A stretch of 64,000 bases of DNA. Source: Thermocatellispora tengchongensis (GTDB lineage Bacteria; Actinomycetota; Actinomycetes; Streptosporangiales; Streptosporangiaceae). Every line of letters starts with the position of its first letter. Within the stretch, counting starts at the first letter, position 1. Below the pieces are notes generated by a model. It searched no databases. It had not been told where the DNA came from and saw only the letters and a program-made list of their open reading frames with translations. Position numbers and translations under genes: made by a program. This document shows positions 1 to 64,000 of the stretch, piece by piece. The stretch lies in NCBI RefSeq assembly GCF_014202315.1, contig NZ_JACHGN010000001.1, positions 271,757 through 335,756 on the forward strand. Reading direction: 5' to 3'.

Positions 1-1
1 G

Positions 2-265
2 CTGAAGACCCTGATCCGCCTGCGGCGCGATCACGTGGCGCTGCGCCGCGGGGTCGAAAGCACCGTACAGGCCGGGGAGAATGTCATCGTCCGGGCCCGC
101 ACGCACCCGGACGAGACGGTGCTCGTGCTCGCCAACCGGGGCAACGCCGTCGAACAACTCGCCGTGGGGGCGGGCACCGGACGCGACCTGATCAGCGGTG
201 AGCAGGTCAAGCTGAGGGCGGTAGCCGTACGACCGTGGGAGGTACGTTTTGTCCGGCCCGACTGA
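2..265 (+). CDS. C-terminal fragment of a GH13-type alpha-glucosidase/amylase-family enzyme (5' end outside window)
   Basis: Only the last 87 codons are present; the reading frame is open from the window edge. The segment looks like the C-terminal beta-domain of GH13 enzymes: a run 'LIRLRRDHVALRRG' (typical 'LI.LRr.hpaLr.G' just after the catalytic barrel) followed by strands such as 'ETVLVLANRGN'. The stop codon lies inside the start region of the following LacI gene, so the two are translationally coupled. With the LacI regulator and the alpha-amylase downstream this suggests a maltodextrin/starch locus. The substrate cannot be read from this fragment. Confidence 0.6.
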   Translation: MKTLIRLRRDHVALRRGVESTVQAGENVIVRARTHPDETVLVLANRGNAVEQLAVGAGTGRDLISGEQVKLRAVAVRPWEVRFVRPD

Positions 266-1289
266 GTCGCGGGTGACGAGCAAGGACGTCGCGGCGGCGG
301 CCGGGGTGTCGCGCTCGGCGGTCTCCTTCGCCTTCAACGACCCCGCCAAGATCGCCGACTCCACGCGGCAGCGGATCCTGGCGGTGGCCAAAGAGCTCGG
401 CTACACCCCCAATCCGGTGGCGCGCATGCTGCAACAGGGGCGCACCCGCTCGCTCGGGGTGCTGCTGCCCCAGGACCTGCCGCAGATCATGGAGAACCCG
501 TACTACTCGCAGTTCTTCGTCGGCCTCGGCCAGGTCTGTCACCGCGAAGGGCTCACGCTGCTGCTGACCCCGCCACTGCGCAACTCCATGCTCAAGGCGA
601 TCCCGTACGCCGCCGTGGACGGGTTCGTGGTCTGCGGGCTGGAGGTGGACCGCGGTGAGGTCGCCGAACTGCGGCGGCGCGGCATCCCCTTCGTCCTCGT
701 CGATTCCGACCCGCCCGAGGGCGTGCCCTCTGTGGACGTCGACGATCAGGCCGGCGCCCGGGAGGTGGTCCAGCACCTGCTCGACCTCGGCCACCGTCGC
801 ATCGCGGTGATCTCCTTCGACCCCGGTCCCGACAAGGAGGCGTACGGCTACCGAGGCCCCCTCGCGCGGCGCATGGCCGGCATCCGCGAGGCCCTGGCCG
901 GCGCCGGCCTGGCCATGGACGACCTGCCCCTGATCGAGGTGCCCTGCACCCGCGAGGACGGTTACCACGCCGCCAAGAACCTCATGCTCCTGGACGAGCC
1001 GCCCACCGCCCTGGTCACCCTCTCCGACATCCTCGCCGTCGGCGCCATCGACGCCATGCACGATCTCGGCATCGACATCCCCGGCCAGATCTCGATCACC
1101 GGCTTCGACGACCAGCCGGAGGCCGCCTGGGTCCGCCCCCGGCTCACCACGGTCCGCCAGCCCATCATCGCCAAAGGCCGCGTCGCGGGTGACTTCCTCA
1201 TCTCCGCCATCCGCGGCGAAACCCAGCATCCCCACCAGGTCCTGCACACCGTCCTGATCATCCGCGAGTCCACCGGCCCGATCCGCTAA
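249..1289 (+). CDS. LacI-family transcriptional regulator
   Basis: A 346-residue DNA-binding repressor of the LacI/GalR type. The N-terminus holds the LacI helix-turn-helix ('SKDVAAAAGVSRSAVSFAFN') and hinge ('NPVARMLQQGRTRSLGVLLP'); the rest is a periplasmic-binding-protein-like sensor, with 'ALVTLSDILAVGAIDAMHDLG' and 'ITGFDDQPEA' in the usual places. The start is TTG at 249: a strong GGGAGG ribosome site lies at 237-242, correctly spaced, whereas the in-frame GTG at 273 has none. It overlaps the end of the preceding sugar-hydrolase gene and lies 79 bp before the alpha-amylase, so it probably controls this starch/maltodextrin locus in response to a sugar. The ligand is inferred from neighbours only. 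Confidence 0.92.
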   Translation: MSGPTESRVTSKDVAAAAGVSRSAVSFAFNDPAKIADSTRQRILAVAKELGYTPNPVARMLQQGRTRSLGVLLPQDLPQIMENPYYSQFFVGLGQVCHREGLTLLLTPPLRNSMLKAIPYAAVDGFVVCGLEVDRGEVAELRRRGIPFVLVDSDPPEGVPSVDVDDQAGAREVVQHLLDLGHRRIAVISFDPGPDKEAYGYRGPLARRMAGIREALAGAGLAMDDLPLIEVPCTREDGYHAAKNLMLLDEPPTALVTLSDILAVGAIDAMHDLGIDIPGQISITGFDDQPEAAWVRPRLTTVRQPIIAKGRVAGDFLISAIRGETQHPHQVLHTVLIIRESTGPIR

Positions 1290-1367
1290 CCCACCCGAGC
1301 CCGATTCCCGGCCCGCGGCGCCGCCACGGGCCGATCCCGCCATGCCCACGAACGGGAGGAACCACTG

Positions 1368-3058
1368 ATGAAACGGTTGTTATCCGCCCTGCTGCTGCTC
1401 ATCCCCCTGCTCGCGTTCACCCCGCCGGCGCGGGCCGTGACCTCACCCGGGCCGCTGGCCGAAGGCGACGTCATCTACCACGTCGTCGTCGATCGCTTCC
1501 ACAACGGCGACACCAGCAACGACGACACCGGCAACGGCGAATACGACCCCGACGACCTGGGGTTCTACCACGGCGGCGACTGGGCGGGACTCACCGCCAA
1601 GCTGGACTACATCAAGAACCTGGGCGTCACCGCGATATGGATCTCACCGGTGTCGGAGCAGGAACCTCTCAGCCGTGACCAGGGTGAGGCCGGCTACCAC
1701 GGCTACTTCACCAAGAACTTCGCCACTCCGAACACCCACTTCGGCTCCACGGCCGAGCTTCAGACGCTCATCGACACGGCGCACGCCAAGGGCCTGAAGA
1801 TGATCCTGGACGTGGTGCCCAACCACACCACCGACTATCTGGCGGGCACCTCCACCGTCTACAACCCGCCCTCCTACAAGCCCGCCCCGCCGCTGGACAA
1901 CGCGAACTATTTCCACCACATCGGCGACTGCGACTTCGACGGCTCCATGACCCAGGCCCAGTTGGAGCTGTGCGACCTGGGCGGCCTGGACGCGCCAGCG
2001 ACAACTTCCAGCGCCTGCGCAGCGCGCTGACCTTCATGCTCACCGCCCGCGGCATCCCGGTCATCTACTACGGCACCGAGCAGGCCGACGACGGCAACTT
2101 CAACCCGTGGGAAGAGCCGATCGCCAACAAGGACAACCGCAAGGACATGACGTCCTTCGACGAGAACCACACCATCTACAAGCACATCAAGCGCCTCACC
2201 GAGCTGAAGAAGGCCTACGCGCCGCTGCGCACCGGCACCCAGCGCGAGATGTGGAAGGACACCAGCGTCTACGCCTTCTCCAGGATCTCCGGCACCCAGG
2301 AGACCATCACGGCCGCGACCAACAGTTGGACCGCCCAGACCCGGACCATCCCGCTGCGCGCCGAGAGCCCCATAGCGGTGGGCACCGTGCTGACCAACCT
2401 CATGAACACCGGCGACACCGTGACCGTCCAGGCCGGCGGCGTCACCGGCAAGCAGATCACCGTCACCCTCGGCGAGCACGAGGCCAAGGTGTACGCCCCC
2501 GGCGCCCCGGTCTCCGCCTACACCCCGCCCGCCCGCACCATCACCAAGATCCGCGTCCACTACAACACCGGCGCCGACCACAACATCACCATCCGCGGTG
2601 ACGGCTCGCCCTTCCGCTGGGACCGCGGCCGGGCGGCCCGCAACGTGGCGCCCGATGTGTGGGAGTACGAGTTCGAGCGCATCCCCGCCGGGCAGACCTT
2701 CCAGTTCAAGCCGCTCATCGACGACACCCACCACTCCACCGGAGGCAACTACACCGGCGTGGGCGGCCAGACCATCGACATCTACCCGGCCTTCCCCACC
2801 CTGACCACCATCCGGGTGCACAAGGACGTGGGTTACGGCAACAAGGTCACCATTCGCGGCTCGGCCGCCCCACTGTCCTGGACCGCCGGGCAGGACTGCG
2901 CCAACAGGGCCTCCGACCTGTGGGTGTGCACCGTCGCCGGCATCCCGTCCGGCACGTCCTTCCAGTACAAGCCGCTGATCAACGACACCACCTGGTCCCA
3001 GGGGGGCGACTACACCACCACCGGCGGCTCCACCGTGGACATCACCCCCACCTTCTGA
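1368..3058 (+). pseudogene. Secreted GH13 alpha-amylase, broken by an internal deletion/frameshift
   Basis: Start ATG follows a GGGAGG site; residues 1-24 are a signal peptide ending 'ARA'. The first part carries the GH13 N-terminal motifs ('DVIYHVVVDRFHNGD', 'FYHGGDWAGL', 'DVVPNHT'). At about 1977-1995 the sequence jumps from 'ELCDLGGLD' straight into 'SDNFQRLRSALTFMLTARG', which in intact relatives lies well downstream. The catalytic nucleophile and acid/base regions are missing, and the frame changes: the first frame stops at 2030, and the rest reads in another frame to 3058. The 3' part is intact: barrel end, beta-domain and two starch-binding-like repeats of about 85 residues ('ITKIRVHYNTGAD..', 'LTTIRVHKDVGYG..'). 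As written it cannot be a working amylase, but an assembly error is possible. Confidence 0.8.
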
Positions 3059-3075
3059 ACCCCACCTTCTGAACA

Positions 3076-3103
3076 GGGGTGTGCGGCCCTCGCCGCACAC
3101 CCC
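3076..3103 (+). terminator. Stem-loop terminator after the amylase
   Basis: A perfect 11-bp stem, GGGGTGTGCGG (3076-3086) pairing with CCGCACACCCC (3093-3103), with a 6-nt loop, just after the amylase stop. There is no U-run, which is common for actinobacterial terminators. Confidence 0.65.
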
Positions 3104-3193
3104 GGGCGCGTCCCACCGCTCATCAGGGGCCGGCGGGGGAGTCACCCAAGATGAAAACGTGGCCCGCCGTGCCGGATCACGGCCGACAAGCGC

Positions 3194-3589
3194 TCAACCG
3201 TCACCGGGCGGGCGGGCAGTTGCGGAGCGCGCGTCGTAGGCCCGCTGCCGGGCCACGATGTCGTCGGCGTGCTCGACCGCCCAGGTGTAGAGGTGCGAGA
3301 ACGGCTCGCGCAGCGACTCGCCGAGTGGCGTCAGAGAGTACTCCACCCCTACGGGCGAGGTCGGCAGGACACGGCGTTCGATCATGCCGTTGCGTTCCAG
3401 GCGGCGCAGGGTCTGGGTGAGCACGCGCTGGGTGACTCCCTCAAGCCGGCGCTTGATCTCGTTGAAGCGTTTCGGCTCGGCCAGCACCGCCATCGTCATC
3501 ATCGACCACTTGTCCGCGATCTGGTCGAGGATCGGACGGGTCGGGCAGTCGGCGCGGAAGACCCACTCCGGCTCGGTGGTCTTGGTCAC
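3194..3589 (-). CDS. HxlR-family winged-helix transcriptional regulator
   Basis: A 131-residue HxlR/MarR-like DNA-binding protein. It has the family pattern: an N-terminal 'CPTRPILDQIADKWSMM', the recognition region 'KRFNEIKRRLEGVTQRVLTQTLRRLERNGMIERR' and the wing 'SPVGVEYSLTPLGESL', with one Cys near the N-terminus where many HxlR proteins carry a redox or electrophile sensor Cys. The start is GTG at 3589, preceded on the minus strand by GGAGG. It is divergent from the crotonase-family gene at 3738, and a perfect inverted repeat lies between them, so it most likely represses that gene and itself. The inducer is unknown. Confidence 0.9.
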   Translation of the reverse strand: MTKTTEPEWVFRADCPTRPILDQIADKWSMMTMAVLAEPKRFNEIKRRLEGVTQRVLTQTLRRLERNGMIERRVLPTSPVGVEYSLTPLGESLREPFSHLYTWAVEHADDIVARQRAYDARSATARPPGDG

Positions 3590-3660
3590 GCCAGGTATCC
3601 TCCGTGATTCCTGAGATGCTCAAAGTGCGTTATTGACGCCCATCGGCGGTCACCCAACCA

Positions 3661-3681
3661 TAGGTATACATCAGATACCTA
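3661..3681. promoter_or_regulatory. Candidate HxlR operator
   Basis: Perfect inverted repeat TAGGTAT-N7-ATACCTA between the divergent HxlR and crotonase-family genes. The GTAT/ATAC half-sites and the spacing fit dimeric HxlR binding. The assignment is inferred from position. Confidence 0.55.
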
Positions 3682-3737
3682 GCGGCGCGGCGGCCACTGT
3701 GGCATTGCCGTCGCCGCCTCCGAACGGAGTTCCCGGC

Positions 3738-4571
3738 GTGACTCAGCCCACCTTTTCGACCCTGCACGTGACGCGTGACCGCGGTGTCGTCACGGTCGTC
3801 ATCGACAACCCGCCCGTGAACGTTCTCAGCCTGGCGATGATGGCCGACCTGATGACGCTGCTGACCACGTTGCGGGAGGACGAGACGGCCAAGGTCGTCG
3901 TGTTCGAGAGCGCCGACCCGGAGTTCTTCATCGCCCACGTCGACATGACGCTCGTGGACGACGAGGAGGCCGCCGCCGACCCGACCGCCGGGGCGCCGGC
4001 TGGGCTCAACGTCTTCCAGGCACTCGGCGAGGCCCTGCGCACCCAGCCCCAAGTGACGATCGTCAAGCTGGCCGGGATGGCCCGTGGCGGAGGGGCCGAG
4101 TTCGTCGCGGCGGCCGACATGAGTTTCGCGGCGATCGGCCGGGCCGGGCTCGGCCAGATGGAGGTGCTGGGCGGCATCGTGCCCGGTGGCGGCGGCACGC
4201 AGTATCTGCTGGACCGGGCCGGCCGCAACCGCGCTCTGGAGATCGTCCTCGGCGCGGATCTGTTCGACGCGCAGACGGCCGAACGCTACGGCTGGGTCAA
4301 TCGCGCACTGCCGGCCGACGAGATCGACGCGTTCGTCGACCGGCTCGCCCGTAACATCGCGGACCTGCCGGACGGCACGATCGCGGCCGTCAAGAGCGCC
4401 CTGCCGCCGCAGGACATGGCCGCCGGGATGCTGCGCGAGCACGAGGCGTGGGCGAGCCAGTTCGCCCGGCCCGCCGCGGAGAAGCTGCTGCGCGGCGCGC
4501 TCGCGGCCGGCGCCCAGACCCGCGACGGCGAGCGGCGCCTGGAGCAACTGCTGCGCTCGGTCGCCCTCTGA
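3738..4571 (+). CDS. Enoyl-CoA hydratase/isomerase (crotonase) family protein
   Basis: A 277-residue crotonase-fold protein. 'IAHVDMTLV' and 'GMARGGGAEFVAAADMSFAA' form the oxyanion-hole region. Both acidic residues used by true hydratases have counterparts: the Glu in 'GQMEVLGG' and the Glu in 'RALEIVLGADLF'. 'GIVPGGGGTQYL' matches the family signature, so hydratase activity is plausible; the acyl-CoA substrate cannot be told. The GTG start at 3738 is chosen because GGAG stands 8 nt upstream and the family's N-terminus begins here; an in-frame extension back to 3633 would cover the operator. No other beta-oxidation gene is next to it; control by the divergent HxlR protein is likely. Confidence 0.85.
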   Translation: MTQPTFSTLHVTRDRGVVTVVIDNPPVNVLSLAMMADLMTLLTTLREDETAKVVVFESADPEFFIAHVDMTLVDDEEAAADPTAGAPAGLNVFQALGEALRTQPQVTIVKLAGMARGGGAEFVAAADMSFAAIGRAGLGQMEVLGGIVPGGGGTQYLLDRAGRNRALEIVLGADLFDAQTAERYGWVNRALPADEIDAFVDRLARNIADLPDGTIAAVKSALPPQDMAAGMLREHEAWASQFARPAAEKLLRGALAAGAQTRDGERRLEQLLRSVAL

Positions 4572-4734
4572 GAAACCTCGGCCGACCGGCGGTCTGGTCA
4601 GCGCCGTGGCGCAGGAAGGTCCGCCCGAGGGTCGTGCCGGGAGGCGTCCAGGGCTCCACGTTCCGCTCGTGGAGCGGACGGGACAAGGGCAGGAATGCGA
4701 ATATGGCCATACCTGACAAAAGATCGGAACGGGG

Positions 4735-5124
4735 ATGGGCATGCGCGCGGAAGTGGAATGGGTGGACTCGCGGGAGAGGCTGCCGGAGGACGGAACGACC
4801 GTGGCCGCCGCGATCACGGGCCGTTTCGCGGCCGGCGCGGACGAGGAGGATCCGATCGCCGGGAAGGAATTCTGGCTGGTGATGCCGATGTCCTTCGTGA
4901 CCCGTCACTTCGATGAGGACGGGCGTGAGTACAACGACTGCTTCGTCGACTTTGACGGTTACGTCCGCCCGCCCTACGGCCGGGATGGTGACGACCCGCA
5001 GATCTGCGACGACCCGATCACCCACTGGGCCGAACTGCCCACTCTGCCGGGCACCACCGCCCACTACCTGGTCGGCGAGGAGGCGAAGGCCGCCCGCGAC
5101 AGGGCCTTGGGTGAGGGGACCTGA
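4735..5124 (+). CDS. DUF551-like small protein
   Basis: A 129-residue soluble protein of unknown function. The ends resemble DUF551: an N-terminal 'VEWVDSRERLPEDGTTV' (compare 'W..v.erLP..g..V') and a C-terminal 'DDPITHWAELPTLPGT' (compare 'ITHWmpLP..P'). The middle is rich in acidic and aromatic residues, with no membrane segment or signal. ATG at 4735 and ATG at 4741 are both possible starts. It is preceded by a 163-bp gap holding a 10-bp palindrome (TATGGCCATA, 4702-4711) and followed at once by the 9-bp repeat array. Confidence 0.6.
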   Translation: MGMRAEVEWVDSRERLPEDGTTVAAAITGRFAAGADEEDPIAGKEFWLVMPMSFVTRHFDEDGREYNDCFVDFDGYVRPPYGRDGDDPQICDDPITHWAELPTLPGTTAHYLVGEEAKAARDRALGEGT

Positions 5125-5127
5125 CGG

Positions 5128-5217
5128 CGATCACGTCGATCACGTCGATCACGGCGATCACGTCGATCACGGCGATCACGTCGATCACGGCGATCACGGC
5201 GATCACGGCGATCACGG
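5128..5217. repeat. Ten tandem copies of a 9-bp unit, CGATCACG(T/G)
   Basis: Ten uninterrupted 9-bp units differ only at the last base (order T,T,G,T,G,T,G,G,G,G). The array begins 3 nt after the DUF551-like stop codon. The unit length keeps a reading frame (Asp-His-Val/Gly on the plus strand), but there is no ribosome site or known protein. It looks like an intergenic minisatellite produced by slippage. Confidence 0.9.
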
Positions 5218-5353
5218 CGCGCTCGCGATCCCATGAGCCACGCCGGCGTGGCATCGCCACCCGCTACTGCACGACCGTTCGTTCTCATCAAGCCGCCGTC
5301 ACCCTGGCCGCTCCACTGATGCGGCTGTGACACGTTGACGACAGGCCCAGCCG

Positions 5354-5389
5354 GCCCCCGCTCCCGACTCGGATCGCAGGAGCGGGGGC
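5354..5389 (+). terminator. GC-rich stem-loop in the 5218-5637 gap
   Basis: GCCCCCGCTCC (5354-5364) pairs with GGAGCGGGGGC (5379-5389) around a 14-nt loop. It probably ends transcription from the upstream gene. The rest of the 420-bp gap (5218-5637) holds the promoter and operator region of the lipocalin gene and no convincing gene. Confidence 0.5.
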
Positions 5390-5473
5390 GCTTCAGCGTT
5401 CGCGCCCGGCCTCTGTGGCGTCGCCTTCCTGACCGCCTGGTCACCCCGTGAGTGAGGCGGGCCCACACTGCGC

Positions 5474-5524
5474 TTGACATGGTTTGCAATACCAACCAAT
5501 ATGAAGTTGTTGGCATTACGAATC
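5474..5524 (+). promoter_or_regulatory. Promoter of the lipocalin gene overlapped by two MarR-like sites
   Basis: TTGACA at 5474-5479 and CAATAT at 5497-5502 are 17 bp apart, a good -35 with a weaker -10. The 15-mer GGTTTGCAATACCAA (5481-5495) fills the spacer. It matches at 12 of 15 positions the minus-strand reading of the palindrome before the MarR gene (7248-7262). A weaker inverted copy lies at 5510-5524. This suggests direct repression of the lipocalin gene by that MarR protein. Confidence 0.55.
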
Positions 5525-5637
5525 AATGCCCGGCCAGAGGTGACTCCGCGACGATAGTGATCATCTGCGGGCTTTGCCGGTCGGCGCCGGTGGGTGAGCG
5601 ACGGTCTCGTCCACCCCTGATACAAGGAGGAATCCTC

Positions 5638-6720
5638 ATGCCCGCAATCGGGACCAAGCGCCGAGCGGCAGCCCTGGTCACCGCGGCAGGGGTATTGGCG
5701 TTCGGTACGTTCGTCGGCTCTTCGGCCCAGGCGACCGTCCCGTCCGCGACACCGACCGCCCGCTCCGCCACGTCCGGGATCCCGGCCCTGGTCGATGCCG
5801 CGGCCGACCTGGGACGGCACGCGGCCGGGCCCCAGCAGACCTGGTTCGACTCGATCTACTTCACCAGCTCGGTGAAGGCGAACGGTCAGGAGTTCGGTAT
5901 TCAGGTCCACACGCGGATCCTCCCGAACAGGGACGAGGCCGCGTACCGCTGGACGCTCTCGGTGATCAACAAGACCACCGGGTGGTACAAGGACTACGCG
6001 GCGATGGTCGAGCCGAAGGACTATCGGTGGAGCGAGGGCAAGCTCGACATCAAGGCGCCGGGGCTGAGCTGGACGGGTGACTCCGTCCGCCAGTCGGTGC
6101 AGGTCCAGACGCCGTGGGGATCTCTCGACGTCCAGCTCGTGCCCACCGGCCCGGCCATGAACTACGCCTCGACCGGCGTTTTCAACCTGGCCGACGGCGT
6201 GCCGAACTACGAGTTCGCGCTCCCGGAGATGCGGACGTCCGGAACGCTCGTCGTCGATGGCGAGAAGCACACGATCAGGGGCACCTCCTGGCTGGACAGG
6301 CAATGGGGCGAGATGCCGACGTCGCTGACCCGGTGGACGTGGATGAACCTCAGCATGCCCAACGGCGACAAGGTCGCCATCTGGGACACGATCGGCGCCA
6401 AGTCCAAGGACAGTTGGGCGACGGTCCTCCATCCGGACGGCTCCTACGACGTGGTGGACGTCGAGCCGCTCGCGCAGGGCGCCTCCCGGCAGTGGACCAG
6501 TCCGGCCACCGGCCAGACGTACCCCACCCGTTGGCGCATCCGGATTCCCGCCCTGCAGTCCGAGCTCGACGTGCGGGTCACCGGAAATCCGGACCAGGAG
6601 ATCGAGACTCCCGACGGAAGCGGCTACCTGGAGGCCACAGCGGCTTTCACCGGCAAGTACAACGGCAAGCAGGTCCGTGGCGAGAACTACGTCGAGATGA
6701 CCGGCGAGTGGAACTCCTGA
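5638..6720 (+). CDS. Secreted lipocalin-like protein of the CrtC/AttH type
   Basis: A 360-residue exported protein. Residues 1-32 form a signal peptide (KRR, then a hydrophobic stretch, 'SSAQA'). The mature part has the two-lipocalin arrangement of hydroxyneurosporene-synthase/AttH proteins, with the diagnostic 'GTLVVDGEKHTIRGTSWLDRQ' continuing into 'WGEM'. Relatives include carotenoid hydratases and exported proteins of unknown substrate, so a ligand or a hydration reaction cannot be specified. The ATG at 5638 has an ideal AAGGAGG site. The promoter carries sites shared with the MarR gene 90 bp downstream on the other strand, so the two likely form a regulated pair. Confidence 0.8.
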   Translation: MPAIGTKRRAAALVTAAGVLAFGTFVGSSAQATVPSATPTARSATSGIPALVDAAADLGRHAAGPQQTWFDSIYFTSSVKANGQEFGIQVHTRILPNRDEAAYRWTLSVINKTTGWYKDYAAMVEPKDYRWSEGKLDIKAPGLSWTGDSVRQSVQVQTPWGSLDVQLVPTGPAMNYASTGVFNLADGVPNYEFALPEMRTSGTLVVDGEKHTIRGTSWLDRQWGEMPTSLTRWTWMNLSMPNGDKVAIWDTIGAKSKDSWATVLHPDGSYDVVDVEPLAQGASRQWTSPATGQTYPTRWRIRIPALQSELDVRVTGNPDQEIETPDGSGYLEATAAFTGKYNGKQVRGENYVEMTGEWNS

Positions 6721-6758
6721 TCACCGGCGAAGCCGTCCTCGCCTGACGCGGTCCGGCA

Positions 6759-6791
6759 TCGCCCCGGGATCGACCACTGATCCCGGGGCGA
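6759..6791. terminator. Bidirectional terminator between convergent genes
   Basis: A perfect 13-bp stem TCGCCCCGGGATC / GATCCCGGGGCGA with a 7-nt loop between the ends of the lipocalin gene and the MarR gene. Confidence 0.75.
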
Positions 6792-6811
6792 ACCATTGGG
6801 AGAGGACGGCC

Positions 6812-7225
6812 TCAGTCGGGGGAGGGCAGGACAGCGCGCAGGAGCTGGACGAGCTGGTCGCGGTCCTGCGGGTCGAGCCGGTTCGTCACCGGCGCCAGTG
6901 CGCGCCGGACCTCGTCGTACACCTGCTCCGCCAGTTCCAGGCCGGCCTGGGTGAGGAACACATCGACGACGCGGCGGTCGTGGGGGTCTTTGCCCCTGGC
7001 CACCAGCCCTCGGCGTTCGGCCCGGTCGATGAGGCCGGACAGGGTTGATTTGTCCAGACCGAGGAACGCGGCGAGCTCCGTCATACGCGGGCGGCGGTCG
7101 CGGAGGATGCCGAGGACCCGCAGTTGGGTGAGTGAGAGGTCGCGCTCGGCTCCGATGCGGGTGAGCACGCCCACCACCTGGAAGGTGCTGCGGACGAGAG
7201 CATCCACAAGGGCGTCGGAAGTCAT
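6812..7225 (-). CDS. MarR-family transcriptional regulator
   Basis: A 137-residue MarR protein: 'LSLTQLRVLGILRDRRPRM', recognition helix region 'ELAAFLGLDKSTLSGLIDRA', wing 'GKDPHDRRVVDVFLT' (the D-x-R-D-x-R-like wing motif), and a C-terminal dimerisation helix. Start ATG at 7225. A 13-bp palindrome (TTTGTACTACAAA) sits 23 bp upstream, and a related motif lies in the promoter of the convergent lipocalin gene. The pair therefore looks like a small ligand-responsive unit. The effector is unknown. Confidence 0.92.
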   Translation of the reverse strand: MTSDALVDALVRSTFQVVGVLTRIGAERDLSLTQLRVLGILRDRRPRMTELAAFLGLDKSTLSGLIDRAERRGLVARGKDPHDRRVVDVFLTQAGLELAEQVYDEVRRALAPVTNRLDPQDRDQLVQLLRAVLPSPD

Positions 7226-7247
7226 GCGCCAACGTTACTCGTCATGC

Positions 7248-7262
7248 TTTGTACTACAAACC
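7248..7262. promoter_or_regulatory. Candidate MarR operator
   Basis: TTTGTA-C-TACAAA (7248-7260) is an exact palindrome upstream of the MarR start. With the flanking CC its minus-strand reading GGTTTGTAGTACAAA matches the site inside the lipocalin promoter. Confidence 0.6.
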
Positions 7263-7390
7263 ACGGGTGAGCATGGCCGGCTCGCCCAGCAGTCCGCGCC
7301 CACGGCCACGTGTGCTCGAACCTGTGTACGACTCCTGTGGAAACTGTGGATAACTCCGCCGCGGCCCGGCGCGACCGGTAGGACGGATCC

Positions 7391-7879
7391 ATGGATGACA
7401 CCCTTGCCACCGACGAGGAGGGCAACGCCCTGACGGCGTTCCACCCTCTCGCCGAGGATTCCCCCTTCGACTTCGACGGTGCCCCGCTGACGGTCGCGCT
7501 GGTCGCGGTATGGCACGAGGAGCGGCTTCTGCTCGGCTTCAACCGGTCGCGCCGCTACTGGGAGCTGCCGGGCGGCATGATCGACCCCGGGGAGACGCCG
7601 CGCCACACGGCCGTCCGCGAGCTGTACGAGGAGACGGGCCTGCGCATCGAGGACCCCTCCTTCGCCGGCTACGCGCGTTTCGTCCTGGCGCCCGACCGGC
7701 GCGCGGAGTACGCCGCGATCTACATCGCCCACCTGACCGGGCCTCCGGACGCGGCCCCCGGCGTCGTCCCCAATGACGAGATCAGCGCGATCATCTGGTG
7801 GGACGGCGTGCGGCCCCTGGCTGGCCGGGTCCAGATGCTCGACGTGCTGTTGGCCCGCCTGGCCAGAGCCGCTCATTGA
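7391..7879 (+). CDS. Nudix hydrolase
   Basis: A 162-residue cytoplasmic Nudix-fold protein that would hydrolyse a nucleoside diphosphate-linked substrate with divalent metal. The full Nudix box is present: the GX5E part is 'GMIDPGE', followed by 'RELYEETGL' with the metal-binding Glu pair. 'LLLGFNRSRRYWELPGG' precedes it as usual. The start ATG lies in a region with a weak ribosome site. The gene stands alone between the divergent MarR gene and a Crp/Fnr regulator, so the substrate cannot be deduced. Confidence 0.9.
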   Translation: MDDTLATDEEGNALTAFHPLAEDSPFDFDGAPLTVALVAVWHEERLLLGFNRSRRYWELPGGMIDPGETPRHTAVRELYEETGLRIEDPSFAGYARFVLAPDRRAEYAAIYIAHLTGPPDAAPGVVPNDEISAIIWWDGVRPLAGRVQMLDVLLARLARAAH

Positions 7880-7989
7880 GGCGGTGAGAGCCGAGCCGAC
7901 TTGCGGGACCGACGGACGGATCAGCCCCGGCCATGAGATTACTGAACTGGATCGGTGTCGGAGTTTGTCGGAGTTCCGGAGGCGAGATC

Positions 7990-8685
7990 ATGACATGGCC
8001 GACGGGGACCTTCATGGCAGCCCTTGACCAGCGCGCCCGGGACGAGTTCCTCGCCTTGGGCGAGCCGCGCAGGCACGAGTCGGGCGAGGTGCTCATCCAC
8101 CAGCACGACCTCCGGTGCGACCGCGTCTACCTGCTGCGCTCGGCTCGTACGGGCGCCTCGGCATGCGCGAAGGTCACCGCGAACCTCGACAACGGGATGG
8201 AGATCCTGCTCGGCGTACGGGTGCACGGTGACCTCATCGGCGAGATGGGCGTGCTGCGCGGGGCGCCCCGCTCGGCCACGGTCACCGTGTGCTCGCCGAG
8301 CCTGGCGTATCGGATCCCGGCCTCGGCCTTCCTCGCTTTCCTCGACCGCAACCCGCGCGTCGGGGTCGCGCTCGCCGGGATGATCGCGGAACGGTTGCAG
8401 TGGGCCAACCAGCGCCGCCTCGACTTCGCGGCCTTTGACGTCCAGGCACGGCTGGCGCGGGTGATCGGCGAACTCGCCCGGAGGCACGGCGTCGCGGTCC
8501 CCGATGGCACCGACCTCGGCGTCACCCTGTCCCAGCAGGAGCTGGGCCTGCTGGTGGGAGCCCGCGACGCGGCCGTCGGCAAGGCCATGCGCGCCCTCCG
8601 CGAAGGCGGCGCCCTCCGCACCCGCTACCGCCGGATCATCATCACCGATCCGGTCCGCCTGGAAGCGGCCCAGAGGGCCACCTGA
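7990..8685 (+). CDS. Crp/Fnr-family transcriptional regulator
   Basis: A 231-residue regulator with an N-terminal cyclic-nucleotide-binding-type jelly roll ('GVRVHGDLIGEMGVLRGAPRSATVTV', close to the phosphate-binding cassette) and a C-terminal Crp helix-turn-helix ('VTLSQQELGLLVGARDAAVGKAMRAL'). ATG 7990 is chosen over the in-frame ATG at 7933 because GGAGG stands 7 nt upstream of it. The segment between strands ('SARTGASACAKVTANLDNG') is irregular compared with relatives. There are no Fnr-type iron-sulphur cysteines. The ligand is unknown; whether cAMP binds needs the Arg of the cassette checked by alignment. Confidence 0.85.
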   Translation: MTWPTGTFMAALDQRARDEFLALGEPRRHESGEVLIHQHDLRCDRVYLLRSARTGASACAKVTANLDNGMEILLGVRVHGDLIGEMGVLRGAPRSATVTVCSPSLAYRIPASAFLAFLDRNPRVGVALAGMIAERLQWANQRRLDFAAFDVQARLARVIGELARRHGVAVPDGTDLGVTLSQQELGLLVGARDAAVGKAMRALREGGALRTRYRRIIITDPVRLEAAQRAT

Positions 8686-8744
8686 CGCACACCCTGCCGA
8701 TCCGGCCCGGCGCGCCGGCCTCCCCGAAAGGGGGGATAAATACG

Positions 8745-8774
8745 TTGCCCGAGCGTTCGCAATCCCCTTACATT
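8745..8774 (+). promoter_or_regulatory. Possible promoter for the leader/tRNA region
   Basis: TTGCCC (8745-8750) and TACATT (8769-8774) are 18 bp apart, in the gene-free stretch 8686-8999 before the tRNA genes. It would start RNA near 8781. Weak but the only such pair seen here. Confidence 0.35.
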
Positions 8775-8814
8775 GGGTGCAAGCTCGCACGAGGAAATAC
8801 GGAAGGAGGCGGGC

Positions 8815-8931
8815 GTGGAAAGCGGACGAATGCAGCGCAGTCAGCCTGCCTGGCCCGTTCCGATGCGTATTCCGGGCGTCCCGGCTCCCATTGGCGCCGA
8901 GGCCGGGTCGCGTTTCCAGGCTGCCGGATAG
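8815..8931 (+). CDS. Possible small ORF (38 aa) in the leader of the tRNA array
   Basis: GTG at 8815 follows a textbook AAGGAGG (8803-8809) with 5-nt spacing and opens 38 codons to TAG at 8929 ('VESGRMQRSQPAWPVPMR..'). It is too short to recognise. It lies between a possible promoter and an intrinsic terminator that precedes the tRNA array, the layout of a leader peptide/attenuator. It may equally be a stand-alone microprotein gene or chance; the ribosome site is the main support. Confidence 0.35.
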   Translation: MESGRMQRSQPAWPVPMRIPGVPAPIGAEAGSRFQAAG

Positions 8932-8951
8932 GCCGCACCGCCTTTCCAGCA

Positions 8952-8982
8952 GCCGTCTCGGGCGCCGCCCGAGGCGGCTTTT
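8952..8982 (+). terminator. Intrinsic terminator before the tRNA array
   Basis: GCCGTCTCGGGC (8952-8963) pairs with GCCCGAGGCGGC (8967-8978), a 12-bp stem with one G-U pair and a 3-nt loop, followed by TTTT. It lies 18 nt before the first tRNA. Confidence 0.6.
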
Positions 8983-8999
8983 CCGTTCGGCACCGTGAA

Positions 9000-9072
9000 A
9001 CGGGCGTAGCTCAATCGGCAGAGCACCGGCCTCCAAAGCCGCGACGCGCGGGTTCGAATCCTGCCGCCCGTG
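9000..9072 (+). tRNA. tRNA-Trp (CCA)
   Basis: Cloverleaf: acceptor ACGGGCG/CGCCCGT, D-arm GCTC..GAGC, anticodon loop CTCCAAA (anticodon CCA), T-arm GCGGG-TTCGAAT-CCTGC. The first anticodon-stem pair is a C-C mismatch, unlike the standard bacterial tRNA-Trp, so it may be a diverged extra copy. No CCA end is encoded. Confidence 0.85.
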
Positions 9073-9147
9073 CCCGCCCGCCGTCGCGCCGACGGACAGG
9101 GGCAGGAGCCCTCGGGGTTTGAGAACTGAACAGCGGAGTACATCGAG

Positions 9148-9221
9148 CGCGGAGTAGCTCAGCCGGACAGAGCGCCTCCCTCATAAGGAGGAGGTCGCCG
9201 GTTCGATCCCGGCCTCCGCGA
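9148..9221 (+). tRNA. tRNA with CAT anticodon (elongator Met or Ile2)
   Basis: Acceptor CGCGGAG/CTCCGCG, D-stem GCTC/GAGC, anticodon stem CCTCC/GGAGG with loop CTCATAA (CAT), T-arm GCCGG-TTCGATC-CCGGC. A paired C1-G72 and the absence of GGG/CCC in the anticodon stem argue against initiator tRNA. Met versus lysidine-modified Ile2 cannot be decided by eye. Confidence 0.85.
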
Positions 9222-9310
9222 CCGAGCCCGTGTCGCCGATGGACAGGCACCCGGCACCCATGGAATCACGAATCCGGCGGTGCAGGTTCTGATCCCGGCA
9301 CGGGTACGCG

Positions 9311-9384
9311 CGGGATGTGGCGCAGCTTGGCAGCGCGCTGCCTTCGGGTGGCAGAGGCCGCCGGTTCGAATCCGGCCATCCCGA
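9311..9384 (+). tRNA. tRNA-Pro (CGG)
   Basis: Acceptor CGGGATG/CATCCCG, D-stem GCGC/GCGC, anticodon stem CTGCC/GGCAG with loop TTCGGGT (CGG), T-arm GCCGG-TTCGAAT-CCGGC. It is followed directly by CCA (9385-9387), the only tRNA of the array where CCA follows. Confidence 0.9.
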
Positions 9385-9398
9385 CCACGCGCGAGCGT

Positions 9399-9472
9399 GC
9401 CGCACAGGCCGAAGTGGTTCAAGGCGCCAGGCTTCCACCCTGGAGGAGCGGGTTCGACTCCCGCGTGCGGCT
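9399..9472 (+). tRNA. tRNA-Gly (TCC)
   Basis: Acceptor GCCGCAC/GTGCGGC, anticodon stem CCAGG/CCTGG with loop CTTCCAC (TCC), T-arm GCGGG-TTCGACT-CCCGC, discriminator T. It starts 11 nt after the encoded CCA of the previous tRNA, so the two are surely co-transcribed. Confidence 0.9.
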
Positions 9473-9585
9473 CCGGCCCCCACGGCGAGGGGCCCATGCC
9501 CTGGTCTGCACCGGTGGGAATGGCGCCCCCCGGGTGGACGCGGGGAATCGCCTGGGCCGGTCCACGCCAACCGGCCAGGCGGAAA

Positions 9586-9657
9586 CGGGACGTGGCGCAG
9601 GGGTAGCGCGCCTGCTCGGGGAGCAGGAGGCCGCACGTTCGAATCGTGCCGTTCCGA
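9586..9657 (+). tRNA. tRNA-Pro (GGG)
   Basis: Acceptor CGGGACG/CGTTCCG (one G-U), D-stem GCGC/GCGC, anticodon stem CCTGC/GCAGG, loop TCGGGGA (anticodon GGG), T-arm GCACG-TTCGAAT-CGTGC. Position 33, normally T, reads C. Second Pro isoacceptor in the array. Confidence 0.8.
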
Positions 9658-9658
9658 C

Positions 9659-9700
9659 GAATGACAGAGGGAATGACAGACGAATGACATGCGAATGACA
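9659..9700. repeat. Four copies of GAATGACA at 11-12 bp spacing
   Basis: GAATGACA at 9659, 9671, 9682 and 9693, in the spacer between tRNA-Pro(GGG) and tRNA-Gln. No function recognised; the roughly helical spacing could suit protein binding or be slippage. Confidence 0.6.
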
Positions 9701-9748
9701 TGCGAGCGCGAGAAACAAAGGACCCGGCGGCCTTTCTCGCGCCGTCCG

Positions 9749-9821
9749 TGCCGGATGGTCCAAATGGCAGGACGCCGCGTTCTGGGCGCGGAAGGTGGGA
9801 GTTCGAATCTCTCTCCGGCAG
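9749..9821 (+). tRNA. tRNA-Gln (CTG)
   Basis: Acceptor TGCCGGA/TCCGGCA, D-stem GTCC/GGAC, anticodon stem CCGCG/CGCGG with loop TTCTGGG (CTG), T-arm GGGAG-TTCGAAT-CTCTC, discriminator G. A U1-A72 acceptor pair is typical of tRNA-Gln. Confidence 0.9.
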
Positions 9822-9836
9822 CCTGCCGCCGGAAAA

Positions 9837-9911
9837 CCTGCTCAGGTCCTCGTGGTGGGGGACACCCGTCTGATAAGCGGGAGATGCCAGGTTCGACTCC
9901 TGGGAGCAGGA
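9837..9911 (+). tRNA. tRNA-Ile (GAT), unusual body
   Basis: Acceptor CCTGCTC/GAGCAGG, D-stem GTCC/GGAC with a 10-nt loop, anticodon stem CCCGT/GCGGG, loop CTGATAA (GAT), T-arm CCAGG-TTCGACT-CCTGG. The loop is the standard tRNA-Ile one, but C1-G72 and the body differ from the usual bacterial tRNA-Ile(GAT). It is probably a diverged extra copy. Confidence 0.75.
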
Positions 9912-9972
9912 CCGAAGGAACAGGACGCCGCCGGTGGGGCGGCCCCGGTTCGGGCGAAGGTGCATGCGCTGC

Positions 9973-11589
9973 TCAGGCCACCAGGTGCTGCTCGGCCAGT
10001 TCGGCCAGCTTCACGGTGCACAGGCCGCCGCGCTCGGTCTTCACGTCCACCACCTTGAGTTGTGTGCCCGGGGCGAGGATGAACTCCTCCTCGCCGGTGA
10101 AGGCGGAGAAGCTGCGGATGCCGACGGCACGCTCGGGAAGCACCTCGAAGAGGGTCCGCCGGCCGCGGCGGCCCAGGAACGCCTGGGCCACGCTGAGCTT
10201 GGAGGTGCAGGAGGAGACGCCCCACCACGTGACGGTCCGGCCGAGCGGGTACTGCGCGCGCAGGTCCAGCGATACGCCGCGCCACAGGGGCTCCTTGCGG
10301 ACCGGCAGGCGGGACACGGCCGAGAACAGCAGGCGCAGGTACGGGAGGTAGGGCACGACTCGGGTGCGGTCCGGGTTGCGGAGGGTGGCGTTGATCTGCC
10401 GGTAGAACGCCGACTCGCAGGTGTAGAGGTAGAGGGCCGCGATCTCGTGGGGCGACAGGCCGCCGTCCGCGCCGGGCGACTGCTTCTCGGCGAACTGGTA
10501 CGACTGCTGCACGTGCCAGTCGAGGCCCGGCAGGAGTTCGGCCACCGGGGCGACGGCCTCGCGGAAGTCCATGACCGGGGTGTCGAACACGCCGCTGATC
10601 GCCGGCAGCTCCAGTCCCTCGTCCTTGACGCTGGCGAGTCGTTCCAGGTAGAGCTGGTGCAGCTCCATCGTGGAGGCGATGAAGGCTCCCATGCGGTCGG
10701 CGGTGTCCGCGTCGGGGCCGCCGGATTGCCCGGGGACCTTGTTCCAGCCCTTGCTGGGCAGCCAGTCGATCTCGTCGGCGCCGAGCGCCTGGAGAGCCGC
10801 GTTCACGTCGGCGAAGTGGTGCCCGTCGCAGAAGATGTCGCCCTGCGCCGCGGGGTTGGCGTGGTCGATGTGCCGGACGTCCACGTCGGGGTACTTCTTC
10901 TGCAGCCGCAGGACGACCTGCTTCAGGCTGCGGGCGTGCACCCCCCACCACGCGAACACCACGCCCCGGTCCTGCTCGTCGGCGTTCTGCTTGGCCGCCA
11001 GGATCTCCTCGACGAGCTTCTCGACGACCGGCCGCCAGAAGGCGGTGTGCTGGTCGGTGGCCATCGCCCCGTCGGCGCTGGCGGTGAGCGCCGCGTTCAG
11101 CAGCAACACGCCCTGGGTGAGCATCGCCTGGAACCACTCCGGCGGCTGTACGGTGTCGTGCTCCTTCAGCAGGGCGCGGATGTCGGCGATCGGCGTCTTC
11201 TTGGGGATCCCGTGCTTCCACATCGCCGCCGCCTTGATGATGCAGCGGATGCTGATGACCCTGCCGAACTGGCTGTCGGCCCAGTCGTGGAAGGTGTTGT
11301 CGAACATGGCGATGCCGGTGGCGCTCTCGGCCCGCGGGTACGGGTTCTGGCCGAAGACGACGACCTTCCACTTGTGCGGCGGGTTGGGCTTGAGCGCCTG
11401 GAAGGTCAGCTCCCGGACCGGTACGACCTGCGGGCTGCGGCCCGGACCGATGAACGTGGCCGCGGCCGGTTGCGCCTCGATGACCGGCTTCAGGAGGGGC
11501 AGCCACGGCTCGCCGCCGCCCGTGAACAGTTCGGCCAGCGCCAGCGGGTCGTTCGGGTCGGGCGAGGTGGGGACGTCGGCGTCGCTCAT
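9973..11589 (-). CDS. Uracil-DNA-glycosylase-like / ADP-ribosyltransferase fusion protein
   Basis: A 538-residue two-domain protein. Residues ~60-270 follow family-1 uracil-DNA glycosylase: water-activating loop 'VVVFGQNPYP' (80-85), 'GVLLLNAALT' with the base-binding Asn at 165, and 'HANP' (243). The catalytic Asp of 'GQDPY' is Asn82, so glycosylase activity is doubtful. Residues ~300-516 match R-S-ExE mono-ADP-ribosyltransferases: 'ALYLYTCESAFYRQIN', Arg437 in 'PLWRGV', 'TWWGVSSCTS' and 'GEEEFILAPGTQLKV' with Glu500 and Glu502. ATG 11589 has GGGAG 8 nt upstream. There is no signal peptide, so it acts inside the cell. The divergent neighbour is a macro-domain protein, a candidate ADP-ribose remover. 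Inferred role: nucleic-acid-directed ADP-ribosylation in defence or repair. Confidence 0.78.
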   Translation of the reverse strand: MSDADVPTSPDPNDPLALAELFTGGGEPWLPLLKPVIEAQPAAATFIGPGRSPQVVPVRELTFQALKPNPPHKWKVVVFGQNPYPRAESATGIAMFDNTFHDWADSQFGRVISIRCIIKAAAMWKHGIPKKTPIADIRALLKEHDTVQPPEWFQAMLTQGVLLLNAALTASADGAMATDQHTAFWRPVVEKLVEEILAAKQNADEQDRGVVFAWWGVHARSLKQVVLRLQKKYPDVDVRHIDHANPAAQGDIFCDGHHFADVNAALQALGADEIDWLPSKGWNKVPGQSGGPDADTADRMGAFIASTMELHQLYLERLASVKDEGLELPAISGVFDTPVMDFREAVAPVAELLPGLDWHVQQSYQFAEKQSPGADGGLSPHEIAALYLYTCESAFYRQINATLRNPDRTRVVPYLPYLRLLFSAVSRLPVRKEPLWRGVSLDLRAQYPLGRTVTWWGVSSCTSKLSVAQAFLGRRGRRTLFEVLPERAVGIRSFSAFTGEEEFILAPGTQLKVVDVKTERGGLCTVKLAELAEQHLVA

Positions 11590-11701
11590 CGTGGGGGCTC
11601 CCGGATCGGCGGGGCGTGCCGGGGACGGCACGAGGGATGGCAGTGGGGGCATTGTGCCGGGTGAAGATCCCGGATGCGAAACAAGATCTGTTTGTCGGTG
11701 C

Positions 11702-11720
11702 CGCACGGTACGTTCGTGCG
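11702..11720. promoter_or_regulatory. Inverted repeat between the ART fusion and macro-domain genes
   Basis: CGCACG-N7-CGTGCG in the 167-bp divergent intergenic region, 36 bp before the macro gene start. Candidate site for joint control of the two genes; no regulator gene is adjacent. Confidence 0.35.
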
Positions 11721-11756
11721 TGCCGGAACCGCCCCTGCTCTCCTCAGGAGTGAGCC

Positions 11757-12434
11757 ATGACCGTCAAGCACGTGAAGCCGCTGCTCAAGGTGGTGTTGGT
11801 GGACGTCAACCCGAGAGTGGTGCAGGAGTGGGGGGCGGCCTTCGCCGACACCCCCGAGGTGGAGATCCACAAAGGCTCGATCCTCACCCAGCACGTCGAT
11901 GCCTGGGTCAGCCCGACCAACTCCCGCGGGCGGATGGACGGCGGGGTCGACGCGGTCATCAAGCGGCACCTCGGTGCGGGGATCCAACTGCGCGTCCAGC
12001 GGGCGATCCGCGACGAGTTCGGCGGGTCGCTGCCGGTGGGCAGCGCCGTGTGCGTACCGTCGGGCGCGACCAACCCGCGATTCCTGATCTCGACCCCCAC
12101 CATGGTGCAGTCGGCGCAGAACGTGAGCGAGACGCTGAACGTGGCCCTGGCGTGCGCCGCCGCCTTCCAGGCCATCCACGTGCAGAACGAGAGGAAGCCG
12201 GGCAGCATCGAGTCGGTGGCGCTGGTCGGCATGGGCGCCGCCACGGGCAAGGTGCCGCCGCGGGTGTGCGCCAACCTGATGTGGACCGGCTACACCCTGT
12301 TCAACGACTACTACTTCCGCGACTACGACGACCTGCGGGCGACGATCTACGCCCAGCTCGACGACATCGACAGCCGCCCGGAGGAGGAGCGGGTGCGGAT
12401 CCAGCCACCCGCCGCCCCGTCCCGCGGCAGATGA
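11757..12434 (+). CDS. Macro-domain (ADP-ribose-binding) protein
   Basis: A 225-residue macro-domain protein. 'VEIHKGSILTQHVDAWVSPTNS' continued by 'RGRMDGGVDAVI' matches the ADP-ribose pocket of Appr-1''-p-processing proteins, with Asn55 and the Gly-Gly-Val-Asp loop (62-65). A second Gly-rich loop 'VGMGAATGKVPP' lies near residue 160. The C-terminus is a charged tail. Start ATG follows AGGAG. Macro domains bind or hydrolyse ADP-ribose, and in DarTG they reverse a toxin's DNA modification. Divergent pairing with an ADP-ribosyltransferase fits such a role. A phage-tail-like macro lineage is an alternative origin. Confidence 0.78.
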   Translation: MTVKHVKPLLKVVLVDVNPRVVQEWGAAFADTPEVEIHKGSILTQHVDAWVSPTNSRGRMDGGVDAVIKRHLGAGIQLRVQRAIRDEFGGSLPVGSAVCVPSGATNPRFLISTPTMVQSAQNVSETLNVALACAAAFQAIHVQNERKPGSIESVALVGMGAATGKVPPRVCANLMWTGYTLFNDYYFRDYDDLRATIYAQLDDIDSRPEEERVRIQPPAAPSRGR

Positions 12435-12585
12435 GGCCGGCGCGACCCGATCCCGCCCGTTGGCGGCTCAGCGGGCAGGTGGTCGCCGCGCGCCTGCCCG
12501 CGCCACCGCTGCGGATGCGGGTGCGCCGCGGCCGCGCGTCATGGCGACCGGCGGTGTCGCCGCGGCGCGGCTCGGCGGAGCCGGT

Positions 12586-13104
12586 CTAGATCGGCGCCGC
12601 GTTCAGGGTGGTCCACAGGACCGCCGAGACCAGGGCCAGGCCCGTCCAGGGGATGGCCCGCGCCACGTGGGCGTGTTTGCGTTGGGCGATCCCCGCGAGG
12701 AGGCGGGCCAGGGACCACGCCTCGGCGACCCTGTCGGCGGGGGTGCCGCCGGTGACCTGGCGTACGCCGGTGATGCCGTACCGGCTGGGGCGGTCCGGGG
12801 AGCGCAGTTCCGGGCGGATCGCCCGCAGCAGGTGGTAGCCGGAGATCAGGACGCCGAGCACGAAGAGCCCGAGCAGACCAAGACCGACGCCGGCGACGAC
12901 CGGCCCCGCCTCGGCGAGCCCGCCCGCGCCCGCCTGCGACGCCACTGTGGCCACGGCGCCCGCGTGCACGACTACCAGCACATTCACCTTTCCCTCGGCG
13001 TGCTGAACATAGTTCTGGAAATTCGCCACCGCGGCGGCGGCCTCCGCGACATCCTCGCGGGTCACGTCCGGCTCCGCGTGGCCCTTCGTTGACCTCATTC
13101 GCAC
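12586..13104 (-). CDS. Pycsar-effector-like (PycTM) membrane protein
   Basis: A 172-residue membrane protein. Layout: a soluble helix (residues 15-38), a hydrophobic segment ~42-58 ('VNVLVVVHAGAVATVAS'), a second ~67-90 ('VVAGVGLGLLGLFVLGVLISG'), a central soluble part, a helix 'AWSLARLLAGIAQRKHAHV' and a last membrane segment ~148-168. This order, with the 'L..LA.i..RK' helix before the final segment, is that of Pycsar effector transmembrane proteins, which bind a cyclic pyrimidine nucleotide and damage the membrane of infected cells. The divergent neighbour encodes a class III cyclase-fold protein. Family assignment is from pattern memory; an unrelated small membrane protein remains possible. 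Confidence 0.6.
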   Translation of the reverse strand: MRMRSTKGHAEPDVTREDVAEAAAAVANFQNYVQHAEGKVNVLVVVHAGAVATVASQAGAGGLAEAGPVVAGVGLGLLGLFVLGVLISGYHLLRAIRPELRSPDRPSRYGITGVRQVTGGTPADRVAEAWSLARLLAGIAQRKHAHVARAIPWTGLALVSAVLWTTLNAAPI

Positions 13105-13188
13105 CCTCCTGCTCCCAAGTGGAGGACGCCACCGCGCGCAGCAATACGTATGAATACCGCTTCGGGTGACAAATCCAAGGAAGTGGGG

Positions 13189-13216
13189 CCAGATTCTGTA
13201 TTAGTAGTGAATCTGG
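13189..13216. promoter_or_regulatory. Inverted repeat in the divergent control region of the cyclase/STAND operon
   Basis: Perfect 8-bp inverted repeat CCAGATTC-N12-GAATCTGG in the 178-bp, comparatively AT-rich gap between the PycTM-like gene and the cyclase-fold gene. Candidate operator acting on both directions. No adjacent regulator is seen. Confidence 0.5.
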
Positions 13217-13282
13217 TGACGCCGCAGGTTTCATACTAGGGATGAGGTGAGTGGGGTCCGGGGAGAGACGGGGCGATAGTTC

Positions 13283-14068
13283 ATGGAATCGGGCAAAACG
13301 CAGCGTGCGCTTGTCGTGTCGAGCGACCTCAAGGGGTACGGGCGCGGCAACGACCGGCGGCAGGAGGCCATGCAGGCCGACTTCGTCGCGCTGCACCGGG
13401 AGGCCGCGCGGGCGGCCGGCCTCGACCGGGACACCTGGGACCGCCAGCCCGGAGGGGACGGGGAGCTCGCGGTGCTGCCCGCGAGCGAGCCGGAGCCGCA
13501 AGTCGTGGACGGGTACGTCCGGGCGCTCGGCGTACTGCTGCGCGAGCACAACGAGGATCGGACGCCGGACGCGCGGCTGCGGCTGCGCGTGAGCGCGGCC
13601 TTCGGCACCGCCTATCCGGCGGCCAACGGATACGCGGGCCAGGCGGTCGTCGAGGCGAGCCGCCTGCTGGCCTGGGAACCGCTCAAGCGGGTCTTCGATA
13701 AGGCGCCCGACGTGGATCTCGCGCTCATTCTCTCCCACCGGGTCTTCGAGGACACCGTGCGACAGGGACACACCTCGCATTCGGTGCGGGAATTCCGCGA
13801 GGTACGGGTCCTGGAGAAGGAGTACGACGCGCCCGCATGGGTCTGGGTGCCCGGCCTCGTCCCCACGGACCTCGATTTCCTCGAAGGTTCAACGAGTGAC
13901 GATTCAACGAGCGACGATTCAACGGACAAATCACTGGAAAACAGGACGAACACCGAAGCGCCGAATAGTGTGCCGAGTGCGGTTTGGCAGCGGGCCGAGG
14001 CGATCACCAACCTGTACGGCCCGGTGGACGCCCGCCGGTCGGTCTTCGGGGTGAACAGGAACGGTTGA
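13283..14068 (+). CDS. Class III nucleotidyl-cyclase-fold protein with C-terminal shared (amyloid-like) motif
   Basis: A 261-residue protein. Residues ~8-180 follow the cyclase homology domain: first metal Asp15 in 'VVSSDLKGYG', second Asp59 in 'GGDGELAVLP', 'RLRLRVSAAFGTAY' and 'NGYAGQAVVEASRLL'. The usual transition-state Asn ('VNxAxR') is Val123, while Arg127 is kept, so activity is uncertain. A low-complexity Ser-Asp-Thr linker (~201-215) leads to the C-terminal 'ITNLYGPVDARRSVFGV' (241-257), nearly repeated at the N-terminus of the next protein. Its stop overlaps the next start (TGATG). It resembles PycC-type cyclases of Pycsar immunity; alternatively it is a degenerate cyclase used as a nucleotide sensor or as the effector of the STAND protein. 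Confidence 0.65.
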   Translation: MESGKTQRALVVSSDLKGYGRGNDRRQEAMQADFVALHREAARAAGLDRDTWDRQPGGDGELAVLPASEPEPQVVDGYVRALGVLLREHNEDRTPDARLRLRVSAAFGTAYPAANGYAGQAVVEASRLLAWEPLKRVFDKAPDVDLALILSHRVFEDTVRQGHTSHSVREFREVRVLEKEYDAPAWVWVPGLVPTDLDFLEGSTSDDSTSDDSTDKSLENRTNTEAPNSVPSAVWQRAEAITNLYGPVDARRSVFGVNRNG

Positions 14069-16158
14069 TGTCGGAGACACCACAGCCCGCCGAGGAGCCC
14101 CCGGCCGAGGGGGGCCGCGCCGAGTCCGCACCGGAGGAGGCGAAGGAGCAGGACCCGGACGCGAACGATCCATCGGGCGAGAGCGACGAACCCGACAAGA
14201 GGGCGCTCGGCCAGACGGCCAGCGTCATCAACAACTTCTTCGCGGAGGTGGACGCCGCGCACTCGGTCTTCGGGGTCGGCGCGGCGCGGGCCACCCGCTC
14301 GATGACCGGCGCGCTCGCCCCGGCCGAGATCGAGCGGACCCTCGACCGCTTCGTGCCGCCCTCCGGGTTCGAGGAGACCGTACGGACGCTGCGCGAGCGA
14401 CGCGTGGTCGTGCTCGTCGGCCCGGCGGAGAGCGGCAAGTGGACCAGCTCGGTCGCGCTGCTGGACCGGGTGAAGTCGGCGAGAGAGAAGATCGTGATCC
14501 TGTCTCCCGCCCGTGCCCTGGACGACCTGGCCACGAAGGCGACGTTCCGGAAGGGCCGGGGCCACGTGATCCACGGCTGGATCGCGGAGGACGGCCCGCC
14601 CGCGCTGCAGCGCTTCGAGTTCGACCGGCTTCGCGCCCGGCTGGAGGAGGCCGACGCGCACCTGGTGATCACGCTCAACCGCGAGACCGCGCGGCCGGGC
14701 CTGGAGGGGTACCACGTGCCGTGGCAGCCCCCGGACCCGCTACGGCTGTTCGACGCCCACATCGGCGGGCCGGTGCTCGCGGAGGAGATCACCGAGGTAC
14801 GGCGGCAGGCGGCCGAGCTGCGCTCACCGCGGCTCGTCGCGGACCTCGCCCGTGAGATCGCCTCCGGGAGGCGCGCGCCCGCCGACCTGCTCGCCGAGCT
14901 GTCCGGTGGCGAGGTCGCCGCCTGGTTCGGTGCGGGGCCGCAGCCCGCCGACGTGCTGACGGTGGCGGCGCTGGCGTTCGCCCACGGCGTGCCCGAGCGC
15001 GTCTTCGAACGGCTGGTCGCCGACCTGAAGAACACGGTGGAGGAGGTCCGGCTGCGCGGCCGGGAACCCGGGACGCGGCCCGAGGACCACGACCTGCCGC
15101 AGTCGCGGGCGCAGTGGGGCAACGGCCACAAGCTCATCACCGTCGAACGGTCGTCCTCGGCGACGGCGTTCGGCGAGCGCCGGGTCGTCTTCCGCTGCAC
15201 CCGGTATCGGGAGCAGGTCATCCGCGAGCTGGTCGATCGGTACGGCTACGAGCTGTGGGAACCGCTGCGGCTGTGGACCCGCGAGCTGGCCGGCCTGGAG
15301 GACGTACGCGTGCCGGCGGTGGCCGGGCTGGCCCTGCTGGCGGCCGTGCACCCGCAGGAGGTCAGGGAGTCCTTCCTGGAACCGTGGGCGGGCGGGCTGT
15401 GGCCGGAGCGGCTCAGCGCCTCCATGCTGCTGTCGATGATGTGCGCGGACGACGCGCTCGCGCCCATCGCCCTCGGCACCGCGCTTAGCTGGGTCATGGA
15501 CGCCGGGCAGCCGAAGGCCATGACCGCGGCGCTGGCGTTCGCCGGGGGCCTGTCCATCCGCTACCCGGCGGACAGCGTGGACTGGCTGTGGTTCCTGTCG
15601 CTGCGCGCGCTGCGCGTCCGTACCGTGGCGCGGCTCTCCCTGACCCTGCTGTTGCAGGGCGCCGCGGAGCGGGACGGCGGCGCCCTGCCCGCGCTGCGGC
15701 TGCTCGCCCGGCACGTGGACGAGGACCTGCGCGGCCGGCTCGACCCCGGCAAGGCGCGCGACGCGCTCGCGGCCGTGCTCGCCGTGCTGGAGTGCGAGCG
15801 GCTGGAGACCGAGGACGATCCGCTGGCCGCGTGGCTGCTGCTGTCGGTCCCGGGCAGCGCGGCCCCGCTCGGCCTGCTGTGGGCCTGGGCGCTGCGCAAC
15901 GCCTACCACCGGGGCCGTGCCATCCGGGCGCTCCGCCGTACGCTGCGCGCCCTCGAAGGCAAGGACGGCGCGCTCGCGGCGGCCACCGCGCTCGGCGAGT
16001 CCGTCTGGTCGGAAGTGCCGGACGGCGTGGCGGCCCTGATCAAGCGGGCGATCGAGCACGCCGAGCCCGCGTACGAGGACCGGGAGGCGTCCCGGCGGAC
16101 CCGGGAGCTCGTCCTGGCCATGCTGCACGCGGGCAGCGGCCGGGCGCCCCACCGATAG
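14068..16158 (+). CDS. STAND-like P-loop protein with N-terminal shared (amyloid-like) motif
   Basis: A 696-residue protein. Residues 1-48 are acidic, Pro/Glu-rich and probably disordered. Residues 54-70 ('INNFFAEVDAAHSVFGV') repeat the motif that ends the preceding cyclase-fold protein. A P-loop-like segment 'VVLVGPAESGKW' (GPAESGKW at 118-125) resembles Walker A, but the Ser/Thr after Lys is Trp. The remaining ~450 residues are helical, rich in Leu/Ala, and may form repeats or a superhelix. This fits a STAND/NLR-type sensor of phage or stress that recruits its effector through the shared motif. Nucleotide binding is doubtful given the altered P-loop. It shares one base with the upstream gene. 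Confidence 0.6.
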   Translation: MSETPQPAEEPPAEGGRAESAPEEAKEQDPDANDPSGESDEPDKRALGQTASVINNFFAEVDAAHSVFGVGAARATRSMTGALAPAEIERTLDRFVPPSGFEETVRTLRERRVVVLVGPAESGKWTSSVALLDRVKSAREKIVILSPARALDDLATKATFRKGRGHVIHGWIAEDGPPALQRFEFDRLRARLEEADAHLVITLNRETARPGLEGYHVPWQPPDPLRLFDAHIGGPVLAEEITEVRRQAAELRSPRLVADLAREIASGRRAPADLLAELSGGEVAAWFGAGPQPADVLTVAALAFAHGVPERVFERLVADLKNTVEEVRLRGREPGTRPEDHDLPQSRAQWGNGHKLITVERSSSATAFGERRVVFRCTRYREQVIRELVDRYGYELWEPLRLWTRELAGLEDVRVPAVAGLALLAAVHPQEVRESFLEPWAGGLWPERLSASMLLSMMCADDALAPIALGTALSWVMDAGQPKAMTAALAFAGGLSIRYPADSVDWLWFLSLRALRVRTVARLSLTLLLQGAAERDGGALPALRLLARHVDEDLRGRLDPGKARDALAAVLAVLECERLETEDDPLAAWLLLSVPGSAAPLGLLWAWALRNAYHRGRAIRALRRTLRALEGKDGALAAATALGESVWSEVPDGVAALIKRAIEHAEPAYEDREASRRTRELVLAMLHAGSGRAPHR

Positions 16159-16192
16159 CGACGAGAACGACAAGGTGGAGGCATCGACGACG

Positions 16193-17224
16193 ATGACCAG
16201 TACATATCCGATCATCGACGAACGGCCGCTGCGGGCGGCCCGTCGTCATTTCGGGCTGTTCGCCCGCAGAGACGTGAGTGAGCTGCCCGAGACGCCCGCG
16301 GGCGCCGTGCTGGTGTTCGAGGTGAACGGCGGCTACAAGGCGTTCACCGAGCGGCGGCACCTGAAGGGCTCCGAGGAGGCCGTCGTCGAGGCGGTCTCGG
16401 TGGCCGTTGTAGACGTGCGCGGCCGTACCGTGCCGGTCGAGGTGCGGATCCCGTCCCGTGACCTCGGCTACCGCTTCGTGGTCCGGGCCACCTTCCGGTG
16501 CCGGGTGACCCACCCTGAGACGGTCGTGGCCGAGCACGTGCGCGACGTGAGCGTCATGCTCGCCGACCATCTGCGGCGGGATGTCACGCTGATGCGGCTC
16601 GGCATGAACCGCCCGATCGAGGAGACGCATGCGCTCAGCTTGGACGTGGCGACGCGGGTGCAGGCGTACCTGGAGTACTGCCCGCCGGAGATCGACGGCG
16701 TGGAGGTGGCGCTCACCAACGTGGAACTGCTGCTGCCGAACGACGTGGTGGTGCATGGCCAGGGCCTCAAGAAGCTGCAATGGGAGGGGGAGACGAAGGA
16801 ACTGCTGTGGGCCATCGAGAACAAGGACGTGGCCCGCATCGAGGCGATCTTCAAGCGGGGCGTGGACGCGGTCACCGCGCTCGGCGTCAGCCGCGACCAG
16901 GTTCTCATGACCGACGCCATCAGCGTCAGCCGAGAGGCCGAGGAACAGCGGATGAGGTACCTGTCCGAGCTGATCGGGAAGCTTCCCGAAGGCGCCCTCG
17001 ACTTCCTGCCCGTGGACACCTACAAGCTCATCAACCGGATGCTGAAGTCGGTGGCCGGCGTCGAGGCGTTCGTCGAGTCCGGGCAGGTCGAGTCCGGGCA
17101 GGTCGGGTCCGGGCAGGTCGGGTCCGGGCAGCAGGACGAGCGGCGCGTGCTCGGCGGGGGCAGGCACGCGCGGGGCGACGACGACGGGCCGCGGCCCATC
17201 GGGCTGGAGGACCTCGATGACTGA
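16193..17224 (+). CDS. SPFH/band-7-like protein
   Basis: About 343 residues. The central part ('VPVEVRIPSRDLGYRFVVRA' then 'TFRCRVTHPETVVAEHVRDV') has the strand pattern of SPFH/band-7 domains, which assemble into membrane-associated rings; no clear N-terminal membrane anchor is visible. A helical region (~195-270) follows, then four VESGQ/VGSGQ repeats (15-bp DNA units at 17072-17131). ATG 16193 is chosen with GGAGG at 16177-16181; GTG at 16175 is an alternative. It overlaps the next gene by 8 bp. Inferred role: a scaffold linking the STAND system to the membrane protein that follows. The SPFH assignment is tentative. Confidence 0.5.
   Translation: MTSTYPIIDERPLRAARRHFGLFARRDVSELPETPAGAVLVFEVNGGYKAFTERRHLKGSEEAVVEAVSVAVVDVRGRTVPVEVRIPSRDLGYRFVVRATFRCRVTHPETVVAEHVRDVSVMLADHLRRDVTLMRLGMNRPIEETHALSLDVATRVQAYLEYCPPEIDGVEVALTNVELLLPNDVVVHGQGLKKLQWEGETKELLWAIENKDVARIEAIFKRGVDAVTALGVSRDQVLMTDAISVSREAEEQRMRYLSELIGKLPEGALDFLPVDTYKLINRMLKSVAGVEAFVESGQVESGQVGSGQVGSGQQDERRVLGGGRHARGDDDGPRPIGLEDLDD
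17072..17131 (+). repeat. Four tandem 15-bp units within the SPFH-like gene
   Basis: GTCG(A/G)GTCCGGGCAG repeated four times, giving VESGQ,VESGQ,VGSGQ,VGSGQ. In-frame expansion in the C-terminal linker. Confidence 0.85.
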
Positions 17225-18545
17225 GGCGCCCCCATCGGCACGGGGCCGGCGGCTGGACCTCGGCCGCCGGCTGCGTGTGCTCGCCGGGGTGGACGAGCGG
17301 GTCCTGGACCAGGTACCGCTGGAGCGGACTCGGTACACCGGCCTCGGCGGCGTGGTCCTCGGCACGGCGGTGATGGCCGGAATGTCCATGTGGTTCGCGC
17401 TCAGCCAGGTGCTCGGCGGCGCGAACGTGCTGATGGTCGTGCCGGTGGTCATCTGGGCGCTGATCGTGCTCAACCTCGACCGGTGGCTCGTCTCCACGGT
17501 CGCCGGCATGTGGCAGCGGCGGCTGCTCATGCTGGTGCCGCGGCTGCTCGTGGCCGTACTGCTGGGGTCGATCCTGGCCGAGCCCCTCGTGCTGCGGGTG
17601 TTCGACACGGCGATCGTCCAGCACGTCAAGGACGGGCGGCAGGACGCGCGGGACCGGCTGCGGGCCCGGCTGGTCGAGTGCAACCCGCAGCCGCCCGCGA
17701 CGCCCGCCCGCGCCGACTGCGGCGGTGACAGCAGGCTCCTCGCGACCACCCCCGAGGCGATGGTCGCCGAGATGGCGCGGATGAAGCGGGACCTCGCCGC
17801 ACTGGACAAGCGGATCAAAACGGTGAACGAGCGGCACGAAAGGCTCGTGGACCAGGCGACCGACGAGTGCGCCGGCAGGGACGGGCGCGGGCTGAGCGGC
17901 AAGAGGGGGTACGGGCCGCTGTGCAAGCGGCTGCAGCAGCAGGCGAACCAGGTCCTGGCCACCAGTGGCGTCGAACAGGACAAGGCCAAGCGGGAGGAGC
18001 TGGAGGACCGGATCGCCGCGATGAACGGGACGCTCGCCGACCGGCAGGCCGGCTACCAGAAGGCGGTCCAGGACGCGATCGACAAGCGGGTGGCAGCGCT
18101 GCCCGATCCGGCTCAGCCGGTCGGCATGCTGGAGCGGATGCGCGCCCTGGACGAGCTGACCGGCGACGACGCCTACCTGGCGACCGGGAGCTGGCTGCTC
18201 CGGCTGTTCCTCATCATGATCGACTGCCTGCCGCTGCTGGTGAAGCTCATGGGCGGCACCACCGCGTACGACCGGATGGTCGCCGAGGAGAACCGCCGCC
18301 GCGAGGCCGTGCACGCCAAGCGGGTGAGCGACGAGGCCGACGACGAGATCGGCGAACTCGACCTGCTGGCGCACGCCAAGGCCGAGCGGCGCCGGATGCG
18401 CCGCCAGGAGATCGAGCTGGAGCGCAAGGCGGCCGACGTGGCGAACCGAGCCCGGCTGGAGGACATGATCAACAGGCGCACCAACGAACTGCGCCTGCGC
18501 GGCGTCCACGAGGGGAGCCGCAACGGCGCGTTCACACCGAACTGA
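17217..18545 (+). CDS. DUF4407 membrane protein
   Basis: A 442-residue integral membrane protein with the DUF4407 plan. N-terminal 'LAGVDERVLDQVPLERTRYTGL', three hydrophobic segments (~45-65, ~72-92, ~100-120), a long periplasmic or coiled-coil stretch with Lys/Glu/Asp-rich heptads and four cysteines (~150-300), a fourth membrane segment ('WLLRLFLIMIDCLPLLVKLM', ~323-342) and a charged coiled-coil tail. The DUF4407 function is unknown. As the last gene of the cyclase-STAND-SPFH operon, with an 8-bp overlap to its neighbour, it could be the membrane-acting component. Confidence 0.8.
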   Translation: MTEAPPSARGRRLDLGRRLRVLAGVDERVLDQVPLERTRYTGLGGVVLGTAVMAGMSMWFALSQVLGGANVLMVVPVVIWALIVLNLDRWLVSTVAGMWQRRLLMLVPRLLVAVLLGSILAEPLVLRVFDTAIVQHVKDGRQDARDRLRARLVECNPQPPATPARADCGGDSRLLATTPEAMVAEMARMKRDLAALDKRIKTVNERHERLVDQATDECAGRDGRGLSGKRGYGPLCKRLQQQANQVLATSGVEQDKAKREELEDRIAAMNGTLADRQAGYQKAVQDAIDKRVAALPDPAQPVGMLERMRALDELTGDDAYLATGSWLLRLFLIMIDCLPLLVKLMGGTTAYDRMVAEENRRREAVHAKRVSDEADDEIGELDLLAHAKAERRRMRRQEIELERKAADVANRARLEDMINRRTNELRLRGVHEGSRNGAFTPN

Positions 18546-18574
18546 CGCCGGTGGTGCACCGTGCCCGGGGCCAT

Positions 18575-18608
18575 GCCGGCGGTCCGCCGCGTGCGCGGCG
18601 CCGCCGGC
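18575..18608. terminator. GC stem-loop between convergent genes
   Basis: GCCGGCGG (18575-18582) pairs with CCGCCGGC (18601-18608), enclosing a further GC-rich helix. It lies between the DUF4407 gene and the convergent transporter gene. Confidence 0.5.
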
Positions 18609-18639
18609 GGTGGGCCTTGCCCGCTGTCCCGGGGCCCGG

Positions 18640-19689
18640 TCAGGTGAGCTGGACGAGTGCGGATCCGGCGATGAGCAGGGCCAGCCCGCCGAGGCGCGGG
18701 GCCGTGAGCGGGCGCCTCGGGAGCCGGAGCAGGCCCCGATGGTCTATGGCGGCGGAGGCCGCCTGCTGTCCGGTCACGGTGAGTGCGACGGTCGTCGCCG
18801 CGCCGATCGCGGGGATGAGCATGAACGTCGCGGTCACGTACGCGGCCGCGCAGGCGCCGCCGAGCCATCCCCACCACGGCATGCCGGCGAGCGGACGGAA
18901 CTGTGGCCTGGGGGTCCGATCGAGGGCCCGCAGGAGCAGCAGCACCGCGAGGCCGGCCAGTGTGGCCACGATGAAGCTGATCATGCCCACGGCCATCGGC
19001 TCCTGGATGTCGTCGCGCAGCCTGGCGTTCACCGCGCCCTGGACGGGCAGTACGGCGCCCGCGACGATGCCGAGCACGATCCAGCCGCTCTGAGCGAGAC
19101 CTCCGCCACGCTTGGCGGGGGCGGGGGCGGGGGCGGCGGTCACCGTGCGCACTGCCGTCGTGCTCGCCTTGGACGTCGCACGTGCGGGTGTCGCGGCTCC
19201 TGTCAGTGTCGCGGCCACGGCCGGTGGCGGTGCGGTCTGGCTGCGGATGATCACGGTGATGCCGGCCAGGACGGCCAGGGCGCCGAGGACGATGCCGATG
19301 CTGACCGGTTTGCGGGGGATGTCGAGCGCGCCGAACAGATCGAGCCCGAGTGAGGCGAGCATCTGACCGGTCACGAACAGTCCCACCGCCGCCAGGGCGC
19401 CGAGGCGTGGGAACAGCAGGATGCCGCTGGTGATGTAGAGCGGGCTGGCGAGCCCGCCGAGCAGGTGCCAGACGGGCACGCCGGGCAGCAGGCGTACCGC
19501 GCCGATCGCTCCCACGGCGAGGGCGAGCAGTGCCAGCAGGGTGGCCGCCACCGCGAGCTGCAGGGGCGCGGCGCCGTACGGCGTGCCGACGGCCCGGTTG
19601 AGCTGGAGGTTCGCCGCGGCCTGCACCGCCAGCAGGCAGCCGGCGAGCAGCGCCGAGGTGAGGAGCAGGAAGTGCATGGCAGCCCCCAT
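18640..19689 (-). CDS. DMT-superfamily YdcZ (DUF606) type transporter, tandem
   Basis: A 349-residue membrane protein made of two YdcZ/DUF606 halves of about 150 residues, each with roughly five hydrophobic segments. Each half starts with 'G..L..Q...N..L' ('GCLLAVQAAANLQLNRAVG' and 'GAVLPVQGAVNARLRDDIQ') and ends near 'VTGQ' ('LFVTGQMLASLGLDLFG', 'LTVTGQQAASAAIDHRG'). A Thr/Ala/Pro-rich linker joins them, suggesting gene duplication and fusion. ATG 19689 and ATG 19677 are both possible starts. It is divergent from a TetR regulator with paired operators between them, so this is probably a TetR-controlled exporter. The substrate is unknown. Confidence 0.82.
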   Translation of the reverse strand: MGAAMHFLLLTSALLAGCLLAVQAAANLQLNRAVGTPYGAAPLQLAVAATLLALLALAVGAIGAVRLLPGVPVWHLLGGLASPLYITSGILLFPRLGALAAVGLFVTGQMLASLGLDLFGALDIPRKPVSIGIVLGALAVLAGITVIIRSQTAPPPAVAATLTGAATPARATSKASTTAVRTVTAAPAPAPAKRGGGLAQSGWIVLGIVAGAVLPVQGAVNARLRDDIQEPMAVGMISFIVATLAGLAVLLLLRALDRTPRPQFRPLAGMPWWGWLGGACAAAYVTATFMLIPAIGAATTVALTVTGQQAASAAIDHRGLLRLPRRPLTAPRLGGLALLIAGSALVQLT

Positions 19690-19693
19690 CCAG

Positions 19694-19714
19694 AAGTGGT
19701 CACTGTGTCCACTT
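19694..19714. promoter_or_regulatory. TetR operator copy 1
   Basis: 21-bp dyad AAGTGG-N9-CCACTT; the middle is also near-symmetric (TCACTGTGT). It lies 5 bp from the transporter start codon. Confidence 0.7.
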
Positions 19715-19735
19715 ACATCCCCGAGCCTAGGACAT

Positions 19736-19756
19736 AAGCGGGCACAGTGTCCACTT
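19736..19756. promoter_or_regulatory. TetR operator copy 2
   Basis: 21-bp dyad AAGCGG-N9-CCACTT, the same motif as copy 1, centred exactly 42 bp away, about four helical turns. It lies 17 bp before the TetR start. Confidence 0.7.
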
Positions 19757-19773
19757 GCGGTAGGATGGGGGCC

Positions 19774-20445
19774 ATGAGCGATGGCGCTTCACCGCGGGCC
19801 GCGCGAGAGCTCCCTGTGTTCGAGCCCGGCTCTGCCGGGCGGTCCCTGCCCCAGGTCAAGCAGCCGCCGGTCAAGCAGCCGCCGGTCAAGGAGCGGGCGG
19901 ACGCGGCGCGCAACCGGGCCCGCGTGCTGGCCGCCGCCGAGCGGATCTTCGCCACGCGGGACGACCCTCGCGAGGTCACCATGGACGAGATCGCGCGTGC
20001 GGCGGGCGTAGGCCGGGCGACGCTCTACCGCCGCTTCCCCGACCCCGCGTCGATCGCCGTCGCCCTGCTCGACCAGCACGAGTTCGAGCTGCAGGAGCAG
20101 ATCCTGCGCGGGCCGCCGCCGCTCGGGCCCGGCGCGTCCCCCGGTGACCGGCTCGCCGCCTTCTACGCGGCGATGGCCGAGCTGCTGGAGCGCCATCTCC
20201 CCCTGGCGCTCGGCGCGGAGACCGGCAAGGCCAGGTTCGCCACCGGCGCGTACGGGTTCTGGCGGGCCCACGTCCGAGTGCTGCTGGCCGAGGCCGGCGC
20301 GCCCGACCCCGAGGCCGCGGTGGACGCCGCGCTCGCGCCGCTCTCCCCCGAGGTCTACGAGTACACCCGCCACACCCTCGGCCACTCGAAGGACCGGATC
20401 ACCGCCTCCCTGACCTGGCTCGCCCGCCGCCTCACCGGCGACTGA
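19774..20445 (+). CDS. TetR-family transcriptional regulator
   Basis: A 223-residue TetR repressor. A Pro/Lys linker with a short repeat ('VKQPPVKQPPVKE') precedes the helix-turn-helix ('VTMDEIARAAGVGRATLYRRF'); the C-terminal helical domain binds an unknown ligand. ATG 19774 is chosen because earlier in-frame starts would overlap the operator. It is divergent from the YdcZ-type transporter and flanked by the two 21-bp operators, so it likely controls both. Its 3' end overlaps the convergent lyase gene by 14 bp. Confidence 0.9.
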   Translation: MSDGASPRAARELPVFEPGSAGRSLPQVKQPPVKQPPVKERADAARNRARVLAAAERIFATRDDPREVTMDEIARAAGVGRATLYRRFPDPASIAVALLDQHEFELQEQILRGPPPLGPGASPGDRLAAFYAAMAELLERHLPLALGAETGKARFATGAYGFWRAHVRVLLAEAGAPDPEAAVDAALAPLSPEVYEYTRHTLGHSKDRITASLTWLARRLTGD

Positions 20446-22270
20446 CGATCTCGGTACGCGTGCCGCGGACGGCGCGCAGCAGCAGGTCGCCGTGGACGAG
20501 GCCGGTCATCTCGTGCAGGTCGCGAGTGAGGTTCCTGTCGTTCTCCAGTTCCGCGATCCTGGAGCGGATGACCGCGTGGATGCGCCGGGTCCCGTCGCCG
20601 AGGCGCGGGGGCGGCGCGCCGTCCCTGATCCCCCTGATCACCAGGTCCACGCCCTGGGCGCTCATGAGGTACTGCACGGCCAGGACCGTGTCCAGCCGTT
20701 CCTGGTTCGCCCGCAGGTTGCGCAGGGAGGCCATGGCCATGCTGTTGTGGTCCTCCTGGCCGTCCTTGGCGGGCCGGGACAGGGTCCCGGACGGGAACGC
20801 GCGGGCCTGCATCTCCGGGATCAGCGCCGTGGCGACGGTCTGGAGCTGGACCATGCCGGAGTTGAGCCCCACCGTGCCGCCGGCCAGGTTGGCGGGCAGC
20901 CCGTAGCTCCACCTGCTCGACAGCAGCCGCGCCGACAGTTCCTGCGACAACACCCCGGCATCGACGAGGCCGGCGTTGAGCGCGTCCAGGCCGTGGCCCA
21001 TGACCGCGCCGTCCCAGTTGCCGCCCATCACGAACTCCACCTCCCCGTCGCCGTCGCGGAACAGCAGGGGATTGGAGGTGGAGGCGTTCAGCTCCTTGCC
21101 GAGGATCTGCCGGGAGTGGTGCAGGTTCCGCCGCAGCGACGCCAGGATGTGCGGCGCGGCGCGTACGGACACCGCGTCCTGAATGCGGTGGGTGTCCTCC
21201 GGGTTGAACCGCCTGCGGGTGCGGTCGGTCATGAACTCGCTGCCCCGCAGCAGGGCCCGCAGCCGGGCGACGACCTGCTCCTGCTCCGGGATCGCGCGTT
21301 CGGCGTGGGTGCGCGCGTCCAGCGAGCCCGGCTCGGCCCGGATGGCCTCCATGAACAGGGCGAACGCCCCCTCGGCGTGGTCGGCCTGCGCCTCGGCCCG
21401 GTGCAGCGCCGCCAGGTACGCGGCGGCGACGACCGTGCTGCCGCTCATGATCGGCAGCGCCTCGCCCATCTCCAGCTCCAGCGGGACGATCCCCGCCTCC
21501 CGGAGGATCTCCCTGGCGGGGCCGACCCGGGGGGGCCGGCCCGGCCGCATCAGCCCGGCGCACGCGCCCTCGCCCCCGGTGGCCACCAGCCCGGCCACCG
21601 CCATCGGCTGCAGGTCACCCGACCCCAGCGAGCCGACCTGCGGCAACACCGGGGTGACTCCCTTGTTGACCAGCTCAAGCAGCTTCCTGGGCAGTTCCGG
21701 CCGGACGCCCATGTGCCCGCGGGCCATCTGGTTCGCCCGGATCACCAGCGCCAGCCGGGCGATGTTCCCGGGGAGGACGGGCTCGGTCGCCACCCCGTGC
21801 GAGGCGAGGATCCGCTTTTGGAACTCCCTGGACTCCTCCACGCCGATCGGCCTGTCCTTCAGCGGGCCGAGCGCCTGGTTCCACCCGTACACGCGGGGTG
21901 GCGGCGGATTCTGCCGGGTGATCAGCCGCACCGCGTCCTCGCGGAAGGCGCGCATCTTCCGCACGGCCTCCGGGGCGAGGCGCACCCGCAGGCGCGGCGT
22001 CGTGAGCACCTGGTACGCCTCTTCCACCGTGAGGCTGTCGCCGTCGAGGCGCAGCGAGACCACGGGGCCGTCGGCGGGCTGCGGCGGGTCGATCCGCAGG
22101 TCCCGGCAGTCGGCGATCGTCCTGTGACGGGCCGGGGCGGCCGGCTGCGGTGTGCCCGGATCGGCCGGAGCGGCCAGGGCGGGGGGCGCGCACCCGGCGA
22201 TCAGCGCCGCGCACCCGCCGGCGATGAGCCGTTTCGCCGGCGCGACACGCAGCAGTCCATATCCACGCAT
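20432..22270 (-). CDS. Exported aromatic amino acid (histidine/phenylalanine) ammonia-lyase family lipoprotein
   Basis: A 612-residue member of the MIO-dependent aromatic amino acid lyase family. Preserved features: Tyr128 in 'VYGWNQALG' (compare 'YGVNTGFG'), 'GSGDLQPMA' at the cofactor site, 'TSNPLLF', 'GGNWDGAVMG' and 'QEDHNSMA'. Two are unusual. The cofactor tripeptide normally Ala-Ser-Gly reads Gly216-Ser217-Gly218. The N-terminus carries a signal peptide with a lipobox ('LIAGC', Cys27), whereas family members are normally cytoplasmic. 'QDAVSVR' replaces the usual 'QDAYSLR'. It would act as a surface-anchored enzyme on an amino acid or related molecule. The reaction is uncertain. Confidence 0.8.
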   Translation of the reverse strand: MRGYGLLRVAPAKRLIAGGCAALIAGCAPPALAAPADPGTPQPAAPARHRTIADCRDLRIDPPQPADGPVVSLRLDGDSLTVEEAYQVLTTPRLRVRLAPEAVRKMRAFREDAVRLITRQNPPPPRVYGWNQALGPLKDRPIGVEESREFQKRILASHGVATEPVLPGNIARLALVIRANQMARGHMGVRPELPRKLLELVNKGVTPVLPQVGSLGSGDLQPMAVAGLVATGGEGACAGLMRPGRPPRVGPAREILREAGIVPLELEMGEALPIMSGSTVVAAAYLAALHRAEAQADHAEGAFALFMEAIRAEPGSLDARTHAERAIPEQEQVVARLRALLRGSEFMTDRTRRRFNPEDTHRIQDAVSVRAAPHILASLRRNLHHSRQILGKELNASTSNPLLFRDGDGEVEFVMGGNWDGAVMGHGLDALNAGLVDAGVLSQELSARLLSSRWSYGLPANLAGGTVGLNSGMVQLQTVATALIPEMQARAFPSGTLSRPAKDGQEDHNSMAMASLRNLRANQERLDTVLAVQYLMSAQGVDLVIRGIRDGAPPPRLGDGTRRIHAVIRSRIAELENDRNLTRDLHEMTGLVHGDLLLRAVRGTRTEIVSRR

Positions 22271-22378
22271 GCGGAATCCTCTGAAGATCGTTACCTCGCG
22301 GTTTGCGGGCTGGTCATACCCCTGCGCAGGTCAGCGCCGTGGTCCGCGGCGGTAAACGACTTCCCCCGTCCCGAGGCG

Positions 22379-22394
22379 TAGTTCCCGGGAACTA
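22379..22394. promoter_or_regulatory. Perfect 16-bp palindrome before the metal/two-component operon
   Basis: TAGTTCCCGGGAACTA, an exact 16-bp palindrome in the divergent gap between the lyase gene and the operon starting at 22454, 60 bp before its start. A probable binding site for a dimeric regulator, perhaps the NarL-type regulator at the end of the operon. Confidence 0.6.
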
Positions 22395-22453
22395 GGCGGG
22401 TCAGTGCCCGCGCGTGATGTGGCGGGCGCCGTCCGGTTCCTACGCTCTCGGAC

Positions 22454-23800
22454 GTGGTCAAACGTCTCATCCCGGCGCTGCTCGCGCTGGCGGCCGTGCT
22501 CGCCTGGGCGGGGCCGGCCGCGGCTCACGGCCGGAGCGGGGAGGCCGACGTCCGCTTCGCCCAGACGATCGCCGGCATGGAGATCACCGTCGTGGTGCGG
22601 GCGAGCGTGGCGGTGCCGTCGCCGTTGCAGGTGGACGTGGTCGCGCACGAGCCGGGGCCGGGCGGGCGGCTCGACCTGGAGCTGCGCTCGATCGAGGACG
22701 GCGGCTCCTCGTCCGGAAGCGTCCGGATCGAGGCGGACCGGCCGGGGATGTACCCGCTGGTCCTGGCCGTGGACCGGGTGGGCCCGCACGAGCTGGAGCT
22801 GCGGGCGGGCGGCGAGCGGTCGGTGCTGCCGTTCGCGGTGCTGGTGCCGGAGACGCCGCTGTGGGAGGTCGTGGTGTACGCGGCCTTCGCGTGCGCCGCG
22901 GTCGCGCTGATCGGCGCGCTGGTGGGCGCGGCGCTGGCGCGGCGGGCGGTCGCCGCCGGGTTCGCCGGCGGGTTCGCGGTCGCGACCGTCGTGGCGTTCA
23001 CCGCCGGGCTGTTGTCGCCGTGGTTCGCGCCTACCGTCCCCGAGGGCGCGCCGCCCGCGCCGCCGCCGGAACAGCTCCTCGGCCGGCCGAACGCGCAGCC
23101 GGTGATCGAGGTGCTGCCCGGACGGCCGGCCCCGGGGACGGAGTTCCGGCTGCGGGTGGAGCTGTTCGACGGCTCGACCGGGCGGCCGGCCGACGACCTG
23201 GTGGAGCACCACGGGGCCCTGTCGCACGTCGTGGTGACCAGCCAGGACGGCTCGTACTTCCGGCACGTGCACCCGATCAGGACCGGGCCGGGCACGTACG
23301 AGGTGCGGCTGCGCACCGAGACGGCGGGCCGCCACCGCGTGTACGCCGAGTTCGAGCGCGCCGACGCCGGCGGGCAGCTCGTGTCCGGCGAGTTCACCGT
23401 CGCCGGGGCGGGGACGGCGGCCGAAGAGGAGGACGAGGCCCGATCCGGGGCGTCCGGCCCGGCGCCGGTGCTCCAACCGGCGCGGCCGGTGGCCGGGAGA
23501 CCGGTGCGGATCACGCTCGACGCCGGGACCGCCGACCTCCAGCCGTGGCTCGGCATGGCGGGCCACCTGATCGTCCGCAGTGACGACGGCGGCTACCTGG
23601 GCCACGTCCACGAGGCCGGTTCGATGGCCGCGGAGAACCCGCCGGACGAGTCGGTCGCCCGCTACGGCCCGATGCTGGAGTTCACCTTCAGCTTCCCCCG
23701 GCCCGGCCGCTACCTGGCCTGGATCCAGTACGCCAGGAACTACCGGATCGTCACGGTGCCGCACGTCATCGAGGTCGCGGCCGAAGGGAGCCCCCGTTGA
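22454..23800 (+). CDS. Exported membrane-anchored protein with His-containing Ig-like domains
   Basis: A 448-residue protein: signal peptide (residues 1-24, 'AHG' after cleavage), an N-terminal beta domain, two adjacent hydrophobic segments (~139-185, 'VVVYAAFACAAVALIGALVG'), then two beta-rich domains. Each of these has a His-x-His motif: 'HHGALSHVVVTSQDGSYFRH' followed by 'VHPI', and 'GGYLGHVHEAGSM'. Such 'HLHP' domains occur in actinobacterial proteins beside copper and heavy-metal genes. Start GTG 22454. It is first of six genes whose starts overlap the preceding stops. Metal binding outside the membrane is inferred, not shown. Confidence 0.65.
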   Translation: MVKRLIPALLALAAVLAWAGPAAAHGRSGEADVRFAQTIAGMEITVVVRASVAVPSPLQVDVVAHEPGPGGRLDLELRSIEDGGSSSGSVRIEADRPGMYPLVLAVDRVGPHELELRAGGERSVLPFAVLVPETPLWEVVVYAAFACAAVALIGALVGAALARRAVAAGFAGGFAVATVVAFTAGLLSPWFAPTVPEGAPPAPPPEQLLGRPNAQPVIEVLPGRPAPGTEFRLRVELFDGSTGRPADDLVEHHGALSHVVVTSQDGSYFRHVHPIRTGPGTYEVRLRTETAGRHRVYAEFERADAGGQLVSGEFTVAGAGTAAEEEDEARSGASGPAPVLQPARPVAGRPVRITLDAGTADLQPWLGMAGHLIVRSDDGGYLGHVHEAGSMAAENPPDESVARYGPMLEFTFSFPRPGRYLAWIQYARNYRIVTVPHVIEVAAEGSPR

Positions 23801-24210
23801 CCCGTCGCCGGGTGTACCTCGTCCTGCCCCTGCTGCTGATCACGGCCGTGGTCGCCTGGCTCCTGCGCGGGGGCGGCGGCAGCCCCGGCCCCGTGGAGCT
23901 GACGGGCAGGGGCGCGCACTACGCGGTCACCCTGGCGCTGGAGCCGAGCACGGGCCCGCTGGAGGCGCGGGTCGAGGTCGAGCCGGCCTCCCCGGCGGAG
24001 GTGTCGCTGTTCGCGGTGATGCCGCACATGGGCCACACGACCCCCGAGATCGCGGCCCGGGACGACGGCGCGGGCCGGTACGTGGCCCGCGGCGAGCTGT
24101 TCACCATGACCGGCGCCTGGGAGATCGGCATCCGGGTGCAGGGCGCCGCGGGCACCGAGGTGATCAGGATCAACACGCTGGTCGGACGAGGAGAAGAGGA
24201 GACGCCGTGA
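23797..24210 (+). CDS. FixH/YtkA-like membrane-anchored protein
   Basis: A 137-residue protein with one N-terminal membrane anchor (~7-24, 'YLVLPLLLITAVVAWLL') and an extracytoplasmic beta domain with the YtkA/FixH pattern 'VMPHMGHTTPEIAARDDGAG' then 'RYVARGELFTMTGAWEI'. The Met/His-rich 'MPHMGH' could bind copper. The start is TTG, overlapping the previous stop (TTGA) with AAGGGAG upstream. Relatives accompany cytochrome oxidase or copper proteins. Confidence 0.72.
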   Translation: MTRRRVYLVLPLLLITAVVAWLLRGGGGSPGPVELTGRGAHYAVTLALEPSTGPLEARVEVEPASPAEVSLFAVMPHMGHTTPEIAARDDGAGRYVARGELFTMTGAWEIGIRVQGAAGTEVIRINTLVGRGEEETP

Positions 24211-25319
24211 CGGCGATCAAAGCGATGACGGACCCACCGGGTTCCGCCCCGGTGCGCGACGTGCCGCGCCGGGAGGTGGCCGGCGCCTGGTTCCTGCTGC
24301 TCGGCTACACCACGCTGCTGGTCGGCATGGTGTGGGACGGGCAGTGGCACGGGGACGTGGGCCCCGACAACTTCTGGACCGCGCCCCATCTGCTGCTCTA
24401 CACCGGCACCGGCATCATCGGGCTCACCTGCCTGACGGTGGTGCTGCTGTCGACCTGGGCGCGGGGACCGGCCACGTCCACCCCGTCGGTGACGGTGTTC
24501 CGGACCTTCCGGGCGCCCTGGCCGTTCCTGGTCGGCGGGCTCGGCGCGTCGGGCAACCTGCTGTACGCCGGCTCCGACCTGTGGTGGCACGAGCTGTACG
24601 GCTTCGACATCGCGGCCGGGACCACGCCTTCGCACTTCGGGCTCGGGCTGTCCATCCAGGTGGAGATCATCGCCATGGTGATGGCGTTCGCCGTGCTGCG
24701 CCGCACCCGCTCGGAGCGGTGGGGCCTGGCGCTGGCCATCGGCGTGGCCACCATCGGCTCGACGTCGGCGTTCGGCATGGTCTCCGAGCTGATCTTCGAC
24801 TGGCTGCCGGGGGTGGCCCCGCGCGTGCTCGGGCTCGGCGCCGTGGGCGCGCTCACGCTCAGCCTCATCGTCGGCCTGACCCGTGGCTGGCACTGGCCGG
24901 CCGCGGCGGGCCTGACGTTCCTGGGCGTACAGGGCGCGCTCGCGCTGTTCGCGCCGGCCGCCACCCGCTGGTACGCCGACGCCATCGGCCAGCCGATGCG
25001 TGACTACGCCGCGGGCATGCCGCAGGTGCTGATCGGGTTCCCGGTGACCTTCCCGCTGATCGCGTTGGCGGCCGGCGGTGTGGTGGCGTGGGCGGTGCGG
25101 CGCGGCGTCGGGCCGCTGCGGATCACCGCGGCCGTCGGCGTGATCGCCGGGATCAACACCGCGATCTTCTACAACGTCCTCGGTGTGGAGATGAACCTGC
25201 TGGTCACGCTGCTGGCGGTGTCGGCCGTCGGGGCCGGCATGGGCTGGCTGGGCTGGCAGTGCGCGGCCATGCTGCGCCGCTTCGGCATGACCGGGGCCAC
25301 CCGGACGGTGACCGCGTGA
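24207..25319 (+). CDS. Polytopic membrane protein of unknown function
   Basis: About 370 residues with eight to ten hydrophobic segments. His and Trp residues lie near membrane edges ('VWDGQWHGDVGPDNFWTAPH', 'SDLWWHELYGFD', 'TTPSHFGLG'), which could hold metal or heme, but no family was recognised. GTG 24207 overlaps the upstream stop (GTGA) and follows GAGGAG. The gene is co-transcribed with the FixH-like protein and the exported His-rich protein, so a role in metal or heme handling at the membrane is inferred. Confidence 0.6.
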   Translation: MTAIKAMTDPPGSAPVRDVPRREVAGAWFLLLGYTTLLVGMVWDGQWHGDVGPDNFWTAPHLLLYTGTGIIGLTCLTVVLLSTWARGPATSTPSVTVFRTFRAPWPFLVGGLGASGNLLYAGSDLWWHELYGFDIAAGTTPSHFGLGLSIQVEIIAMVMAFAVLRRTRSERWGLALAIGVATIGSTSAFGMVSELIFDWLPGVAPRVLGLGAVGALTLSLIVGLTRGWHWPAAAGLTFLGVQGALALFAPAATRWYADAIGQPMRDYAAGMPQVLIGFPVTFPLIALAAGGVVAWAVRRGVGPLRITAAVGVIAGINTAIFYNVLGVEMNLLVTLLAVSAVGAGMGWLGWQCAAMLRRFGMTGATRTVTA

Positions 25320-25939
25320 AGCCGCGCGGCGGCCGTCGTCTGCGGAGGGCGGTGGTGGCGGTGGGAGCAGCGGTGACGGTGCTGCTGACGGTGCTGCTGA
25401 CGGCCGCCGGGCCGGCCGTCGCCGCCGCGCCGCCCCTGCCCGGTGAGATCGTCCACACCGAGACCGTACGGATGAGCGATCAGTCCACGATGACCGTATC
25501 GTTCACCAAGTGGCCGATCCGCGCCCTGCAGTCGCTGGACTTCACCTTCGAGCCGGCGGGCGGCATCGAAGGGCGGACGGGGCTGGTCACGACGGTCTCC
25601 CCGTCCGGCGACCGCAGGGGGCTGCAGGGCATCGTCCTGGAGCGCCGCGGCGACAGTATCGTGCTGCCGCGGCACCCGAGGGCCCGTCAGGTGTGGGGAC
25701 TGGACGTCGTCTCGCTGCCGGAGGAGGGAACGTGGCGGTTCGAGTTCGCCGTCGAGGGGCGGGGCGGGACCTCGACGGGGGTCCTCCCGATCCGGGCGAT
25801 CGAGCAGCCGGGCCCGCCGCTGGCGCTGAGCTGGACCGTCGCGCTGACGCCGTGGGCGCCGGTGGCGGTGCTGGTGGCCGTCGGCTGGGGGCGTACCCGC
25901 CGGATCAGGAAGAGCGCCCCACCCGCCTGGAGTGGGTGA
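25316..25939 (+). CDS. Exported, membrane-anchored protein of unknown function
   Basis: A 207-residue protein: signal peptide (~1-37, Arg-rich then hydrophobic, ending 'AVAAA'), a beta-rich domain with 'TMTVSFTKWPIRALQSLDFT' and a C-terminal hydrophobic segment (~170-193) followed by a basic tail, i.e. a type I membrane protein. GTG start overlaps the previous stop. The domain resembles a small extracytoplasmic sensor or partner, and the histidine kinase follows at once, so it may feed the signal to it. No family recognised. Confidence 0.6.
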   Translation: MKPRGGRRLRRAVVAVGAAVTVLLTVLLTAAGPAVAAAPPLPGEIVHTETVRMSDQSTMTVSFTKWPIRALQSLDFTFEPAGGIEGRTGLVTTVSPSGDRRGLQGIVLERRGDSIVLPRHPRARQVWGLDVVSLPEEGTWRFEFAVEGRGGTSTGVLPIRAIEQPGPPLALSWTVALTPWAPVAVLVAVGWGRTRRIRKSAPPAWSG

Positions 25940-27042
25940 GCGACGCCCTGCTGGCCAGCCTGCCGCCGCTGGTGGCCTGGCTGATCGGGCAGGCCGGCGA
26001 CCGTGACGGCGGCATGGCCGTGGTGCTGTCGCTGGCCTGCGCGCAGTCGCTGGCGCTGATGTGGTCGCGGAGGTTCCCGCTGTCGGCGCTGAGCGTGGTC
26101 GTCGCGCTGGAGCTGACCCTGGCGCTGCTGAAGACGCCGGTCCTGGTGGCCCCCCTGGTCGCCGCGTCCCGCCTCGGGGCGTGGGGCCGGGGGGACCGGC
26201 GGGTGATCGGCGTGGTGGCGGTGCTGGCGCTGCTGCTGGCCGGACTGCCGATCACCCTGTTCGCGATCGGAGACCCGCTGCGGGTGGTGGCCGTGTACGC
26301 GGCGCTGGCGCTGCTGTTCGTCGGGTTCTGGGCGGTCGGCCGGGTGGACGGCCGCCAGCGCGACCGCATCCGCGAGTTGCAGGCGCGCTCGCGCGCCCTG
26401 GAGGCCGAGCGCGAGCAGGCCGAGCGGCGCGCGGCCGAGCGTGAGCGGGCGCTGCTGGCCAGGGAGCTGCACGACATCCTCAATCACTCGGTGACGACCA
26501 TGGTCGTGGACGCCGAGGCCGCCGCCGACACGCTCGACGGCATGGAGGAGACGCTGCGACGGGTGGCCCGTACCGGCCGGGAGTCGCTGGCCGAGCTGCG
26601 GCGCCTGCTGGGCGTGCTGCGGGAGACTCCCGGGCACGACCCGCTGTCGCCGCCGCCGAAGCTGGACCAGCTTGAGGCCCTGGTGGCGGCCGTGCCGCCG
26701 GGCGGGCCGAGGGTGGTGCTGGAGCGCGAGGGCGACGTGCGGCAGGTCGACACGAGCATCGAGCTGGCCGCGTACCGGGTCGTGCAGGAGGCGCTGACCA
26801 ACGTGGCCAAGCACGCCGGGCCGGTGGACGTGCGGGTGGTGCTGGCGTACGCGCCGGCCCGGCTGACCATCCGGGTCGCCAACCCGCTGCCGGGCGGGCC
26901 GGGCGCGATCGGGAACGGGGCCGGCGTGGGGCTGATCGGCATGAGGGAGCGCGTGGAACTGCTCGGGGGTTCGGTGCGGGTGACCCGCGGCCCCGGCTCC
27001 TTCGAGGTGTGCGCGACGCTGCCGCTGCGGAGTGTGACGTGA
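25936..27042 (+). CDS. Sensor histidine kinase (HisKA_3, DesK/NarL type)
   Basis: A 368-residue kinase: four to five N-terminal membrane segments (~1-135), a coiled coil (~140-172), the HisKA_3 dimerisation helix with phosphoacceptor His179 in 'LARELHDILNHSV', and an HATPase_c domain with the N box 'AAYRVVQEALTNVAKHAG' and a G box 'GNGAGVGLIGMRERV'. GTG 25936 overlaps the previous stop. Partner: the next gene, also with a stop/start overlap. No large outer sensor domain is present, so the signal is membrane-related or comes from the preceding exported proteins. Confidence 0.92.
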   Translation: MSDALLASLPPLVAWLIGQAGDRDGGMAVVLSLACAQSLALMWSRRFPLSALSVVVALELTLALLKTPVLVAPLVAASRLGAWGRGDRRVIGVVAVLALLLAGLPITLFAIGDPLRVVAVYAALALLFVGFWAVGRVDGRQRDRIRELQARSRALEAEREQAERRAAERERALLARELHDILNHSVTTMVVDAEAAADTLDGMEETLRRVARTGRESLAELRRLLGVLRETPGHDPLSPPPKLDQLEALVAAVPPGGPRVVLEREGDVRQVDTSIELAAYRVVQEALTNVAKHAGPVDVRVVLAYAPARLTIRVANPLPGGPGAIGNGAGVGLIGMRERVELLGGSVRVTRGPGSFEVCATLPLRSVT

Positions 27043-27713
27043 CGGCCATCCGGGTCCTGGTGTGCGACGACGAGCAGCTCCTGCGGGAGGCGCTGGTCCG
27101 GCTGGTCGGCGCGGCCGACGACCTGACCGTGGTACGCGCGGTGGGCGACGGCGCGGCGGCCGTCGAGGCCGCGGCCGAGCTGCGCCCGGACGTGGTGCTG
27201 ATGGACATCCGGCTGCCCGGCATGGACGGCATCGAGGCCACCCGCCGCATCGTCGCCCAGGACGGCCCGGCACGGGTGCTGATCCTGACGACGTACGACC
27301 TGGACAGCTACGTCTACGCGGGCCTGCAGGCAGGGGCCAGCGGGTTCCTGCTGAAGGACGCGCCGGGCGAGCGCATCCGCGACGGCATCCGCATCGTCGC
27401 CGCAGGCCAGTCGGTGCTGGCGCCCGAGGCGACCACCCGCATGATCGAGGTGCTGCAGCCCATGCTCCCCACCGAGGAGGACCGCGCGCTGCTGGCGGCG
27501 GCCGAGCGGCTGACCGACCGCGAACGCGAGGTGTGCGAGCTGATCGCCGAAGGGCTGTCCAACGACGAGATCGCGCACCGGCTGGTCATCAGCCGGTACA
27601 CCGTCAAGGTGCACGTGTCGAACATCCTCACCAAGCTGGGGCTGCCCGACCGGGTGCACGTGCTGATCTCATGGTCCCGGCTGCGCGGCCACTGGCCCCG
27701 GCCGGATCGCTGA
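27039..27713 (+). CDS. NarL/LuxR-type response regulator
   Basis: A 224-residue regulator. Receiver domain with acidic pair 'CDDE', phosphorylated Asp56 ('VVLMDIRLPGMDG') and Lys106 ('LLKDA'); C-terminal LuxR helix-turn-helix ('LTDREREVCELIAEGLSNDE' and 'VISRYTVKVHVSNILTKLG'). GTG 27039 overlaps the kinase stop. It probably controls this operon, for which the 16-bp palindrome at 22379 is the obvious candidate site. Confidence 0.93.
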   Translation: MTAIRVLVCDDEQLLREALVRLVGAADDLTVVRAVGDGAAAVEAAAELRPDVVLMDIRLPGMDGIEATRRIVAQDGPARVLILTTYDLDSYVYAGLQAGASGFLLKDAPGERIRDGIRIVAAGQSVLAPEATTRMIEVLQPMLPTEEDRALLAAAERLTDREREVCELIAEGLSNDEIAHRLVISRYTVKVHVSNILTKLGLPDRVHVLISWSRLRGHWPRPDR

Positions 27714-27765
27714 CCCTCTCGGCCGCGCCGCGGCCCGCCGCGGTCAACGGGGGCCGCGAGCCCGA

Positions 27766-28503
27766 TCACGCCGGGCCGTCGTCGTCCAGCCAGTAGCGCA
27801 GGTAGAAGTCCGGCTTGGCGAGGAAGCGGCGCCAGTGGTCCACGAGCTGCAGCTCCTCCCACTGTTTCGGGTGGATGCCGTCGGCGTCGAGTTCGAGGAT
27901 GTGCGCGCCGGGGACGGTGGTGAGGATCGGGGAGTGGGTGGCGCAGATGATCTGGCCGCCGCTGCGCGCCGCGCGCCGCAGAAGGGCGACCAGGCGCAGG
28001 GTGGACTGGAAGGACAGGGCGGCCTCGGGCTCGTCCATGAGGTAGATGCCAGGGCCCGACACCATGTGTTCCAGCACGGTCAGGAAGCCCTCGCCGTGTG
28101 ACTGCTCGTCGGGGTGCTCCTCCCAGTAGCCGGGCAGGCCCGAGACGGAGCGGCCCAGGTTGATCAGGGTTTCGGCGCGGAAGAAGAACGCACGCCGCTT
28201 CAGGCGGGGGCCGCGGGTGAGCCGCAGGCCGGCGGCGGTGAAGTCGGCCTCCAGCACGCCGCCCAGCTCGGTCCCGGGGCCGGTGCTGGCGTAACGGGTG
28301 CCGGCCTTGCCGCCCTCGGAGTTGACGCCGCACGCGTCGGCTATCGCCTCGATCAGCGTGGACTTGCCGGAGCCGTTCTCGCCCACCAGGAACGTGACCG
28401 GGGCGGTCAGCTCCAGGCCGTGTTCGGCCAGATGCCGGACGGGAGGCAGCGCGGCGGCCCACCCGTCCGGCAGACGGGGAACGGTCAGTCGGGTGATTAG
28501 CAT
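27766..28503 (-). CDS. AAA-family (ABC-type) ATPase, OLD/SMC-like
   Basis: A 245-residue single-domain ATPase: Walker A 'FLVGENGSGKST', Q-loop region 'FFFRAETLIN', ABC-like signature region before Walker B, 'GIYLMDEPEAALS' and the His switch 'CATHSPILTT'. It has no membrane or DNA-binding segment. Such small ATPases occur alone in many bacteria and, fused to nucleases, in OLD-type defence. No nuclease domain is attached here and no partner gene is evident. Convergent with the two-component operon. Confidence 0.85.
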   Translation of the reverse strand: MLITRLTVPRLPDGWAAALPPVRHLAEHGLELTAPVTFLVGENGSGKSTLIEAIADACGVNSEGGKAGTRYASTGPGTELGGVLEADFTAAGLRLTRGPRLKRRAFFFRAETLINLGRSVSGLPGYWEEHPDEQSHGEGFLTVLEHMVSGPGIYLMDEPEAALSFQSTLRLVALLRRAARSGGQIICATHSPILTTVPGAHILELDADGIHPKQWEELQLVDHWRRFLAKPDFYLRYWLDDDGPA

Positions 28504-28564
28504 GGCTCCTCGTACGGTCGGCGGTGGGGGTCGGCGGGGAGGAAGGGTTCGTGGCGGTGGCGCA

Positions 28565-29527
28565 TCAGGCCACCCGCTCCTCGATCAGGCCGTTGATGAG
28601 GGAGGCGCCGCGTTCGGCGTCGTCGATGCTGATGACGAACTGGCCGCCGGACTTGTAGCGGATGACCAGGCAGTCGCCGCCGCGGAGCATGAGGGTGGCG
28701 CTGCCGGGCACGCCGCGCAGGCCCCAGCCGCCCACCTGGCTCGGGTAGCGCGGCTCCGACCAGGCCCGGTCGATGGCCGACAGCCTGATCCGGCGTACCG
28801 GCCAGCCGAACGGGCCGAAGCCGACGGCCACGCCGTCCTCGGTCACGCGTACGGAGATCGTACCGGTCATCGCGCCGGAGACGGCCGCGATCAGGAAGGC
28901 GAAGGCCATCGACGCCCAGACGTTCGCGGGCAGGCCGAGCACCAGCCCGACGGCGATGGTGACGACCAGGGCCACGGCGGAGATCGCGGTGAGGGCCAGC
29001 AGCCAGGGGTTGCCGAGGCGGCTGACCCAGACCGACCGCTGTCCGGGGCGCAGGCGCAGCCGCGGGGCCCGCTCCCGTGCGGGGGGCGCCTGGTCGGGCT
29101 CGCCGCGGCCGAGCGCGCCCGCGATCACGCCGGCGGCGGCACTCGCGCCGAGCACCGCCAGGACGGTCCAGCCCGGCAGCTCCGCCTCCTGCCAGGAGGC
29201 GCGGTCGAGGTTGGCGTACAGGGTGCTCACCTCGACGCCGATGGAGAACAGGCCCCAGGCGAACAGGAAGCCCCACCAGTAGCCGCGGCCGAGCCGGCGC
29301 TCCAGCGCCCGGCCGCGCAGCGCGATGCCCATGAGCAGTGCCCAGGGCAGCAGCCAGAGGAGCAGCGTGATCACCAGATGCGCGGTGAACGGGGCGCTGT
29401 TGTCGGGGCGGTCGCTCCAGTGGGTGGCGAGCGGCTCGGGCAGCCGGTCGCGCAGGGACAGGGGGACGGTGACGAGGACGGCGGTGACGATCAGTCCCCA
29501 GGCCGCGCCCGTCAGCCGGTACGTCAT
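28565..29527 (-). CDS. DUF1648-containing membrane protein
   Basis: A 320-residue membrane protein. N-terminal DUF1648-like part ('RLPEPLATHWSDRPDNSAPF', with about three membrane segments), a second set of two to three segments (~135-220), and a C-terminal cytoplasmic PH-like beta domain. It overlaps the upstream GntR gene by 4 bp (ATGA), the usual arrangement of YtrA-type GntR/DUF1648 pairs. Function unknown; possibly a membrane component under cell-envelope stress control. Confidence 0.8.
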   Translation of the reverse strand: MTYRLTGAAWGLIVTAVLVTVPLSLRDRLPEPLATHWSDRPDNSAPFTAHLVITLLLWLLPWALLMGIALRGRALERRLGRGYWWGFLFAWGLFSIGVEVSTLYANLDRASWQEAELPGWTVLAVLGASAAAGVIAGALGRGEPDQAPPARERAPRLRLRPGQRSVWVSRLGNPWLLALTAISAVALVVTIAVGLVLGLPANVWASMAFAFLIAAVSGAMTGTISVRVTEDGVAVGFGPFGWPVRRIRLSAIDRAWSEPRYPSQVGGWGLRGVPGSATLMLRGGDCLVIRYKSGGQFVISIDDAERGASLINGLIEERVA

Positions 29528-29871
29528 GGCAGCTCCTTCAGGATCTCGATGAGGTCCTCACGGCGGTAGCCGCGTCTTTCGGCCTCTTCCAGCAGCTCAC
29601 GCATGCGTTGCACGATCAGCGCGCGGCCCTCGGCCTGCCGCGCGACGCTGACGCCGCGTCCGCGCCGGAACTCCAGCAGCCCTTCGTCGCGCAGCTCGCG
29701 CAGCGCGCGCAGCACGGTGTTGGCGTTGATGCCGAGGGCGTCGGCGAGGTCGCGCGCCGGTGGCAGGCGGTCGCCGGGGGCGTAGGAGCCGTCGCCGATG
29801 GCTCGGCGGATCGCGCCGGCTACCTGCTCGTGCAGGGGCCGCGCGTCGTTGAGATCGAGCGTTAGCAGCAT
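29524..29871 (-). CDS. GntR-family regulator, YtrA subfamily
   Basis: A 115-residue regulator: GntR winged helix ('LHEQVAGAIRRAIGDGSYAP', 'LPPARDLADALGINANTVLR') and only a short C-terminal dimerisation helix, the YtrA hallmark. Start ATG 29871. Two copies of a 21-bp dyad stand directly upstream, so it very likely represses its own operon with the DUF1648 membrane protein. Confidence 0.92.
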   Translation of the reverse strand: MLLTLDLNDARPLHEQVAGAIRRAIGDGSYAPGDRLPPARDLADALGINANTVLRALRELRDEGLLEFRRGRGVSVARQAEGRALIVQRMRELLEEAERRGYRREDLIEILKELP

Positions 29872-29925
29872 GGTGCTATCCAGACTAGCGCCAATGATAG
29901 AGATAGTGCTACTTTTATTAGCACC
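29872..29925. promoter_or_regulatory. Twin GntR (YtrA-type) operators
   Basis: GGTGCTA-N7-TAGCGCC (29872-29892) and GTGCTA-N7-TAGCAC (29906-29924), the same half-sites and spacing, centred 33 bp apart, just upstream of the GntR start. Confidence 0.7.
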
Positions 29926-29940
29926 ATCGGGTGGGTTGGT

Positions 29941-30768
29941 TCAACGGCGGCCGACAGCGCCCAGGACGCCGCCCTTGGACAGGCCGTCGGGCACGTACGG
30001 GTCGTCGTTGCGCCAGTCCTGCACCGGCACGACCCCGGGGTCGAGAAGGCGCAGACCCTCGAAGTAGCCCGCGACCTGCTCGGCGTCGCGCCAGGCGATG
30101 GCGCCCCGCGAGGTGCCGCGGTAGACCTCGCGGGTCTCCTCCATCTTCTCCGGGTCGGCCAGCTCGTGCTCGACGTAGCCGTGCGAGATGAGCAGGTAGC
30201 CGCCGGGGACCAGCGCCGAGCGGAAGGTGGACACGATCTCGGCCACCTGGTCGTCGTCGTGGAAGAAGTGCAGGATCGCCGCGAGCAGGATCGCCACCGG
30301 CTTGCCGAAGTCGAGGTGCGCCCGCACCTGCGGGTGCTCCAGGATGCCGCGCGGGTCGGCGACGTCGCCGTCGATGACGATCGTGTCCGGGGTGTCGGCG
30401 AGCAGAGCGCGGGCGTGGACCAGCACGATCGGGTCGTTGTCCACGTAGACGACCCGGGCGTCCGGGGTCACCCGGGCGACCACCTGGTGCACGTTGTCCT
30501 GGGTGGGCAGGCCGGTGCCGATGTCGAGGAACTGCCGCACCCCGGCCTCGGCCATGTGGCGCACGGCCCGGCGCAGGAAGCCGCGGTTGGCACGGGCCAT
30601 CTCGCGGATGTTCCCGCCCGTCTGCATCCCGATCTGGATGATCTTCTCGGCCGCCTCGCGGTCGGCCGCGAAGTTGTCCTTGCCGCCCAGGTAGTAGTCG
30701 TACATGCGGGCCACGCTCGGCACCGTCGGATCCACGCCGGGCGGCACATCCTGCTCTTCGTCCGTCAT
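29941..30768 (-). CDS. DUF574 (S-adenosylmethionine-dependent) methyltransferase
   Basis: A 275-residue class I methyltransferase-fold protein of the actinobacterial DUF574 family: opening 'PSVARMYDYYLGGKDNFAAD', SAM loop 'FLDIGTGLPTQDN', 'VVYVDNDPIVLVHARALL', then 'VAILLAAILHFFHDDD' and 'GGYLLISHGY'. ATG 30768 is preceded by GGGGAGAA; the frame stays open far upstream, but that part is antisense to the peptidase gene. The substrate is unknown for this very common family. Confidence 0.9.
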   Translation of the reverse strand: MTDEEQDVPPGVDPTVPSVARMYDYYLGGKDNFAADREAAEKIIQIGMQTGGNIREMARANRGFLRRAVRHMAEAGVRQFLDIGTGLPTQDNVHQVVARVTPDARVVYVDNDPIVLVHARALLADTPDTIVIDGDVADPRGILEHPQVRAHLDFGKPVAILLAAILHFFHDDDQVAEIVSTFRSALVPGGYLLISHGYVEHELADPEKMEETREVYRGTSRGAIAWRDAEQVAGYFEGLRLLDPGVVPVQDWRNDDPYVPDGLSKGGVLGAVGRR

Positions 30769-30852
30769 TTCTCCCCTTCCTGGTCGGAGGGTTCTGGTCA
30801 GGGCGTTCCGGTCAGGGCGGATGATAGGCGGAATCGCGCCGCGCCGATCTTG

Positions 30853-30986
30853 AGCCTTCCGCTGGGAGGAAGGCTGGTAGAATGGATTTCGAATCCACTT
30901 GTCCGCGACGGCCGAAAGGCCCAGTTCGCGGGCGGTTCCCCTCTCGTGTGGCCGCTGTCCGGAGTCATCGGATAGCGGCTTTTTTG
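30853..30986 (+). ncRNA. Structured RNA element ending in an intrinsic terminator (sRNA or attenuator)
   Basis: Four successive helices: AGCCTTCC/GGAAGGCT (30853-30875), TGGATT/AATCCA (30883-30897), an 8-bp stem GTCCGCGA/TCGCGGGC (30901-30933) enclosing GGCC-GAAA-GGCC with a GNRA tetraloop, and a terminator GCCGCTGTCCG/CGGATAGCGGC (30951-30979, one G-U pair) followed by six T. It ends 20 bp before the S9 peptidase start. It is either a leader controlling that gene by termination or a free small RNA. No known riboswitch class was recognised, and it is not a tRNA (no T-arm). Confidence 0.55.
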
Positions 30987-31005
30987 TTGTCCGGAAAGGT
31001 GTTAA

Positions 31006-33090
31006 ATGTCGTCCCTGCCGCACCTGCTCGCCCGAACCCGGCGCTTCACTCTCGGCGCCCCGGGCTCCGTCACCGTCTCCCCCGACGGCCGCACCGTGTT
31101 CTTCCTGCGCTCCATGGCCGGCGACGATCCCGTCTCGCGGTTGTGGGCGCTCGACGTGCCCACCGGGGCCGAGCGGCTGCTCGCCGACCCGGCCGCGCTG
31201 CTCGCCGGGGCCGCCGAGGAGGTGCCGGCCGAGGAGCGGACCCGGCGCGAGCGGGCCCGCGAACTCGCCTCCGGCATCGTGGCCTACGCCGCCGACCGCG
31301 CCTGCTCGCTGCTGGCGTTCGCGCTGTCGGGCGGGCTGTGGACCGTGCGTCCCGCCGACGGGACCGTACGACGCCTGCCCACGGCGGAGCCGGTGCTCGA
31401 CCCGCGCCCCGACCCCACCGGACGGCGCATCGCGTACGTGAGCGGCGGCGCGCTGCGCGTGGTGGAGGCGGACGGTACGGACGACCGCGTCGTGGCGGCG
31501 CCCGACGGCCCCGAGGTCGGCTTCGGCCTGCCCGAGCACGTCGCGGCGGAGTCGATGCACCGCGACCGGGGCTACTGGTGGGCGCCGGACGGCCGCTCGA
31601 TCCTGGTCGCCCGGGTGGACACGGCCCGGGTGCGGCGCTGGTACATCGCCGACCCGAGCGACCCGGCCCGTCCCCCGGTCTCCTTCCCCTATCCGGCCGC
31701 CGGGACCGCCAACGCCGAGGTGAGCCTGTGGCTGGCGGACGTCGCGGGCGGGCCGATGATCGCGGTGGCCTGGGACGCGGGGGAGGACGCGGGGGAGGAC
31801 GCGGGGGAGTACGAGTACCTGACCGCGGCCGGGTGGGACGACCACGGCCCGTACGCCGCCGTGCAGAGCCGCGACCAGCGGCGCCTGCTGGTGCTGGGCA
31901 TCGACCCCGCGACCGGCGCGACCGGGGTCCTGGCCGAGCAGCGCGACGACGCGTGGGTGGAACTGGTCCCCGGCCTGCCCGCGCGCACCGCGTCCGGCGC
32001 CCTGCTGACCTGCGCCGACCAGGACGACACCCGGCGGCTGCTGTACGCCGGGCGGCCGGTGACCCCGCCGGGACTCCAGGTGGGCGCGGTGGTGGCGGTG
32101 GACGGCGAGAGCGTGCTGTTCACGGCCTCCGGCGAGCCGACGGAGATCCACCTGTGGGCGTACGACCCGGCGTCGGGCCTGGCCAGGCTGAGCGAGGAGC
32201 CCGGCGTGCACACCGGCACGCGGCGCGGCGGCACCGCCGTCCTGGTCTCGCGCACCCCGCATCGGCACGGCAGCCGCACCACGGTCCTGCCGGCCGGCCG
32301 GGAGATCACCTCGTACGCCGAGCGGCCCGCGCTCGAACCCCGTATGGAACTGCTCCGCCTCGGCCCGCGCGAGCTGCGCGCCGCGCTGTACCTGCCCTCC
32401 TGGCACTCCCCCGGCGACGCCCCGCTGCCGGTGCTGATGGACCCCTACGGCGGTCCCGCGATGCGCAAGGTCACCGCCGAGCGGTCCTGGCACGCGTACG
32501 TCTCGCAGTGGTTCGCCGAGCAGGGCTACGCGGTGCTGGTCGTGGACGGCCGCGGCACGCCCGGCCGGGGACCCGCCTGGGAGCGCGCGATCCACCTGGA
32601 CATCGCGGGCCCGGTGCTGGAGGACCAGGTGGCGGGCCTGCGCGAGGCCGCCGCGGGCAACCCGGCGCTCGACCTGGGCCGGGTGGCGATCCGGGGCTGG
32701 TCGTTCGGCGGCTTCCTGGCCGCGCTCGCCGTGCTGCGCCGCCCGGACGTCTTCCACGCCGCCATCGCGGGCGCCCCCGTCACCGACCAGCGCCTGTACG
32801 ACACCCACTGGCGCGAGCGCCACCTCGGCCACCCGGACCAGCACCCCGAGGCGTACGACCGGTGCTCGCCGATCCTGGAGGCGGCGGCGCTGACGAGGCC
32901 GCTGCTGCTGATCCACGGGCTCGCCGACGACAACGTGGTGGCCGCGCACACCCTGCGCTTCTCGGCCGCGCTGCTGGAGGCCGGGCGCCCGCACGAGGTG
33001 CTGCCGCTCCCACGCGCGACCCACGCGGTCGTGCAGGAGAACCTGCTGCTCCACCAGCTCGGCTTCCTGCGCCGGGCCCTCGAACGGTAG
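31006..33090 (+). CDS. S9-family prolyl oligopeptidase / dipeptidyl-peptidase IV-like peptidase
   Basis: A 694-residue cytoplasmic serine peptidase. Residues ~20-390 form the beta-propeller; ~420-694 the alpha/beta-hydrolase domain. Catalytic triad: Ser566 in 'GWSFGGF', Asp641 or 642 in 'HGLADDNVV', His673 in 'RATHAVV'. 'VLMDPYGGPA' and 'VVDGRGTPGRGPAW' are typical of the DPP IV branch. There is no signal peptide. A small in-frame duplication (EDAGEDAGE) sits near residue 260. ATG 31006 follows GGAAAGGTG. The terminator just upstream suggests regulated read-through. Substrate: peptides, probably with Pro or Ala at P1, by family knowledge. Confidence 0.9.
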   Translation: MSSLPHLLARTRRFTLGAPGSVTVSPDGRTVFFLRSMAGDDPVSRLWALDVPTGAERLLADPAALLAGAAEEVPAEERTRRERARELASGIVAYAADRACSLLAFALSGGLWTVRPADGTVRRLPTAEPVLDPRPDPTGRRIAYVSGGALRVVEADGTDDRVVAAPDGPEVGFGLPEHVAAESMHRDRGYWWAPDGRSILVARVDTARVRRWYIADPSDPARPPVSFPYPAAGTANAEVSLWLADVAGGPMIAVAWDAGEDAGEDAGEYEYLTAAGWDDHGPYAAVQSRDQRRLLVLGIDPATGATGVLAEQRDDAWVELVPGLPARTASGALLTCADQDDTRRLLYAGRPVTPPGLQVGAVVAVDGESVLFTASGEPTEIHLWAYDPASGLARLSEEPGVHTGTRRGGTAVLVSRTPHRHGSRTTVLPAGREITSYAERPALEPRMELLRLGPRELRAALYLPSWHSPGDAPLPVLMDPYGGPAMRKVTAERSWHAYVSQWFAEQGYAVLVVDGRGTPGRGPAWERAIHLDIAGPVLEDQVAGLREAAAGNPALDLGRVAIRGWSFGGFLAALAVLRRPDVFHAAIAGAPVTDQRLYDTHWRERHLGHPDQHPEAYDRCSPILEAAALTRPLLLIHGLADDNVVAAHTLRFSAALLEAGRPHEVLPLPRATHAVVQENLLLHQLGFLRRALER

Positions 33091-33182
33091 CCCTCAGGCG
33101 AAATGTCGATCTTCCGGTCTTTGTCAGTACGAGCCGCTATGTTGATCGCCGATTGGACAACCGGCGGCCGGGAGGTCGAGGC

Positions 33183-33686
33183 GTGAACGCGGTAACTCCC
33201 GAATGGGAGCAGCGCAGCACGGTGCGGGTGGTGCCGCCCGTCCAGCCGCGCAAGCTGGCGAAGGTTCCGTTCGTGGAGCTGGCGGAAGGGCGGCTGCAGG
33301 GCGTGGTGTCCAGCGGCTCGGACATCGAGCGGGTGTATGTCTCCTCGATCACCGCCGGCACCCACACCTACAACTGCAGTACCAACAACAACCGGCCGTG
33401 CGGCGCGCTGCACTCCTCGCCGTGCAAGCATCTGCGGATGCTCGCCGACGAGGCCGTGGTGCAGTACGGCGCCGGCCGGGTGGCCCGCTATCTGCGGGTC
33501 GAGGGCGGCGAGGGCGCGACGACGGGCGCCGAGCTGATGGCACACATCGGCGGCGGCGTGGAGCGCACCCCGGCGGCGGTGGTGTTCAGCCGCTTCCTGC
33601 GGCACCTGGCCTACCTGGAGCTGCCCGACACCACCGAGCCGCTGCCCGAACTGCACTGGTTTCCGGCGATGGGGGTGACCCGCTGA
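33183..33686 (+). CDS. SWIM-type zinc-finger protein
   Basis: A 167-residue protein whose core 'CSTNNNRPCGALHSSPCKHL' (Cys, Cys, then Cys-Lys-His) fits the SWIM zinc finger (CxnCxnCxH). N- and C-terminal parts are soluble. The start is GTG 33183, with GGGAGG a suitable distance upstream. First gene of a five-gene operon (SWIM, companion, VWA, MoxR, DUF5682) with stop/start overlaps at three of its four junctions. The same partners, with SWIM and companion fused, occur in E. coli YehQ/YehP/YehL-type clusters. Confidence 0.72.
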   Translation: MNAVTPEWEQRSTVRVVPPVQPRKLAKVPFVELAEGRLQGVVSSGSDIERVYVSSITAGTHTYNCSTNNNRPCGALHSSPCKHLRMLADEAVVQYGAGRVARYLRVEGGEGATTGAELMAHIGGGVERTPAAVVFSRFLRHLAYLELPDTTEPLPELHWFPAMGVTR

Positions 33687-35092
33687 TGCTCGCGGTGCAA
33701 CTGGCCGAGCTGAACGGAGCCGAACCGGCCGGGGTCGCGCAGGCCCTGGAGCTGGTCACCGGGTTCGACGACGCGCTGGCCCACGGCTTCGCCCGGCTCG
33801 GCGAGGAGCGGTCGGCGGCGCTGGGCGCGCTCGCCGGGGCCCTGTCCGGCACCCCGCTCGGGGCGCGGGCGGCCGAGGCGGCCGAGAAGGTCGCGGCGGG
33901 CTCGATCGCCGATGACCACCTCGTCGCGCTGGCCGGCGGGCGTACGGCGGTGCTGGGCGCGGTGCACGACGCGCTGCTGACCGGGCTCGACGCCGCGCTC
34001 GGGCGCACCCGCGCGGAGTGGGCGCCGCAGGCGGGCGAGGCGCCGGCGTACGGCGAGAACCTGCTGGCCGGGTGCCGGTCGTGGCTGCACGAACTGGCCA
34101 TCACCGGCTGGCGGGGCGTCGATCACGACCTCGTGGCCGCCTCCGGCCAGATGATCGACGCCCTGCTCGCCGAGCCCGCGCTGCGCCGCCCGGCGGTGCT
34201 TCTCGACGGCCTGGCCGCCGAGCTGCGCGCGAACTGCCCGGTGGCGACCATGGACCGCCTGCCCGCCCGGCGCTGGGCCGACATGTGGGCGCGCGGCATG
34301 ATGCTGGCCCAGCCGCGCGCGCTGCCCGAGGGCGGGGCCGACACCGTCTCGGGGCGGGTGACCGTCCTGGGCGTGGAGCTGCACGAGCACGGCACCGCGG
34401 TGCAGGCGCAGGCGCACGGCCTGCTGGAGCCCACGGGCGGCGGGCCGGTGCGGCTGGTGCGGATCAGCGTGTCCGCGGCGAAGGTCGACACCATCCTCGG
34501 CCCGGCCGTGTGGCGGCTGCTGGGCGGCTGCCCGGTGCTGCTCGGCGCGCTGGCCGGGCACCACGCCGTCGAGATCGACGGCATGCCGCTGCGCGACAGC
34601 GGCGACCTGGTGTGGCGGGAGGATCTGGCCCGTCCCGGCACGCCGGTCGATCCCTTCGCCGCCGCCCGGGTGCACCTCGCGGGCGCGCTCGCCCCCGCGG
34701 TCCCGCCCCTGGACCGCCATCCCGTACGCATCGCCGAGCCGGTCCTGCTGGAGGGCTACAAGGCGGTCAAGGACGACGACGGCCTCCGGTTCGACCTCGG
34801 CGGCGGCGACGCCCTGCCGGTCGATCTGGACCGGCTCTCGCCCTCGGGCCCGCTCACGCCCCAGCTCGTCGCGGCGTCCACGGCCTGCCTGGGCCTGCTG
34901 CGCTGGGACGCCGGCGAGTGGAGCGTGCAACCGCTCGGGGTCCAGACGAAGGTCAAGCGCGAGACCGTCGCGGTGCACAACGGCGACTGGGCGCTCGGCC
35001 CCACCGACCCCAAGGTGGTCAAGGCCGAGGCCAGGGCGGGCGACGCGGTGGCGGTGCTGCGCGAGCGGGCGGGACGGTTGCTGCGGAAATGA
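33686..35092 (+). CDS. MoxR-system companion protein (YehQ-like, unnamed)
   Basis: A 468-residue soluble protein with no recognised catalytic motif. The first half is helical and Ala/Leu-rich; the second is beta-rich with 'RVTVLGVELHEHGTAVQAQA' and 'WSVQPLGVQTKVKRETVAVH'. ATG 33686 shares a base with the SWIM stop (TGATG), implying translational coupling and a stable partnership. In related operons this region is part of the SWIM-bearing protein, so it is probably the split second half. Function unknown. Confidence 0.6.
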   Translation: MLAVQLAELNGAEPAGVAQALELVTGFDDALAHGFARLGEERSAALGALAGALSGTPLGARAAEAAEKVAAGSIADDHLVALAGGRTAVLGAVHDALLTGLDAALGRTRAEWAPQAGEAPAYGENLLAGCRSWLHELAITGWRGVDHDLVAASGQMIDALLAEPALRRPAVLLDGLAAELRANCPVATMDRLPARRWADMWARGMMLAQPRALPEGGADTVSGRVTVLGVELHEHGTAVQAQAHGLLEPTGGGPVRLVRISVSAAKVDTILGPAVWRLLGGCPVLLGALAGHHAVEIDGMPLRDSGDLVWREDLARPGTPVDPFAAARVHLAGALAPAVPPLDRHPVRIAEPVLLEGYKAVKDDDGLRFDLGGGDALPVDLDRLSPSGPLTPQLVAASTACLGLLRWDAGEWSVQPLGVQTKVKRETVAVHNGDWALGPTDPKVVKAEARAGDAVAVLRERAGRLLRK

Positions 35093-36483
35093 CCGAGCCG
35101 ACCACGAACCCCGAGCCGACGATCAATCCTGACGAGAACCGGCGGCAGGTGCTCTACTGGCGCATGCTGTCGCGCCTGTTCGACGGCGACGAGCAGCCGT
35201 CGCTGGAGGCCGCGAGCGTCGCCGTGGTCGAGGACCTGGGCCTGCCGGCCGCGCTGCTCGACCCGTCGGTCTCCATCGACACCGTCGTGCAGCGCTTCCC
35301 CGACCTCGCCGCCGAGCTGGACGGCGTGATGGTCCCGCCCGAGACCGGCCCCGACGCCGCGATCGGCGCGGACGAGGTGCGCCGCGCGGCCCTGGTCTCC
35401 AAGCTGCTGCTCAACGTGTTCGCCACCGGCTCGGGCAGCGTCACCGCCGGGCAGCTCGCCGCCTGGCAGCAGGACGCGGGCTGGCTGGAGCGGGCGATGG
35501 GCTGCGCGCCCGGCTCGCTGCGTCCGGGCGGGCGCGGCCAGCCTGGCGGGCGCCAGGCGGGCTCGCACCCGGGATCGGGCTTCGAGGTGCCCTCCGAGCT
35601 GGGCAACGTGCTCGGCGAACTGGAAGGCGACCTCGTACGGCGCATGCAGTTGCGCGAGGTGCTGGCCGACAACAACCTGGCCAGGCAGCTCACGCCCAGC
35701 ATGTCGCTGATCGAGCAGTTGCTCCGCGACAAGCACAACCTGTCCGGGGTCGCGCTGGCCAACGCCAAGATGCTGATCCGCAAGTACGTCGACGAGGTCG
35801 CGCAGGTGCTGCGCACCCAGGTCGAGAAGGCCAGCGTGGGCGAGATCGACCGCTCGATACCGCCCAAGCGGGTGTTCCGCAACCTCGACCTGGACCGGAC
35901 CATCTGGAAGAACCTCACCAACTGGAGCCCGGAGGACCAGCGGCTCTACGTGGACCGGCTCTACTACCGGCGCACGGCGCGGCGCACCACGCCCGCCCGG
36001 CTGATCGTGGTCGTGGACCAGTCGGGGTCGATGGTGCCCTCGATGGTGAACTGCACCATCCTGGCCTCCATCTTCGCCATGCTCCCCAAGGTGGACGTGC
36101 ACCTCGTCGCGTACGACACCCGTGCCCTGGACCTGACCCCGTGGGTGCACGACCCGTTCGAGGTGCTGCTGCGCACCAAGCTCGGCGGCGGCACCGACGG
36201 CACGGTGGCGATGGCGCTGGCCAGGCCCAAGATCGCCGAGCCGCGCAACACCGTGATGGTGTGGATCTCCGACTTCTACGAGTGGCAGTCCCAGCCCCTC
36301 TACGAGAGCATGGCCGCCCTGCACCGCTCCGGCGTCAAGTTCATCCCCGTCGGCTCGGTGACCAGCTCGGGCTCCCAGGAGGTCAACCCCTGGTTCCGGC
36401 AGCGGTTCAAGGACCTGGGCACCCCGGTGCTCTCAGGCCGCATCACCAAGCTCGTGACCGAGCTCAAGAACTTCCTCACCTGA
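35089..36483 (+). CDS. VWA-domain protein of the MoxR system
   Basis: A 464-residue protein. The C-terminal von Willebrand A domain (~300-464) keeps all metal-ion-dependent adhesion site parts: Asp310 in 'VVVDQSGSM' (DxSxS), the Thr in 'GGGTDGTVAM' and the Asp in 'VWISDFYEW'. The N-terminal ~300 residues are helical with a Gly/Arg/Gln-rich linker (~145-165). ATG 35089 overlaps the previous stop (ATGA). By family knowledge VWA proteins act as adaptors or cofactors of the MoxR ATPase encoded next. Confidence 0.88.
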   Translation: MTEPTTNPEPTINPDENRRQVLYWRMLSRLFDGDEQPSLEAASVAVVEDLGLPAALLDPSVSIDTVVQRFPDLAAELDGVMVPPETGPDAAIGADEVRRAALVSKLLLNVFATGSGSVTAGQLAAWQQDAGWLERAMGCAPGSLRPGGRGQPGGRQAGSHPGSGFEVPSELGNVLGELEGDLVRRMQLREVLADNNLARQLTPSMSLIEQLLRDKHNLSGVALANAKMLIRKYVDEVAQVLRTQVEKASVGEIDRSIPPKRVFRNLDLDRTIWKNLTNWSPEDQRLYVDRLYYRRTARRTTPARLIVVVDQSGSMVPSMVNCTILASIFAMLPKVDVHLVAYDTRALDLTPWVHDPFEVLLRTKLGGGTDGTVAMALARPKIAEPRNTVMVWISDFYEWQSQPLYESMAALHRSGVKFIPVGSVTSSGSQEVNPWFRQRFKDLGTPVLSGRITKLVTELKNFLT

Positions 36484-36507
36484 AACGAAGACAGGAGAGC
36501 CCCGCGA

Positions 36508-37623
36508 ATGTCCGCTGAGATGCTGCGCGCCCCCGCCGAGGTCAAGTACGCCGAGGAGCTCGACTGGCTGGAGTCCGTCGATGACGGGCCCAAGCCGTTC
36601 TCCTGGCGGCTCAGCCCCAAGATGGTCCGGATCTTCATCCTGGGCTCGGAGCGCTCCGACGGCCTGGAGCGCGAGATCCCGCAGAAGTGGTTCGGCGACC
36701 GCAGCTTCGTCGAGCGCGCGATCGTCACGCTCGCCTCCGACCGCGGCCTGCTGCTGATCGGCGACCCGGGCACCGGCAAGAGCTGGCTGGCCGAGCTGCT
36801 GGCGGCGGCGATCAGCCGCAACTCGACCCTGGTCGTGCAGGGCACGGCCGGCACCACCGAGGACCACATCAAGTACTCGTGGAACGTCTCCATGGTGATC
36901 GCCAAGGGGCAGTCGCGCGAGTCGATGATCCCCTCGCCGATCATGACCGCGATGGAGCAGGGCGTCATCGGCCGCTTCGAGGAGCTGACCCGCGCCACCA
37001 GCGACGTGCAGGACGCCCTGATCTCGATCCTGTCGGAGAAGTACGTCTCCATCCCCGAACTGGACGACGACGCCGTGGTGTTCGCCAAGCCCGGCTTCTC
37101 CATCATCGCCACCGCCAACAGCCGCGACCGGGGCGTCAACGACCTGTCCTCGGCGCTGAAGCGGCGGTTCAACTTCGTGCGCATCCCGGTGGTGTCCAAC
37201 AAGAAGAGCGAGGCCGAGATCGTCCGGTTCCGCACCACCGAGCTGCTGCGCCGCCACAGCATCGAGCTGGAGCTGCCGCCCACGCTGCTGGACATCCTGT
37301 TGCAGAGCTTCGCCGACCTGCGCGCCGCGGCGGCGTCGGCGTCCAGCGACGACGAGAAGCTGGAGTCGGCGCTGTCCACCGCCGAGCAGATCGGCGTGCT
37401 GGAGGACGCGATCCTGCACAGCCACTTCTTCGGCGACCGCACCCTGCGCCCGCAGACCCTGGCCGGGTCGCTGGTCGGCTCGCTGGCCCGGCGCAGCCCC
37501 GAAGACCTCGCCATCCTGAACAAGTACTGGCACGGCGTGGTCGAGCCGCGCAGCAAGAAGGAGGGCGGGCCGTGGCAGGAGTTCCTGGACGGCGGCCGGC
37601 AGGCGCTCGAAACGCTGTCATGA
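36508..37623 (+). CDS. MoxR-family AAA+ ATPase
   Basis: A 371-residue AAA+ ATPase: Walker A 'GDPGTGKS' (85-92), Walker B region 'GVIGRFEELTRA', sensor 1 'IIATANSRDRG', arginine-finger region 'LSSALKRRFNF', and a C-terminal helical lid. It starts 24 bp after the VWA gene with its own AGGAGAG. MoxR ATPases remodel or activate partner proteins with a VWA adaptor; here the likely client is the DUF5682 protein or the SWIM/companion pair. Confidence 0.92.
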   Translation: MSAEMLRAPAEVKYAEELDWLESVDDGPKPFSWRLSPKMVRIFILGSERSDGLEREIPQKWFGDRSFVERAIVTLASDRGLLLIGDPGTGKSWLAELLAAAISRNSTLVVQGTAGTTEDHIKYSWNVSMVIAKGQSRESMIPSPIMTAMEQGVIGRFEELTRATSDVQDALISILSEKYVSIPELDDDAVVFAKPGFSIIATANSRDRGVNDLSSALKRRFNFVRIPVVSNKKSEAEIVRFRTTELLRRHSIELELPPTLLDILLQSFADLRAAAASASSDDEKLESALSTAEQIGVLEDAILHSHFFGDRTLRPQTLAGSLVGSLARRSPEDLAILNKYWHGVVEPRSKKEGGPWQEFLDGGRQALETLS

Positions 37624-40487
37624 CGACGACCAGCACCGCGGCCGAGGCGCTGGCCGCCGGCAGCCCGTTCGCGGCGCTGCGCGACCAGCTCCTCACGGCC
37701 GCCGAGACGTTCGCCGCCGACGCCGCCGACGCTCCCGACGCGGTGTCCGGCATCCTGGCGGGCATCGTGGCCGACGTGGACCGCGCGCTGCGCGAGCCGC
37801 TGGAGATCTTCCCGGTCTGCCACCACTCGCCGGCGTCCGCGCTGGCCATGGCCAGGCGGCTGCGCGAGAAGCAGCCCAAGGTGATCTACCTGGAGCTGTG
37901 CGAGGACCTGCGCCCGCTGCTGGACGAGCTGCGCAACTGCCGCCTGCCGGTGGCGTTGCAGGCGTTCGCCAGCGACCTGGACGGGTTCCCGCCCGGCTGG
38001 GGCCCGCTCAGCGTGGTCGCCCCGATCACCGAGGCGTCGGCGGAGTACCAGGCCATCGCGTACGCCCTGGACACCCCGGGCGTCGAGATCGTGCTGGTGG
38101 ACCGCTCGTCCGACCACGTCTTCCAGTGGCTGCCCCGCGAGCCGCCCGCCGCCGCCCCGCAGGCGGGCGAGGGGGAGGCGGAGGACGCCTCGCTGCACGG
38201 CGACGCGGTCGGGATCGAGATCGGCGACCTGCGGCCCGGCTTCGCCGAGCTGGAGGAGCACCTGCTGCACCACGGCAAGGTGCGCCACTGGTCGGAGTGG
38301 TGGGACCAGTACGTCGAGCAGCCGCTCGCCGGCGCGGACTACGAGACGTACCGGCAGGTCATGGTGCTGATCGGCAGCCTGTTCCGGCGGCTGCGGCCCA
38401 GCGCGTCCTCCGCCCGCTCCGACCGCCGCGACGAGGACCGCGAGCGGTACATGTGGACCCGCATGCGCGAGCACCTCGCCGCCACCGGCGCCGACCCGGC
38501 CGAGTGCCTGTACGTGTGCGGCGCCTACCACGCCGCGAGCCGCGTCGCCGAGTTCGGCCTGCACGCCGAGCCGACGGACTACGCGATCGAGCCGCGCACC
38601 GCGACCCGCTGGCTGTACGGGCTCATCCCCTCCAGCCACTCGGCCATCGAGGCCCAGTTCGGGCTGGCCTCCGGCTCGGTGTCGATCGCCGCGGCCACCT
38701 GGGCGAAGGCGCTGGCGGCCAGTGGCGTCAAGCCGTACCGGCTGCAGGGGCAGCAGGGCGGGAAGTCCGGCAAGCGGCCCAAGCGCGCCCCGGCGCCGGC
38801 CGCGCCGGCCCCGGCCGAGGTCACCGACCGGCTGTCCGGCTTCCTGGCCCGGCCGCCCGCGCTCAGCGGGCTGGACGAGGCCGAGCTGCTCGGCTGGTGC
38901 GTGGACATCGTCCGGCTGGCCCGCCGCAACGGCTACCTGGCCAGCACCGCCGACGCCATCGCGGTGTTCGAGACCAGCATCCTGCTCGCGGGGATGCGCA
39001 ACCGGGCGCGTCCGACGCCGTACGACTTCCAGGACGCCGCGGTCACCTGCATCGAGAAGGACGTCGTGCCCGGCAGGCGCGACGTGCGCCGGCTGTGCGA
39101 GATCCTGCTCGGCGGCGACCGGATCGGCCAGGTCGGCTACCACGCGCTGCCGCCGCTGGCCCAGGACGTCTACGACCGGCTGGCCCCGCTCGGGCTCGAC
39201 CTGACCAAGCGCACCCAGCAGCGGGCCCTGCTCGACCTCGCCGCCGACCCCGATCTCGAACCCTGCTCCCAACTGCTGTGGATGCTGCGCTACCTGCTGC
39301 CCGACGGCGCGGTACGCCCGATCATGGGCGCGCGCCGCCTGGGCGAGCGGCCCATCCAGGAGAGCTGGGACCTGCGGATCGGCGCCCACCAGCGCGAGAT
39401 CATCGAGCTGGGCTACGAGGGCGTCACCGTGGAGCAGGTGCTGGAGCAGCGGCTGCGCCGGTCGGTGTGGGACCCGCAGGCCACTCCGGCGGTCGCGCTC
39501 AAGGCCGTCGAGGACGCCATCCTGTACCTCGGCAGCCGCCGCTTCACCGACGAGCTGGGCGCGCGGGCGGTGGAGCTGCTGGCCGCCGAGCGCACCGTGG
39601 ACGACGCGCCCGAGGTCCTGCGCCGCATCCGCCGGCTGCTCGCGCACTACCGGTCCACCGAGCCGGAGCTGCCGGCGTGGTGCGAGTCGTTCGTCACCGA
39701 GGGCTACGCGCACTACTGCACCCTGCTGCCCACGGCGTTCGTGGCCGAGGACACCGGCGTGCGCCAGGTGGGCGCGATGCTCGGCTTCCTGTTCTCCATG
39801 GAGGGCCTGGCGCTCTCGCTCGGCTGCGACCGGGCGCAGCTTGAGATCGCCGTACGCCAGTCGCACCCCGAGGCCCCGGCCAAGGTCGCGCTGCTGTGGG
39901 CCGCCCAGACGCAGCTCGGCATGATGACCCAGGCCGAGCTGCGGGCCCGCTGCGCCGAGCTGATGGACAACCCGCTGGTGCTTCCGGCGTTCCCGCAGTA
40001 CCTGAGCGGGTTCGTGCAGGCCCTGGAGCCGGTGCCGTCGCTGACGCCGTTCGTGGTGGAGCTGCTGTCCACCGCGTTCGGCCGGCTGCCCGACGCGGTG
40101 CTGCTCCCCTGGCTGCCGACCCTGATCACGACGCTGCGCAAGGAGTCGCCGGAGCTGGTCCCGGTCCTGGTACGCGAGGCGGGCCGGACCTTCCCGGCCA
40201 GTCTGCCCGCCCTGGACGCCTGGACCCCGCCCTGGTCGGCCCGCGCCAAGGGCGCAGCGCCGTCCGCCGGGCCGTCAGGCGGCGGGGGACCGGTGGCGGC
40301 GCTCCTCGCCGCGCACCCGGCTCCGACCGACGCCGTGGCGGCCCTGCTCGGCATCGACGCGCCCTGGGCCCCGGCCGCGCCGGGCGCCGGGGAGGCGGCG
40401 GGTCACCCGGAGGCCGCCGCGCTCCTGGCCGCCCACCCGGGCACGGCCACCGCGGTGGCGGCCCTGCTGTCCCCGGCGCTGTCGTAG
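37620..40487 (+). CDS. DUF5682-family large protein
   Basis: A 955-residue protein. The N-terminal ~350 residues resemble DUF5682 (TraB/erythromycin-esterase-like): 'PVCHHSPASALAMARRL', 'KVIYLELCEDLRPLLDEL' and 'VCGAYHAASRV', with conserved His and Glu that could form a metal or hydrolytic site. A basic linker (~375-395) is followed by ~500 helical residues. The C-terminus repeats 'ALLAAHP..' twice. ATG 37620 overlaps the MoxR stop. It is the last and largest gene of the operon and may be the effector. The catalytic function is not established. Confidence 0.75.
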   Translation: MTTTSTAAEALAAGSPFAALRDQLLTAAETFAADAADAPDAVSGILAGIVADVDRALREPLEIFPVCHHSPASALAMARRLREKQPKVIYLELCEDLRPLLDELRNCRLPVALQAFASDLDGFPPGWGPLSVVAPITEASAEYQAIAYALDTPGVEIVLVDRSSDHVFQWLPREPPAAAPQAGEGEAEDASLHGDAVGIEIGDLRPGFAELEEHLLHHGKVRHWSEWWDQYVEQPLAGADYETYRQVMVLIGSLFRRLRPSASSARSDRRDEDRERYMWTRMREHLAATGADPAECLYVCGAYHAASRVAEFGLHAEPTDYAIEPRTATRWLYGLIPSSHSAIEAQFGLASGSVSIAAATWAKALAASGVKPYRLQGQQGGKSGKRPKRAPAPAAPAPAEVTDRLSGFLARPPALSGLDEAELLGWCVDIVRLARRNGYLASTADAIAVFETSILLAGMRNRARPTPYDFQDAAVTCIEKDVVPGRRDVRRLCEILLGGDRIGQVGYHALPPLAQDVYDRLAPLGLDLTKRTQQRALLDLAADPDLEPCSQLLWMLRYLLPDGAVRPIMGARRLGERPIQESWDLRIGAHQREIIELGYEGVTVEQVLEQRLRRSVWDPQATPAVALKAVEDAILYLGSRRFTDELGARAVELLAAERTVDDAPEVLRRIRRLLAHYRSTEPELPAWCESFVTEGYAHYCTLLPTAFVAEDTGVRQVGAMLGFLFSMEGLALSLGCDRAQLEIAVRQSHPEAPAKVALLWAAQTQLGMMTQAELRARCAELMDNPLVLPAFPQYLSGFVQALEPVPSLTPFVVELLSTAFGRLPDAVLLPWLPTLITTLRKESPELVPVLVREAGRTFPASLPALDAWTPPWSARAKGAAPSAGPSGGGGPVAALLAAHPAPTDAVAALLGIDAPWAPAAPGAGEAAGHPEAAALLAAHPGTATAVAALLSPALS

Positions 40488-40497
40488 GTCCCCGGTT

Positions 40498-40539
40498 CCG
40501 GCCGGGACGCCCGCCACGTCGGCAGGGCGTCCCGGCCGG
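40498..40539. terminator. Strong bidirectional terminator
   Basis: A perfect 15-bp stem, CCGGCCGGGACGCCC (40498-40512) with GGGCGTCCCGGCCGG (40525-40539) and a 12-nt loop, between the DUF5682 gene and the convergent DyP peroxidase gene. Confidence 0.8.
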
Positions 40540-40551
40540 TTCCGTTCCGAG

Positions 40552-41805
40552 CTACCCGCCCAGCAGGGTCTCGCCGATCCAGCCGCCTTCCGCGCACCCC
40601 GGCGGGATGGCGAACACCGCGGACCCGATCGGGGTGGTCCACTCGTTGAGCAGGTCGCCCTCCGCCAGCCTGCGCTGGACGGGCAGGTACTGACGGGGGA
40701 TGTCGGCCTGGTACGACGCGAAGATCAGCCCGGAGTCGGACTTCCCGCCCGTGCCCTCGTCGTAGTTGTAGACCCGGCGGAACATCCGCAGGCCCGGGTC
40801 GGGCACGTGCGCCCGCCTGATGTGCGCGTACTCCGCGATGACCGGCAGCCCGGCTCCGTTGAGCCGGTCGAAGTCGGGCTGGTCGCGCTCGCTCCGGCCG
40901 GTCAGCGGCGCGCCGTCGGCGAGGCGCCGGCCGACGCTGAACTCGCGGGCCGTGCGGTCGGCGGCGTCCCAGGTGTCCAGCTCCATGCGGATGCGCCGGA
41001 GCACCAGCGTGGTGCCGCCGCGCAGCCACGCGGGCTCGCCGCGTATCCACACGGCCCGGTCGAAGTCCGCCGTGCCGGGCTCCGGATTCACCGTGCCGTC
41101 GAGCTGGCCCATCAGGTTGCGCTGCGTCGCGCCCGCCGCCAGGACGCCGGGCGCGTGCCGGAAGCCGCGCTGGGTCCAGCGCACCTCGGCGAACGACCGC
41201 GCGTCCTTGACGATCATCCGGAGCGCGTGCGCCAGTGTCACACCGTCGTCGGCGCAGACCTGCACCAGCAGGTCCCCGCCGCTCCAGCGCTCCTCCAGCC
41301 GGTCGATCTCGTACGCCGGCAGCGGCGCCACCTGCTCGGGCCGCATCTCCTCCACCCCGGCCGCGGCGAACAGGCCCGGCCCGAAGCCGAAGGTGACCGT
41401 GAGCCGGGCGGGCGAGGCGGCGAGCTCCGGCTCCACGTCGGCGAGCGCGCCCCGGCCCGCGGTGAGCCGGCGCGCGTCGTCGGTGAGCAGCCGCAGCAGC
41501 CGTACGATCGCCTCCCGGCCGACGTCCCGGCGCAGGTCCAGCCCCAGGAACGCCGCGAACGCCTGCGGCGGCGTGGCGATCCCGGCCTGATGTTCCCCGT
41601 GGAACGTGACCACCGAACGCCCGACGCCTGCCGCGGCGCCCGGCCCGGCATTCGGCCTGGCGTTCGGCCCGGCATTCAACCCGGCGTTCGGCCCGGTGGG
41701 GGCCGCGGCGGGCCGGGGCTCGGGGGAGCAGGCGGCCAGCGCACCGGCCACTCCCCCCGCGAGTCCGCCCGCGAGCAGCCCGCGCCGGGTCACCGAGCCC
41801 GTCAC
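40552..41805 (-). CDS. Tat-exported DyP-type heme peroxidase (DtpA/EfeB-like)
   Basis: A 417-residue peroxidase. The N-terminus 'TRRGLLAGGLAGGVAGALAA' is a twin-arginine signal. A linker of Asn-Ala-Gly repeats follows, then the DyP fold with 'LMGQLDGTVNPE' (GxxDG distal motif) and C-terminal 'YNYDEGTGGKSDSGLIFASY'. It would bind heme outside the membrane. GTG 41805 overlaps the stop of the PCuAC gene. In Streptomyces the homologous DtpA works with a PCuAC-type copper chaperone; the same pairing here supports a DtpA-like role. EfeB-type iron release from heme is the alternative. Confidence 0.88.
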   Translation of the reverse strand: MTGSVTRRGLLAGGLAGGVAGALAACSPEPRPAAAPTGPNAGLNAGPNARPNAGPGAAAGVGRSVVTFHGEHQAGIATPPQAFAAFLGLDLRRDVGREAIVRLLRLLTDDARRLTAGRGALADVEPELAASPARLTVTFGFGPGLFAAAGVEEMRPEQVAPLPAYEIDRLEERWSGGDLLVQVCADDGVTLAHALRMIVKDARSFAEVRWTQRGFRHAPGVLAAGATQRNLMGQLDGTVNPEPGTADFDRAVWIRGEPAWLRGGTTLVLRRIRMELDTWDAADRTAREFSVGRRLADGAPLTGRSERDQPDFDRLNGAGLPVIAEYAHIRRAHVPDPGLRMFRRVYNYDEGTGGKSDSGLIFASYQADIPRQYLPVQRRLAEGDLLNEWTTPIGSAVFAIPPGCAEGGWIGETLLGG

Positions 41806-42329
41806 TCCTTGTCCCCGTGCCCGGGGTGGTAGTCCTCGCGGGCTCCCGCGAAGTCCTTGCCCACGGCGGTGAAGCGGAACGTGCCACCGCCCTGGAGTGT
41901 CAGCGTGACCTGCACCTCGTCCCCCGGCCGCACGGCCTTGGGCAGGTCCATCAGCATGATGTGGTCGCCGCCGGGCTGCAGTTGGTGGGTGCCGCGCGGC
42001 GGGACGACGAAGCCGCCCTGCTTCGGCCGCATCACCATCGAGCCGTCGGAGTCCACGACCTCGTGCAGCTCGATCCGGCCGGCCGCGGGCGAGGTGCCCG
42101 AGACGACGGTGATGGGGGCGTCGGTGTCGTTGACCAGGGTGCCGAAGGCCGCGGTCATGCCCTTCTCCGCGGCCTTGACCCAGGGGTCGGTGATGGTGAG
42201 CGAGGCCGCCGCGGGCCGCGCCGAGGCGGGGGCGGCGGCCGGGGCCGGGGCGTTCTGCCCGGCGCATCCGGCGAGCACGGTGACCGCGGCGAGGGGGAGC
42301 GCGGCCATGACGGTACGACGTACGAGCAT
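41802..42329 (-). CDS. PCuAC (DUF461) copper chaperone lipoprotein
   Basis: A 175-residue exported lipoprotein: lipobox 'VLAGC' near residue 21, then the PCuAC cupredoxin-like domain with the copper motif 'ELHEVVDSDGSMVMRP' and 'GGDHIMLMDL' (His, Met, His, Met). It binds Cu(I) outside the membrane and passes it to cuproenzymes. Start ATG 42329. It overlaps the DyP peroxidase gene by 4 bp. An unusual His/Glu/Asp-rich tail 'DYHPGHGDKE' may add metal ligands. Confidence 0.88.
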   Translation of the reverse strand: MLVRRTVMAALPLAAVTVLAGCAGQNAPAPAAAPASARPAAASLTITDPWVKAAEKGMTAAFGTLVNDTDAPITVVSGTSPAAGRIELHEVVDSDGSMVMRPKQGGFVVPPRGTHQLQPGGDHIMLMDLPKAVRPGDEVQVTLTLQGGGTFRFTAVGKDFAGAREDYHPGHGDKE

Positions 42330-42502
42330 GGTCAGATCCGTTTCGATGTCAACGGGAAAAGGGCAACGGGAACAGGCCCCGCGGCGCATCCGCGGGACCT
42401 CCTGCAGAGCCATGACCGAACCCTTGTCAACGGGCCTGTCCCCATGGGCGGGGACGGGCGCCCGGCACCGGCTTGTGATCCGGCACCGGCTCCCTCCTGT
42501 GA

Positions 42503-43075
42503 TCAGGCGGGATGAGGTCGAGAAAGGTTCACTCGTACGAACGGCGGCCCGCGCCGGGTGACGCTGTGGCGGCACAGCACCAGGGCCCGCAGTGTGGCGG
42601 GCTCGGGGGCGCGGCAGGGGACCTGGGGGAGATCGGCCGGAGCCCAGGCGTGTACGGCGACCAGCACGCGCAGCCGTACGGCGAGGCGGCGCAGCAGCGA
42701 CCACAGCGCGCGCTCGCCCCGGGCCAGCCACAGCGCGGTCAGCGCCGCCGCCCAGGCGTGCGCGGCCGTCATGCCCAGCCCCGGGATGCCGCCGGCGGCG
42801 TGGTGATGGGCCGCGTGCGCGACGTGCGCGGCGGCGCCGCCGAGCATGAAGTGCAGCACCACCTGCAACCCGCCCAGGACGGGCAGGATCGCGGCCAGCG
42901 TGCGCTCGCGCCCGGTGAGCGGCACCGCGGCGCAGAACGCCAGCACCACCCCGCCCGCCAGGTGCGGCGCGGAGAACGACCCGCCCCCGGCGATGTGCGC
43001 CAGCGCGCTCAGCCCGGCGCACACCACGGCGAACGCGGTGGCCCGGAGCAGGCGCAGGGGCGGTCTGGCGAGCAT
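42503..43075 (-). CDS. Small polytopic membrane protein
   Basis: About 190 residues with four to five hydrophobic segments; a His cluster ('HVAHAAHHHAAGG') lies between two of them and could bind metal. The C-terminal ~60 residues are Arg-rich. Two in-frame starts are close together (43084 and 43075) after GGGGAGG; 43075 gives the better spacing. The same type of protein accompanies PCuAC/DyP genes in other actinobacteria. The 173-bp gap to the PCuAC gene holds short hairpins but no clear gene. Confidence 0.65.
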   Translation of the reverse strand: MLARPPLRLLRATAFAVVCAGLSALAHIAGGGSFSAPHLAGGVVLAFCAAVPLTGRERTLAAILPVLGGLQVVLHFMLGGAAAHVAHAAHHHAAGGIPGLGMTAAHAWAAALTALWLARGERALWSLLRRLAVRLRVLVAVHAWAPADLPQVPCRAPEPATLRALVLCRHSVTRRGPPFVRVNLSRPHPA

Positions 43076-43216
43076 CGTGCCCATATCCTCCCCGTCACCC
43101 GAGCCGCCCGCCACTCCGGCCCCCGGGATAGGTTGCGGATCGCCGGTAACAACGGGGGCGCTCGGACCACTTCCCGGTGTCAGAAGCAATCACACCCGGA
43201 CGAAGGGGGCTGGGCG

Positions 43217-43792
43217 GTGACGGATGATTCACGCCGGTTCACCGGGATGTACGACGAGTGCCGACAACGCGTGTGGGCCTACGTGGTCAGCCGCGCGGGC
43301 CGGCAGGTGGCGGACGAAGTGGTGAGCGAGACGTTCGCCATCGCCTGGAGGCGGCTCGACGACGTACCGGAGCCGGCCCTGCCGTGGCTGCTCGGCGTCG
43401 CCCGCAACGTACTGCGCGACACCATCAGGGCCGAGGTCCGCAGGGAGGCGCTGAGCCAGGAGCTCCGCTCGTGGACCGAGGGCGACGTGGCCGATCAGGT
43501 GACCGAGCGGCTGGGCGTGCTGCGGGCGCTGGCCGGGCTGGGCGAGGACGACCGGGAGATCCTGATCCTGGTCGCCTGGCAGGGGCTCTCGCCCCGCGAC
43601 GCCGCCCGCGTGATCGGCTGCTCGGCGGCGGCGTTCCGCGTACGGCTGCACCGCGCGCGCAGGCGGCTCAAGCAGGCGATGGACACGCCGGAGACGCCGG
43701 AGACGGCCGAGACGAGGGGGACGGCCGAGACGACGGGGACGGCGGCGCCGTCCAGGACCCGGGTGAGGAACCTCAGCGAGGAGTGGTCATGA
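43217..43792 (+). CDS. ECF RNA polymerase sigma factor
   Basis: A 191-residue sigma-70-like ECF factor: region 2 ('YDECRQRVWAYVVSRAGRQV' with 'ETFAIAWRRLDDVP') and region 4 ('REILILVAWQGLSPRDAARV', 'AAAFRVRLHRARRRLKQAM'). A Thr/Glu-rich tail repeats 'ETxxTA'. The start is GTG 43217 with AAGGGGG upstream. It overlaps the following membrane protein gene (ATGA), its probable anti-sigma partner. Confidence 0.93.
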   Translation: MTDDSRRFTGMYDECRQRVWAYVVSRAGRQVADEVVSETFAIAWRRLDDVPEPALPWLLGVARNVLRDTIRAEVRREALSQELRSWTEGDVADQVTERLGVLRALAGLGEDDREILILVAWQGLSPRDAARVIGCSAAAFRVRLHRARRRLKQAMDTPETPETAETRGTAETTGTAAPSRTRVRNLSEEWS

Positions 43793-44994
43793 ACCCGATC
43801 GACGAGCTGCGGGCGGCGCGGCCGGCACATCTGGGCGACGGCCCGGTGGACCCGCGGACACGGGCGGCGGAGCTGTCCCACGCGATGGCCCAGGCCAGGC
43901 AGACGGCCCCGGAACGGCGGGCGCGGCGCGGCGGGGGCCGGCGCGTACGCCCGGCGTGGGGCTTCGGCCTGCTGGGCGCGGCGGCGGCCGCGACCGCGGT
44001 GGCGGTGGTGGTGGTCACCGCGGGCGGGACGGCCCCGCGACCGGGCCCGGCCCAGACGGTCACGAGCACCCTCGACGCCACCACCGGCACGCCCAAGGCC
44101 ACGGTCGAGCTGAACGCCCGCGACGTGCTGCTCGCCGCGGCGCACCAGGCGGCCCGCCAGCCGGACCGTACGGGCAAGTGGTGGCGCACCGTGCAGGTGG
44201 GCAGGACCCTGTTCCACGCCAAGGACGGCGATTACACGGTGGTGGAGCAGCAGCGCACCGAGAGCTGGACCCCCTCGGCGACCGGCGGGGAGCAGTACGG
44301 CATCACCCGTTCGCTCGGCGCCCGCCCCGCGACCCCGGAGGACGAGGAGGCGTGGCGCGCGGCCGGCTCGCCGGAGAAGATCCCGGTCGCCGTCCCCGAC
44401 AAGGGCGGCCCGGGCCGGGAGCTGACCCTGTCCACCCGGCCCGGCAAGGAGAGAATCGATCACTCGCCGTTGGTCGACGGCGACAAGGTGTTCTGGCTGG
44501 GCCGGAACGTCACGATGAAGGACCTGCGCGGCCTGCCGGACGACCCGGCGGAGCTCAAGCGCCTGCTGCTGAGCTCGTACGGCGGGCACGGCACCGAGTC
44601 CTCCAGCGACCCGGCCTCGGAGGAGGAGTGGCTGTTCGCCGTCACGATCGGCATGATCACCGACATGCCGGTCACGCCGAACGTGCGCGCCGCGGCCTTC
44701 CGCATGCTGGCCGAACTGGACGGGGTGAAGGTCATCGACCAGGTGACCGACGCCGAGGGGCGTACGGGCACGGCGGTGGCGATCGAGCAGGCCGTGAAGA
44801 TGAAGGTGACCGATGAGAAGCCGAGCGGGGTGCTGCAGACCCGGCTCGTCTTCGACAAGGAGACCGGCCAGGCCCTGGCCAGGGAGACCGTCGTGGTCGA
44901 GCCCGGCGGTTTCCAGGCCGGCTTCGAACCCGGCACCGTGTGGAACTCCAGCGCCGTGATCGAGGCGGGCTGGACCGACACCGACCCGTCCTGA
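43789..44994 (+). CDS. CU044_5270-type membrane protein, probable ECF partner
   Basis: A 401-residue protein with a short cytoplasmic N-terminus ('MNPIDELRAARPAHLGDGPV'), one membrane segment (~63-83) and a large extracytoplasmic domain ending 'VIEAGWTD'. This is the layout of the CU044_5270 family found after ECF sigma genes in actinobacteria. It may bind the sigma factor at its N-terminus, but no zinc anti-sigma motif is present. It overlaps the sigma gene by 4 bp. Confidence 0.82.
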   Translation: MNPIDELRAARPAHLGDGPVDPRTRAAELSHAMAQARQTAPERRARRGGGRRVRPAWGFGLLGAAAAATAVAVVVVTAGGTAPRPGPAQTVTSTLDATTGTPKATVELNARDVLLAAAHQAARQPDRTGKWWRTVQVGRTLFHAKDGDYTVVEQQRTESWTPSATGGEQYGITRSLGARPATPEDEEAWRAAGSPEKIPVAVPDKGGPGRELTLSTRPGKERIDHSPLVDGDKVFWLGRNVTMKDLRGLPDDPAELKRLLLSSYGGHGTESSSDPASEEEWLFAVTIGMITDMPVTPNVRAAAFRMLAELDGVKVIDQVTDAEGRTGTAVAIEQAVKMKVTDEKPSGVLQTRLVFDKETGQALARETVVVEPGGFQAGFEPGTVWNSSAVIEAGWTDTDPS

Positions 44995-44999
44995 CCGGC

Positions 45000-45036
45000 C
45001 GCACCCGGTCGCCTTCGCCGTCGGCGACCGGGTGCG
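45000..45036 (+). terminator. Terminator of the ECF operon
   Basis: A 14-bp perfect stem (45000-45013 with 45023-45036; core CACCCGGTCGCC/GGCGACCGGGTG) and a 9-nt loop, 6 bp after the stop. Confidence 0.75.
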
Positions 45037-45244
45037 AGATTCTCGCGATCCCCGACGGCCCAGGGTCCTGTGCCCCAGGGCTGCGGCGGCTCCGGGCGCG
45101 GACCCGGAACGCGCCGCCTTCCCGGCCCCAGGCCCGGAGCCCCTGCCGGCGGTCCCAGGTCCGGAGCCCCTGCCGCCGCCCTGCTCCCGGGCGTCTGGCC
45201 GCAAGCGGTCACGACCGGAAGGGGCCGGGCAGATCGTCGCTATC

Positions 45245-45781
45245 GTGCTGCGCGTGCTGAGACGATCATCGTTACGCTGGTGGGCGGGCTCGCTCGGCCT
45301 GGCGGGTTCGCTGCTCGCGGTGCATCCCCTCAACGCCCTGGCGGAGAAGGGCGATTTCCTCGGCTACACGACCGCGCCCGAGGGGTGCCCCACCGCCGAG
45401 TTCTCCGCTGGCCCGGCCGCGCCCGTCCTGGAGGCCGCCGCCGCGATTCCGCTCACCTGGCTCGCCAACCTTCCGGCCCTGAGCGTCGCCTACCTGGTGT
45501 GGCTGTGCGGGGCGCTTGCCGGGCGGTCCTGGCCCGGCCGCCTGGTCGTGATCCCGATCCTCGGCCTCGTCGTGCCGATGACCGTGCTGGAGCCGGTGCT
45601 GGAGCCGGTGCTGATGGCCGCCGACAGGGCGGCCGACCCCGTGTGCGCCCTGTTGTGGGCCGAGACCGACACCCGCGTACGGGTCGTGCTGCCGCTGCTC
45701 ACGCTGCTGCCGGTGCTGCTCATGCTCGTCGCCGTGATCCCGAAGGCCGTGGAGCGGGAAGGGCACCCGGTTTCGGGCTGA
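45245..45781 (+). CDS. Small membrane protein of unknown function
   Basis: About 178 residues with four hydrophobic segments; after the first comes a loop 'EKGDFLGYTTAPEGCPTAEF'. No family recognised. The start is uncertain: GTG 45245 or GTG 45254, neither with a good ribosome site; the frame is open further upstream through a GC-rich stretch containing an imperfect direct repeat. Likely real because of the hydrophobic pattern and codon usage. Confidence 0.5.
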   Translation: MLRVLRRSSLRWWAGSLGLAGSLLAVHPLNALAEKGDFLGYTTAPEGCPTAEFSAGPAAPVLEAAAAIPLTWLANLPALSVAYLVWLCGALAGRSWPGRLVVIPILGLVVPMTVLEPVLEPVLMAADRAADPVCALLWAETDTRVRVVLPLLTLLPVLLMLVAVIPKAVEREGHPVSG

Positions 45782-45911
45782 ACCGAAAAGCATTTAACGA
45801 AGCTCGGCAACGGAATATTAGAATAACGTTTCGCTATCGATGGGAAGCCGGCGAGATCGATGGTGCCGATTCCCTTCCCTTTCCGCGCTCTTATCAACAC
45901 AATATGTGCTC

Positions 45912-46346
45912 ATGGGACGCGGTCGAATACCGGAAGTCGATCCCGGGGGCGAGGTCGCGGACGCCTTTTCGCGTGCGCGGCCATATGTAAACACGTGCAC
46001 CACACCCACGGTGGCCTCAGCGGTCCGGCCGTACGCGATGACGGCGGGGCGGAGCGTGCCGCGCATGGAGGTGGCGATGGACGCGCTTGTGTCGTCCGTC
46101 GCCATGTCGGCGGTTGATCTGTCACTGATGTCGCCGGAATACCACGATATTTGCCTCTTGTGTCGCCACGTGCGATCAGTTGCCGAAATAGCGTCATACT
46201 TGGGTATTCCGCTGTCGGTCACCCGGATCATCGTCGCCGATATGGCCGCCGAAGGGCTCGTGCACGTCTACGAGCCGAAAAACGGCGACGACCCCCTCGA
46301 CCGCCGCTTGCTGGAAAAGGTGCTGCGCGGCCTGAACAAGCTCTGA
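45912..46346 (+). CDS. DUF742 (CvnC-like) protein
   Basis: A 144-residue protein. The C-terminal half matches DUF742 from actinobacterial conservons: 'HDICLLCRHVRSVAEIASYL' then 'GIPLSVTRIIVADMAAEGLV', with a weak 'VRPYAMTAGR' before. In complete conservons DUF742 works with a sensor kinase, a roadblock protein and a small GTPase; none of these lies nearby, so it is an orphan. The start (ATG 45912) lacks a clear ribosome site. The region 45782-46200 is visibly poorer in GC than its surroundings. Confidence 0.72.
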   Translation: MGRGRIPEVDPGGEVADAFSRARPYVNTCTTPTVASAVRPYAMTAGRSVPRMEVAMDALVSSVAMSAVDLSLMSPEYHDICLLCRHVRSVAEIASYLGIPLSVTRIIVADMAAEGLVHVYEPKNGDDPLDRRLLEKVLRGLNKL

Positions 46347-46353
46347 CCACACC

Positions 46354-47454
46354 TCAGGGGGTGAATTCGGCAACCGGGATCCGGCGGAACGCGATCGTCT
46401 CGTACGGCCCGAACTCCCCGGTCTCGAACAGCAGGCCGACCGTCTCGGCGTCCACCGGCACCAGGTCCGAGTACGCCGCGGGCAGGCCCGACACCGTGTG
46501 CGCCGCCCGCCACGTCACCCCGGCGTCCAGGCTCATCCGCACGGTCATCACCGCCCGCTGGCTCGGATCGGCCGGGCCCGAGTACAGCAGCACCTCGGGG
46601 CGGGCGAGCTGGAGCACGCTCCCCTCGACCACCGGCGTCACCAGCCCGGCCTGGGGGCGGAAGGGCCGCTCCAGCGTCTTGCCGCCGTCGGATGAGTACG
46701 CGTCGGCGCGGTTGCCGGGCGCGGCGGAGTCGTTGCGGGTGTTGAGGTAGATCCGGCCGTCGGGCAGCTCGGCCGCGGTGGTCTCGTTGACGTTGACGTA
46801 GCCGTCGGTGTTGTCGTCCACGTACCCGATCTGCCAGGTCAGCCCGCCGTCGTCGCTGAGCAGGGAGTGCCCGCCGTTGTACTTGCCCTCGGTGCCGTCG
46901 TCGCCCCGGGCCGGGGGCAGGGAGTGGTTGGCCGGGACCAGGATGCGCCCGGCGTACGGGCCGCGGCGCAGCTCGATCGCGTGGCCGGGCGTGGTGGCGT
47001 ACCAGCGCCACTCCGCGCGCTTGACCGAGGAGGTGATCTCGCGCCCCTCGGACCACGTGAGCCCGTCGTCGTCGCTGTGCCGGACGAACACCCGCCGCCC
47101 GTCGGCCGCGGAGACCTCGCCGCGGCGGATCTTGGCCTCGGTCGCGTGGGCCGCGTTGCGCACGTACACCAGCAGCACGCGGCCCCCGCCGGTGACGACC
47201 GGCGCGGGGTTGCCGGCCGTGCCCCTGCCCGGCTCGGTGGCCACGACCTGGAGGTCGCCCCAGGTACGCCCGCCGTCCTCCGACCGCTTCAGCACGATGT
47301 CGATGTGCCCGTGGTCGGCGGCCGAGCCGTGCCGGCCCTCGGCGAAGGCGAGCAGGGTGCCCGCGGCGGTGACGATCACGGCGGGGATGCGGAAGGTGTG
47401 GTATCCGTCGTCGCCCGCCCGGAACGGGATGGAGGTGACGTAAGGGCCGGCCAT
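46354..47454 (-). CDS. Exo-alpha-sialidase (GH33/BNR-type)
   Basis: A 366-residue sialidase-fold protein: 'FRIPAVIV' (the FRIP arginine motif) at the N-terminus and Asp-box repeats 'SEDGGRTW', 'SDDDGLTW', 'SDDGGLTW', 'SLDAGVTW' and a degenerate 'SSDGGKTL'. It would cleave terminal sialic acid or a related sugar. No signal peptide follows the chosen start (ATG 47454, with GGGAG close upstream), whereas most bacterial sialidases are secreted. It could be cytoplasmic, acting on imported oligosaccharides, or leave by another route. Convergent with the DUF742 gene. Confidence 0.85.
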   Translation of the reverse strand: MAGPYVTSIPFRAGDDGYHTFRIPAVIVTAAGTLLAFAEGRHGSAADHGHIDIVLKRSEDGGRTWGDLQVVATEPGRGTAGNPAPVVTGGGRVLLVYVRNAAHATEAKIRRGEVSAADGRRVFVRHSDDDGLTWSEGREITSSVKRAEWRWYATTPGHAIELRRGPYAGRILVPANHSLPPARGDDGTEGKYNGGHSLLSDDGGLTWQIGYVDDNTDGYVNVNETTAAELPDGRIYLNTRNDSAAPGNRADAYSSDGGKTLERPFRPQAGLVTPVVEGSVLQLARPEVLLYSGPADPSQRAVMTVRMSLDAGVTWRAAHTVSGLPAAYSDLVPVDAETVGLLFETGEFGPYETIAFRRIPVAEFTP

Positions 47455-47513
47455 GGGCTCTCCCAGCACAGCGTCGCGTCATGGATGGCTTCGCAGGCTA
47501 CTGAGCGATTTAT

Positions 47514-47527
47514 CGGCATGTATGCCG
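47514..47527. promoter_or_regulatory. Inverted repeat between sialidase and AEC transporter genes
   Basis: CGGCAT-GT-ATGCCG flanked on both sides by TTATCGG, in the 209-bp divergent gap. Candidate operator; no regulator gene is adjacent. Confidence 0.4.
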
Positions 47528-47663
47528 GATTATCGGGGAATTCCCCCGCCCGTTGCCGTCCGTTCAGGCGGTTCCTCCAGGCCGCCCGTTCCGGGGACCT
47601 CGCCCGGAGCCGGCGACAGGCCATGCGCCACACTGGTATGGCACATACGGCGAAAGGCGGGCG

Positions 47664-48572
47664 ATGTCGGGGATTCTCGTCGCGCTCGCCGCCTTGGTGG
47701 CGGTCGCGGTCCTCGGCTACGTCGTCGGCCGGATCGGCGTGCTGCGCCCCCAGGACGAGGTGGTGCTCTCGCGCGTCGCCTTCTACGTCGCCACCCCCGC
47801 GCTGATGTTCCGCACCATCTCCACCGCCGACCTCGGCTCGATCTTCTCCCCGATCCTGCTCACCAGCGTCGCCGGACTGGTCGTGGTGCAGGCGGTGTTC
47901 GTCCTGGTCGCGCGCCGGTTCTGGCACCGGCCGCGCGGCGAGGTGGTGCTCGGCGCGCTGGCCACGTCGTACGTGAACGCCGGCAACCTGGGCATCCCCG
48001 TCGGCGTGTACGTGCTCGGCGACGGCGCGCTCATCGCCCCCATCCTGCTCTTCCAGCTCCTCGTGCTGGCCCCCACGGCGTTCGTGCTGCTGGACCGGGG
48101 GTCCACCGGCTGGGCGGTGCTGCGCCGCCCGCTGCGCAACCCGCTCACCGTCGCCTCCCTGCTCGGCCTGGCGTTCGCGCTCACCGGCGTGCGCCTGCCC
48201 GAACCGGTCACGCGCCCGATCGACCTGGTGGGCGCGGCGGCGGTGCCGCTGGCGCTGCTGGCGTACGGGCTCAGCCTGAGCGGCACGACCCGCGTCTCCG
48301 GCGACGCCGAGACCCGCTCGGTGGTCCTGGTGGTCGTGCTCAAGTGCTTCGCCCACCCCGCACTGGCCTACCTGACCGGCCGGTACGCGCTCGGCATCGA
48401 CGGCACCATGCTGCTCGCCGCCACGCTGTTCGCCGCGCTGCCCTCCGCGCAGAACCTGTACGTCTTCGCCGTCACCTACGGCACCGCCAAGGGCCTGACC
48501 CGCAGCGCGGTGCTGATCAGCACGCTGGTCTCGATCCCGGTCATGGCGATCGTCAGCGGCCTGCTCGCCTGA
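47664..48572 (+). CDS. AEC (auxin efflux carrier) family transporter
   Basis: A 302-residue membrane protein with about ten hydrophobic segments in two five-helix halves. Diagnostic stretches: 'VNAGNLGIPVGVYVLGDG' in the middle, 'LAYGLSLSG' and the C-terminal 'ALPSAQNLYVFAVTYG'. AEC carriers export organic anions or malate-like acids; the substrate here is unknown. ATG 47664 follows AAAGGCGG. Divergent from the sialidase gene. Confidence 0.88.
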   Translation: MSGILVALAALVAVAVLGYVVGRIGVLRPQDEVVLSRVAFYVATPALMFRTISTADLGSIFSPILLTSVAGLVVVQAVFVLVARRFWHRPRGEVVLGALATSYVNAGNLGIPVGVYVLGDGALIAPILLFQLLVLAPTAFVLLDRGSTGWAVLRRPLRNPLTVASLLGLAFALTGVRLPEPVTRPIDLVGAAAVPLALLAYGLSLSGTTRVSGDAETRSVVLVVVLKCFAHPALAYLTGRYALGIDGTMLLAATLFAALPSAQNLYVFAVTYGTAKGLTRSAVLISTLVSIPVMAIVSGLLA

Positions 48573-48642
48573 CCGGATCGTTCCGGTGCCGGGCCCGATG
48601 GTGCCTTACCGTACGCTCCCGCCACCGGCAGGCTGGTGAGCC

Positions 48643-49236
48643 ATGAACCGCGCCCTTCTCGTCATCGACGTACAGGAGTCCTTCCGGCAGCGGCCCACCT
48701 GGGCGGCCGTCTCCAACCCCGCCATCGCCGCCCAGGTGAACCGGCTGGTCGAGCACGCACGTGCCGAGGGCGACCTGGTGGTGTGGGTGCTGCACGCCGA
48801 GCCCGGCAGCGGCACCCCGTTCGACCCCGCCGGCGGCCACGTCCGGCTGATGGACGACGTCACCGCGCCGCTCCCCGGCGAGCCGACCGTCACCAAGACC
48901 TCGATCAACGCGTTCACCACCACCGACCTGCAGCGGCTGCTCACCCTGCGCGGCATCCGCGAGCTGACCGTGTGCGGCATCCAGACCGAGCTGTGCTGCG
49001 AGACCACCACCCGGGTCGCCGCCGACCTCGGTTTCGAGGTCTCCTTCGCGATCGACGCCACCGCGACGTTCCCGATCCCGCACCGCGACGCGCCCGCCGG
49101 GCGTACCGTGGCCGAGATCCTCGCCGACCCGGCCACGCTCCAGGTGGAGGACATCATCAGCCGCACCGAATACGCCCTCGCCGGGCGGTTCGCTACCATC
49201 CGTACCGTGGCGGAGCTGACCAAGACGGCCGGTTGA
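48643..49236 (+). CDS. Isochorismatase-family cysteine hydrolase
   Basis: A 197-residue hydrolase with the family triad: Asp9 ('LLVIDVQ'), Lys85 ('TVTKTSINAF') and Cys118 ('QTELCCETTTR'). Members hydrolyse amides such as nicotinamide or ureido acids, or isochorismate. The next gene, 15 bp downstream, encodes a GlxA-type regulator, a frequent partner of amidohydrolases of this family. The substrate is unknown. Confidence 0.9.
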   Translation: MNRALLVIDVQESFRQRPTWAAVSNPAIAAQVNRLVEHARAEGDLVVWVLHAEPGSGTPFDPAGGHVRLMDDVTAPLPGEPTVTKTSINAFTTTDLQRLLTLRGIRELTVCGIQTELCCETTTRVAADLGFEVSFAIDATATFPIPHRDAPAGRTVAEILADPATLQVEDIISRTEYALAGRFATIRTVAELTKTAG

Positions 49237-49251
49237 GGGGCTGACCGGATC

Positions 49252-50154
49252 GTGCCGTGCGTGGCCTTCCTGCTCGTGCCCGAGCTGCACCTGCTCGACC
49301 TCGCCGGGCCGGCGCAGGTGTTCTCCACCGCGGCCGGCCTGGGCTACGGCTACGAGCTGGCCTACGTCGCGGAGCGGCCCAGCGTCCCCGCCGCCCAGGG
49401 CGTCACGCTGACCGCCCGGGTGGACTGGCCCGAGCTGGGCCGCGATGACCTGATCCTGATCCCCGGCTGGCGGGCGCCCCGGCTGCGCGTCAACGGCCGG
49501 CTCGCCCCGCAGACCCTGGAGCGCCTGCGCGCCCACCACGCCGCGGGCGGCACCGTCGCCAGCGTGTGCGCCGGCGCCGACGCCCTCGGCCAGGCCGGGC
49601 TGCTCGACGGCCGCCGCTGCACCACCCACCACGCCGTGCAGGACGAGCTGGCCCGGATCTACCCCAGGGCGCGCGTCGTCCGCGACGTCCTGTACGTCGT
49701 GGACGACCGCGTCGTCACCTCCGCCGGCATCGCCAGCGGCATCGACCTCGCGCTGCACCTCATCGCGGCACGCCACGGGCCCGGAGCCGCCGGCCGCATC
49801 GCCCGCGAGATGGTCGTGTACGCCCGCCGCAACGGCGACGAGCAGCAGGAGAGCGCGATGCTGCGCTACCGCTCCCACCTCAGCGACGTGGTGCACCGCG
49901 TACAGGACATCATCGACGCCCGCTTCGACGAGCCGCTGCCCCTCGCCGGCCTCGCCGCCGCGGCCGGGGTCAGCGAGCGCACCCTGACCAGGCTGTTCGG
50001 CGAGGCCACCGGCATGACCCCGCTGCGCTACCAGCAGAGGCTCCGGGTCGAGCGGGCCGAGCACCTGATCGGCCAGGGCGCCACCGTCGAGGCCGCCGCC
50101 CGCGCGGTCGGCTTCCAGGACGCCCGCATGCTGCGCCGCCTCCGCGCCCGCTGA
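49252..50154 (+). CDS. GlxA-type AraC regulator with DJ-1/PfpI domain
   Basis: A 300-residue regulator. Residues 1-180: DJ-1/PfpI amidase-like domain with the nucleophile-elbow Cys in 'VASVCAGADALGQAGLL'. Residues ~215-300: AraC helix-turn-helix pair ('LAGLAAAAGVSERTLTRLFG', 'TVEAAARAVGFQDARMLRRL'). GTG 49252. It is probably co-transcribed with the isochorismatase-like hydrolase and likely regulates it. The AraC part is a little short at the C-terminus. The following 145 bp hold a GGCGCT-based short repeat and then the ABC transporter leader. Confidence 0.88.
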   Translation: MPCVAFLLVPELHLLDLAGPAQVFSTAAGLGYGYELAYVAERPSVPAAQGVTLTARVDWPELGRDDLILIPGWRAPRLRVNGRLAPQTLERLRAHHAAGGTVASVCAGADALGQAGLLDGRRCTTHHAVQDELARIYPRARVVRDVLYVVDDRVVTSAGIASGIDLALHLIAARHGPGAAGRIAREMVVYARRNGDEQQESAMLRYRSHLSDVVHRVQDIIDARFDEPLPLAGLAAAAGVSERTLTRLFGEATGMTPLRYQQRLRVERAEHLIGQGATVEAAARAVGFQDARMLRRLRAR

Positions 50155-50299
50155 CACGGCGCTCACACGGCGCTCACAGGGCGCTGACACCGCCGCCGGA
50201 CCGCCGCTGACAGCGCCGCCCGGCCGTGACAGCGGTATGTGCGGGCTCTGGCAGCGCCCCCGCGCATCCTCATGGCGTAACGAACCATGAGGAGGAGCC

Positions 50300-51259
50300 A
50301 TGTCTTACGCCTTCGAGGCAGAAGGACTGGTCAAACGTTTCGGCACGACGACCGCGCTCGCCGGCATCGACCTGGCCGCGCGGCGGGGCCAGGTGCTCGG
50401 CGTGCTGGGTCCCAACGGCGCCGGGAAGACCACCGCCGTGCGCATCCTGGCCACGCTGCTGCGCCCCGACGGCGGACGCGCCGCGGTGGCCGGCATGGAC
50501 GTCGTGCGGCAGGCGGCCGACGTGCGCAGGGTGATCGGGCTGACCGGCCAGTACGCGTCGGTGGACGAGGACCTCACCGGTGAGGAGAACCTGGTGCTGA
50601 TCGGCGAGCTGCTGGACCTGCGCCGCCGCGAGGCCAAGGCCCGCGCCGCGGAGCTGCTGCGCGACTTCGGCCTCAGCGAGGCGGGACGGCGTCCGGCGGC
50701 CACGTACTCCGGCGGCATGCGGCGCCGTCTCGACCTCGCGGCCGGCCTGGTCGGCCGCCCGCAGATCATCTACCTGGACGAGCCGACCACCGGGCTCGAC
50801 CCGGTCAAGCGCGACGACATGTGGAACATCGTCCGCCGCCTGGTCGCGGACGGCACCACCGTGCTGCTCACCACGCAGTACCTGGAGGAGGCCGACGCGC
50901 TCGCCGACGAGATCTCCGTGGTGGACCACGGCAAGGTCATCGCGCACGGCACGCCCGCCGACCTCAAGCACGTCGTGGGCGGCCAGACCATCATCGTCCG
51001 CCCGTCCGACCCCGCCCGGCTGGGCGAGGTCACCGCGATCCTGGCCGAGCTCGCAGGCCGCGAGCCGGAATCCCCCGGCCGGGGCGTCGTCACCGTGCCG
51101 GTGGAGGGCGACGCGGTCTTCACCGAGCTGGTACGCCGCCTCGACCGCGCCGGCATCGGCGTGACCGAACTCTCGCTCCGGCTGCCCAGCCTGGACGAGG
51201 TCTTCTTCACCCTCACCGGCCGCACCACGACCGAATCCGACGAGGAGGTGGCCGCGTGA
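50300..51259 (+). CDS. DrrA-type ABC transporter ATP-binding protein
   Basis: A 319-residue ATPase: Walker A 'GPNGAGKTTAV', signature 'YSGGMRRRLDLA', Walker B 'IIYLDEPTTGLDP', H-loop 'LLTTQYLEEAD', and the long C-terminal extension of the DrrA (daunorubicin resistance) group. Strong AGGAGG ribosome site. It forms an exporter with the following permease. The substrate is probably hydrophobic (an antibiotic or lipid), by family knowledge. Confidence 0.93.
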   Translation: MSYAFEAEGLVKRFGTTTALAGIDLAARRGQVLGVLGPNGAGKTTAVRILATLLRPDGGRAAVAGMDVVRQAADVRRVIGLTGQYASVDEDLTGEENLVLIGELLDLRRREAKARAAELLRDFGLSEAGRRPAATYSGGMRRRLDLAAGLVGRPQIIYLDEPTTGLDPVKRDDMWNIVRRLVADGTTVLLTTQYLEEADALADEISVVDHGKVIAHGTPADLKHVVGGQTIIVRPSDPARLGEVTAILAELAGREPESPGRGVVTVPVEGDAVFTELVRRLDRAGIGVTELSLRLPSLDEVFFTLTGRTTTESDEEVAA

Positions 51260-52098
51260 CGTCCCTCGACACCGGCACCCGCACCGCCCGCACGCCCGGC
51301 AGGCCCGGCGGCGTGCCGCCCGCCCGCTCCGGACCGCGCCCGTTCGGGCTGATCCGGCACAGCGTCGCGCTGGCCCGGCGCAGCCTGGTCAAGACCATGC
51401 GCAACCCCGAGCAGCTCATCGACGTGACGCTGCAGCCCGTCATCTTCGTACTGGTCTTCGTCTACCTGCTGGGCGGCGCCATCTCCGGCTCCACCCAGGA
51501 CTACCTGCAGTTCCTGCTGCCCGCGATCATGGTGCAGACCGTGATCTTCGCCGGGATGGCCACCGGCGTCAACCTCAACACCGACATCAAGAAGGGGGTC
51601 TTCGACCGGTTCCGCAGCCTGCCGATCGGCCGCTCCGCCCCGCTGATCGGCTCGGTGCTCGGCGACGTGATCAGGTACGTGGTGTCGATCGCCTCGCTGT
51701 TCGTCTTCGGGTACATCCTCGGCTTCCGGGTGCAGACCAACCCGCTCGCCGCGCTCGCGGCCTGCCTGCTCGCCATCGTCTTCGCGTTCTGCCTGAGCTG
51801 GGCGTTCGTGCTGGTCGGCATGATGATGAAGGAGCCGGGCGGCGTACAGGGGGTGGGCTTCCTGGTGCTGTTCCCGCTCACGTTCGGCACCAGCATGATC
51901 GCCCCCGCCGAGACGCTGCCGGACTGGCTCCAGGCATGGGTCCGGGTCAACCCGGTCGGCCAGCTCATGGACGCCTCGCGCGGCCTGATGCTGGGCGGCC
52001 CCGTGGCGAGCCACGTCGTCGTCGCGCTGGCGTGGTCGGCGGGCCTGCTGGTGGTCTTCGCCCCGCTCGCCGTGCGGGCGTACCGGCGCAGGACCTGA
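51256..52098 (+). CDS. DrrB-type ABC-2 permease
   Basis: A 280-residue ABC-2 permease with six hydrophobic segments after a cytoplasmic N-terminus; 'GVFDRFRSLPIGRSAPLIGS' is the conserved cytoplasmic loop. GTG 51256 overlaps the ATPase stop (GTGA). Together with the ATPase it makes a two-gene exporter. It is convergent with the large BTAD regulator gene, only 22 bp away. Confidence 0.9.
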   Translation: MTSLDTGTRTARTPGRPGGVPPARSGPRPFGLIRHSVALARRSLVKTMRNPEQLIDVTLQPVIFVLVFVYLLGGAISGSTQDYLQFLLPAIMVQTVIFAGMATGVNLNTDIKKGVFDRFRSLPIGRSAPLIGSVLGDVIRYVVSIASLFVFGYILGFRVQTNPLAALAACLLAIVFAFCLSWAFVLVGMMMKEPGGVQGVGFLVLFPLTFGTSMIAPAETLPDWLQAWVRVNPVGQLMDASRGLMLGGPVASHVVVALAWSAGLLVVFAPLAVRAYRRRT

Positions 52099-52120
52099 CC
52101 TCACACCGGCCGGGTGAGCC

Positions 52121-55100
52121 TCACACCCGCCTGACGAGATCGAGCGCGCCGTCGCGGTCCAGGGCGAGGCCACGCCCGTACGCGGCGGCGTACGCGCCGG
52201 CGCCCAGCCGCTCGCGCAGGCGCGCGGCGAGCCGCCTCACCTCCGGGCTCGTGGCGTCGTCGGCGCCGCGCAGCCGCTCGCCCGCGCCCAGCAGCGCGGC
52301 GGCGTCCTCGAACCCCCGGCCCTCGTGCTCGGCCTGCGCGCCCTCCAGCACGGCCGCGGCCACCGCGACCCGCGAGGCCACCGGCATGTCCTTGGCCTCC
52401 AGGGCGTGCTCCAGCGCCTCGGCGACGCACCGGCGGGCCCCCGCCAGGTCTCCGGTCGCGCTCAACAGCACCGCCTCCGCGGTCAGCAGCAGCGACTGGA
52501 ACTGCGGCGAGATCAGCGTCTCGTGCCGCATCACCTCCTTGGCCCGCTCGTACAGCACGCGGGTCTGCTCCAGATCGCCCTCCCAGCGCGCCAGGTCGCC
52601 CAGGGCCAGGTAGGCGAACGCGGAGTCGTGGACCGAGAACCCGTACTGCCAGGCGGCGGCGATGTCGCGCAGCTCCGCCCGCGCCCGCTCGGCCTCGCCC
52701 CGCCGCATGTACACGTAGGACAGCCAGATGCGCTGGTGCGTCACCCGGTCGCCCGGCTTCAGCTCCACCAGCAGCCGCGCCGCCTCCTCCAGCGCCTCCA
52801 CCGCGCCGTCCAGGTCGCCGGACGCCGTACGCAGCTCGCCCAGCGACGTCAGCGACATGGACAGCCCCCAGCGGTCGCCGATCTCCCGGAACCGCGCCAC
52901 GGCGACGTCGAGGTCGGCGACCGCCTCCCGCAGCAGGCCGTCGTTCTCGTGGATCGCCGCGCGCATCATCAGCATGACCGCCCGCACCCACGGGTCGGGA
53001 TGCGCCATCCGCTGCTCGATCGCGGCCCTGCCGTTCACCGTGTCGTCCACGAACAGCGACATGGCCGGTTCGAGCAGCGCGAGCACGGGGTGAGCCGGGA
53101 ACGGGCCCAGGTCGCGCACCAGCGCCGCCATCTCCCCGATGGTCGCCGCCATCTTCTCGTACCCGCCCGTCACCGCCTTGCTGATCAGGTAGGCGGCGGT
53201 GAGGAGCCGGCGCGCGGTGTCGGGCGCCGGGCCGCGTACGCTGAGCGCCCGCTCCAGCCACGTGACCGACTCCGCCCGGTTGCCGTACATCGTCCAGGTG
53301 ATCCCCAGGGCCGCGCCCAGGCGCACCGCGGTGTCGGCGTCGCCCGTGTCCACGGCGAAGTGCAGCGCCGCCAGCATGTTGTCACGCTCGGCCATCACCC
53401 GGTTCAGCCACACCACCTGCTCCCGGCCGCGCAGCCGGCGCTCGGCCGTCTCGGCCAGCTCCAGGAAGTACGCCGCGTGCGCGGCGCGCCCGGCACGCGA
53501 CTCCCCCGCCTCGGCCAGCCGCTCCAGGGCGTACTCGCGGATCGTCTCCAGCATCCGGTAGCGGGGGCCCTCGGCGAGCTGGAGCAGCGACTTGTCCACC
53601 AGCGCCGCCAGCAGGTCGAGCGCCGCCCGCCCCGACGGCGGGCACACCCGCTCGGCCGCCTCCAGGGTGCAGCCCGCCGGGAAGACGGCCAGCCACTCGG
53701 CGAACCGCCGCTCGTCGGCGTCCAGCAGGTCCCAGCTCCACGCCACGACCGCGCGCAGGGTCTGGTGCCGGGGGAGCGCCGCCCGGCTGCCGCCGGTGAG
53801 CAGCCGGAACCGGTCGTCCAGCCGCGCCGCCACCTGCTCCAGCGTCAGCGACCGCAACCGGGCCGCGGCCAGCTCGATCGCCAGCGGCAGCCCGTCGAGC
53901 CGCCGGCACACCTCCACCACCGTCGCCGCGTTCTCCGCGGTCAGCGCGAACCCGGGCCGCACCGCCCCCGCCCGGTCCAGGAACAGCCGCACCGCCGGGC
54001 TGGCCGGCGCCTCCTCCGCCCCCGCCCCCGGATCGGGCAGCGCGAGCGGCGGCACCGGGCACAGCGACTCCCCCGTGATCGCCAGCGGCTCCCTGCTGGT
54101 CGCGATCACCCGCAGCTCGGGGCACCGGCCCAGCAACTCGTCCGCCAGCCGCGCCGCCGCATCGACGACATGCTCGCAGTTGTCCAGCACCACCAGCGTG
54201 CCGGGCGCCGACAGCGCCTCCACCAGCCGGTCCATCGTGTCGCGCTGATCCCGGCGCTGATCCCGGGGATCGTCGCGCAGCCCGGGCGCCGGCAGCACCC
54301 CCAGCACCGCCTGCGCCACATCGGCGGGCTCGGTCACCGGCGCCAGCTCCACCAGCCACACGCCCCCCGGCATCCGCCCCGCGACCCGCTCCGCCACCGT
54401 GGTCGCCAGCCGGGTCTTCCCGGCCCCGCCCGGCCCCACCAGCGTCACCAGCCGCCCGGCGGCGAGGCGGTCGTCGATCAGCTCCACCTCGGCCTCTCGG
54501 CCCACGAAGCTGGTCAGCGCCGCCGGCAGGTTCCCACGCGGCCGCCCCGCCCGCCGGGCCGCGCCGCCGTCCGCGCGTACGGGGCGTACGGCGCCGTCGC
54601 CACGCAGGATGGCCAGGTGCAGCTCCTTCAGCTCGGCCCCCGGATCGGCCCCGAGCCGGTCGGCGAGCATCCGCCGGAACCCCTCGTACGCGGCCAGCGC
54701 CTCGGCCTGCCGCCCGGCCGCGTACAGCGCCTTCACCCGCAACCCGAGCAGCCGCTCCCGCAGGGGATGGCGGGCGGTCAGCTCGTGCAGCTCGGCCACC
54801 AGCTCCCCCACCGGCCCGCCGCACGCCAGCGCCGCCTCCGCCCGGTCCTCCACCGCCCCCAGCCGCGCCTCCTCCAGCCCCGCCGCGTACGCCGCCGCGA
54901 ACGGCTCCGCCGCCACATCCCCCAGCGCCGGCCCCCGCCACAGGGCCAGCGCCTCCCCCAGCCGCGCCACCGCCGTCGCCGGATCACCCCCGGCCAGGGC
55001 CAGCCGCCCCTCCCGGGCCAGCCGCTCGAACAGATGGGCGTCCACGTCCGCCACGGACAGCGCCAGCCGGTACCCCCCGTGCTCCGAACGCAGCGGCGAG

Positions 55101-55330
55101 GAGTCGGGCAGGCTCCGCCGCAACCGCGACACCAGCGACTGCACCGCGTTGGCGGGATCGACGGGCTTGTCCTCCGGCCACAACGCCTCGGCCAGCTCCT
55201 CCACCGTCACGACCCGCCCGGCGGCGAGCGCCAGGCGTACGAGCAGGGCGCGCAGCCGCTGCCCCCCGATCTCGGCGACCACGCCACCGGGGCCCACCAC
55301 CCGCGGCGGCCCCAGAATCTCCACCCGCAC
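52121..55330 (-). CDS. AfsR/SARP-type BTAD regulator with NB-ARC and TPR domains
   Basis: A 1069-residue regulator. Domains in order: OmpR-like DNA-binding domain (~1-95, 'RALLVRLALAAGRVVTVEEL'), bacterial transcriptional activator domain (~100-245), NB-ARC/STAND ATPase (~275-560; Walker A 'LVGPGGAGKTRLA', 'LVVLDNCEHV', 'RVIATSREPL') and C-terminal TPR-like helical repeats (~650-1069). GTG 55330 begins the conserved 'VEILGPPRVV'; earlier in-frame codons are not family-like. Such proteins activate secondary-metabolite or transport genes. The convergent DrrAB-like exporter is a possible target, but this is inferred from position. Confidence 0.9.
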   Translation of the reverse strand: MRVEILGPPRVVGPGGVVAEIGGQRLRALLVRLALAAGRVVTVEELAEALWPEDKPVDPANAVQSLVSRLRRSLPDSSPLRSEHGGYRLALSVADVDAHLFERLAREGRLALAGGDPATAVARLGEALALWRGPALGDVAAEPFAAAYAAGLEEARLGAVEDRAEAALACGGPVGELVAELHELTARHPLRERLLGLRVKALYAAGRQAEALAAYEGFRRMLADRLGADPGAELKELHLAILRGDGAVRPVRADGGAARRAGRPRGNLPAALTSFVGREAEVELIDDRLAAGRLVTLVGPGGAGKTRLATTVAERVAGRMPGGVWLVELAPVTEPADVAQAVLGVLPAPGLRDDPRDQRRDQRDTMDRLVEALSAPGTLVVLDNCEHVVDAAARLADELLGRCPELRVIATSREPLAITGESLCPVPPLALPDPGAGAEEAPASPAVRLFLDRAGAVRPGFALTAENAATVVEVCRRLDGLPLAIELAAARLRSLTLEQVAARLDDRFRLLTGGSRAALPRHQTLRAVVAWSWDLLDADERRFAEWLAVFPAGCTLEAAERVCPPSGRAALDLLAALVDKSLLQLAEGPRYRMLETIREYALERLAEAGESRAGRAAHAAYFLELAETAERRLRGREQVVWLNRVMAERDNMLAALHFAVDTGDADTAVRLGAALGITWTMYGNRAESVTWLERALSVRGPAPDTARRLLTAAYLISKAVTGGYEKMAATIGEMAALVRDLGPFPAHPVLALLEPAMSLFVDDTVNGRAAIEQRMAHPDPWVRAVMLMMRAAIHENDGLLREAVADLDVAVARFREIGDRWGLSMSLTSLGELRTASGDLDGAVEALEEAARLLVELKPGDRVTHQRIWLSYVYMRRGEAERARAELRDIAAAWQYGFSVHDSAFAYLALGDLARWEGDLEQTRVLYERAKEVMRHETLISPQFQSLLLTAEAVLLSATGDLAGARRCVAEALEHALEAKDMPVASRVAVAAAVLEGAQAEHEGRGFEDAAALLGAGERLRGADDATSPEVRRLAARLRERLGAGAYAAAYGRGLALDRDGALDLVRRV

Positions 55331-55386
55331 ACCGCCACTCTGCCACGCCCGCGTTTGCCTCGCCGATGACGGGCAGGGGAGGGAAC

Positions 55387-55623
55387 ATGTGGGGCAACCG
55401 CCACGGCACCGAACCACGCAACGCCCGCAGCCCGCTCCGAACCCGAGCGGCCCTGTCCGGCGTCGTCCTCCCGATCGCACTGATCGCGACCGTCTTCTTC
55501 GTCTGGCAGGCGGTGACCAGCGGCGCTCCCGTGTGGTGGGCCGAGGCCGCCATAGCCGGCGTGGTCACGGTGATAGCCGCCGTAGACCTGCTGGTACTCC
55601 GAAACCGCATGCACCACGACTGA
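55387..55623 (+). CDS. DUF6343-like small membrane protein
   Basis: A 78-residue protein with two hydrophobic segments (~27-45 and ~53-70) after an N-terminal 'GTEPRNARSPLRTRAAL', the pattern of DUF6343. ATG 55387 has GGGAGGG just upstream; an ATG at 55366 is an alternative. Function unknown. Divergent from the BTAD regulator. Confidence 0.65.
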   Translation: MWGNRHGTEPRNARSPLRTRAALSGVVLPIALIATVFFVWQAVTSGAPVWWAEAAIAGVVTVIAAVDLLVLRNRMHHD

Positions 55624-55875
55624 AACCCGCGTGTCCTTGCGCCGCCGCGCATACGTGGCAGGCGGCTGACCCCACCCGCCCTACCAGGCGGGCCCCTCCC
55701 TGCTGTGGTGGCGCTCCCTGCGTATGTGCGGGTTCGGAGCCGTCCTTGATCGGCGGCGCTCCGGGATCGTGCGGGCAGTAGACGCCGCGAGGTCGTATCG
55801 GTCGTATCGAAGGAGAGGGCGGGATACCCTGCCTGCGGTGCCTCCGACCATGTGACCGCAGGAGTCGATGCTGGG

Positions 55876-56832
55876 ATGACGGCAGGGCGACCGATGCCTA
55901 CGCAGGACGACGTGCTCGGGTACTTCGACACGCTGTCGAACTGGGGACGGTGGGGCGACGACGACGAGCTCGGCACTCTGAACCACATCACCGACGACGT
56001 CCGGCTGGCGGCGGCGCGGGCCGTGCGCCACGGCAGGAGCGTGTCGTGCGCGTGGGAGGTCGCCGTACCGGAGGACATGGAGCGCTCGACGACGACGTGT
56101 CCGTGCGCCGCCGACATGCCGGGTGCCGAGCACATGCCCGCGCCCGGATTCCGCAACGACCGGCGCTGGGGCTTCTCGTCCGAGCGGCTCGGCATCACGT
56201 TCCACGGCAACACCCTCACCCACCTCGACTCGCCGTGCCACATCTTCTGGGACGGCACGATGTACAACGGGCGGTCCCACTCGCTGGTGGACCCCGCGAC
56301 GGGATCGGCGTGGGCGGCCGTCACGGCGGCGGCGAACGGGATCATCACGCGTGGTGTCCTGCTGGACATCGCGAGCGTGCGGGATGTGCCGTGGTTGGAA
56401 CCGGGGCAGGGTGTGTTTCCCGACGATCTTGAGGAGGCCGAGCGTCGCCAGGGCGTGCGGGTGCGACCCGGCGATGCGGTACTCCTGCGGACCGGCTATG
56501 GCCGCGTCCGGCACGAGACCGGTGCGGTCAGCGGTTTCACGCAGGCCGGCTGGCACGCGTCCTGCCTGCCGTGGCTGCATGAACGGGAGGTCGCGCTGAT
56601 CGGCGCCGACACCCCGCAGGACGTCCAGCCATCGGGGTACGAAGACGTGTTGATGCCGGTTCACGCCGTGAGCCTCGTCGCGATGGGCCTGTGGATGCTC
56701 GACAACTGCGACCTGGAGGCGTGCGCGACGACGGCCGCCGAGCTCGGCCAGTGGGACTTCCACCTCGCAGTCGTGCCGATCCGCTTCGCCGGTACGTCCG
56801 GCAGCCCGGTCAACCCGATCGCCACATTCTGA
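55876..56832 (+). CDS. Cyclase-family (kynurenine-formamidase-like) metal hydrolase
   Basis: A 318-residue protein of the PF04199 cyclase family. 'FHGNTLTHLDSPCHIFWDG' contains the metal-binding pattern H-x-x-T-H-x-D-x-P-x-H, though the usual 'HxGTH' reads 'HGNTLTH'. The opening 'SNWGRWGDDDELGTLNHITD' is typical of the longer actinobacterial branch. Members hydrolyse N-formylkynurenine or lactone/amide substrates; the substrate is unknown here. ATG 55876 is chosen (AGGAG upstream, long spacing); GTG 55852 and ATG 55894 are alternatives. A 9-bp tandem repeat (GTCGTATCG twice, 55792-55809) lies upstream. Confidence 0.8.
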   Translation: MTAGRPMPTQDDVLGYFDTLSNWGRWGDDDELGTLNHITDDVRLAAARAVRHGRSVSCAWEVAVPEDMERSTTTCPCAADMPGAEHMPAPGFRNDRRWGFSSERLGITFHGNTLTHLDSPCHIFWDGTMYNGRSHSLVDPATGSAWAAVTAAANGIITRGVLLDIASVRDVPWLEPGQGVFPDDLEEAERRQGVRVRPGDAVLLRTGYGRVRHETGAVSGFTQAGWHASCLPWLHEREVALIGADTPQDVQPSGYEDVLMPVHAVSLVAMGLWMLDNCDLEACATTAAELGQWDFHLAVVPIRFAGTSGSPVNPIATF

Positions 56833-56921
56833 CCGCGGTTCACGAGGGGGTGCGGGCCGGGCATCGGCGTTGCCGGTGCGATCGGGTGACGGCGTCGGGG
56901 TCGGTGCGGGAGGGTGGGGGT

Positions 56922-57407
56922 GTGAAGCGGCTTATCGGGTGGGGGTGGCGACGGGTTCGGGGGTCGGTGCAGTGGCGGGTGATGTGGTGGCGTAACGCGA
57001 AGTTCATGGTCGGGGTGACCGGGGTCGTGCGTGATCCCGACGGGCGGGTGTTGCTGTTGCGGCATCGGATGTGGCCGGAGGGGAAGCAGTGGGGGCTGCC
57101 GTCGGGCTACGCGAAGCGCGGGGAGACCTTCGAGCAGACGGTCGTGCGGGAGGTGCGGGAGGAGACCGGGCTCGAGGTCGAGGTGGGGGAGCTGGTGTAT
57201 CTGCGGAGCGGGTTCCAGTTGCGGCTGGAGGTCGCGTACGAGGCCGTGTGCGCGCCGGGGTCCTCCATCGGGCGGTTGAACTCCCTGGAGATCCTGGAGG
57301 CGGGGTGGTTCGCGCCCGACGAGCTGCCCGACGGGGTCATGGACGGGCATGTGCCGCTGATCAGGGGTGAGACCTCCGCGGGGGGAGCGGCGCGGCGATG
57401 TGGGTGA
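56922..57407 (+). CDS. Nudix hydrolase
   Basis: A 161-residue Nudix protein. The N-terminal 'WGWRRVRGSVQWRVMWWRNA' is aromatic and basic; then 'VGVTGVVRDPDGRVLLLRHR' and the complete Nudix box 'GYAKRGETFEQTVVREVREE' (followed by TGL). GTG 56922 with GGGAGG upstream. The Trp-rich amphipathic N-terminus could bind membrane or nucleic acid. The substrate is unknown. Confidence 0.87.
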   Translation: MKRLIGWGWRRVRGSVQWRVMWWRNAKFMVGVTGVVRDPDGRVLLLRHRMWPEGKQWGLPSGYAKRGETFEQTVVREVREETGLEVEVGELVYLRSGFQLRLEVAYEAVCAPGSSIGRLNSLEILEAGWFAPDELPDGVMDGHVPLIRGETSAGGAARRCG

Positions 57408-57428
57408 GGAGAAGCCTGACAGGAAGCA

Positions 57429-58442
57429 TCAGGCTGCGTAACGCCCGGCGGCGTTCCGTAGGAGCTTGATCACCTGGCGTTCCGGCTCGCCGTGCGTGGC
57501 CACGACGGGGTCGCCCTTGCCGAGGCTGGTGACGTCGATGGTGGCGCCCCGCTCGTAGGCGGTGACCACGCGGGGGTCCACGTACGACGCGCGGGCCACG
57601 GTCGGGGTGTTGCCGAGGTAGTCGGCGACCTCGCGCATCACCCGGGCGATGGCCCGCTTGCGCGCGGTCTCCGAGTGGGCGGCCTTGGCGGAGACGGCCA
57701 GGCCCACGGCGGTGAGCACGGTGGCGTGCCAGGTGCGGAAGTCCTTGGCCGAGACGTCGCGCTCGAAGACCTCGCGCAGGTACTCGTTGACGTCCTCGCT
57801 GCGCACGTCGCGCCAGTCGGAGCCGTTGCGGTAGCGCAGCAGCTCCTCGGCGGGGCGGGCCAGCAGGGCCCGGATGACCTTGCACACGGCGGCGTCCGTG
57901 ATGACCTGCTCGCGCTCCTTGCCGCCCTTGGCGGTGTAGTTGCACACGACCAGGCCGTTGCGGCAGCGTACGTGCTCGGTGCGCAGGGTCGCCAGGCCGA
58001 AGGAGTCGGTGTACTCCGCGCCGCCCACGCGGAAGAAGCCGATGTCGAGCATGCGCGCCGCCGCGGCCAGCACCCGGGTGCGGGTCAGGCCGCGCTGGGC
58101 GAGGTGGGCCGAGACGGTCTCGCGGAAGCGGGGCAGGTCTTCGGCGATGTCCAGGACGCGGGCGAACTTCTCCTCGTCCTGCTGCTCCCGCCACCGGTCG
58201 TGGTAGCGGTACTGCCGCCGCCCGGCGGCGTCGGTGCCGACCGCCTGGAGGTGGCCGTCGGGGTCGGCGCAGATCCACACGTCGGTCCAGGCGGGCGGGA
58301 TGACCAGGGCCTTGATCCGGGCCAGGGTCTCCGGGTCGCGGATGATCTTGCCTTCGGTGTCGTGGTAGGTGAAGCCCCGCCCCCGGCGGCGGCGGGTGAA
58401 GCCGGGTTCGTTCTGGTTGCTCTGCCGCAGTTCCTCACTCAT
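57429..58442 (-). CDS. DNA topoisomerase IB (poxvirus-like)
   Basis: A 337-residue type IB topoisomerase that relaxes supercoils through a 3'-phosphotyrosine. The small-domain start 'RRRRGRGFTYHDTEGKII' leads to the catalytic domain with 'FFRVGGAEYTDSFGLATLR', 'YTAKGGKER' and 'SAKDFRTWHATVL' (catalytic Arg, Lys and His region), and the active Tyr in 'VARASYVDPRVV'. Length and motifs are those of bacterial poxvirus-like enzymes. It overlaps the upstream acetate kinase gene by 8 bp. Confidence 0.92.
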   Translation of the reverse strand: MSEELRQSNQNEPGFTRRRRGRGFTYHDTEGKIIRDPETLARIKALVIPPAWTDVWICADPDGHLQAVGTDAAGRRQYRYHDRWREQQDEEKFARVLDIAEDLPRFRETVSAHLAQRGLTRTRVLAAAARMLDIGFFRVGGAEYTDSFGLATLRTEHVRCRNGLVVCNYTAKGGKEREQVITDAAVCKVIRALLARPAEELLRYRNGSDWRDVRSEDVNEYLREVFERDVSAKDFRTWHATVLTAVGLAVSAKAAHSETARKRAIARVMREVADYLGNTPTVARASYVDPRVVTAYERGATIDVTSLGKGDPVVATHGEPERQVIKLLRNAAGRYAA

Positions 58443-59541
58443 CGCGTCTCACCGCCGTCAGGGTCTCGCGGGCGAGTTGCAGCTCCTCGCGCGGCTGGAT
58501 CACCAGGACCGGCACGGCCGCGTCCGGCGGGCTGATGAAGCCGTCGGCGTCGAGGTTGCGGTCGATCGCCGGCGGTCGGACGCCGAGGGTGCCGAGGCGG
58601 GCGCACACCGCCGCGCGTACCTCGGGCTGGTCCCAGCCGATCTCGCCGCCGAACACCAGCGCGTCGATCCGGTCCAGGCCGGTCGCCACGGCGGCGATCT
58701 CGCGGGCGACCCGCAGTGTGAACACGTCCAGGGCCAGCGCGGCGGCCGGGTCGTCGCCGGCGGCGGCCACCAGGTCGCGGGTGTCGCCGGAGCGGCCCTC
58801 GGACAGGCCGACGAGGCCCGAGCGGCGCTCCAGGCCCTCCTGCAGCTCCTTGAGCGTCAGCCGGTCGTCGTCGAGCAGCCACAGCAGCATGCCCGGGTCC
58901 ACGCTGCCGGAGCGCTTGCTCATGGGCACGCCCTCGAACGGCGTGAACCCCATCGAGGTGTCCACGCTGCGCCCCTCGCGCACGGCGGTCACCGAAGCGC
59001 CGCCGCCCAGGTGGGTGAGCACGAGGTGCAGCGCGCCCGCCGGGCGGCCCAGCAGTTCCGCCGCCCGGCCCAGGCTCCAGGCGTACGACAGGCCGTGGAA
59101 GCCGTAGCGCCGCAGCCCGTACGCCCGCCGCCACTCCGCCGGCAGCGCGTACTCCGCCGCCGCCTCGGGCAGCCCGGCGTGGAACGCGGTATCGGGGCAC
59201 AACACGTGCGGCACGTCCGGCAGCCGCCGCCGCGCCGCCTCGACCAGCGCGAGCGCGGGCGGCACGTGCAGCGGCGCCAGGTCGGCGTACTGGCGCACGG
59301 CGGCGACCAGGTCGTCATCGGCGATCGACGGCGCGCGCACGACAGGCCCGCCGTGGACCAGCCGGTGCCCCACCGCGACCGGCTTCTCGGGCGCGTCCGC
59401 GACGAACTCCGCGATCGTACGCTCGGCGGCGTCCGGCTCGGGGGGCTGCTCGGTGTGCGAGACGCGCTCCACCTCGCCGTCGCGTACCAGGTGGAGCTGG
59501 AGGCTGGATGAGCCCGCATTGATCGTGAGTACCGTGGGCAT
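58435..59541 (-). CDS. ackA: Acetate kinase family protein
   Basis: A 368-residue acetate/propionate kinase (acetyl phosphate + ADP to acetate + ATP). Motifs: 'TINAGSSSLQLHL' (first signature), 'RRYGFHGLSYAW', 'THLGGGASVTAVREG', 'VDTSMGFTPFEGVPM', 'RSGSVDPG' and 'FGGEIG'. It is somewhat shorter than the usual ~400 residues, and the Lys usual after GSSSL is Gln. No phosphotransacetylase or phosphoketolase gene lies in the window, so the acyl group is uncertain. ATG 59541 is chosen because the signature starts there. It overlaps the topoisomerase gene. Confidence 0.85.
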   Translation of the reverse strand: MPTVLTINAGSSSLQLHLVRDGEVERVSHTEQPPEPDAAERTIAEFVADAPEKPVAVGHRLVHGGPVVRAPSIADDDLVAAVRQYADLAPLHVPPALALVEAARRRLPDVPHVLCPDTAFHAGLPEAAAEYALPAEWRRAYGLRRYGFHGLSYAWSLGRAAELLGRPAGALHLVLTHLGGGASVTAVREGRSVDTSMGFTPFEGVPMSKRSGSVDPGMLLWLLDDDRLTLKELQEGLERRSGLVGLSEGRSGDTRDLVAAAGDDPAAALALDVFTLRVAREIAAVATGLDRIDALVFGGEIGWDQPEVRAAVCARLGTLGVRPPAIDRNLDADGFISPPDAAVPVLVIQPREELQLARETLTAVRRDE

Positions 59542-59586
59542 GCCCGTGGCCCTGCCCGCCACGGCGGGTTCCAATCCTGGAAAAGC

Positions 59587-60300
59587 TCAGGTCAGCGGGG
59601 CGGAAGTGGTGGAGAAGGCGGCGTCCATGTGGGCGGTGTCGTTGTAGCGGCGCAGGATCCAGCGCTGGTCGGTGACGACCAGGTGCGACACCGAGCCGTT
59701 GTCGGCGCCCAGGAACGCGAACGGGCGCGACCCGGTGGCCGCCGCCAGCGCCTCGGCGATGAACCCGCCGTGCGTGAACACGGCGAGCCGCTGGTCCCGG
59801 TGCGCCGCCGCCAGCTTGGCCAGCACCTTGCGCACCCGCTCGGAGAACCCCTGCGCCGGCTCGGCGCCCGGGATCACGTCCCACCGTTCCTCGGCCGACA
59901 TCCGCTGCGCGATCGGGTGGTTCTCGGCGACCATGCGCCGGAACAGGCCGCCCTCCCACTCGCCGAGGTGCACCTCGCGCAGGTCGGGCTCGACGTTCGG
60001 GGTCAGCCCGAGCCGCCCGGCGAGCGGTTCGGCGGTCTGGCCGGTACGCCGCAGCGTGCTCACGTAGATCGCGTCGATCCGCTCCACGGCCAGCCGCTCG
60101 GCCACCCGTTCGGCCTGCACTCGCCCGTCGGGCGCGAGGCCGGGGTCGCCCTGGCCGTCCACGAGGGGGAAGGGCACGCCGGGGACCGCGGGCTCCGACT
60201 CGCCGTGCCGGATCAGCAGAATCTCGCAGGCCCCGGGAGGCACCTGGAACCGGGCCTGCCGGTACCCGCCCGGCCTATCGCTCTCAGATCCCACAATCAC
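59587..60300 (-). CDS. Histidine phosphatase family protein
   Basis: A 237-residue phosphoglycerate-mutase-like phosphatase: catalytic 'LLIRHGESE' near residue 30, 'STLRRTGQTAEPLA', 'REVHLGEWEGG' and the second His in 'LAVFTHGGFI'. GTG 60300 has GGGAGGGG upstream. Family members dephosphorylate sugars, nucleotides or proteins. Divergent from the response-regulator gene with a short gap. Confidence 0.9.
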   Translation of the reverse strand: MIVGSESDRPGGYRQARFQVPPGACEILLIRHGESEPAVPGVPFPLVDGQGDPGLAPDGRVQAERVAERLAVERIDAIYVSTLRRTGQTAEPLAGRLGLTPNVEPDLREVHLGEWEGGLFRRMVAENHPIAQRMSAEERWDVIPGAEPAQGFSERVRKVLAKLAAAHRDQRLAVFTHGGFIAEALAAATGSRPFAFLGADNGSVSHLVVTDQRWILRRYNDTAHMDAAFSTTSAPLT

Positions 60301-60354
60301 CGGAGATTACCCCTCCCAGGTGGCTTTGAGGTTGCCCGGGTAAGGCTGGATGCC

Positions 60355-61074
60355 ATGGAGGAGGGGGCCGGCAAGGTGCTCGTGGTGGACGACGAGCCGA
60401 ACATCCGCGCGCTGCTCGCCCAGACGCTGCGCCTGGCCGGGTACGAGGTGCGCTGCGCGTCCGGCGGCGCGGAGGCGCTGCTGCTGACCGCGGAGTTCGG
60501 GCCCGACATCGTCGTGCTCGACGTCATGCTGCCCGACCTGGACGGGTTCGAGGTGGCGCGGCGGCTGCGCGGCAGGCCGGGCGGGGGCGGGGTGCCGGTG
60601 CTGTTCCTCACCGCCCGCGGCCAGGTCGAGGACCGCGTACGCGGGCTGCGGCTCGGCGCCGACGACTACGTGGCCAAGCCGTTCAGCCTGGACGAGGTCC
60701 TGCTGCGCATCGCCGCCGTCCTGCGCCGCGGCGCGGGACCCGCCCGCGACGAGCCGCGCGAGGGCGTGCTGCGGTACGCCGACCTCGAACTCGACCCCGG
60801 CGCCCACGAGGTGCGCCGGGCCGGGGTGCCGGTGGACCTGTCGCCCACCGAGTTCAACCTGCTGGAATACCTGCTGCTCAACGCGGGCCGGGTGGTCAGC
60901 AAGGCGCAGATACTCGACAACGTCTGGCGCTACGACTTCGACGGCGACGGGAGCATCGTGGAGTCCTACGTCTACTACCTGCGCAAGAAGATCGACCGGT
61001 GGGACCCGCCGCTGATCCAGACCGTGCGCGGCGTCGGCTACACGCTCCGGCTCCCCCGCCCGAGCGGCCCGTGA
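60355..61074 (+). CDS. OmpR-family response regulator
   Basis: A 239-residue regulator. Receiver: acidic pair 'VDDE', Asp56 ('VVLDVMLPDLDG') and Lys108 ('YVAKPF'); C-terminal winged helix 'VDLSPTEFNLLEYLLLNAGR' and 'ESYVYYLRKKID'. It overlaps the following kinase gene (GTGA). Likely targets are the lipoprotein and exporter genes downstream. Confidence 0.94.
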   Translation: MEEGAGKVLVVDDEPNIRALLAQTLRLAGYEVRCASGGAEALLLTAEFGPDIVVLDVMLPDLDGFEVARRLRGRPGGGGVPVLFLTARGQVEDRVRGLRLGADDYVAKPFSLDEVLLRIAAVLRRGAGPARDEPREGVLRYADLELDPGAHEVRRAGVPVDLSPTEFNLLEYLLLNAGRVVSKAQILDNVWRYDFDGDGSIVESYVYYLRKKIDRWDPPLIQTVRGVGYTLRLPRPSGP

Positions 61075-62741
61075 TCCTACGGCTGATCCCGCGCGTGGTG
61101 CGGCCGGCGATCCGGGGCGTGATCCCGGGCGGGATGCGGCCGGTGATCGGGCGTGTCATCCCGCCCGTGATGCGGTGGGGCGCGTGGCCGGTGCGGCGGC
61201 GGCTGGTGCTGGCGATCATCGGCCTGGCCGCCGCGGGGCTGCTGCTGGCCAACGCCGCCGGGCTGGTGCTGCTCCGCGGCCACCTCGTGGACCGGGTGGA
61301 CGACCAGCTGCGCGCCCCGGGCGAGGCGGCGGCGCGGCTGCCGGCCGACGCCGCGGCGGGGGACCGGCAGGCGGTCGAGCAGCGCTTCGGCCGGCACTTC
61401 CGGGTCTACTACTACGACGCCCGGGGCCGGCTCGTCCGCACCGTCCCCGCCGACCCCGACCCGCCGGGTCCCGTCCTGGCAGACCCGCGCCCCGGCCCGC
61501 CGTACACGGTGGACGACCCCGGCGGCGGCGCGCCCTGGCGGGTGCTGGTCTACCGCGACGGGGCCGGTCTCGTCGCCAACGTCGCCTCCCTGGAGGAGGT
61601 GGAGTCGGTCCAGGGCCGCCTGCTCCTCATCGACGCCGCCGTCAGCGGGTTCGTGCTGCTCCTGCTGGGCGCGCTCGCCGCCCTCGTGGTACGGCTCGGC
61701 CTGCGCCCGCTGACCAGGATGGAGGCCACGGCCGGGCAGATCGCGGCCGGCGACTTCGCCCGCCGGGTACCGGTGGCCGGCCCGCGTACGGAGCCGGGGC
61801 GGCTGGGCGCGGCGATGAACGTGATGCTCGACCGGCTGGAGGCCGAGATCGCCGCCCGCGCGGCGTCGGAGGAGCGGATGCGCCAGTTCCTCGCCGACGC
61901 CTCGCACGAGCTGCGTACGCCGCTGACCTCGGTGCGCGGCTTCGCCGAGCTGTACCGGCGCGGGGGCGCGCCGCCCGGCAGGGCCATGGACGAGACGATG
62001 CGCCGCATCGAGGACGAGGCCACCCGCATGTCCCTGCTCGTCGGCGACCTGCTGCTGCTCGCCGAACTGGACGAGGAGCGTCCCCTGGACACCCGCCCGG
62101 TGGACCTGCTGGAGGTCGCCGCCGACACCATCCGCGACGCCCGCGCCCGTGTCCCGGGCCGCCGGGTGCGCCTGAGCGCCCTGGACCGCGAAGCCGCCCT
62201 CGAACCCGTGGTCGTCCCGGGCGACGAGGCCCGCATCCGGCAGGTCGCCGCCAACCTGGTGGCCAACGCGCTGGCGCACACCCCGCCCGACGCCGAGATC
62301 ACGGTACGCGTCGGCACCGTGCTCGCCCGCCGCCCCGGCGCCGCCGTCGTGGCGGGCGCGGACCTCCCGGACGGCCGGCCCGCCGGGGTGATCGAAGTGT
62401 CCGACACCGGGCCCGGAGTGCCGCCCGAGCACGCCCCCCGCGTGTTCGAGCGCCTGTACCGGGCCGGCCGGGGCCGCTCCCGCGCCGACGGCGGCGCCGG
62501 GCTCGGCCTGGCGATCGTGGCCGCGATCGTACGCGCGCACGGCGGCCGGGTGGAGCTGGACACCCGGCCGGCGCGGGCCGTGCCCCCGGAGGCCGTGCCC
62601 CCGGAGGCCGTGCCCCCGCAGGCCATGCCCCCGCAGGCCGTGCCCTCGCAGGCCGTGCCCCCGGACGCCGGGGCCGCGCGGGGCGCGACCTTCCGGGTGC
62701 TGCTGCCGCTGACGGGGGATTCCGAGCCCGCTCCGAGGTGA
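61071..62741 (+). CDS. Sensor histidine kinase (HAMP-HisKA-HATPase)
   Basis: A 556-residue kinase. N-terminal Ile/Pro/Arg-rich stretch, first membrane segment (~46-66), an extracytoplasmic sensor (~70-180), second membrane segment (~187-207), HAMP (~208-260), HisKA with 'FLADASHELRTPLTSVRGFA', HATPase_c with 'NLVANALAHTPPD', 'VSDTGPGVPPE' and 'GGAGLGLAIVAAI'. Near the C-terminus six VPPEA-like repeats are inserted inside the ATPase domain's last part. Confidence 0.93.
   Translation: MILRLIPRVVRPAIRGVIPGGMRPVIGRVIPPVMRWGAWPVRRRLVLAIIGLAAAGLLLANAAGLVLLRGHLVDRVDDQLRAPGEAAARLPADAAAGDRQAVEQRFGRHFRVYYYDARGRLVRTVPADPDPPGPVLADPRPGPPYTVDDPGGGAPWRVLVYRDGAGLVANVASLEEVESVQGRLLLIDAAVSGFVLLLLGALAALVVRLGLRPLTRMEATAGQIAAGDFARRVPVAGPRTEPGRLGAAMNVMLDRLEAEIAARAASEERMRQFLADASHELRTPLTSVRGFAELYRRGGAPPGRAMDETMRRIEDEATRMSLLVGDLLLLAELDEERPLDTRPVDLLEVAADTIRDARARVPGRRVRLSALDREAALEPVVVPGDEARIRQVAANLVANALAHTPPDAEITVRVGTVLARRPGAAVVAGADLPDGRPAGVIEVSDTGPGVPPEHAPRVFERLYRAGRGRSRADGGAGLGLAIVAAIVRAHGGRVELDTRPARAVPPEAVPPEAVPPQAMPPQAVPSQAVPPDAGAARGATFRVLLPLTGDSEPAPR
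62577..62666 (+). repeat. Six tandem 15-bp units within the kinase gene
   Basis: GCCGTGCCCCCGGAG and five variants give (A)VPPEA-VPPEA-VPPQA-MPPQA-VPSQA-VPPDA. In-frame expansion in a loop just before the final strand of the ATPase domain. Confidence 0.88.
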
Positions 62742-62802
62742 CTCCGGGGTCGCTCCGATCGGGCCCGCCCACCATCGGCGGTGACGACGAAAGGAGCCAC
62801 AC

Positions 62803-63294
62803 ATGCGGCAGCACAACGGCCTCGTGGCCGCGCTGGTCCTGGCGGCCGGCCTGCTGGCGGCCTGCGCGGACACCGGCGCGCAGGAGTCCCCCTCGGCAGC
62901 GCCCTCTGCCCCCTCGGCCGCGCCCTCCGACCCTCGGGACAAGGCGCGGGCGTTCGCGCAGTGCATGCGGGACAACGGGGTGGACCTCCCCGACCCCGAT
63001 CCCGACGGCGGGTTCGACACCGGGGGCTCGATCGACCGGCAGAGCGAGGCGTTCCGCACCGCGATGGAGGCGTGCCGCGCGTACGCGCCCGGCGGCGACC
63101 TGGAGCGGGCCGACCCCGAACGGCTCGACAAGGCCCGCGCGTTCGCGAAGTGCATGCGCGACAACGGCGCGGACGTCCCCGATCCCGACCCCGACGGCGG
63201 CTTCTCCTCCCTGGCCCCGGAGGACCCGGACGACCCGGCGTGGCAGAAGGCGTACGCGGCGTGCGGCGACGAGCTGGGCCGTCCGGCGTCATGA
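62803..63294 (+). CDS. Lipoprotein with duplicated Cys-containing motif
   Basis: A 163-residue exported lipoprotein: signal peptide with lipobox 'LLAAC' (Cys21), a Ser/Ala/Pro linker, then two copies of a unit 'KARAFAQCMRDNGVDLPDPD' / 'KARAFAKCMRDNGADVPDPD', each followed by 'PDGGF' and a later Cys ('EACRAY', 'AACGDE'). The two Cys per unit could form a disulphide. ATG 62803 has AAAGGAG upstream. It stands between the two-component genes and an RND/HlyD-type adaptor, overlapping the latter by 4 bp, a common actinobacterial arrangement. Function unknown. Confidence 0.8.
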   Translation: MRQHNGLVAALVLAAGLLAACADTGAQESPSAAPSAPSAAPSDPRDKARAFAQCMRDNGVDLPDPDPDGGFDTGGSIDRQSEAFRTAMEACRAYAPGGDLERADPERLDKARAFAKCMRDNGADVPDPDPDGGFSSLAPEDPDDPAWQKAYAACGDELGRPAS

Positions 63295-64000
63295 AAGCGC
63301 TCCGGTCCCGCTGGGCGGGGTTGGCCGCGGTGGTCCTGGCGGGGGCGGCGGTGGTGGCCGCGGCGGTCGGCTTCGGCGGCGGCGATCCCGCAGGCGTGCC
63401 GAGCGGCCCGGCGGCGGACGCGCCGGCCGGTCCCGCCGGGCCCGCCACGGCCACCGTCGTACGCACGACGCTGACCGAGACGACGACCGTCGAGGGCTCG
63501 CTCGGCTTCGGCGACGCGGTGACCTACACGGCCCCGCCCGGCGGCGGCACCGTCACCTGGCTGCCCGAACCCGGCGTCACGATCCGGCGCGGCGAGGCCG
63601 TCTACAGCGTGGACGCCCGGCGCGTCACGTTGTTCTACGGCACGTCCCCGCTGTACCGGACCCTCGGCCCCGGCATGTCGGGCAAAGACGTCGAACTGCT
63701 CGAACGCAATCTCAGGCGGCTCGGCTACCGCGGCTTCACCGCCGACCGCCGCTACGACTGGCGCACCGCCGAGGCCGTACGGCGCTGGCAGCGCGACGTC
63801 CACCTGCCCCAGACCGGCACCGTGGAGCCGCACCGGGTCCTGGTCAGGCCGGGCCCGATCCGGATCGCGCTGGTGCACGTCCCGTTCGGCGTGCCCGCCC
63901 AGGGCGCGCTGTTCACCTACACCGGCGCCGAGCACGAGATCACCGCCTACCTGGAGCCCGCCGAGCGGCATCTGGTGCACGAGGGCCAGAAGGCCGAGAT
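63291..64000 (+). CDS. HlyD/RND-type adaptor with peptidoglycan-binding domain (3' end outside window)
   Basis: At least 236 residues. N-terminal membrane anchor (~10-28), 'TVVRTTLTETTTVEGSLGFG' (first barrel strand of efflux adaptors), a PGB_1 peptidoglycan-binding segment ('GKDVELLERNLRRLGYRGFT', 'WRTAEAVRRWQRDVHLPQTG') and 'EHEITAYLEPAERHLVHEGQ' at the window end. This combination is usual for actinobacterial periplasmic adaptors that precede MacB-like ABC genes, expected just beyond the edge. ATG 63291 overlaps the lipoprotein stop (ATGA). Confidence 0.82.
   Translation, partial: MKALRSRWAGLAAVVLAGAAVVAAAVGFGGGDPAGVPSGPAADAPAGPAGPATATVVRTTLTETTTVEGSLGFGDAVTYTAPPGGGTVTWLPEPGVTIRRGEAVYSVDARRVTLFYGTSPLYRTLGPGMSGKDVELLERNLRRLGYRGFTADRRYDWRTAEAVRRWQRDVHLPQTGTVEPHRVLVRPGPIRIALVHVPFGVPAQGALFTYTGAEHEITAYLEPAERHLVHEGQKAE

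What the first reader, a model, noticed from the sequence alone, without database searches (positions are those of the whole stretch)
20432..22270. Aromatic amino acid lyase with lipoprotein signal and GSG instead of ASG at the cofactor
Members of the HAL/PAL/TAL family are cytoplasmic and form the MIO cofactor from Ala-Ser-Gly. This one has a lipobox (Cys27), Gly216-Ser217-Gly218, Tyr128 kept, and QDAVS for QDAYS. It may be a surface enzyme with new chemistry, for instance on exogenous amino acids or phenolics.
Basis: partly seen in the sequence, partly recalled or inferred. Interest (0 to 1): 0.6.

Follow-up and report, generated by a model that had tools for sequence, protein, structure and literature searches.

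The report
Exported lyase lacking the MIO cofactor
This soil-bacterium gene encodes an exported relative of histidine-degrading enzymes that has lost one residue of the three that build the family's usual cofactor, and its relatives' gene neighbourhoods suggest it strips trimethylamine from ergothioneine-like compounds outside the cell.

Summary
The ORF (window 20432-22270, minus strand, 612 aa) and the residues listed are real, but the reading "GSG instead of ASG" is wrong. The loop is GSLG-SGDL, one residue shorter than GSxG-ASG-DL: Ala142 of HAL is deleted, and G216 is the conserved glycine before it. In 37 of 45 relatives Ser217 is Thr, in one Ile. Asn195 (HAL) is Ser and Tyr280 is Val/Thr in all 20 clade rows compared. 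MIO cannot be expected. Other catalytic residues (Tyr53, His83, Gln277, Arg283, Glu414) are invariant.

Ergothionase, a MIO-free trimethylamine lyase, has the same short loop and Asn-to-Ser change. The window clade is nevertheless placed beside a MIO-type enzyme, suggesting a second MIO loss (not proven; AU p = 0.084).

Export is a clade trait: 42 of 46 members have a signal-like N-terminus, against 0 of 40 canonical HALs. The lipobox is not conserved. In five relatives, and only those among 45 genomes, the lyase lies near an S-Me-THD gene of ergothioneine-type catabolism, with a thiourocanate-hydratase-like urocanase. The window copy has no such neighbours.

Best reading: exported MIO-free trimethylamine lyase of ergothioneine or another histidine betaine. 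New variant of a known kind; chemistry untested.

The parts
20432..22270 (-). Exported MIO-free aromatic-amino-acid-lyase homologue, 612 aa
   Evidence: ORF, PF00221 364 bits, AlphaFold model matching HAL (Z 39) and ergothionase (Z 38.6)
22163..22270 (-). Residues 1-36: signal peptide (positive n-region, hydrophobic core, ALA-AP cleavage site)
   Evidence: 42 of 46 clade members have a signal-like N-terminus versus 0 of 40 canonical enzymes; dS exceeds dN here against L005/L006
22190..22192 (-). Cys27 of lipobox L-I-A-G-C, window copy only
   Evidence: sequence; Gly at this place in L005 and L006
22061..22063 (-). GTG70, only alternative start upstream of the domain
21887..21889 (-). Tyr128, equivalent of HAL Tyr53
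   Evidence: invariant in clade, ergothionase and canonical rows
21857..21859 (-). Lys138, clade-invariant; also Lys in ergothionase and in L088; Ala in 17 of 19 canonical rows
21605..21634 (-). GSLG-SGDLQP (213-222), MIO loop shortened by one residue (Ala142 of HAL absent)
21443..21445 (-). Ser276 in place of HAL Asn195
   Evidence: Ser in 34 of 34 short-loop rows, Asn in 19 of 19 canonical rows
21161..21181 (-). QDAVSVR (364-370): Gln277 and Arg283 kept, Tyr280 replaced by Val
21014..21016 (-). Trp419 in place of HAL Phe329
   Evidence: Trp in 20 of 20 clade rows, Phe elsewhere
20753..20767 (-). KDGQE (502-506): clade Lys502 and catalytic Glu506 (HAL Glu414)
19747..20445 (+). TetR-type regulator, convergent, 14-bp overlap with the end of the lyase gene; link to the lyase not shown
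   Evidence: Pfam TetR_N; not conserved beside relatives

Best explanation
The gene encodes an exported lyase of the HAL fold that works without MIO. The MIO loop lost one residue and the residues that serve MIO (HAL Asn195, Tyr280) were replaced, while the acid/base and carboxylate-binding residues were kept. Without the electrophile an ammonium group cannot be expelled well, but a trimethylammonium group can: base-catalysed 1,2-elimination from a histidine betaine (ergothioneine, S-methyl-ergothioneine or hercynine) would give (thio)urocanate and trimethylamine, as in ergothionase. In some relatives the product would feed a thiourocanate hydratase, S-Me-THD protein and M20 hydrolase encoded alongside; the window lineage keeps only the exported lyase. 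Shown: short loop, residue pattern, export signal, gene neighbourhood in relatives. Inferred: absence of MIO, trimethylamine release, the substrate, and that the window copy keeps the activity of its clustered relatives.
For: Loop one residue short in every clade member that shows it. All 34 short-loop rows, ergothionase 6s7j included, have the gap and Ser for Asn195; all 19 canonical rows have neither. Ergothionase loop SSIG-EGDI; it lacks MIO and turns ergothioneine into trimethylamine and thiourocanate (PMC13405746). Lys138 is shared with ergothionase. Tyr128, His158, Gln364, Arg370, Glu506 and Asp219 are invariant, so a functional active site is under selection. S-Me-THD gene in 5 of 45 clade genomes, in all five within about 10 kb of the lyase; the neighbouring urocanase is closest to 7NED, 617 bits versus 513 for the next, and 7NED is titled thiourocanate hydratase; M20, MFS and IclR genes complete the set in L027 and L046. 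Allokutzneria (L039) has only HutH and this lyase as candidates. Export: 42 of 46 versus 0 of 40.
Against: The window copy and about 40 relatives lack the pathway genes nearby, and those 40 genomes lack that S-Me-THD type altogether. The clade does not group with ergothionase in the tree and lacks its loop Glu. Residue 367 is Thr in most cluster-linked members but Val in the window lineage, so the substrate may have shifted. Trp419 is unlike both HAL and ergothionase. P. eucalypti also carries another ergothionase-like lyase (L147).
Confidence: 0.5

Rival explanations
1. MIO-free exported lyase, but for another substrate: elimination from a different extracellular amino acid or betaine, or an E1cB-type deamination or hydration unrelated to ergothioneine.
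For: Most members, the window copy included, lack ergothioneine-pathway neighbours; residues 367 and 420 vary between cluster-linked and other members; PAL can act by a MIO-independent route on activated substrates (PMC7247363).
Against: The only informative neighbourhoods point to thiourocanate; core residues are the same across the clade.
Confidence: 0.27
2. Catalytically dead exported protein (pseudoenzyme or binding protein) derived from a HAL.
For: MIO triad broken; loop modelled with low confidence.
Against: Catalytic residues Tyr128, His158, Gln364, Arg370 and Glu506 are 100% conserved across 20 divergent rows; dN/dS about 0.26-0.29 over the domain against the nearest relatives; presence in pathway clusters.
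Confidence: 0.13
3. One reading: G-S-G cyclises to a MIO-like group and the enzyme is a lipoprotein ammonia-lyase or new MIO enzyme.
For: Gly at the first triad position could in principle cyclise (from memory, not tested); Ser217 is present in the window copy.
Against: Loop one residue short, Thr or Ile in 38 of 45 members, Asn195 and Tyr280 lost; Ser-to-Ala in a PAL abolishes MIO and activity (PMC3903478); the lipobox is not conserved.
Confidence: 0.05
4. Cytosolic protein started at GTG70; the signal sequence is untranslated.
For: GTG70 is in frame just before the domain.
Against: Signal-like N-termini in 42 of 46 relatives versus 0 of 40 controls; dS greater than dN and conserved IADC...DPP block upstream of residue 70.
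Confidence: 0.05

Closest known systems
Ergothionase (ergothioneine trimethylamine-lyase), Treponema denticola, PDB 6s7j/6s7q
   Same: HAL fold (Z 38.6); MIO loop one residue short; Ser for Asn195; non-Tyr at 280; Lys138; Tyr53, His83, Gln277, Arg283, Glu414 kept
   Different: Loop residue Glu rather than Thr/Ser; Phe rather than Trp at 329; crystal chain begins at the domain with no N-terminal extension; different branch of the tree; 22% identity
Histidine ammonia-lyase (HutH), P. putida PDB 1b8f and the genome's own L001
   Same: Fold (Z 39), most catalytic residues, tree side
   Different: HutH has A/C-S-G, Asn195, Tyr280, Phe329 and no signal-like N-terminus
Tyrosine aminomutase SgTAM, PDB 2ohy
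   Same: Best single-sequence PDB match (207 bits, about 30% identity)
   Different: MIO present; aminomutase; no signal
MIO-type lyase of Agrobacterium vitis plasmid (L088)
   Same: Sister of the clade in the tree (94/85 and 98/92); Lys at 138 and 502; near amidohydrolase and M20 genes
   Different: ASG, Asn195, Tyr280 and Phe329 all kept; function unknown
Own-genome paralogue L004 family (GAIG-TGDL)
   Same: Short loop and Ser for Asn195
   Different: No signal-like N-terminus; Tyr280 and Phe329 kept; separate branch

Membership tests
PF00221 aromatic amino acid lyase superfamily | Profile match over the full domain and HAL fold | tested here: met
   364 bits, cut-off 27.3; Z 39 to HAL
MIO-dependent ammonia-lyases and aminomutases (HAL/PAL/TAL/TAM) | A/C/S-Ser-Gly triad in a loop of canonical length | tested here: not met
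   Loop one residue short in all members compared, Thr in most
MIO-dependent ammonia-lyases and aminomutases (HAL/PAL/TAL/TAM) | Asn195 and Tyr280 (HAL numbering) | tested here: not met
   Ser and Val/Thr in 20 of 20 clade rows
MIO-dependent ammonia-lyases and aminomutases (HAL/PAL/TAL/TAM) | NCBIfam cut-offs for HutH, PAL and aminomutases | tested here: not met
   Best 315 bits against a cut-off of 524
Ergothionase | MIO-free short loop with Ser at position 195 | tested here: met
Ergothionase | Glu at the loop position (SSIG-E-GD) | tested here: not met
   Thr/Ser/Ile in the clade; whether this Glu defines the family is not established here
Ergothionase | Common descent with 6s7j to the exclusion of MIO enzymes | tested here: inconclusive
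   Free tree separates them, AU p = 0.084
Ergothionase | Genes for thiourocanate catabolism alongside | tested here: inconclusive
   Yes in five relatives; no at the window locus
Ergothionase | Releases trimethylamine from ergothioneine | not testable with these tools
   needs an enzyme assay
Bacterial lipoprotein | Lipobox Cys conserved among orthologues | tested here: not met
   Homologous Cys only in the window copy
Secreted (Sec) protein | Signal peptide conserved among orthologues | tested here: met
   42 of 46 versus 0 of 40 canonical by a simple hydropathy rule; no dedicated signal-peptide predictor was available

The most novel reading that the evidence does not exclude
A second, independent origin of MIO-free lyase catalysis in the HAL fold, by deletion of the same residue as in ergothionases, giving an exported member of the superfamily: a secreted trimethylamine lyase that destroys ergothioneine or related betaines outside the cell.
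Probability: 0.3. Interest if true: 0.75.

Novelty: new variant of a known kind. Interest (0 to 1): 0.58.

Why it matters
MIO is treated as the hallmark of this enzyme family, and databases call most members ammonia-lyases. The clade shows that the cofactor-forming triad can be lost while the rest of the active site is kept, and gives a simple sequence mark (short loop plus Ser at 195) to find MIO-free lyases now filed as histidine or aromatic amino acid ammonia-lyases. If the substrate is ergothioneine, it means some soil actinomycetes degrade this antioxidant outside the cell and release trimethylamine, and the two lineages would allow a direct test of how MIO dependence is lost.

Tried and rejected
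Reading GSG as an Ala-to-Gly swap: rejected by spacing. Lipoprotein as the clade's location: rejected by orthologues. Operon function from the window's own neighbours (TetR, YdcZ-like exporter, DUF4407, YtkA-like): none conserved beside relatives. Five widely shared ORF clusters in the neighbourhood comparison were the lyase itself and shadow frames across it. One ancestry for all short-loop enzymes: disfavoured, not rejected. Plasmid hits annotated HutH (L088-L090) all proved to have ASG. The S-Me-THD protein had no PDB match. The second AlphaFold job (urocanase) gave a poor model (pLDDT 52.5) and served only to read PDB titles. Open-access literature on MIO-free members was scarce; the key ergothionase papers are not in the library and were used only through PMC13405746. 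The own-genome urocanase comparison picked the wrong frame and is not used.

Full report
Observation. The ORF at 20432-22270 (minus strand) is a real gene: 612 aa, GC3 0.95, Pfam Lyase_aromatic at 364 bits, but far below every NCBIfam cut-off (315 of 524 bits for HutH). The genome has four PF00221 proteins: two canonical (L001 with CSG, L002 with ASG), the window protein, and L004.

The cofactor loop. Against SgTAM (MIO modelled as one residue), PpHAL, T. cruzi HAL and the own paralogues, the window protein reads GSLG-SGDL where canonical enzymes read GSxG-ASG-DL. One residue is missing. Whichever position takes the gap, the stretch from the invariant GS to DL is one residue shorter. Forty-five relatives were found in Nonomuraea, Actinomadura, Saccharothrix, Streptomyces, Amycolatopsis, Pseudonocardia, Nocardia and others; all that show the loop have the short form. 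Counting the window copy, 45 members show it, with Thr in 37, Ser in 7 and Ile in 1. The AlphaFold model is good overall (pLDDT 85.5); within the domain its least certain residues are 214-216, in this loop.

Residue pattern. In an alignment of 53 sequences, all 34 short-loop rows have Ser at the Asn195 position and all 19 canonical rows have Asn. The window clade also has Val/Thr for Tyr280, Trp for Phe329, Lys at 138 and (19 of 20) Lys at 502, while Tyr53, His83, Asp145, Gln277, Arg283 and Glu414 are invariant. Ergothionase 6s7j shows the short loop (SSIG-EGDI), Ser195, Leu280 and Lys138. It is reported to lack MIO and to release trimethylamine and thiourocanate from ergothioneine (PMC13405746). 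A serine mutant of a PAL loses both MIO and activity (PMC3903478), so a clade whose Ser is mostly Thr in a shortened loop is unlikely to make MIO. That is an inference, not a measurement.

Descent. The clade is one group with full support. With loop columns removed it is placed next to the A. vitis enzyme L088 (98/92), which keeps ASG but shares both extra lysines, and apart from the ergothionase-like short-loop enzymes (96/92). This suggests that MIO was lost at least twice. The AU test does not reject a single short-loop group (p = 0.084), so the point stays open; long branches are present.

Export. With one rule applied to all sets, 50 of 54 clade loci (42 of 46 after removing eight loci, L080-L087, that repeat genomes already counted) have an upstream start giving a positively charged, hydrophobic signal-like N-terminus, against 0 of 40 canonical and 0 of 17 other short-loop loci. 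The exceptions are three Pseudonocardia members and L011, whose start is uncertain. The N-terminus of the window protein is translated sequence by its substitution pattern. Cys27 makes a formal lipobox, but the closest relatives have Gly there, so lipidation may hold for this copy only.

Neighbourhood. No gene is conserved beside the lyase across the clade. In Amycolatopsis suaedae (L027), Allokutzneria (L039) and three Pseudonocardia (L043, L046, L049), however, the lyase lies near an S-Me-THD/DUF917 gene; the fuller set of IclR, urocanase, S-Me-THD, M20 and MFS genes was read in L027 and L046. A search of the 45 clade genomes found this S-Me-THD type in exactly those five, each time within about 10 kb of the lyase. 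The urocanase is closest to 7NED (617 bits, next 513), whose PDB title is thiourocanate hydratase. Thiourocanate is the ergothionase product. In Allokutzneria the only other PF00221 protein is HutH. In Deinococcus and Rhizobium plasmids a similar set lies beside short-loop lyases of other branches.

Mechanism. MIO serves to turn ammonium into a leaving group (established for the family). A trimethylammonium group leaves without it, so a MIO-free lyase with the acid/base residues kept is best explained as a trimethylamine lyase of a histidine betaine (inference from ergothionase). The exported form would act on substrate outside the cell. For the window copy the substrate is open: its locus has no such cluster, and position 367 differs from most cluster-linked members.

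Distribution. 34 of 341 genomes of the window's family, in 4 of 68 genera, carry the clade; in a draw of 395 from the class only the window's own genome scored above 300 bits.

Verdict. New variant of a known kind; interest 0.58.

Noticed in passing
L004 1453-2931 and L117 (own genome, contig C4 250340-251815): A second MIO-free HAL paralogue with loop GAIG-TGDL, no signal-like N-terminus, beside a LacI-type regulator; the family occurs in 82 of 200 genomes of the order and has no stated function here.
   Followed up: partly
L088 7992-9605 (Agrobacterium vitis plasmid pAvCG78a): Canonical ASG lyase annotated HutH but with Lys at both clade positions, in an operon with amidohydrolase, M20-type Zn hydrolase and an ABC transporter; probably not a plain HutH.
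   Followed up: partly
L093 10150-11685 and L095 3408-4982 (Deinococcus and Rhizobium plasmids): Short-loop lyases (TSLG-ESDL, GSIG-CADI) next to DUF917, urocanase, Zn hydrolase and amidohydrolase genes, annotated only as aromatic amino acid ammonia-lyase.
   Followed up: partly
L099-L102, L104-L108, L112: Several further short-loop (presumably MIO-free) HAL homologues in Actinomycetota with varied loops (GQAD, GAAD, GAGD, GTGD, GASD), so MIO-free members look common and unrecognised.
   Followed up: no
L042 1878-3551 (Tamaricihabitans): Clade lyase beside an MFS transporter and a urocanase only 45% identical to the L027 one, with no S-Me-THD gene of that type in the genome; may point to a different betaine such as hercynine.
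   Followed up: no
L007, L009, L011: Apparent frame breaks in the lyase gene of some relatives (or assembly errors), found while building gene models.
   Followed up: no
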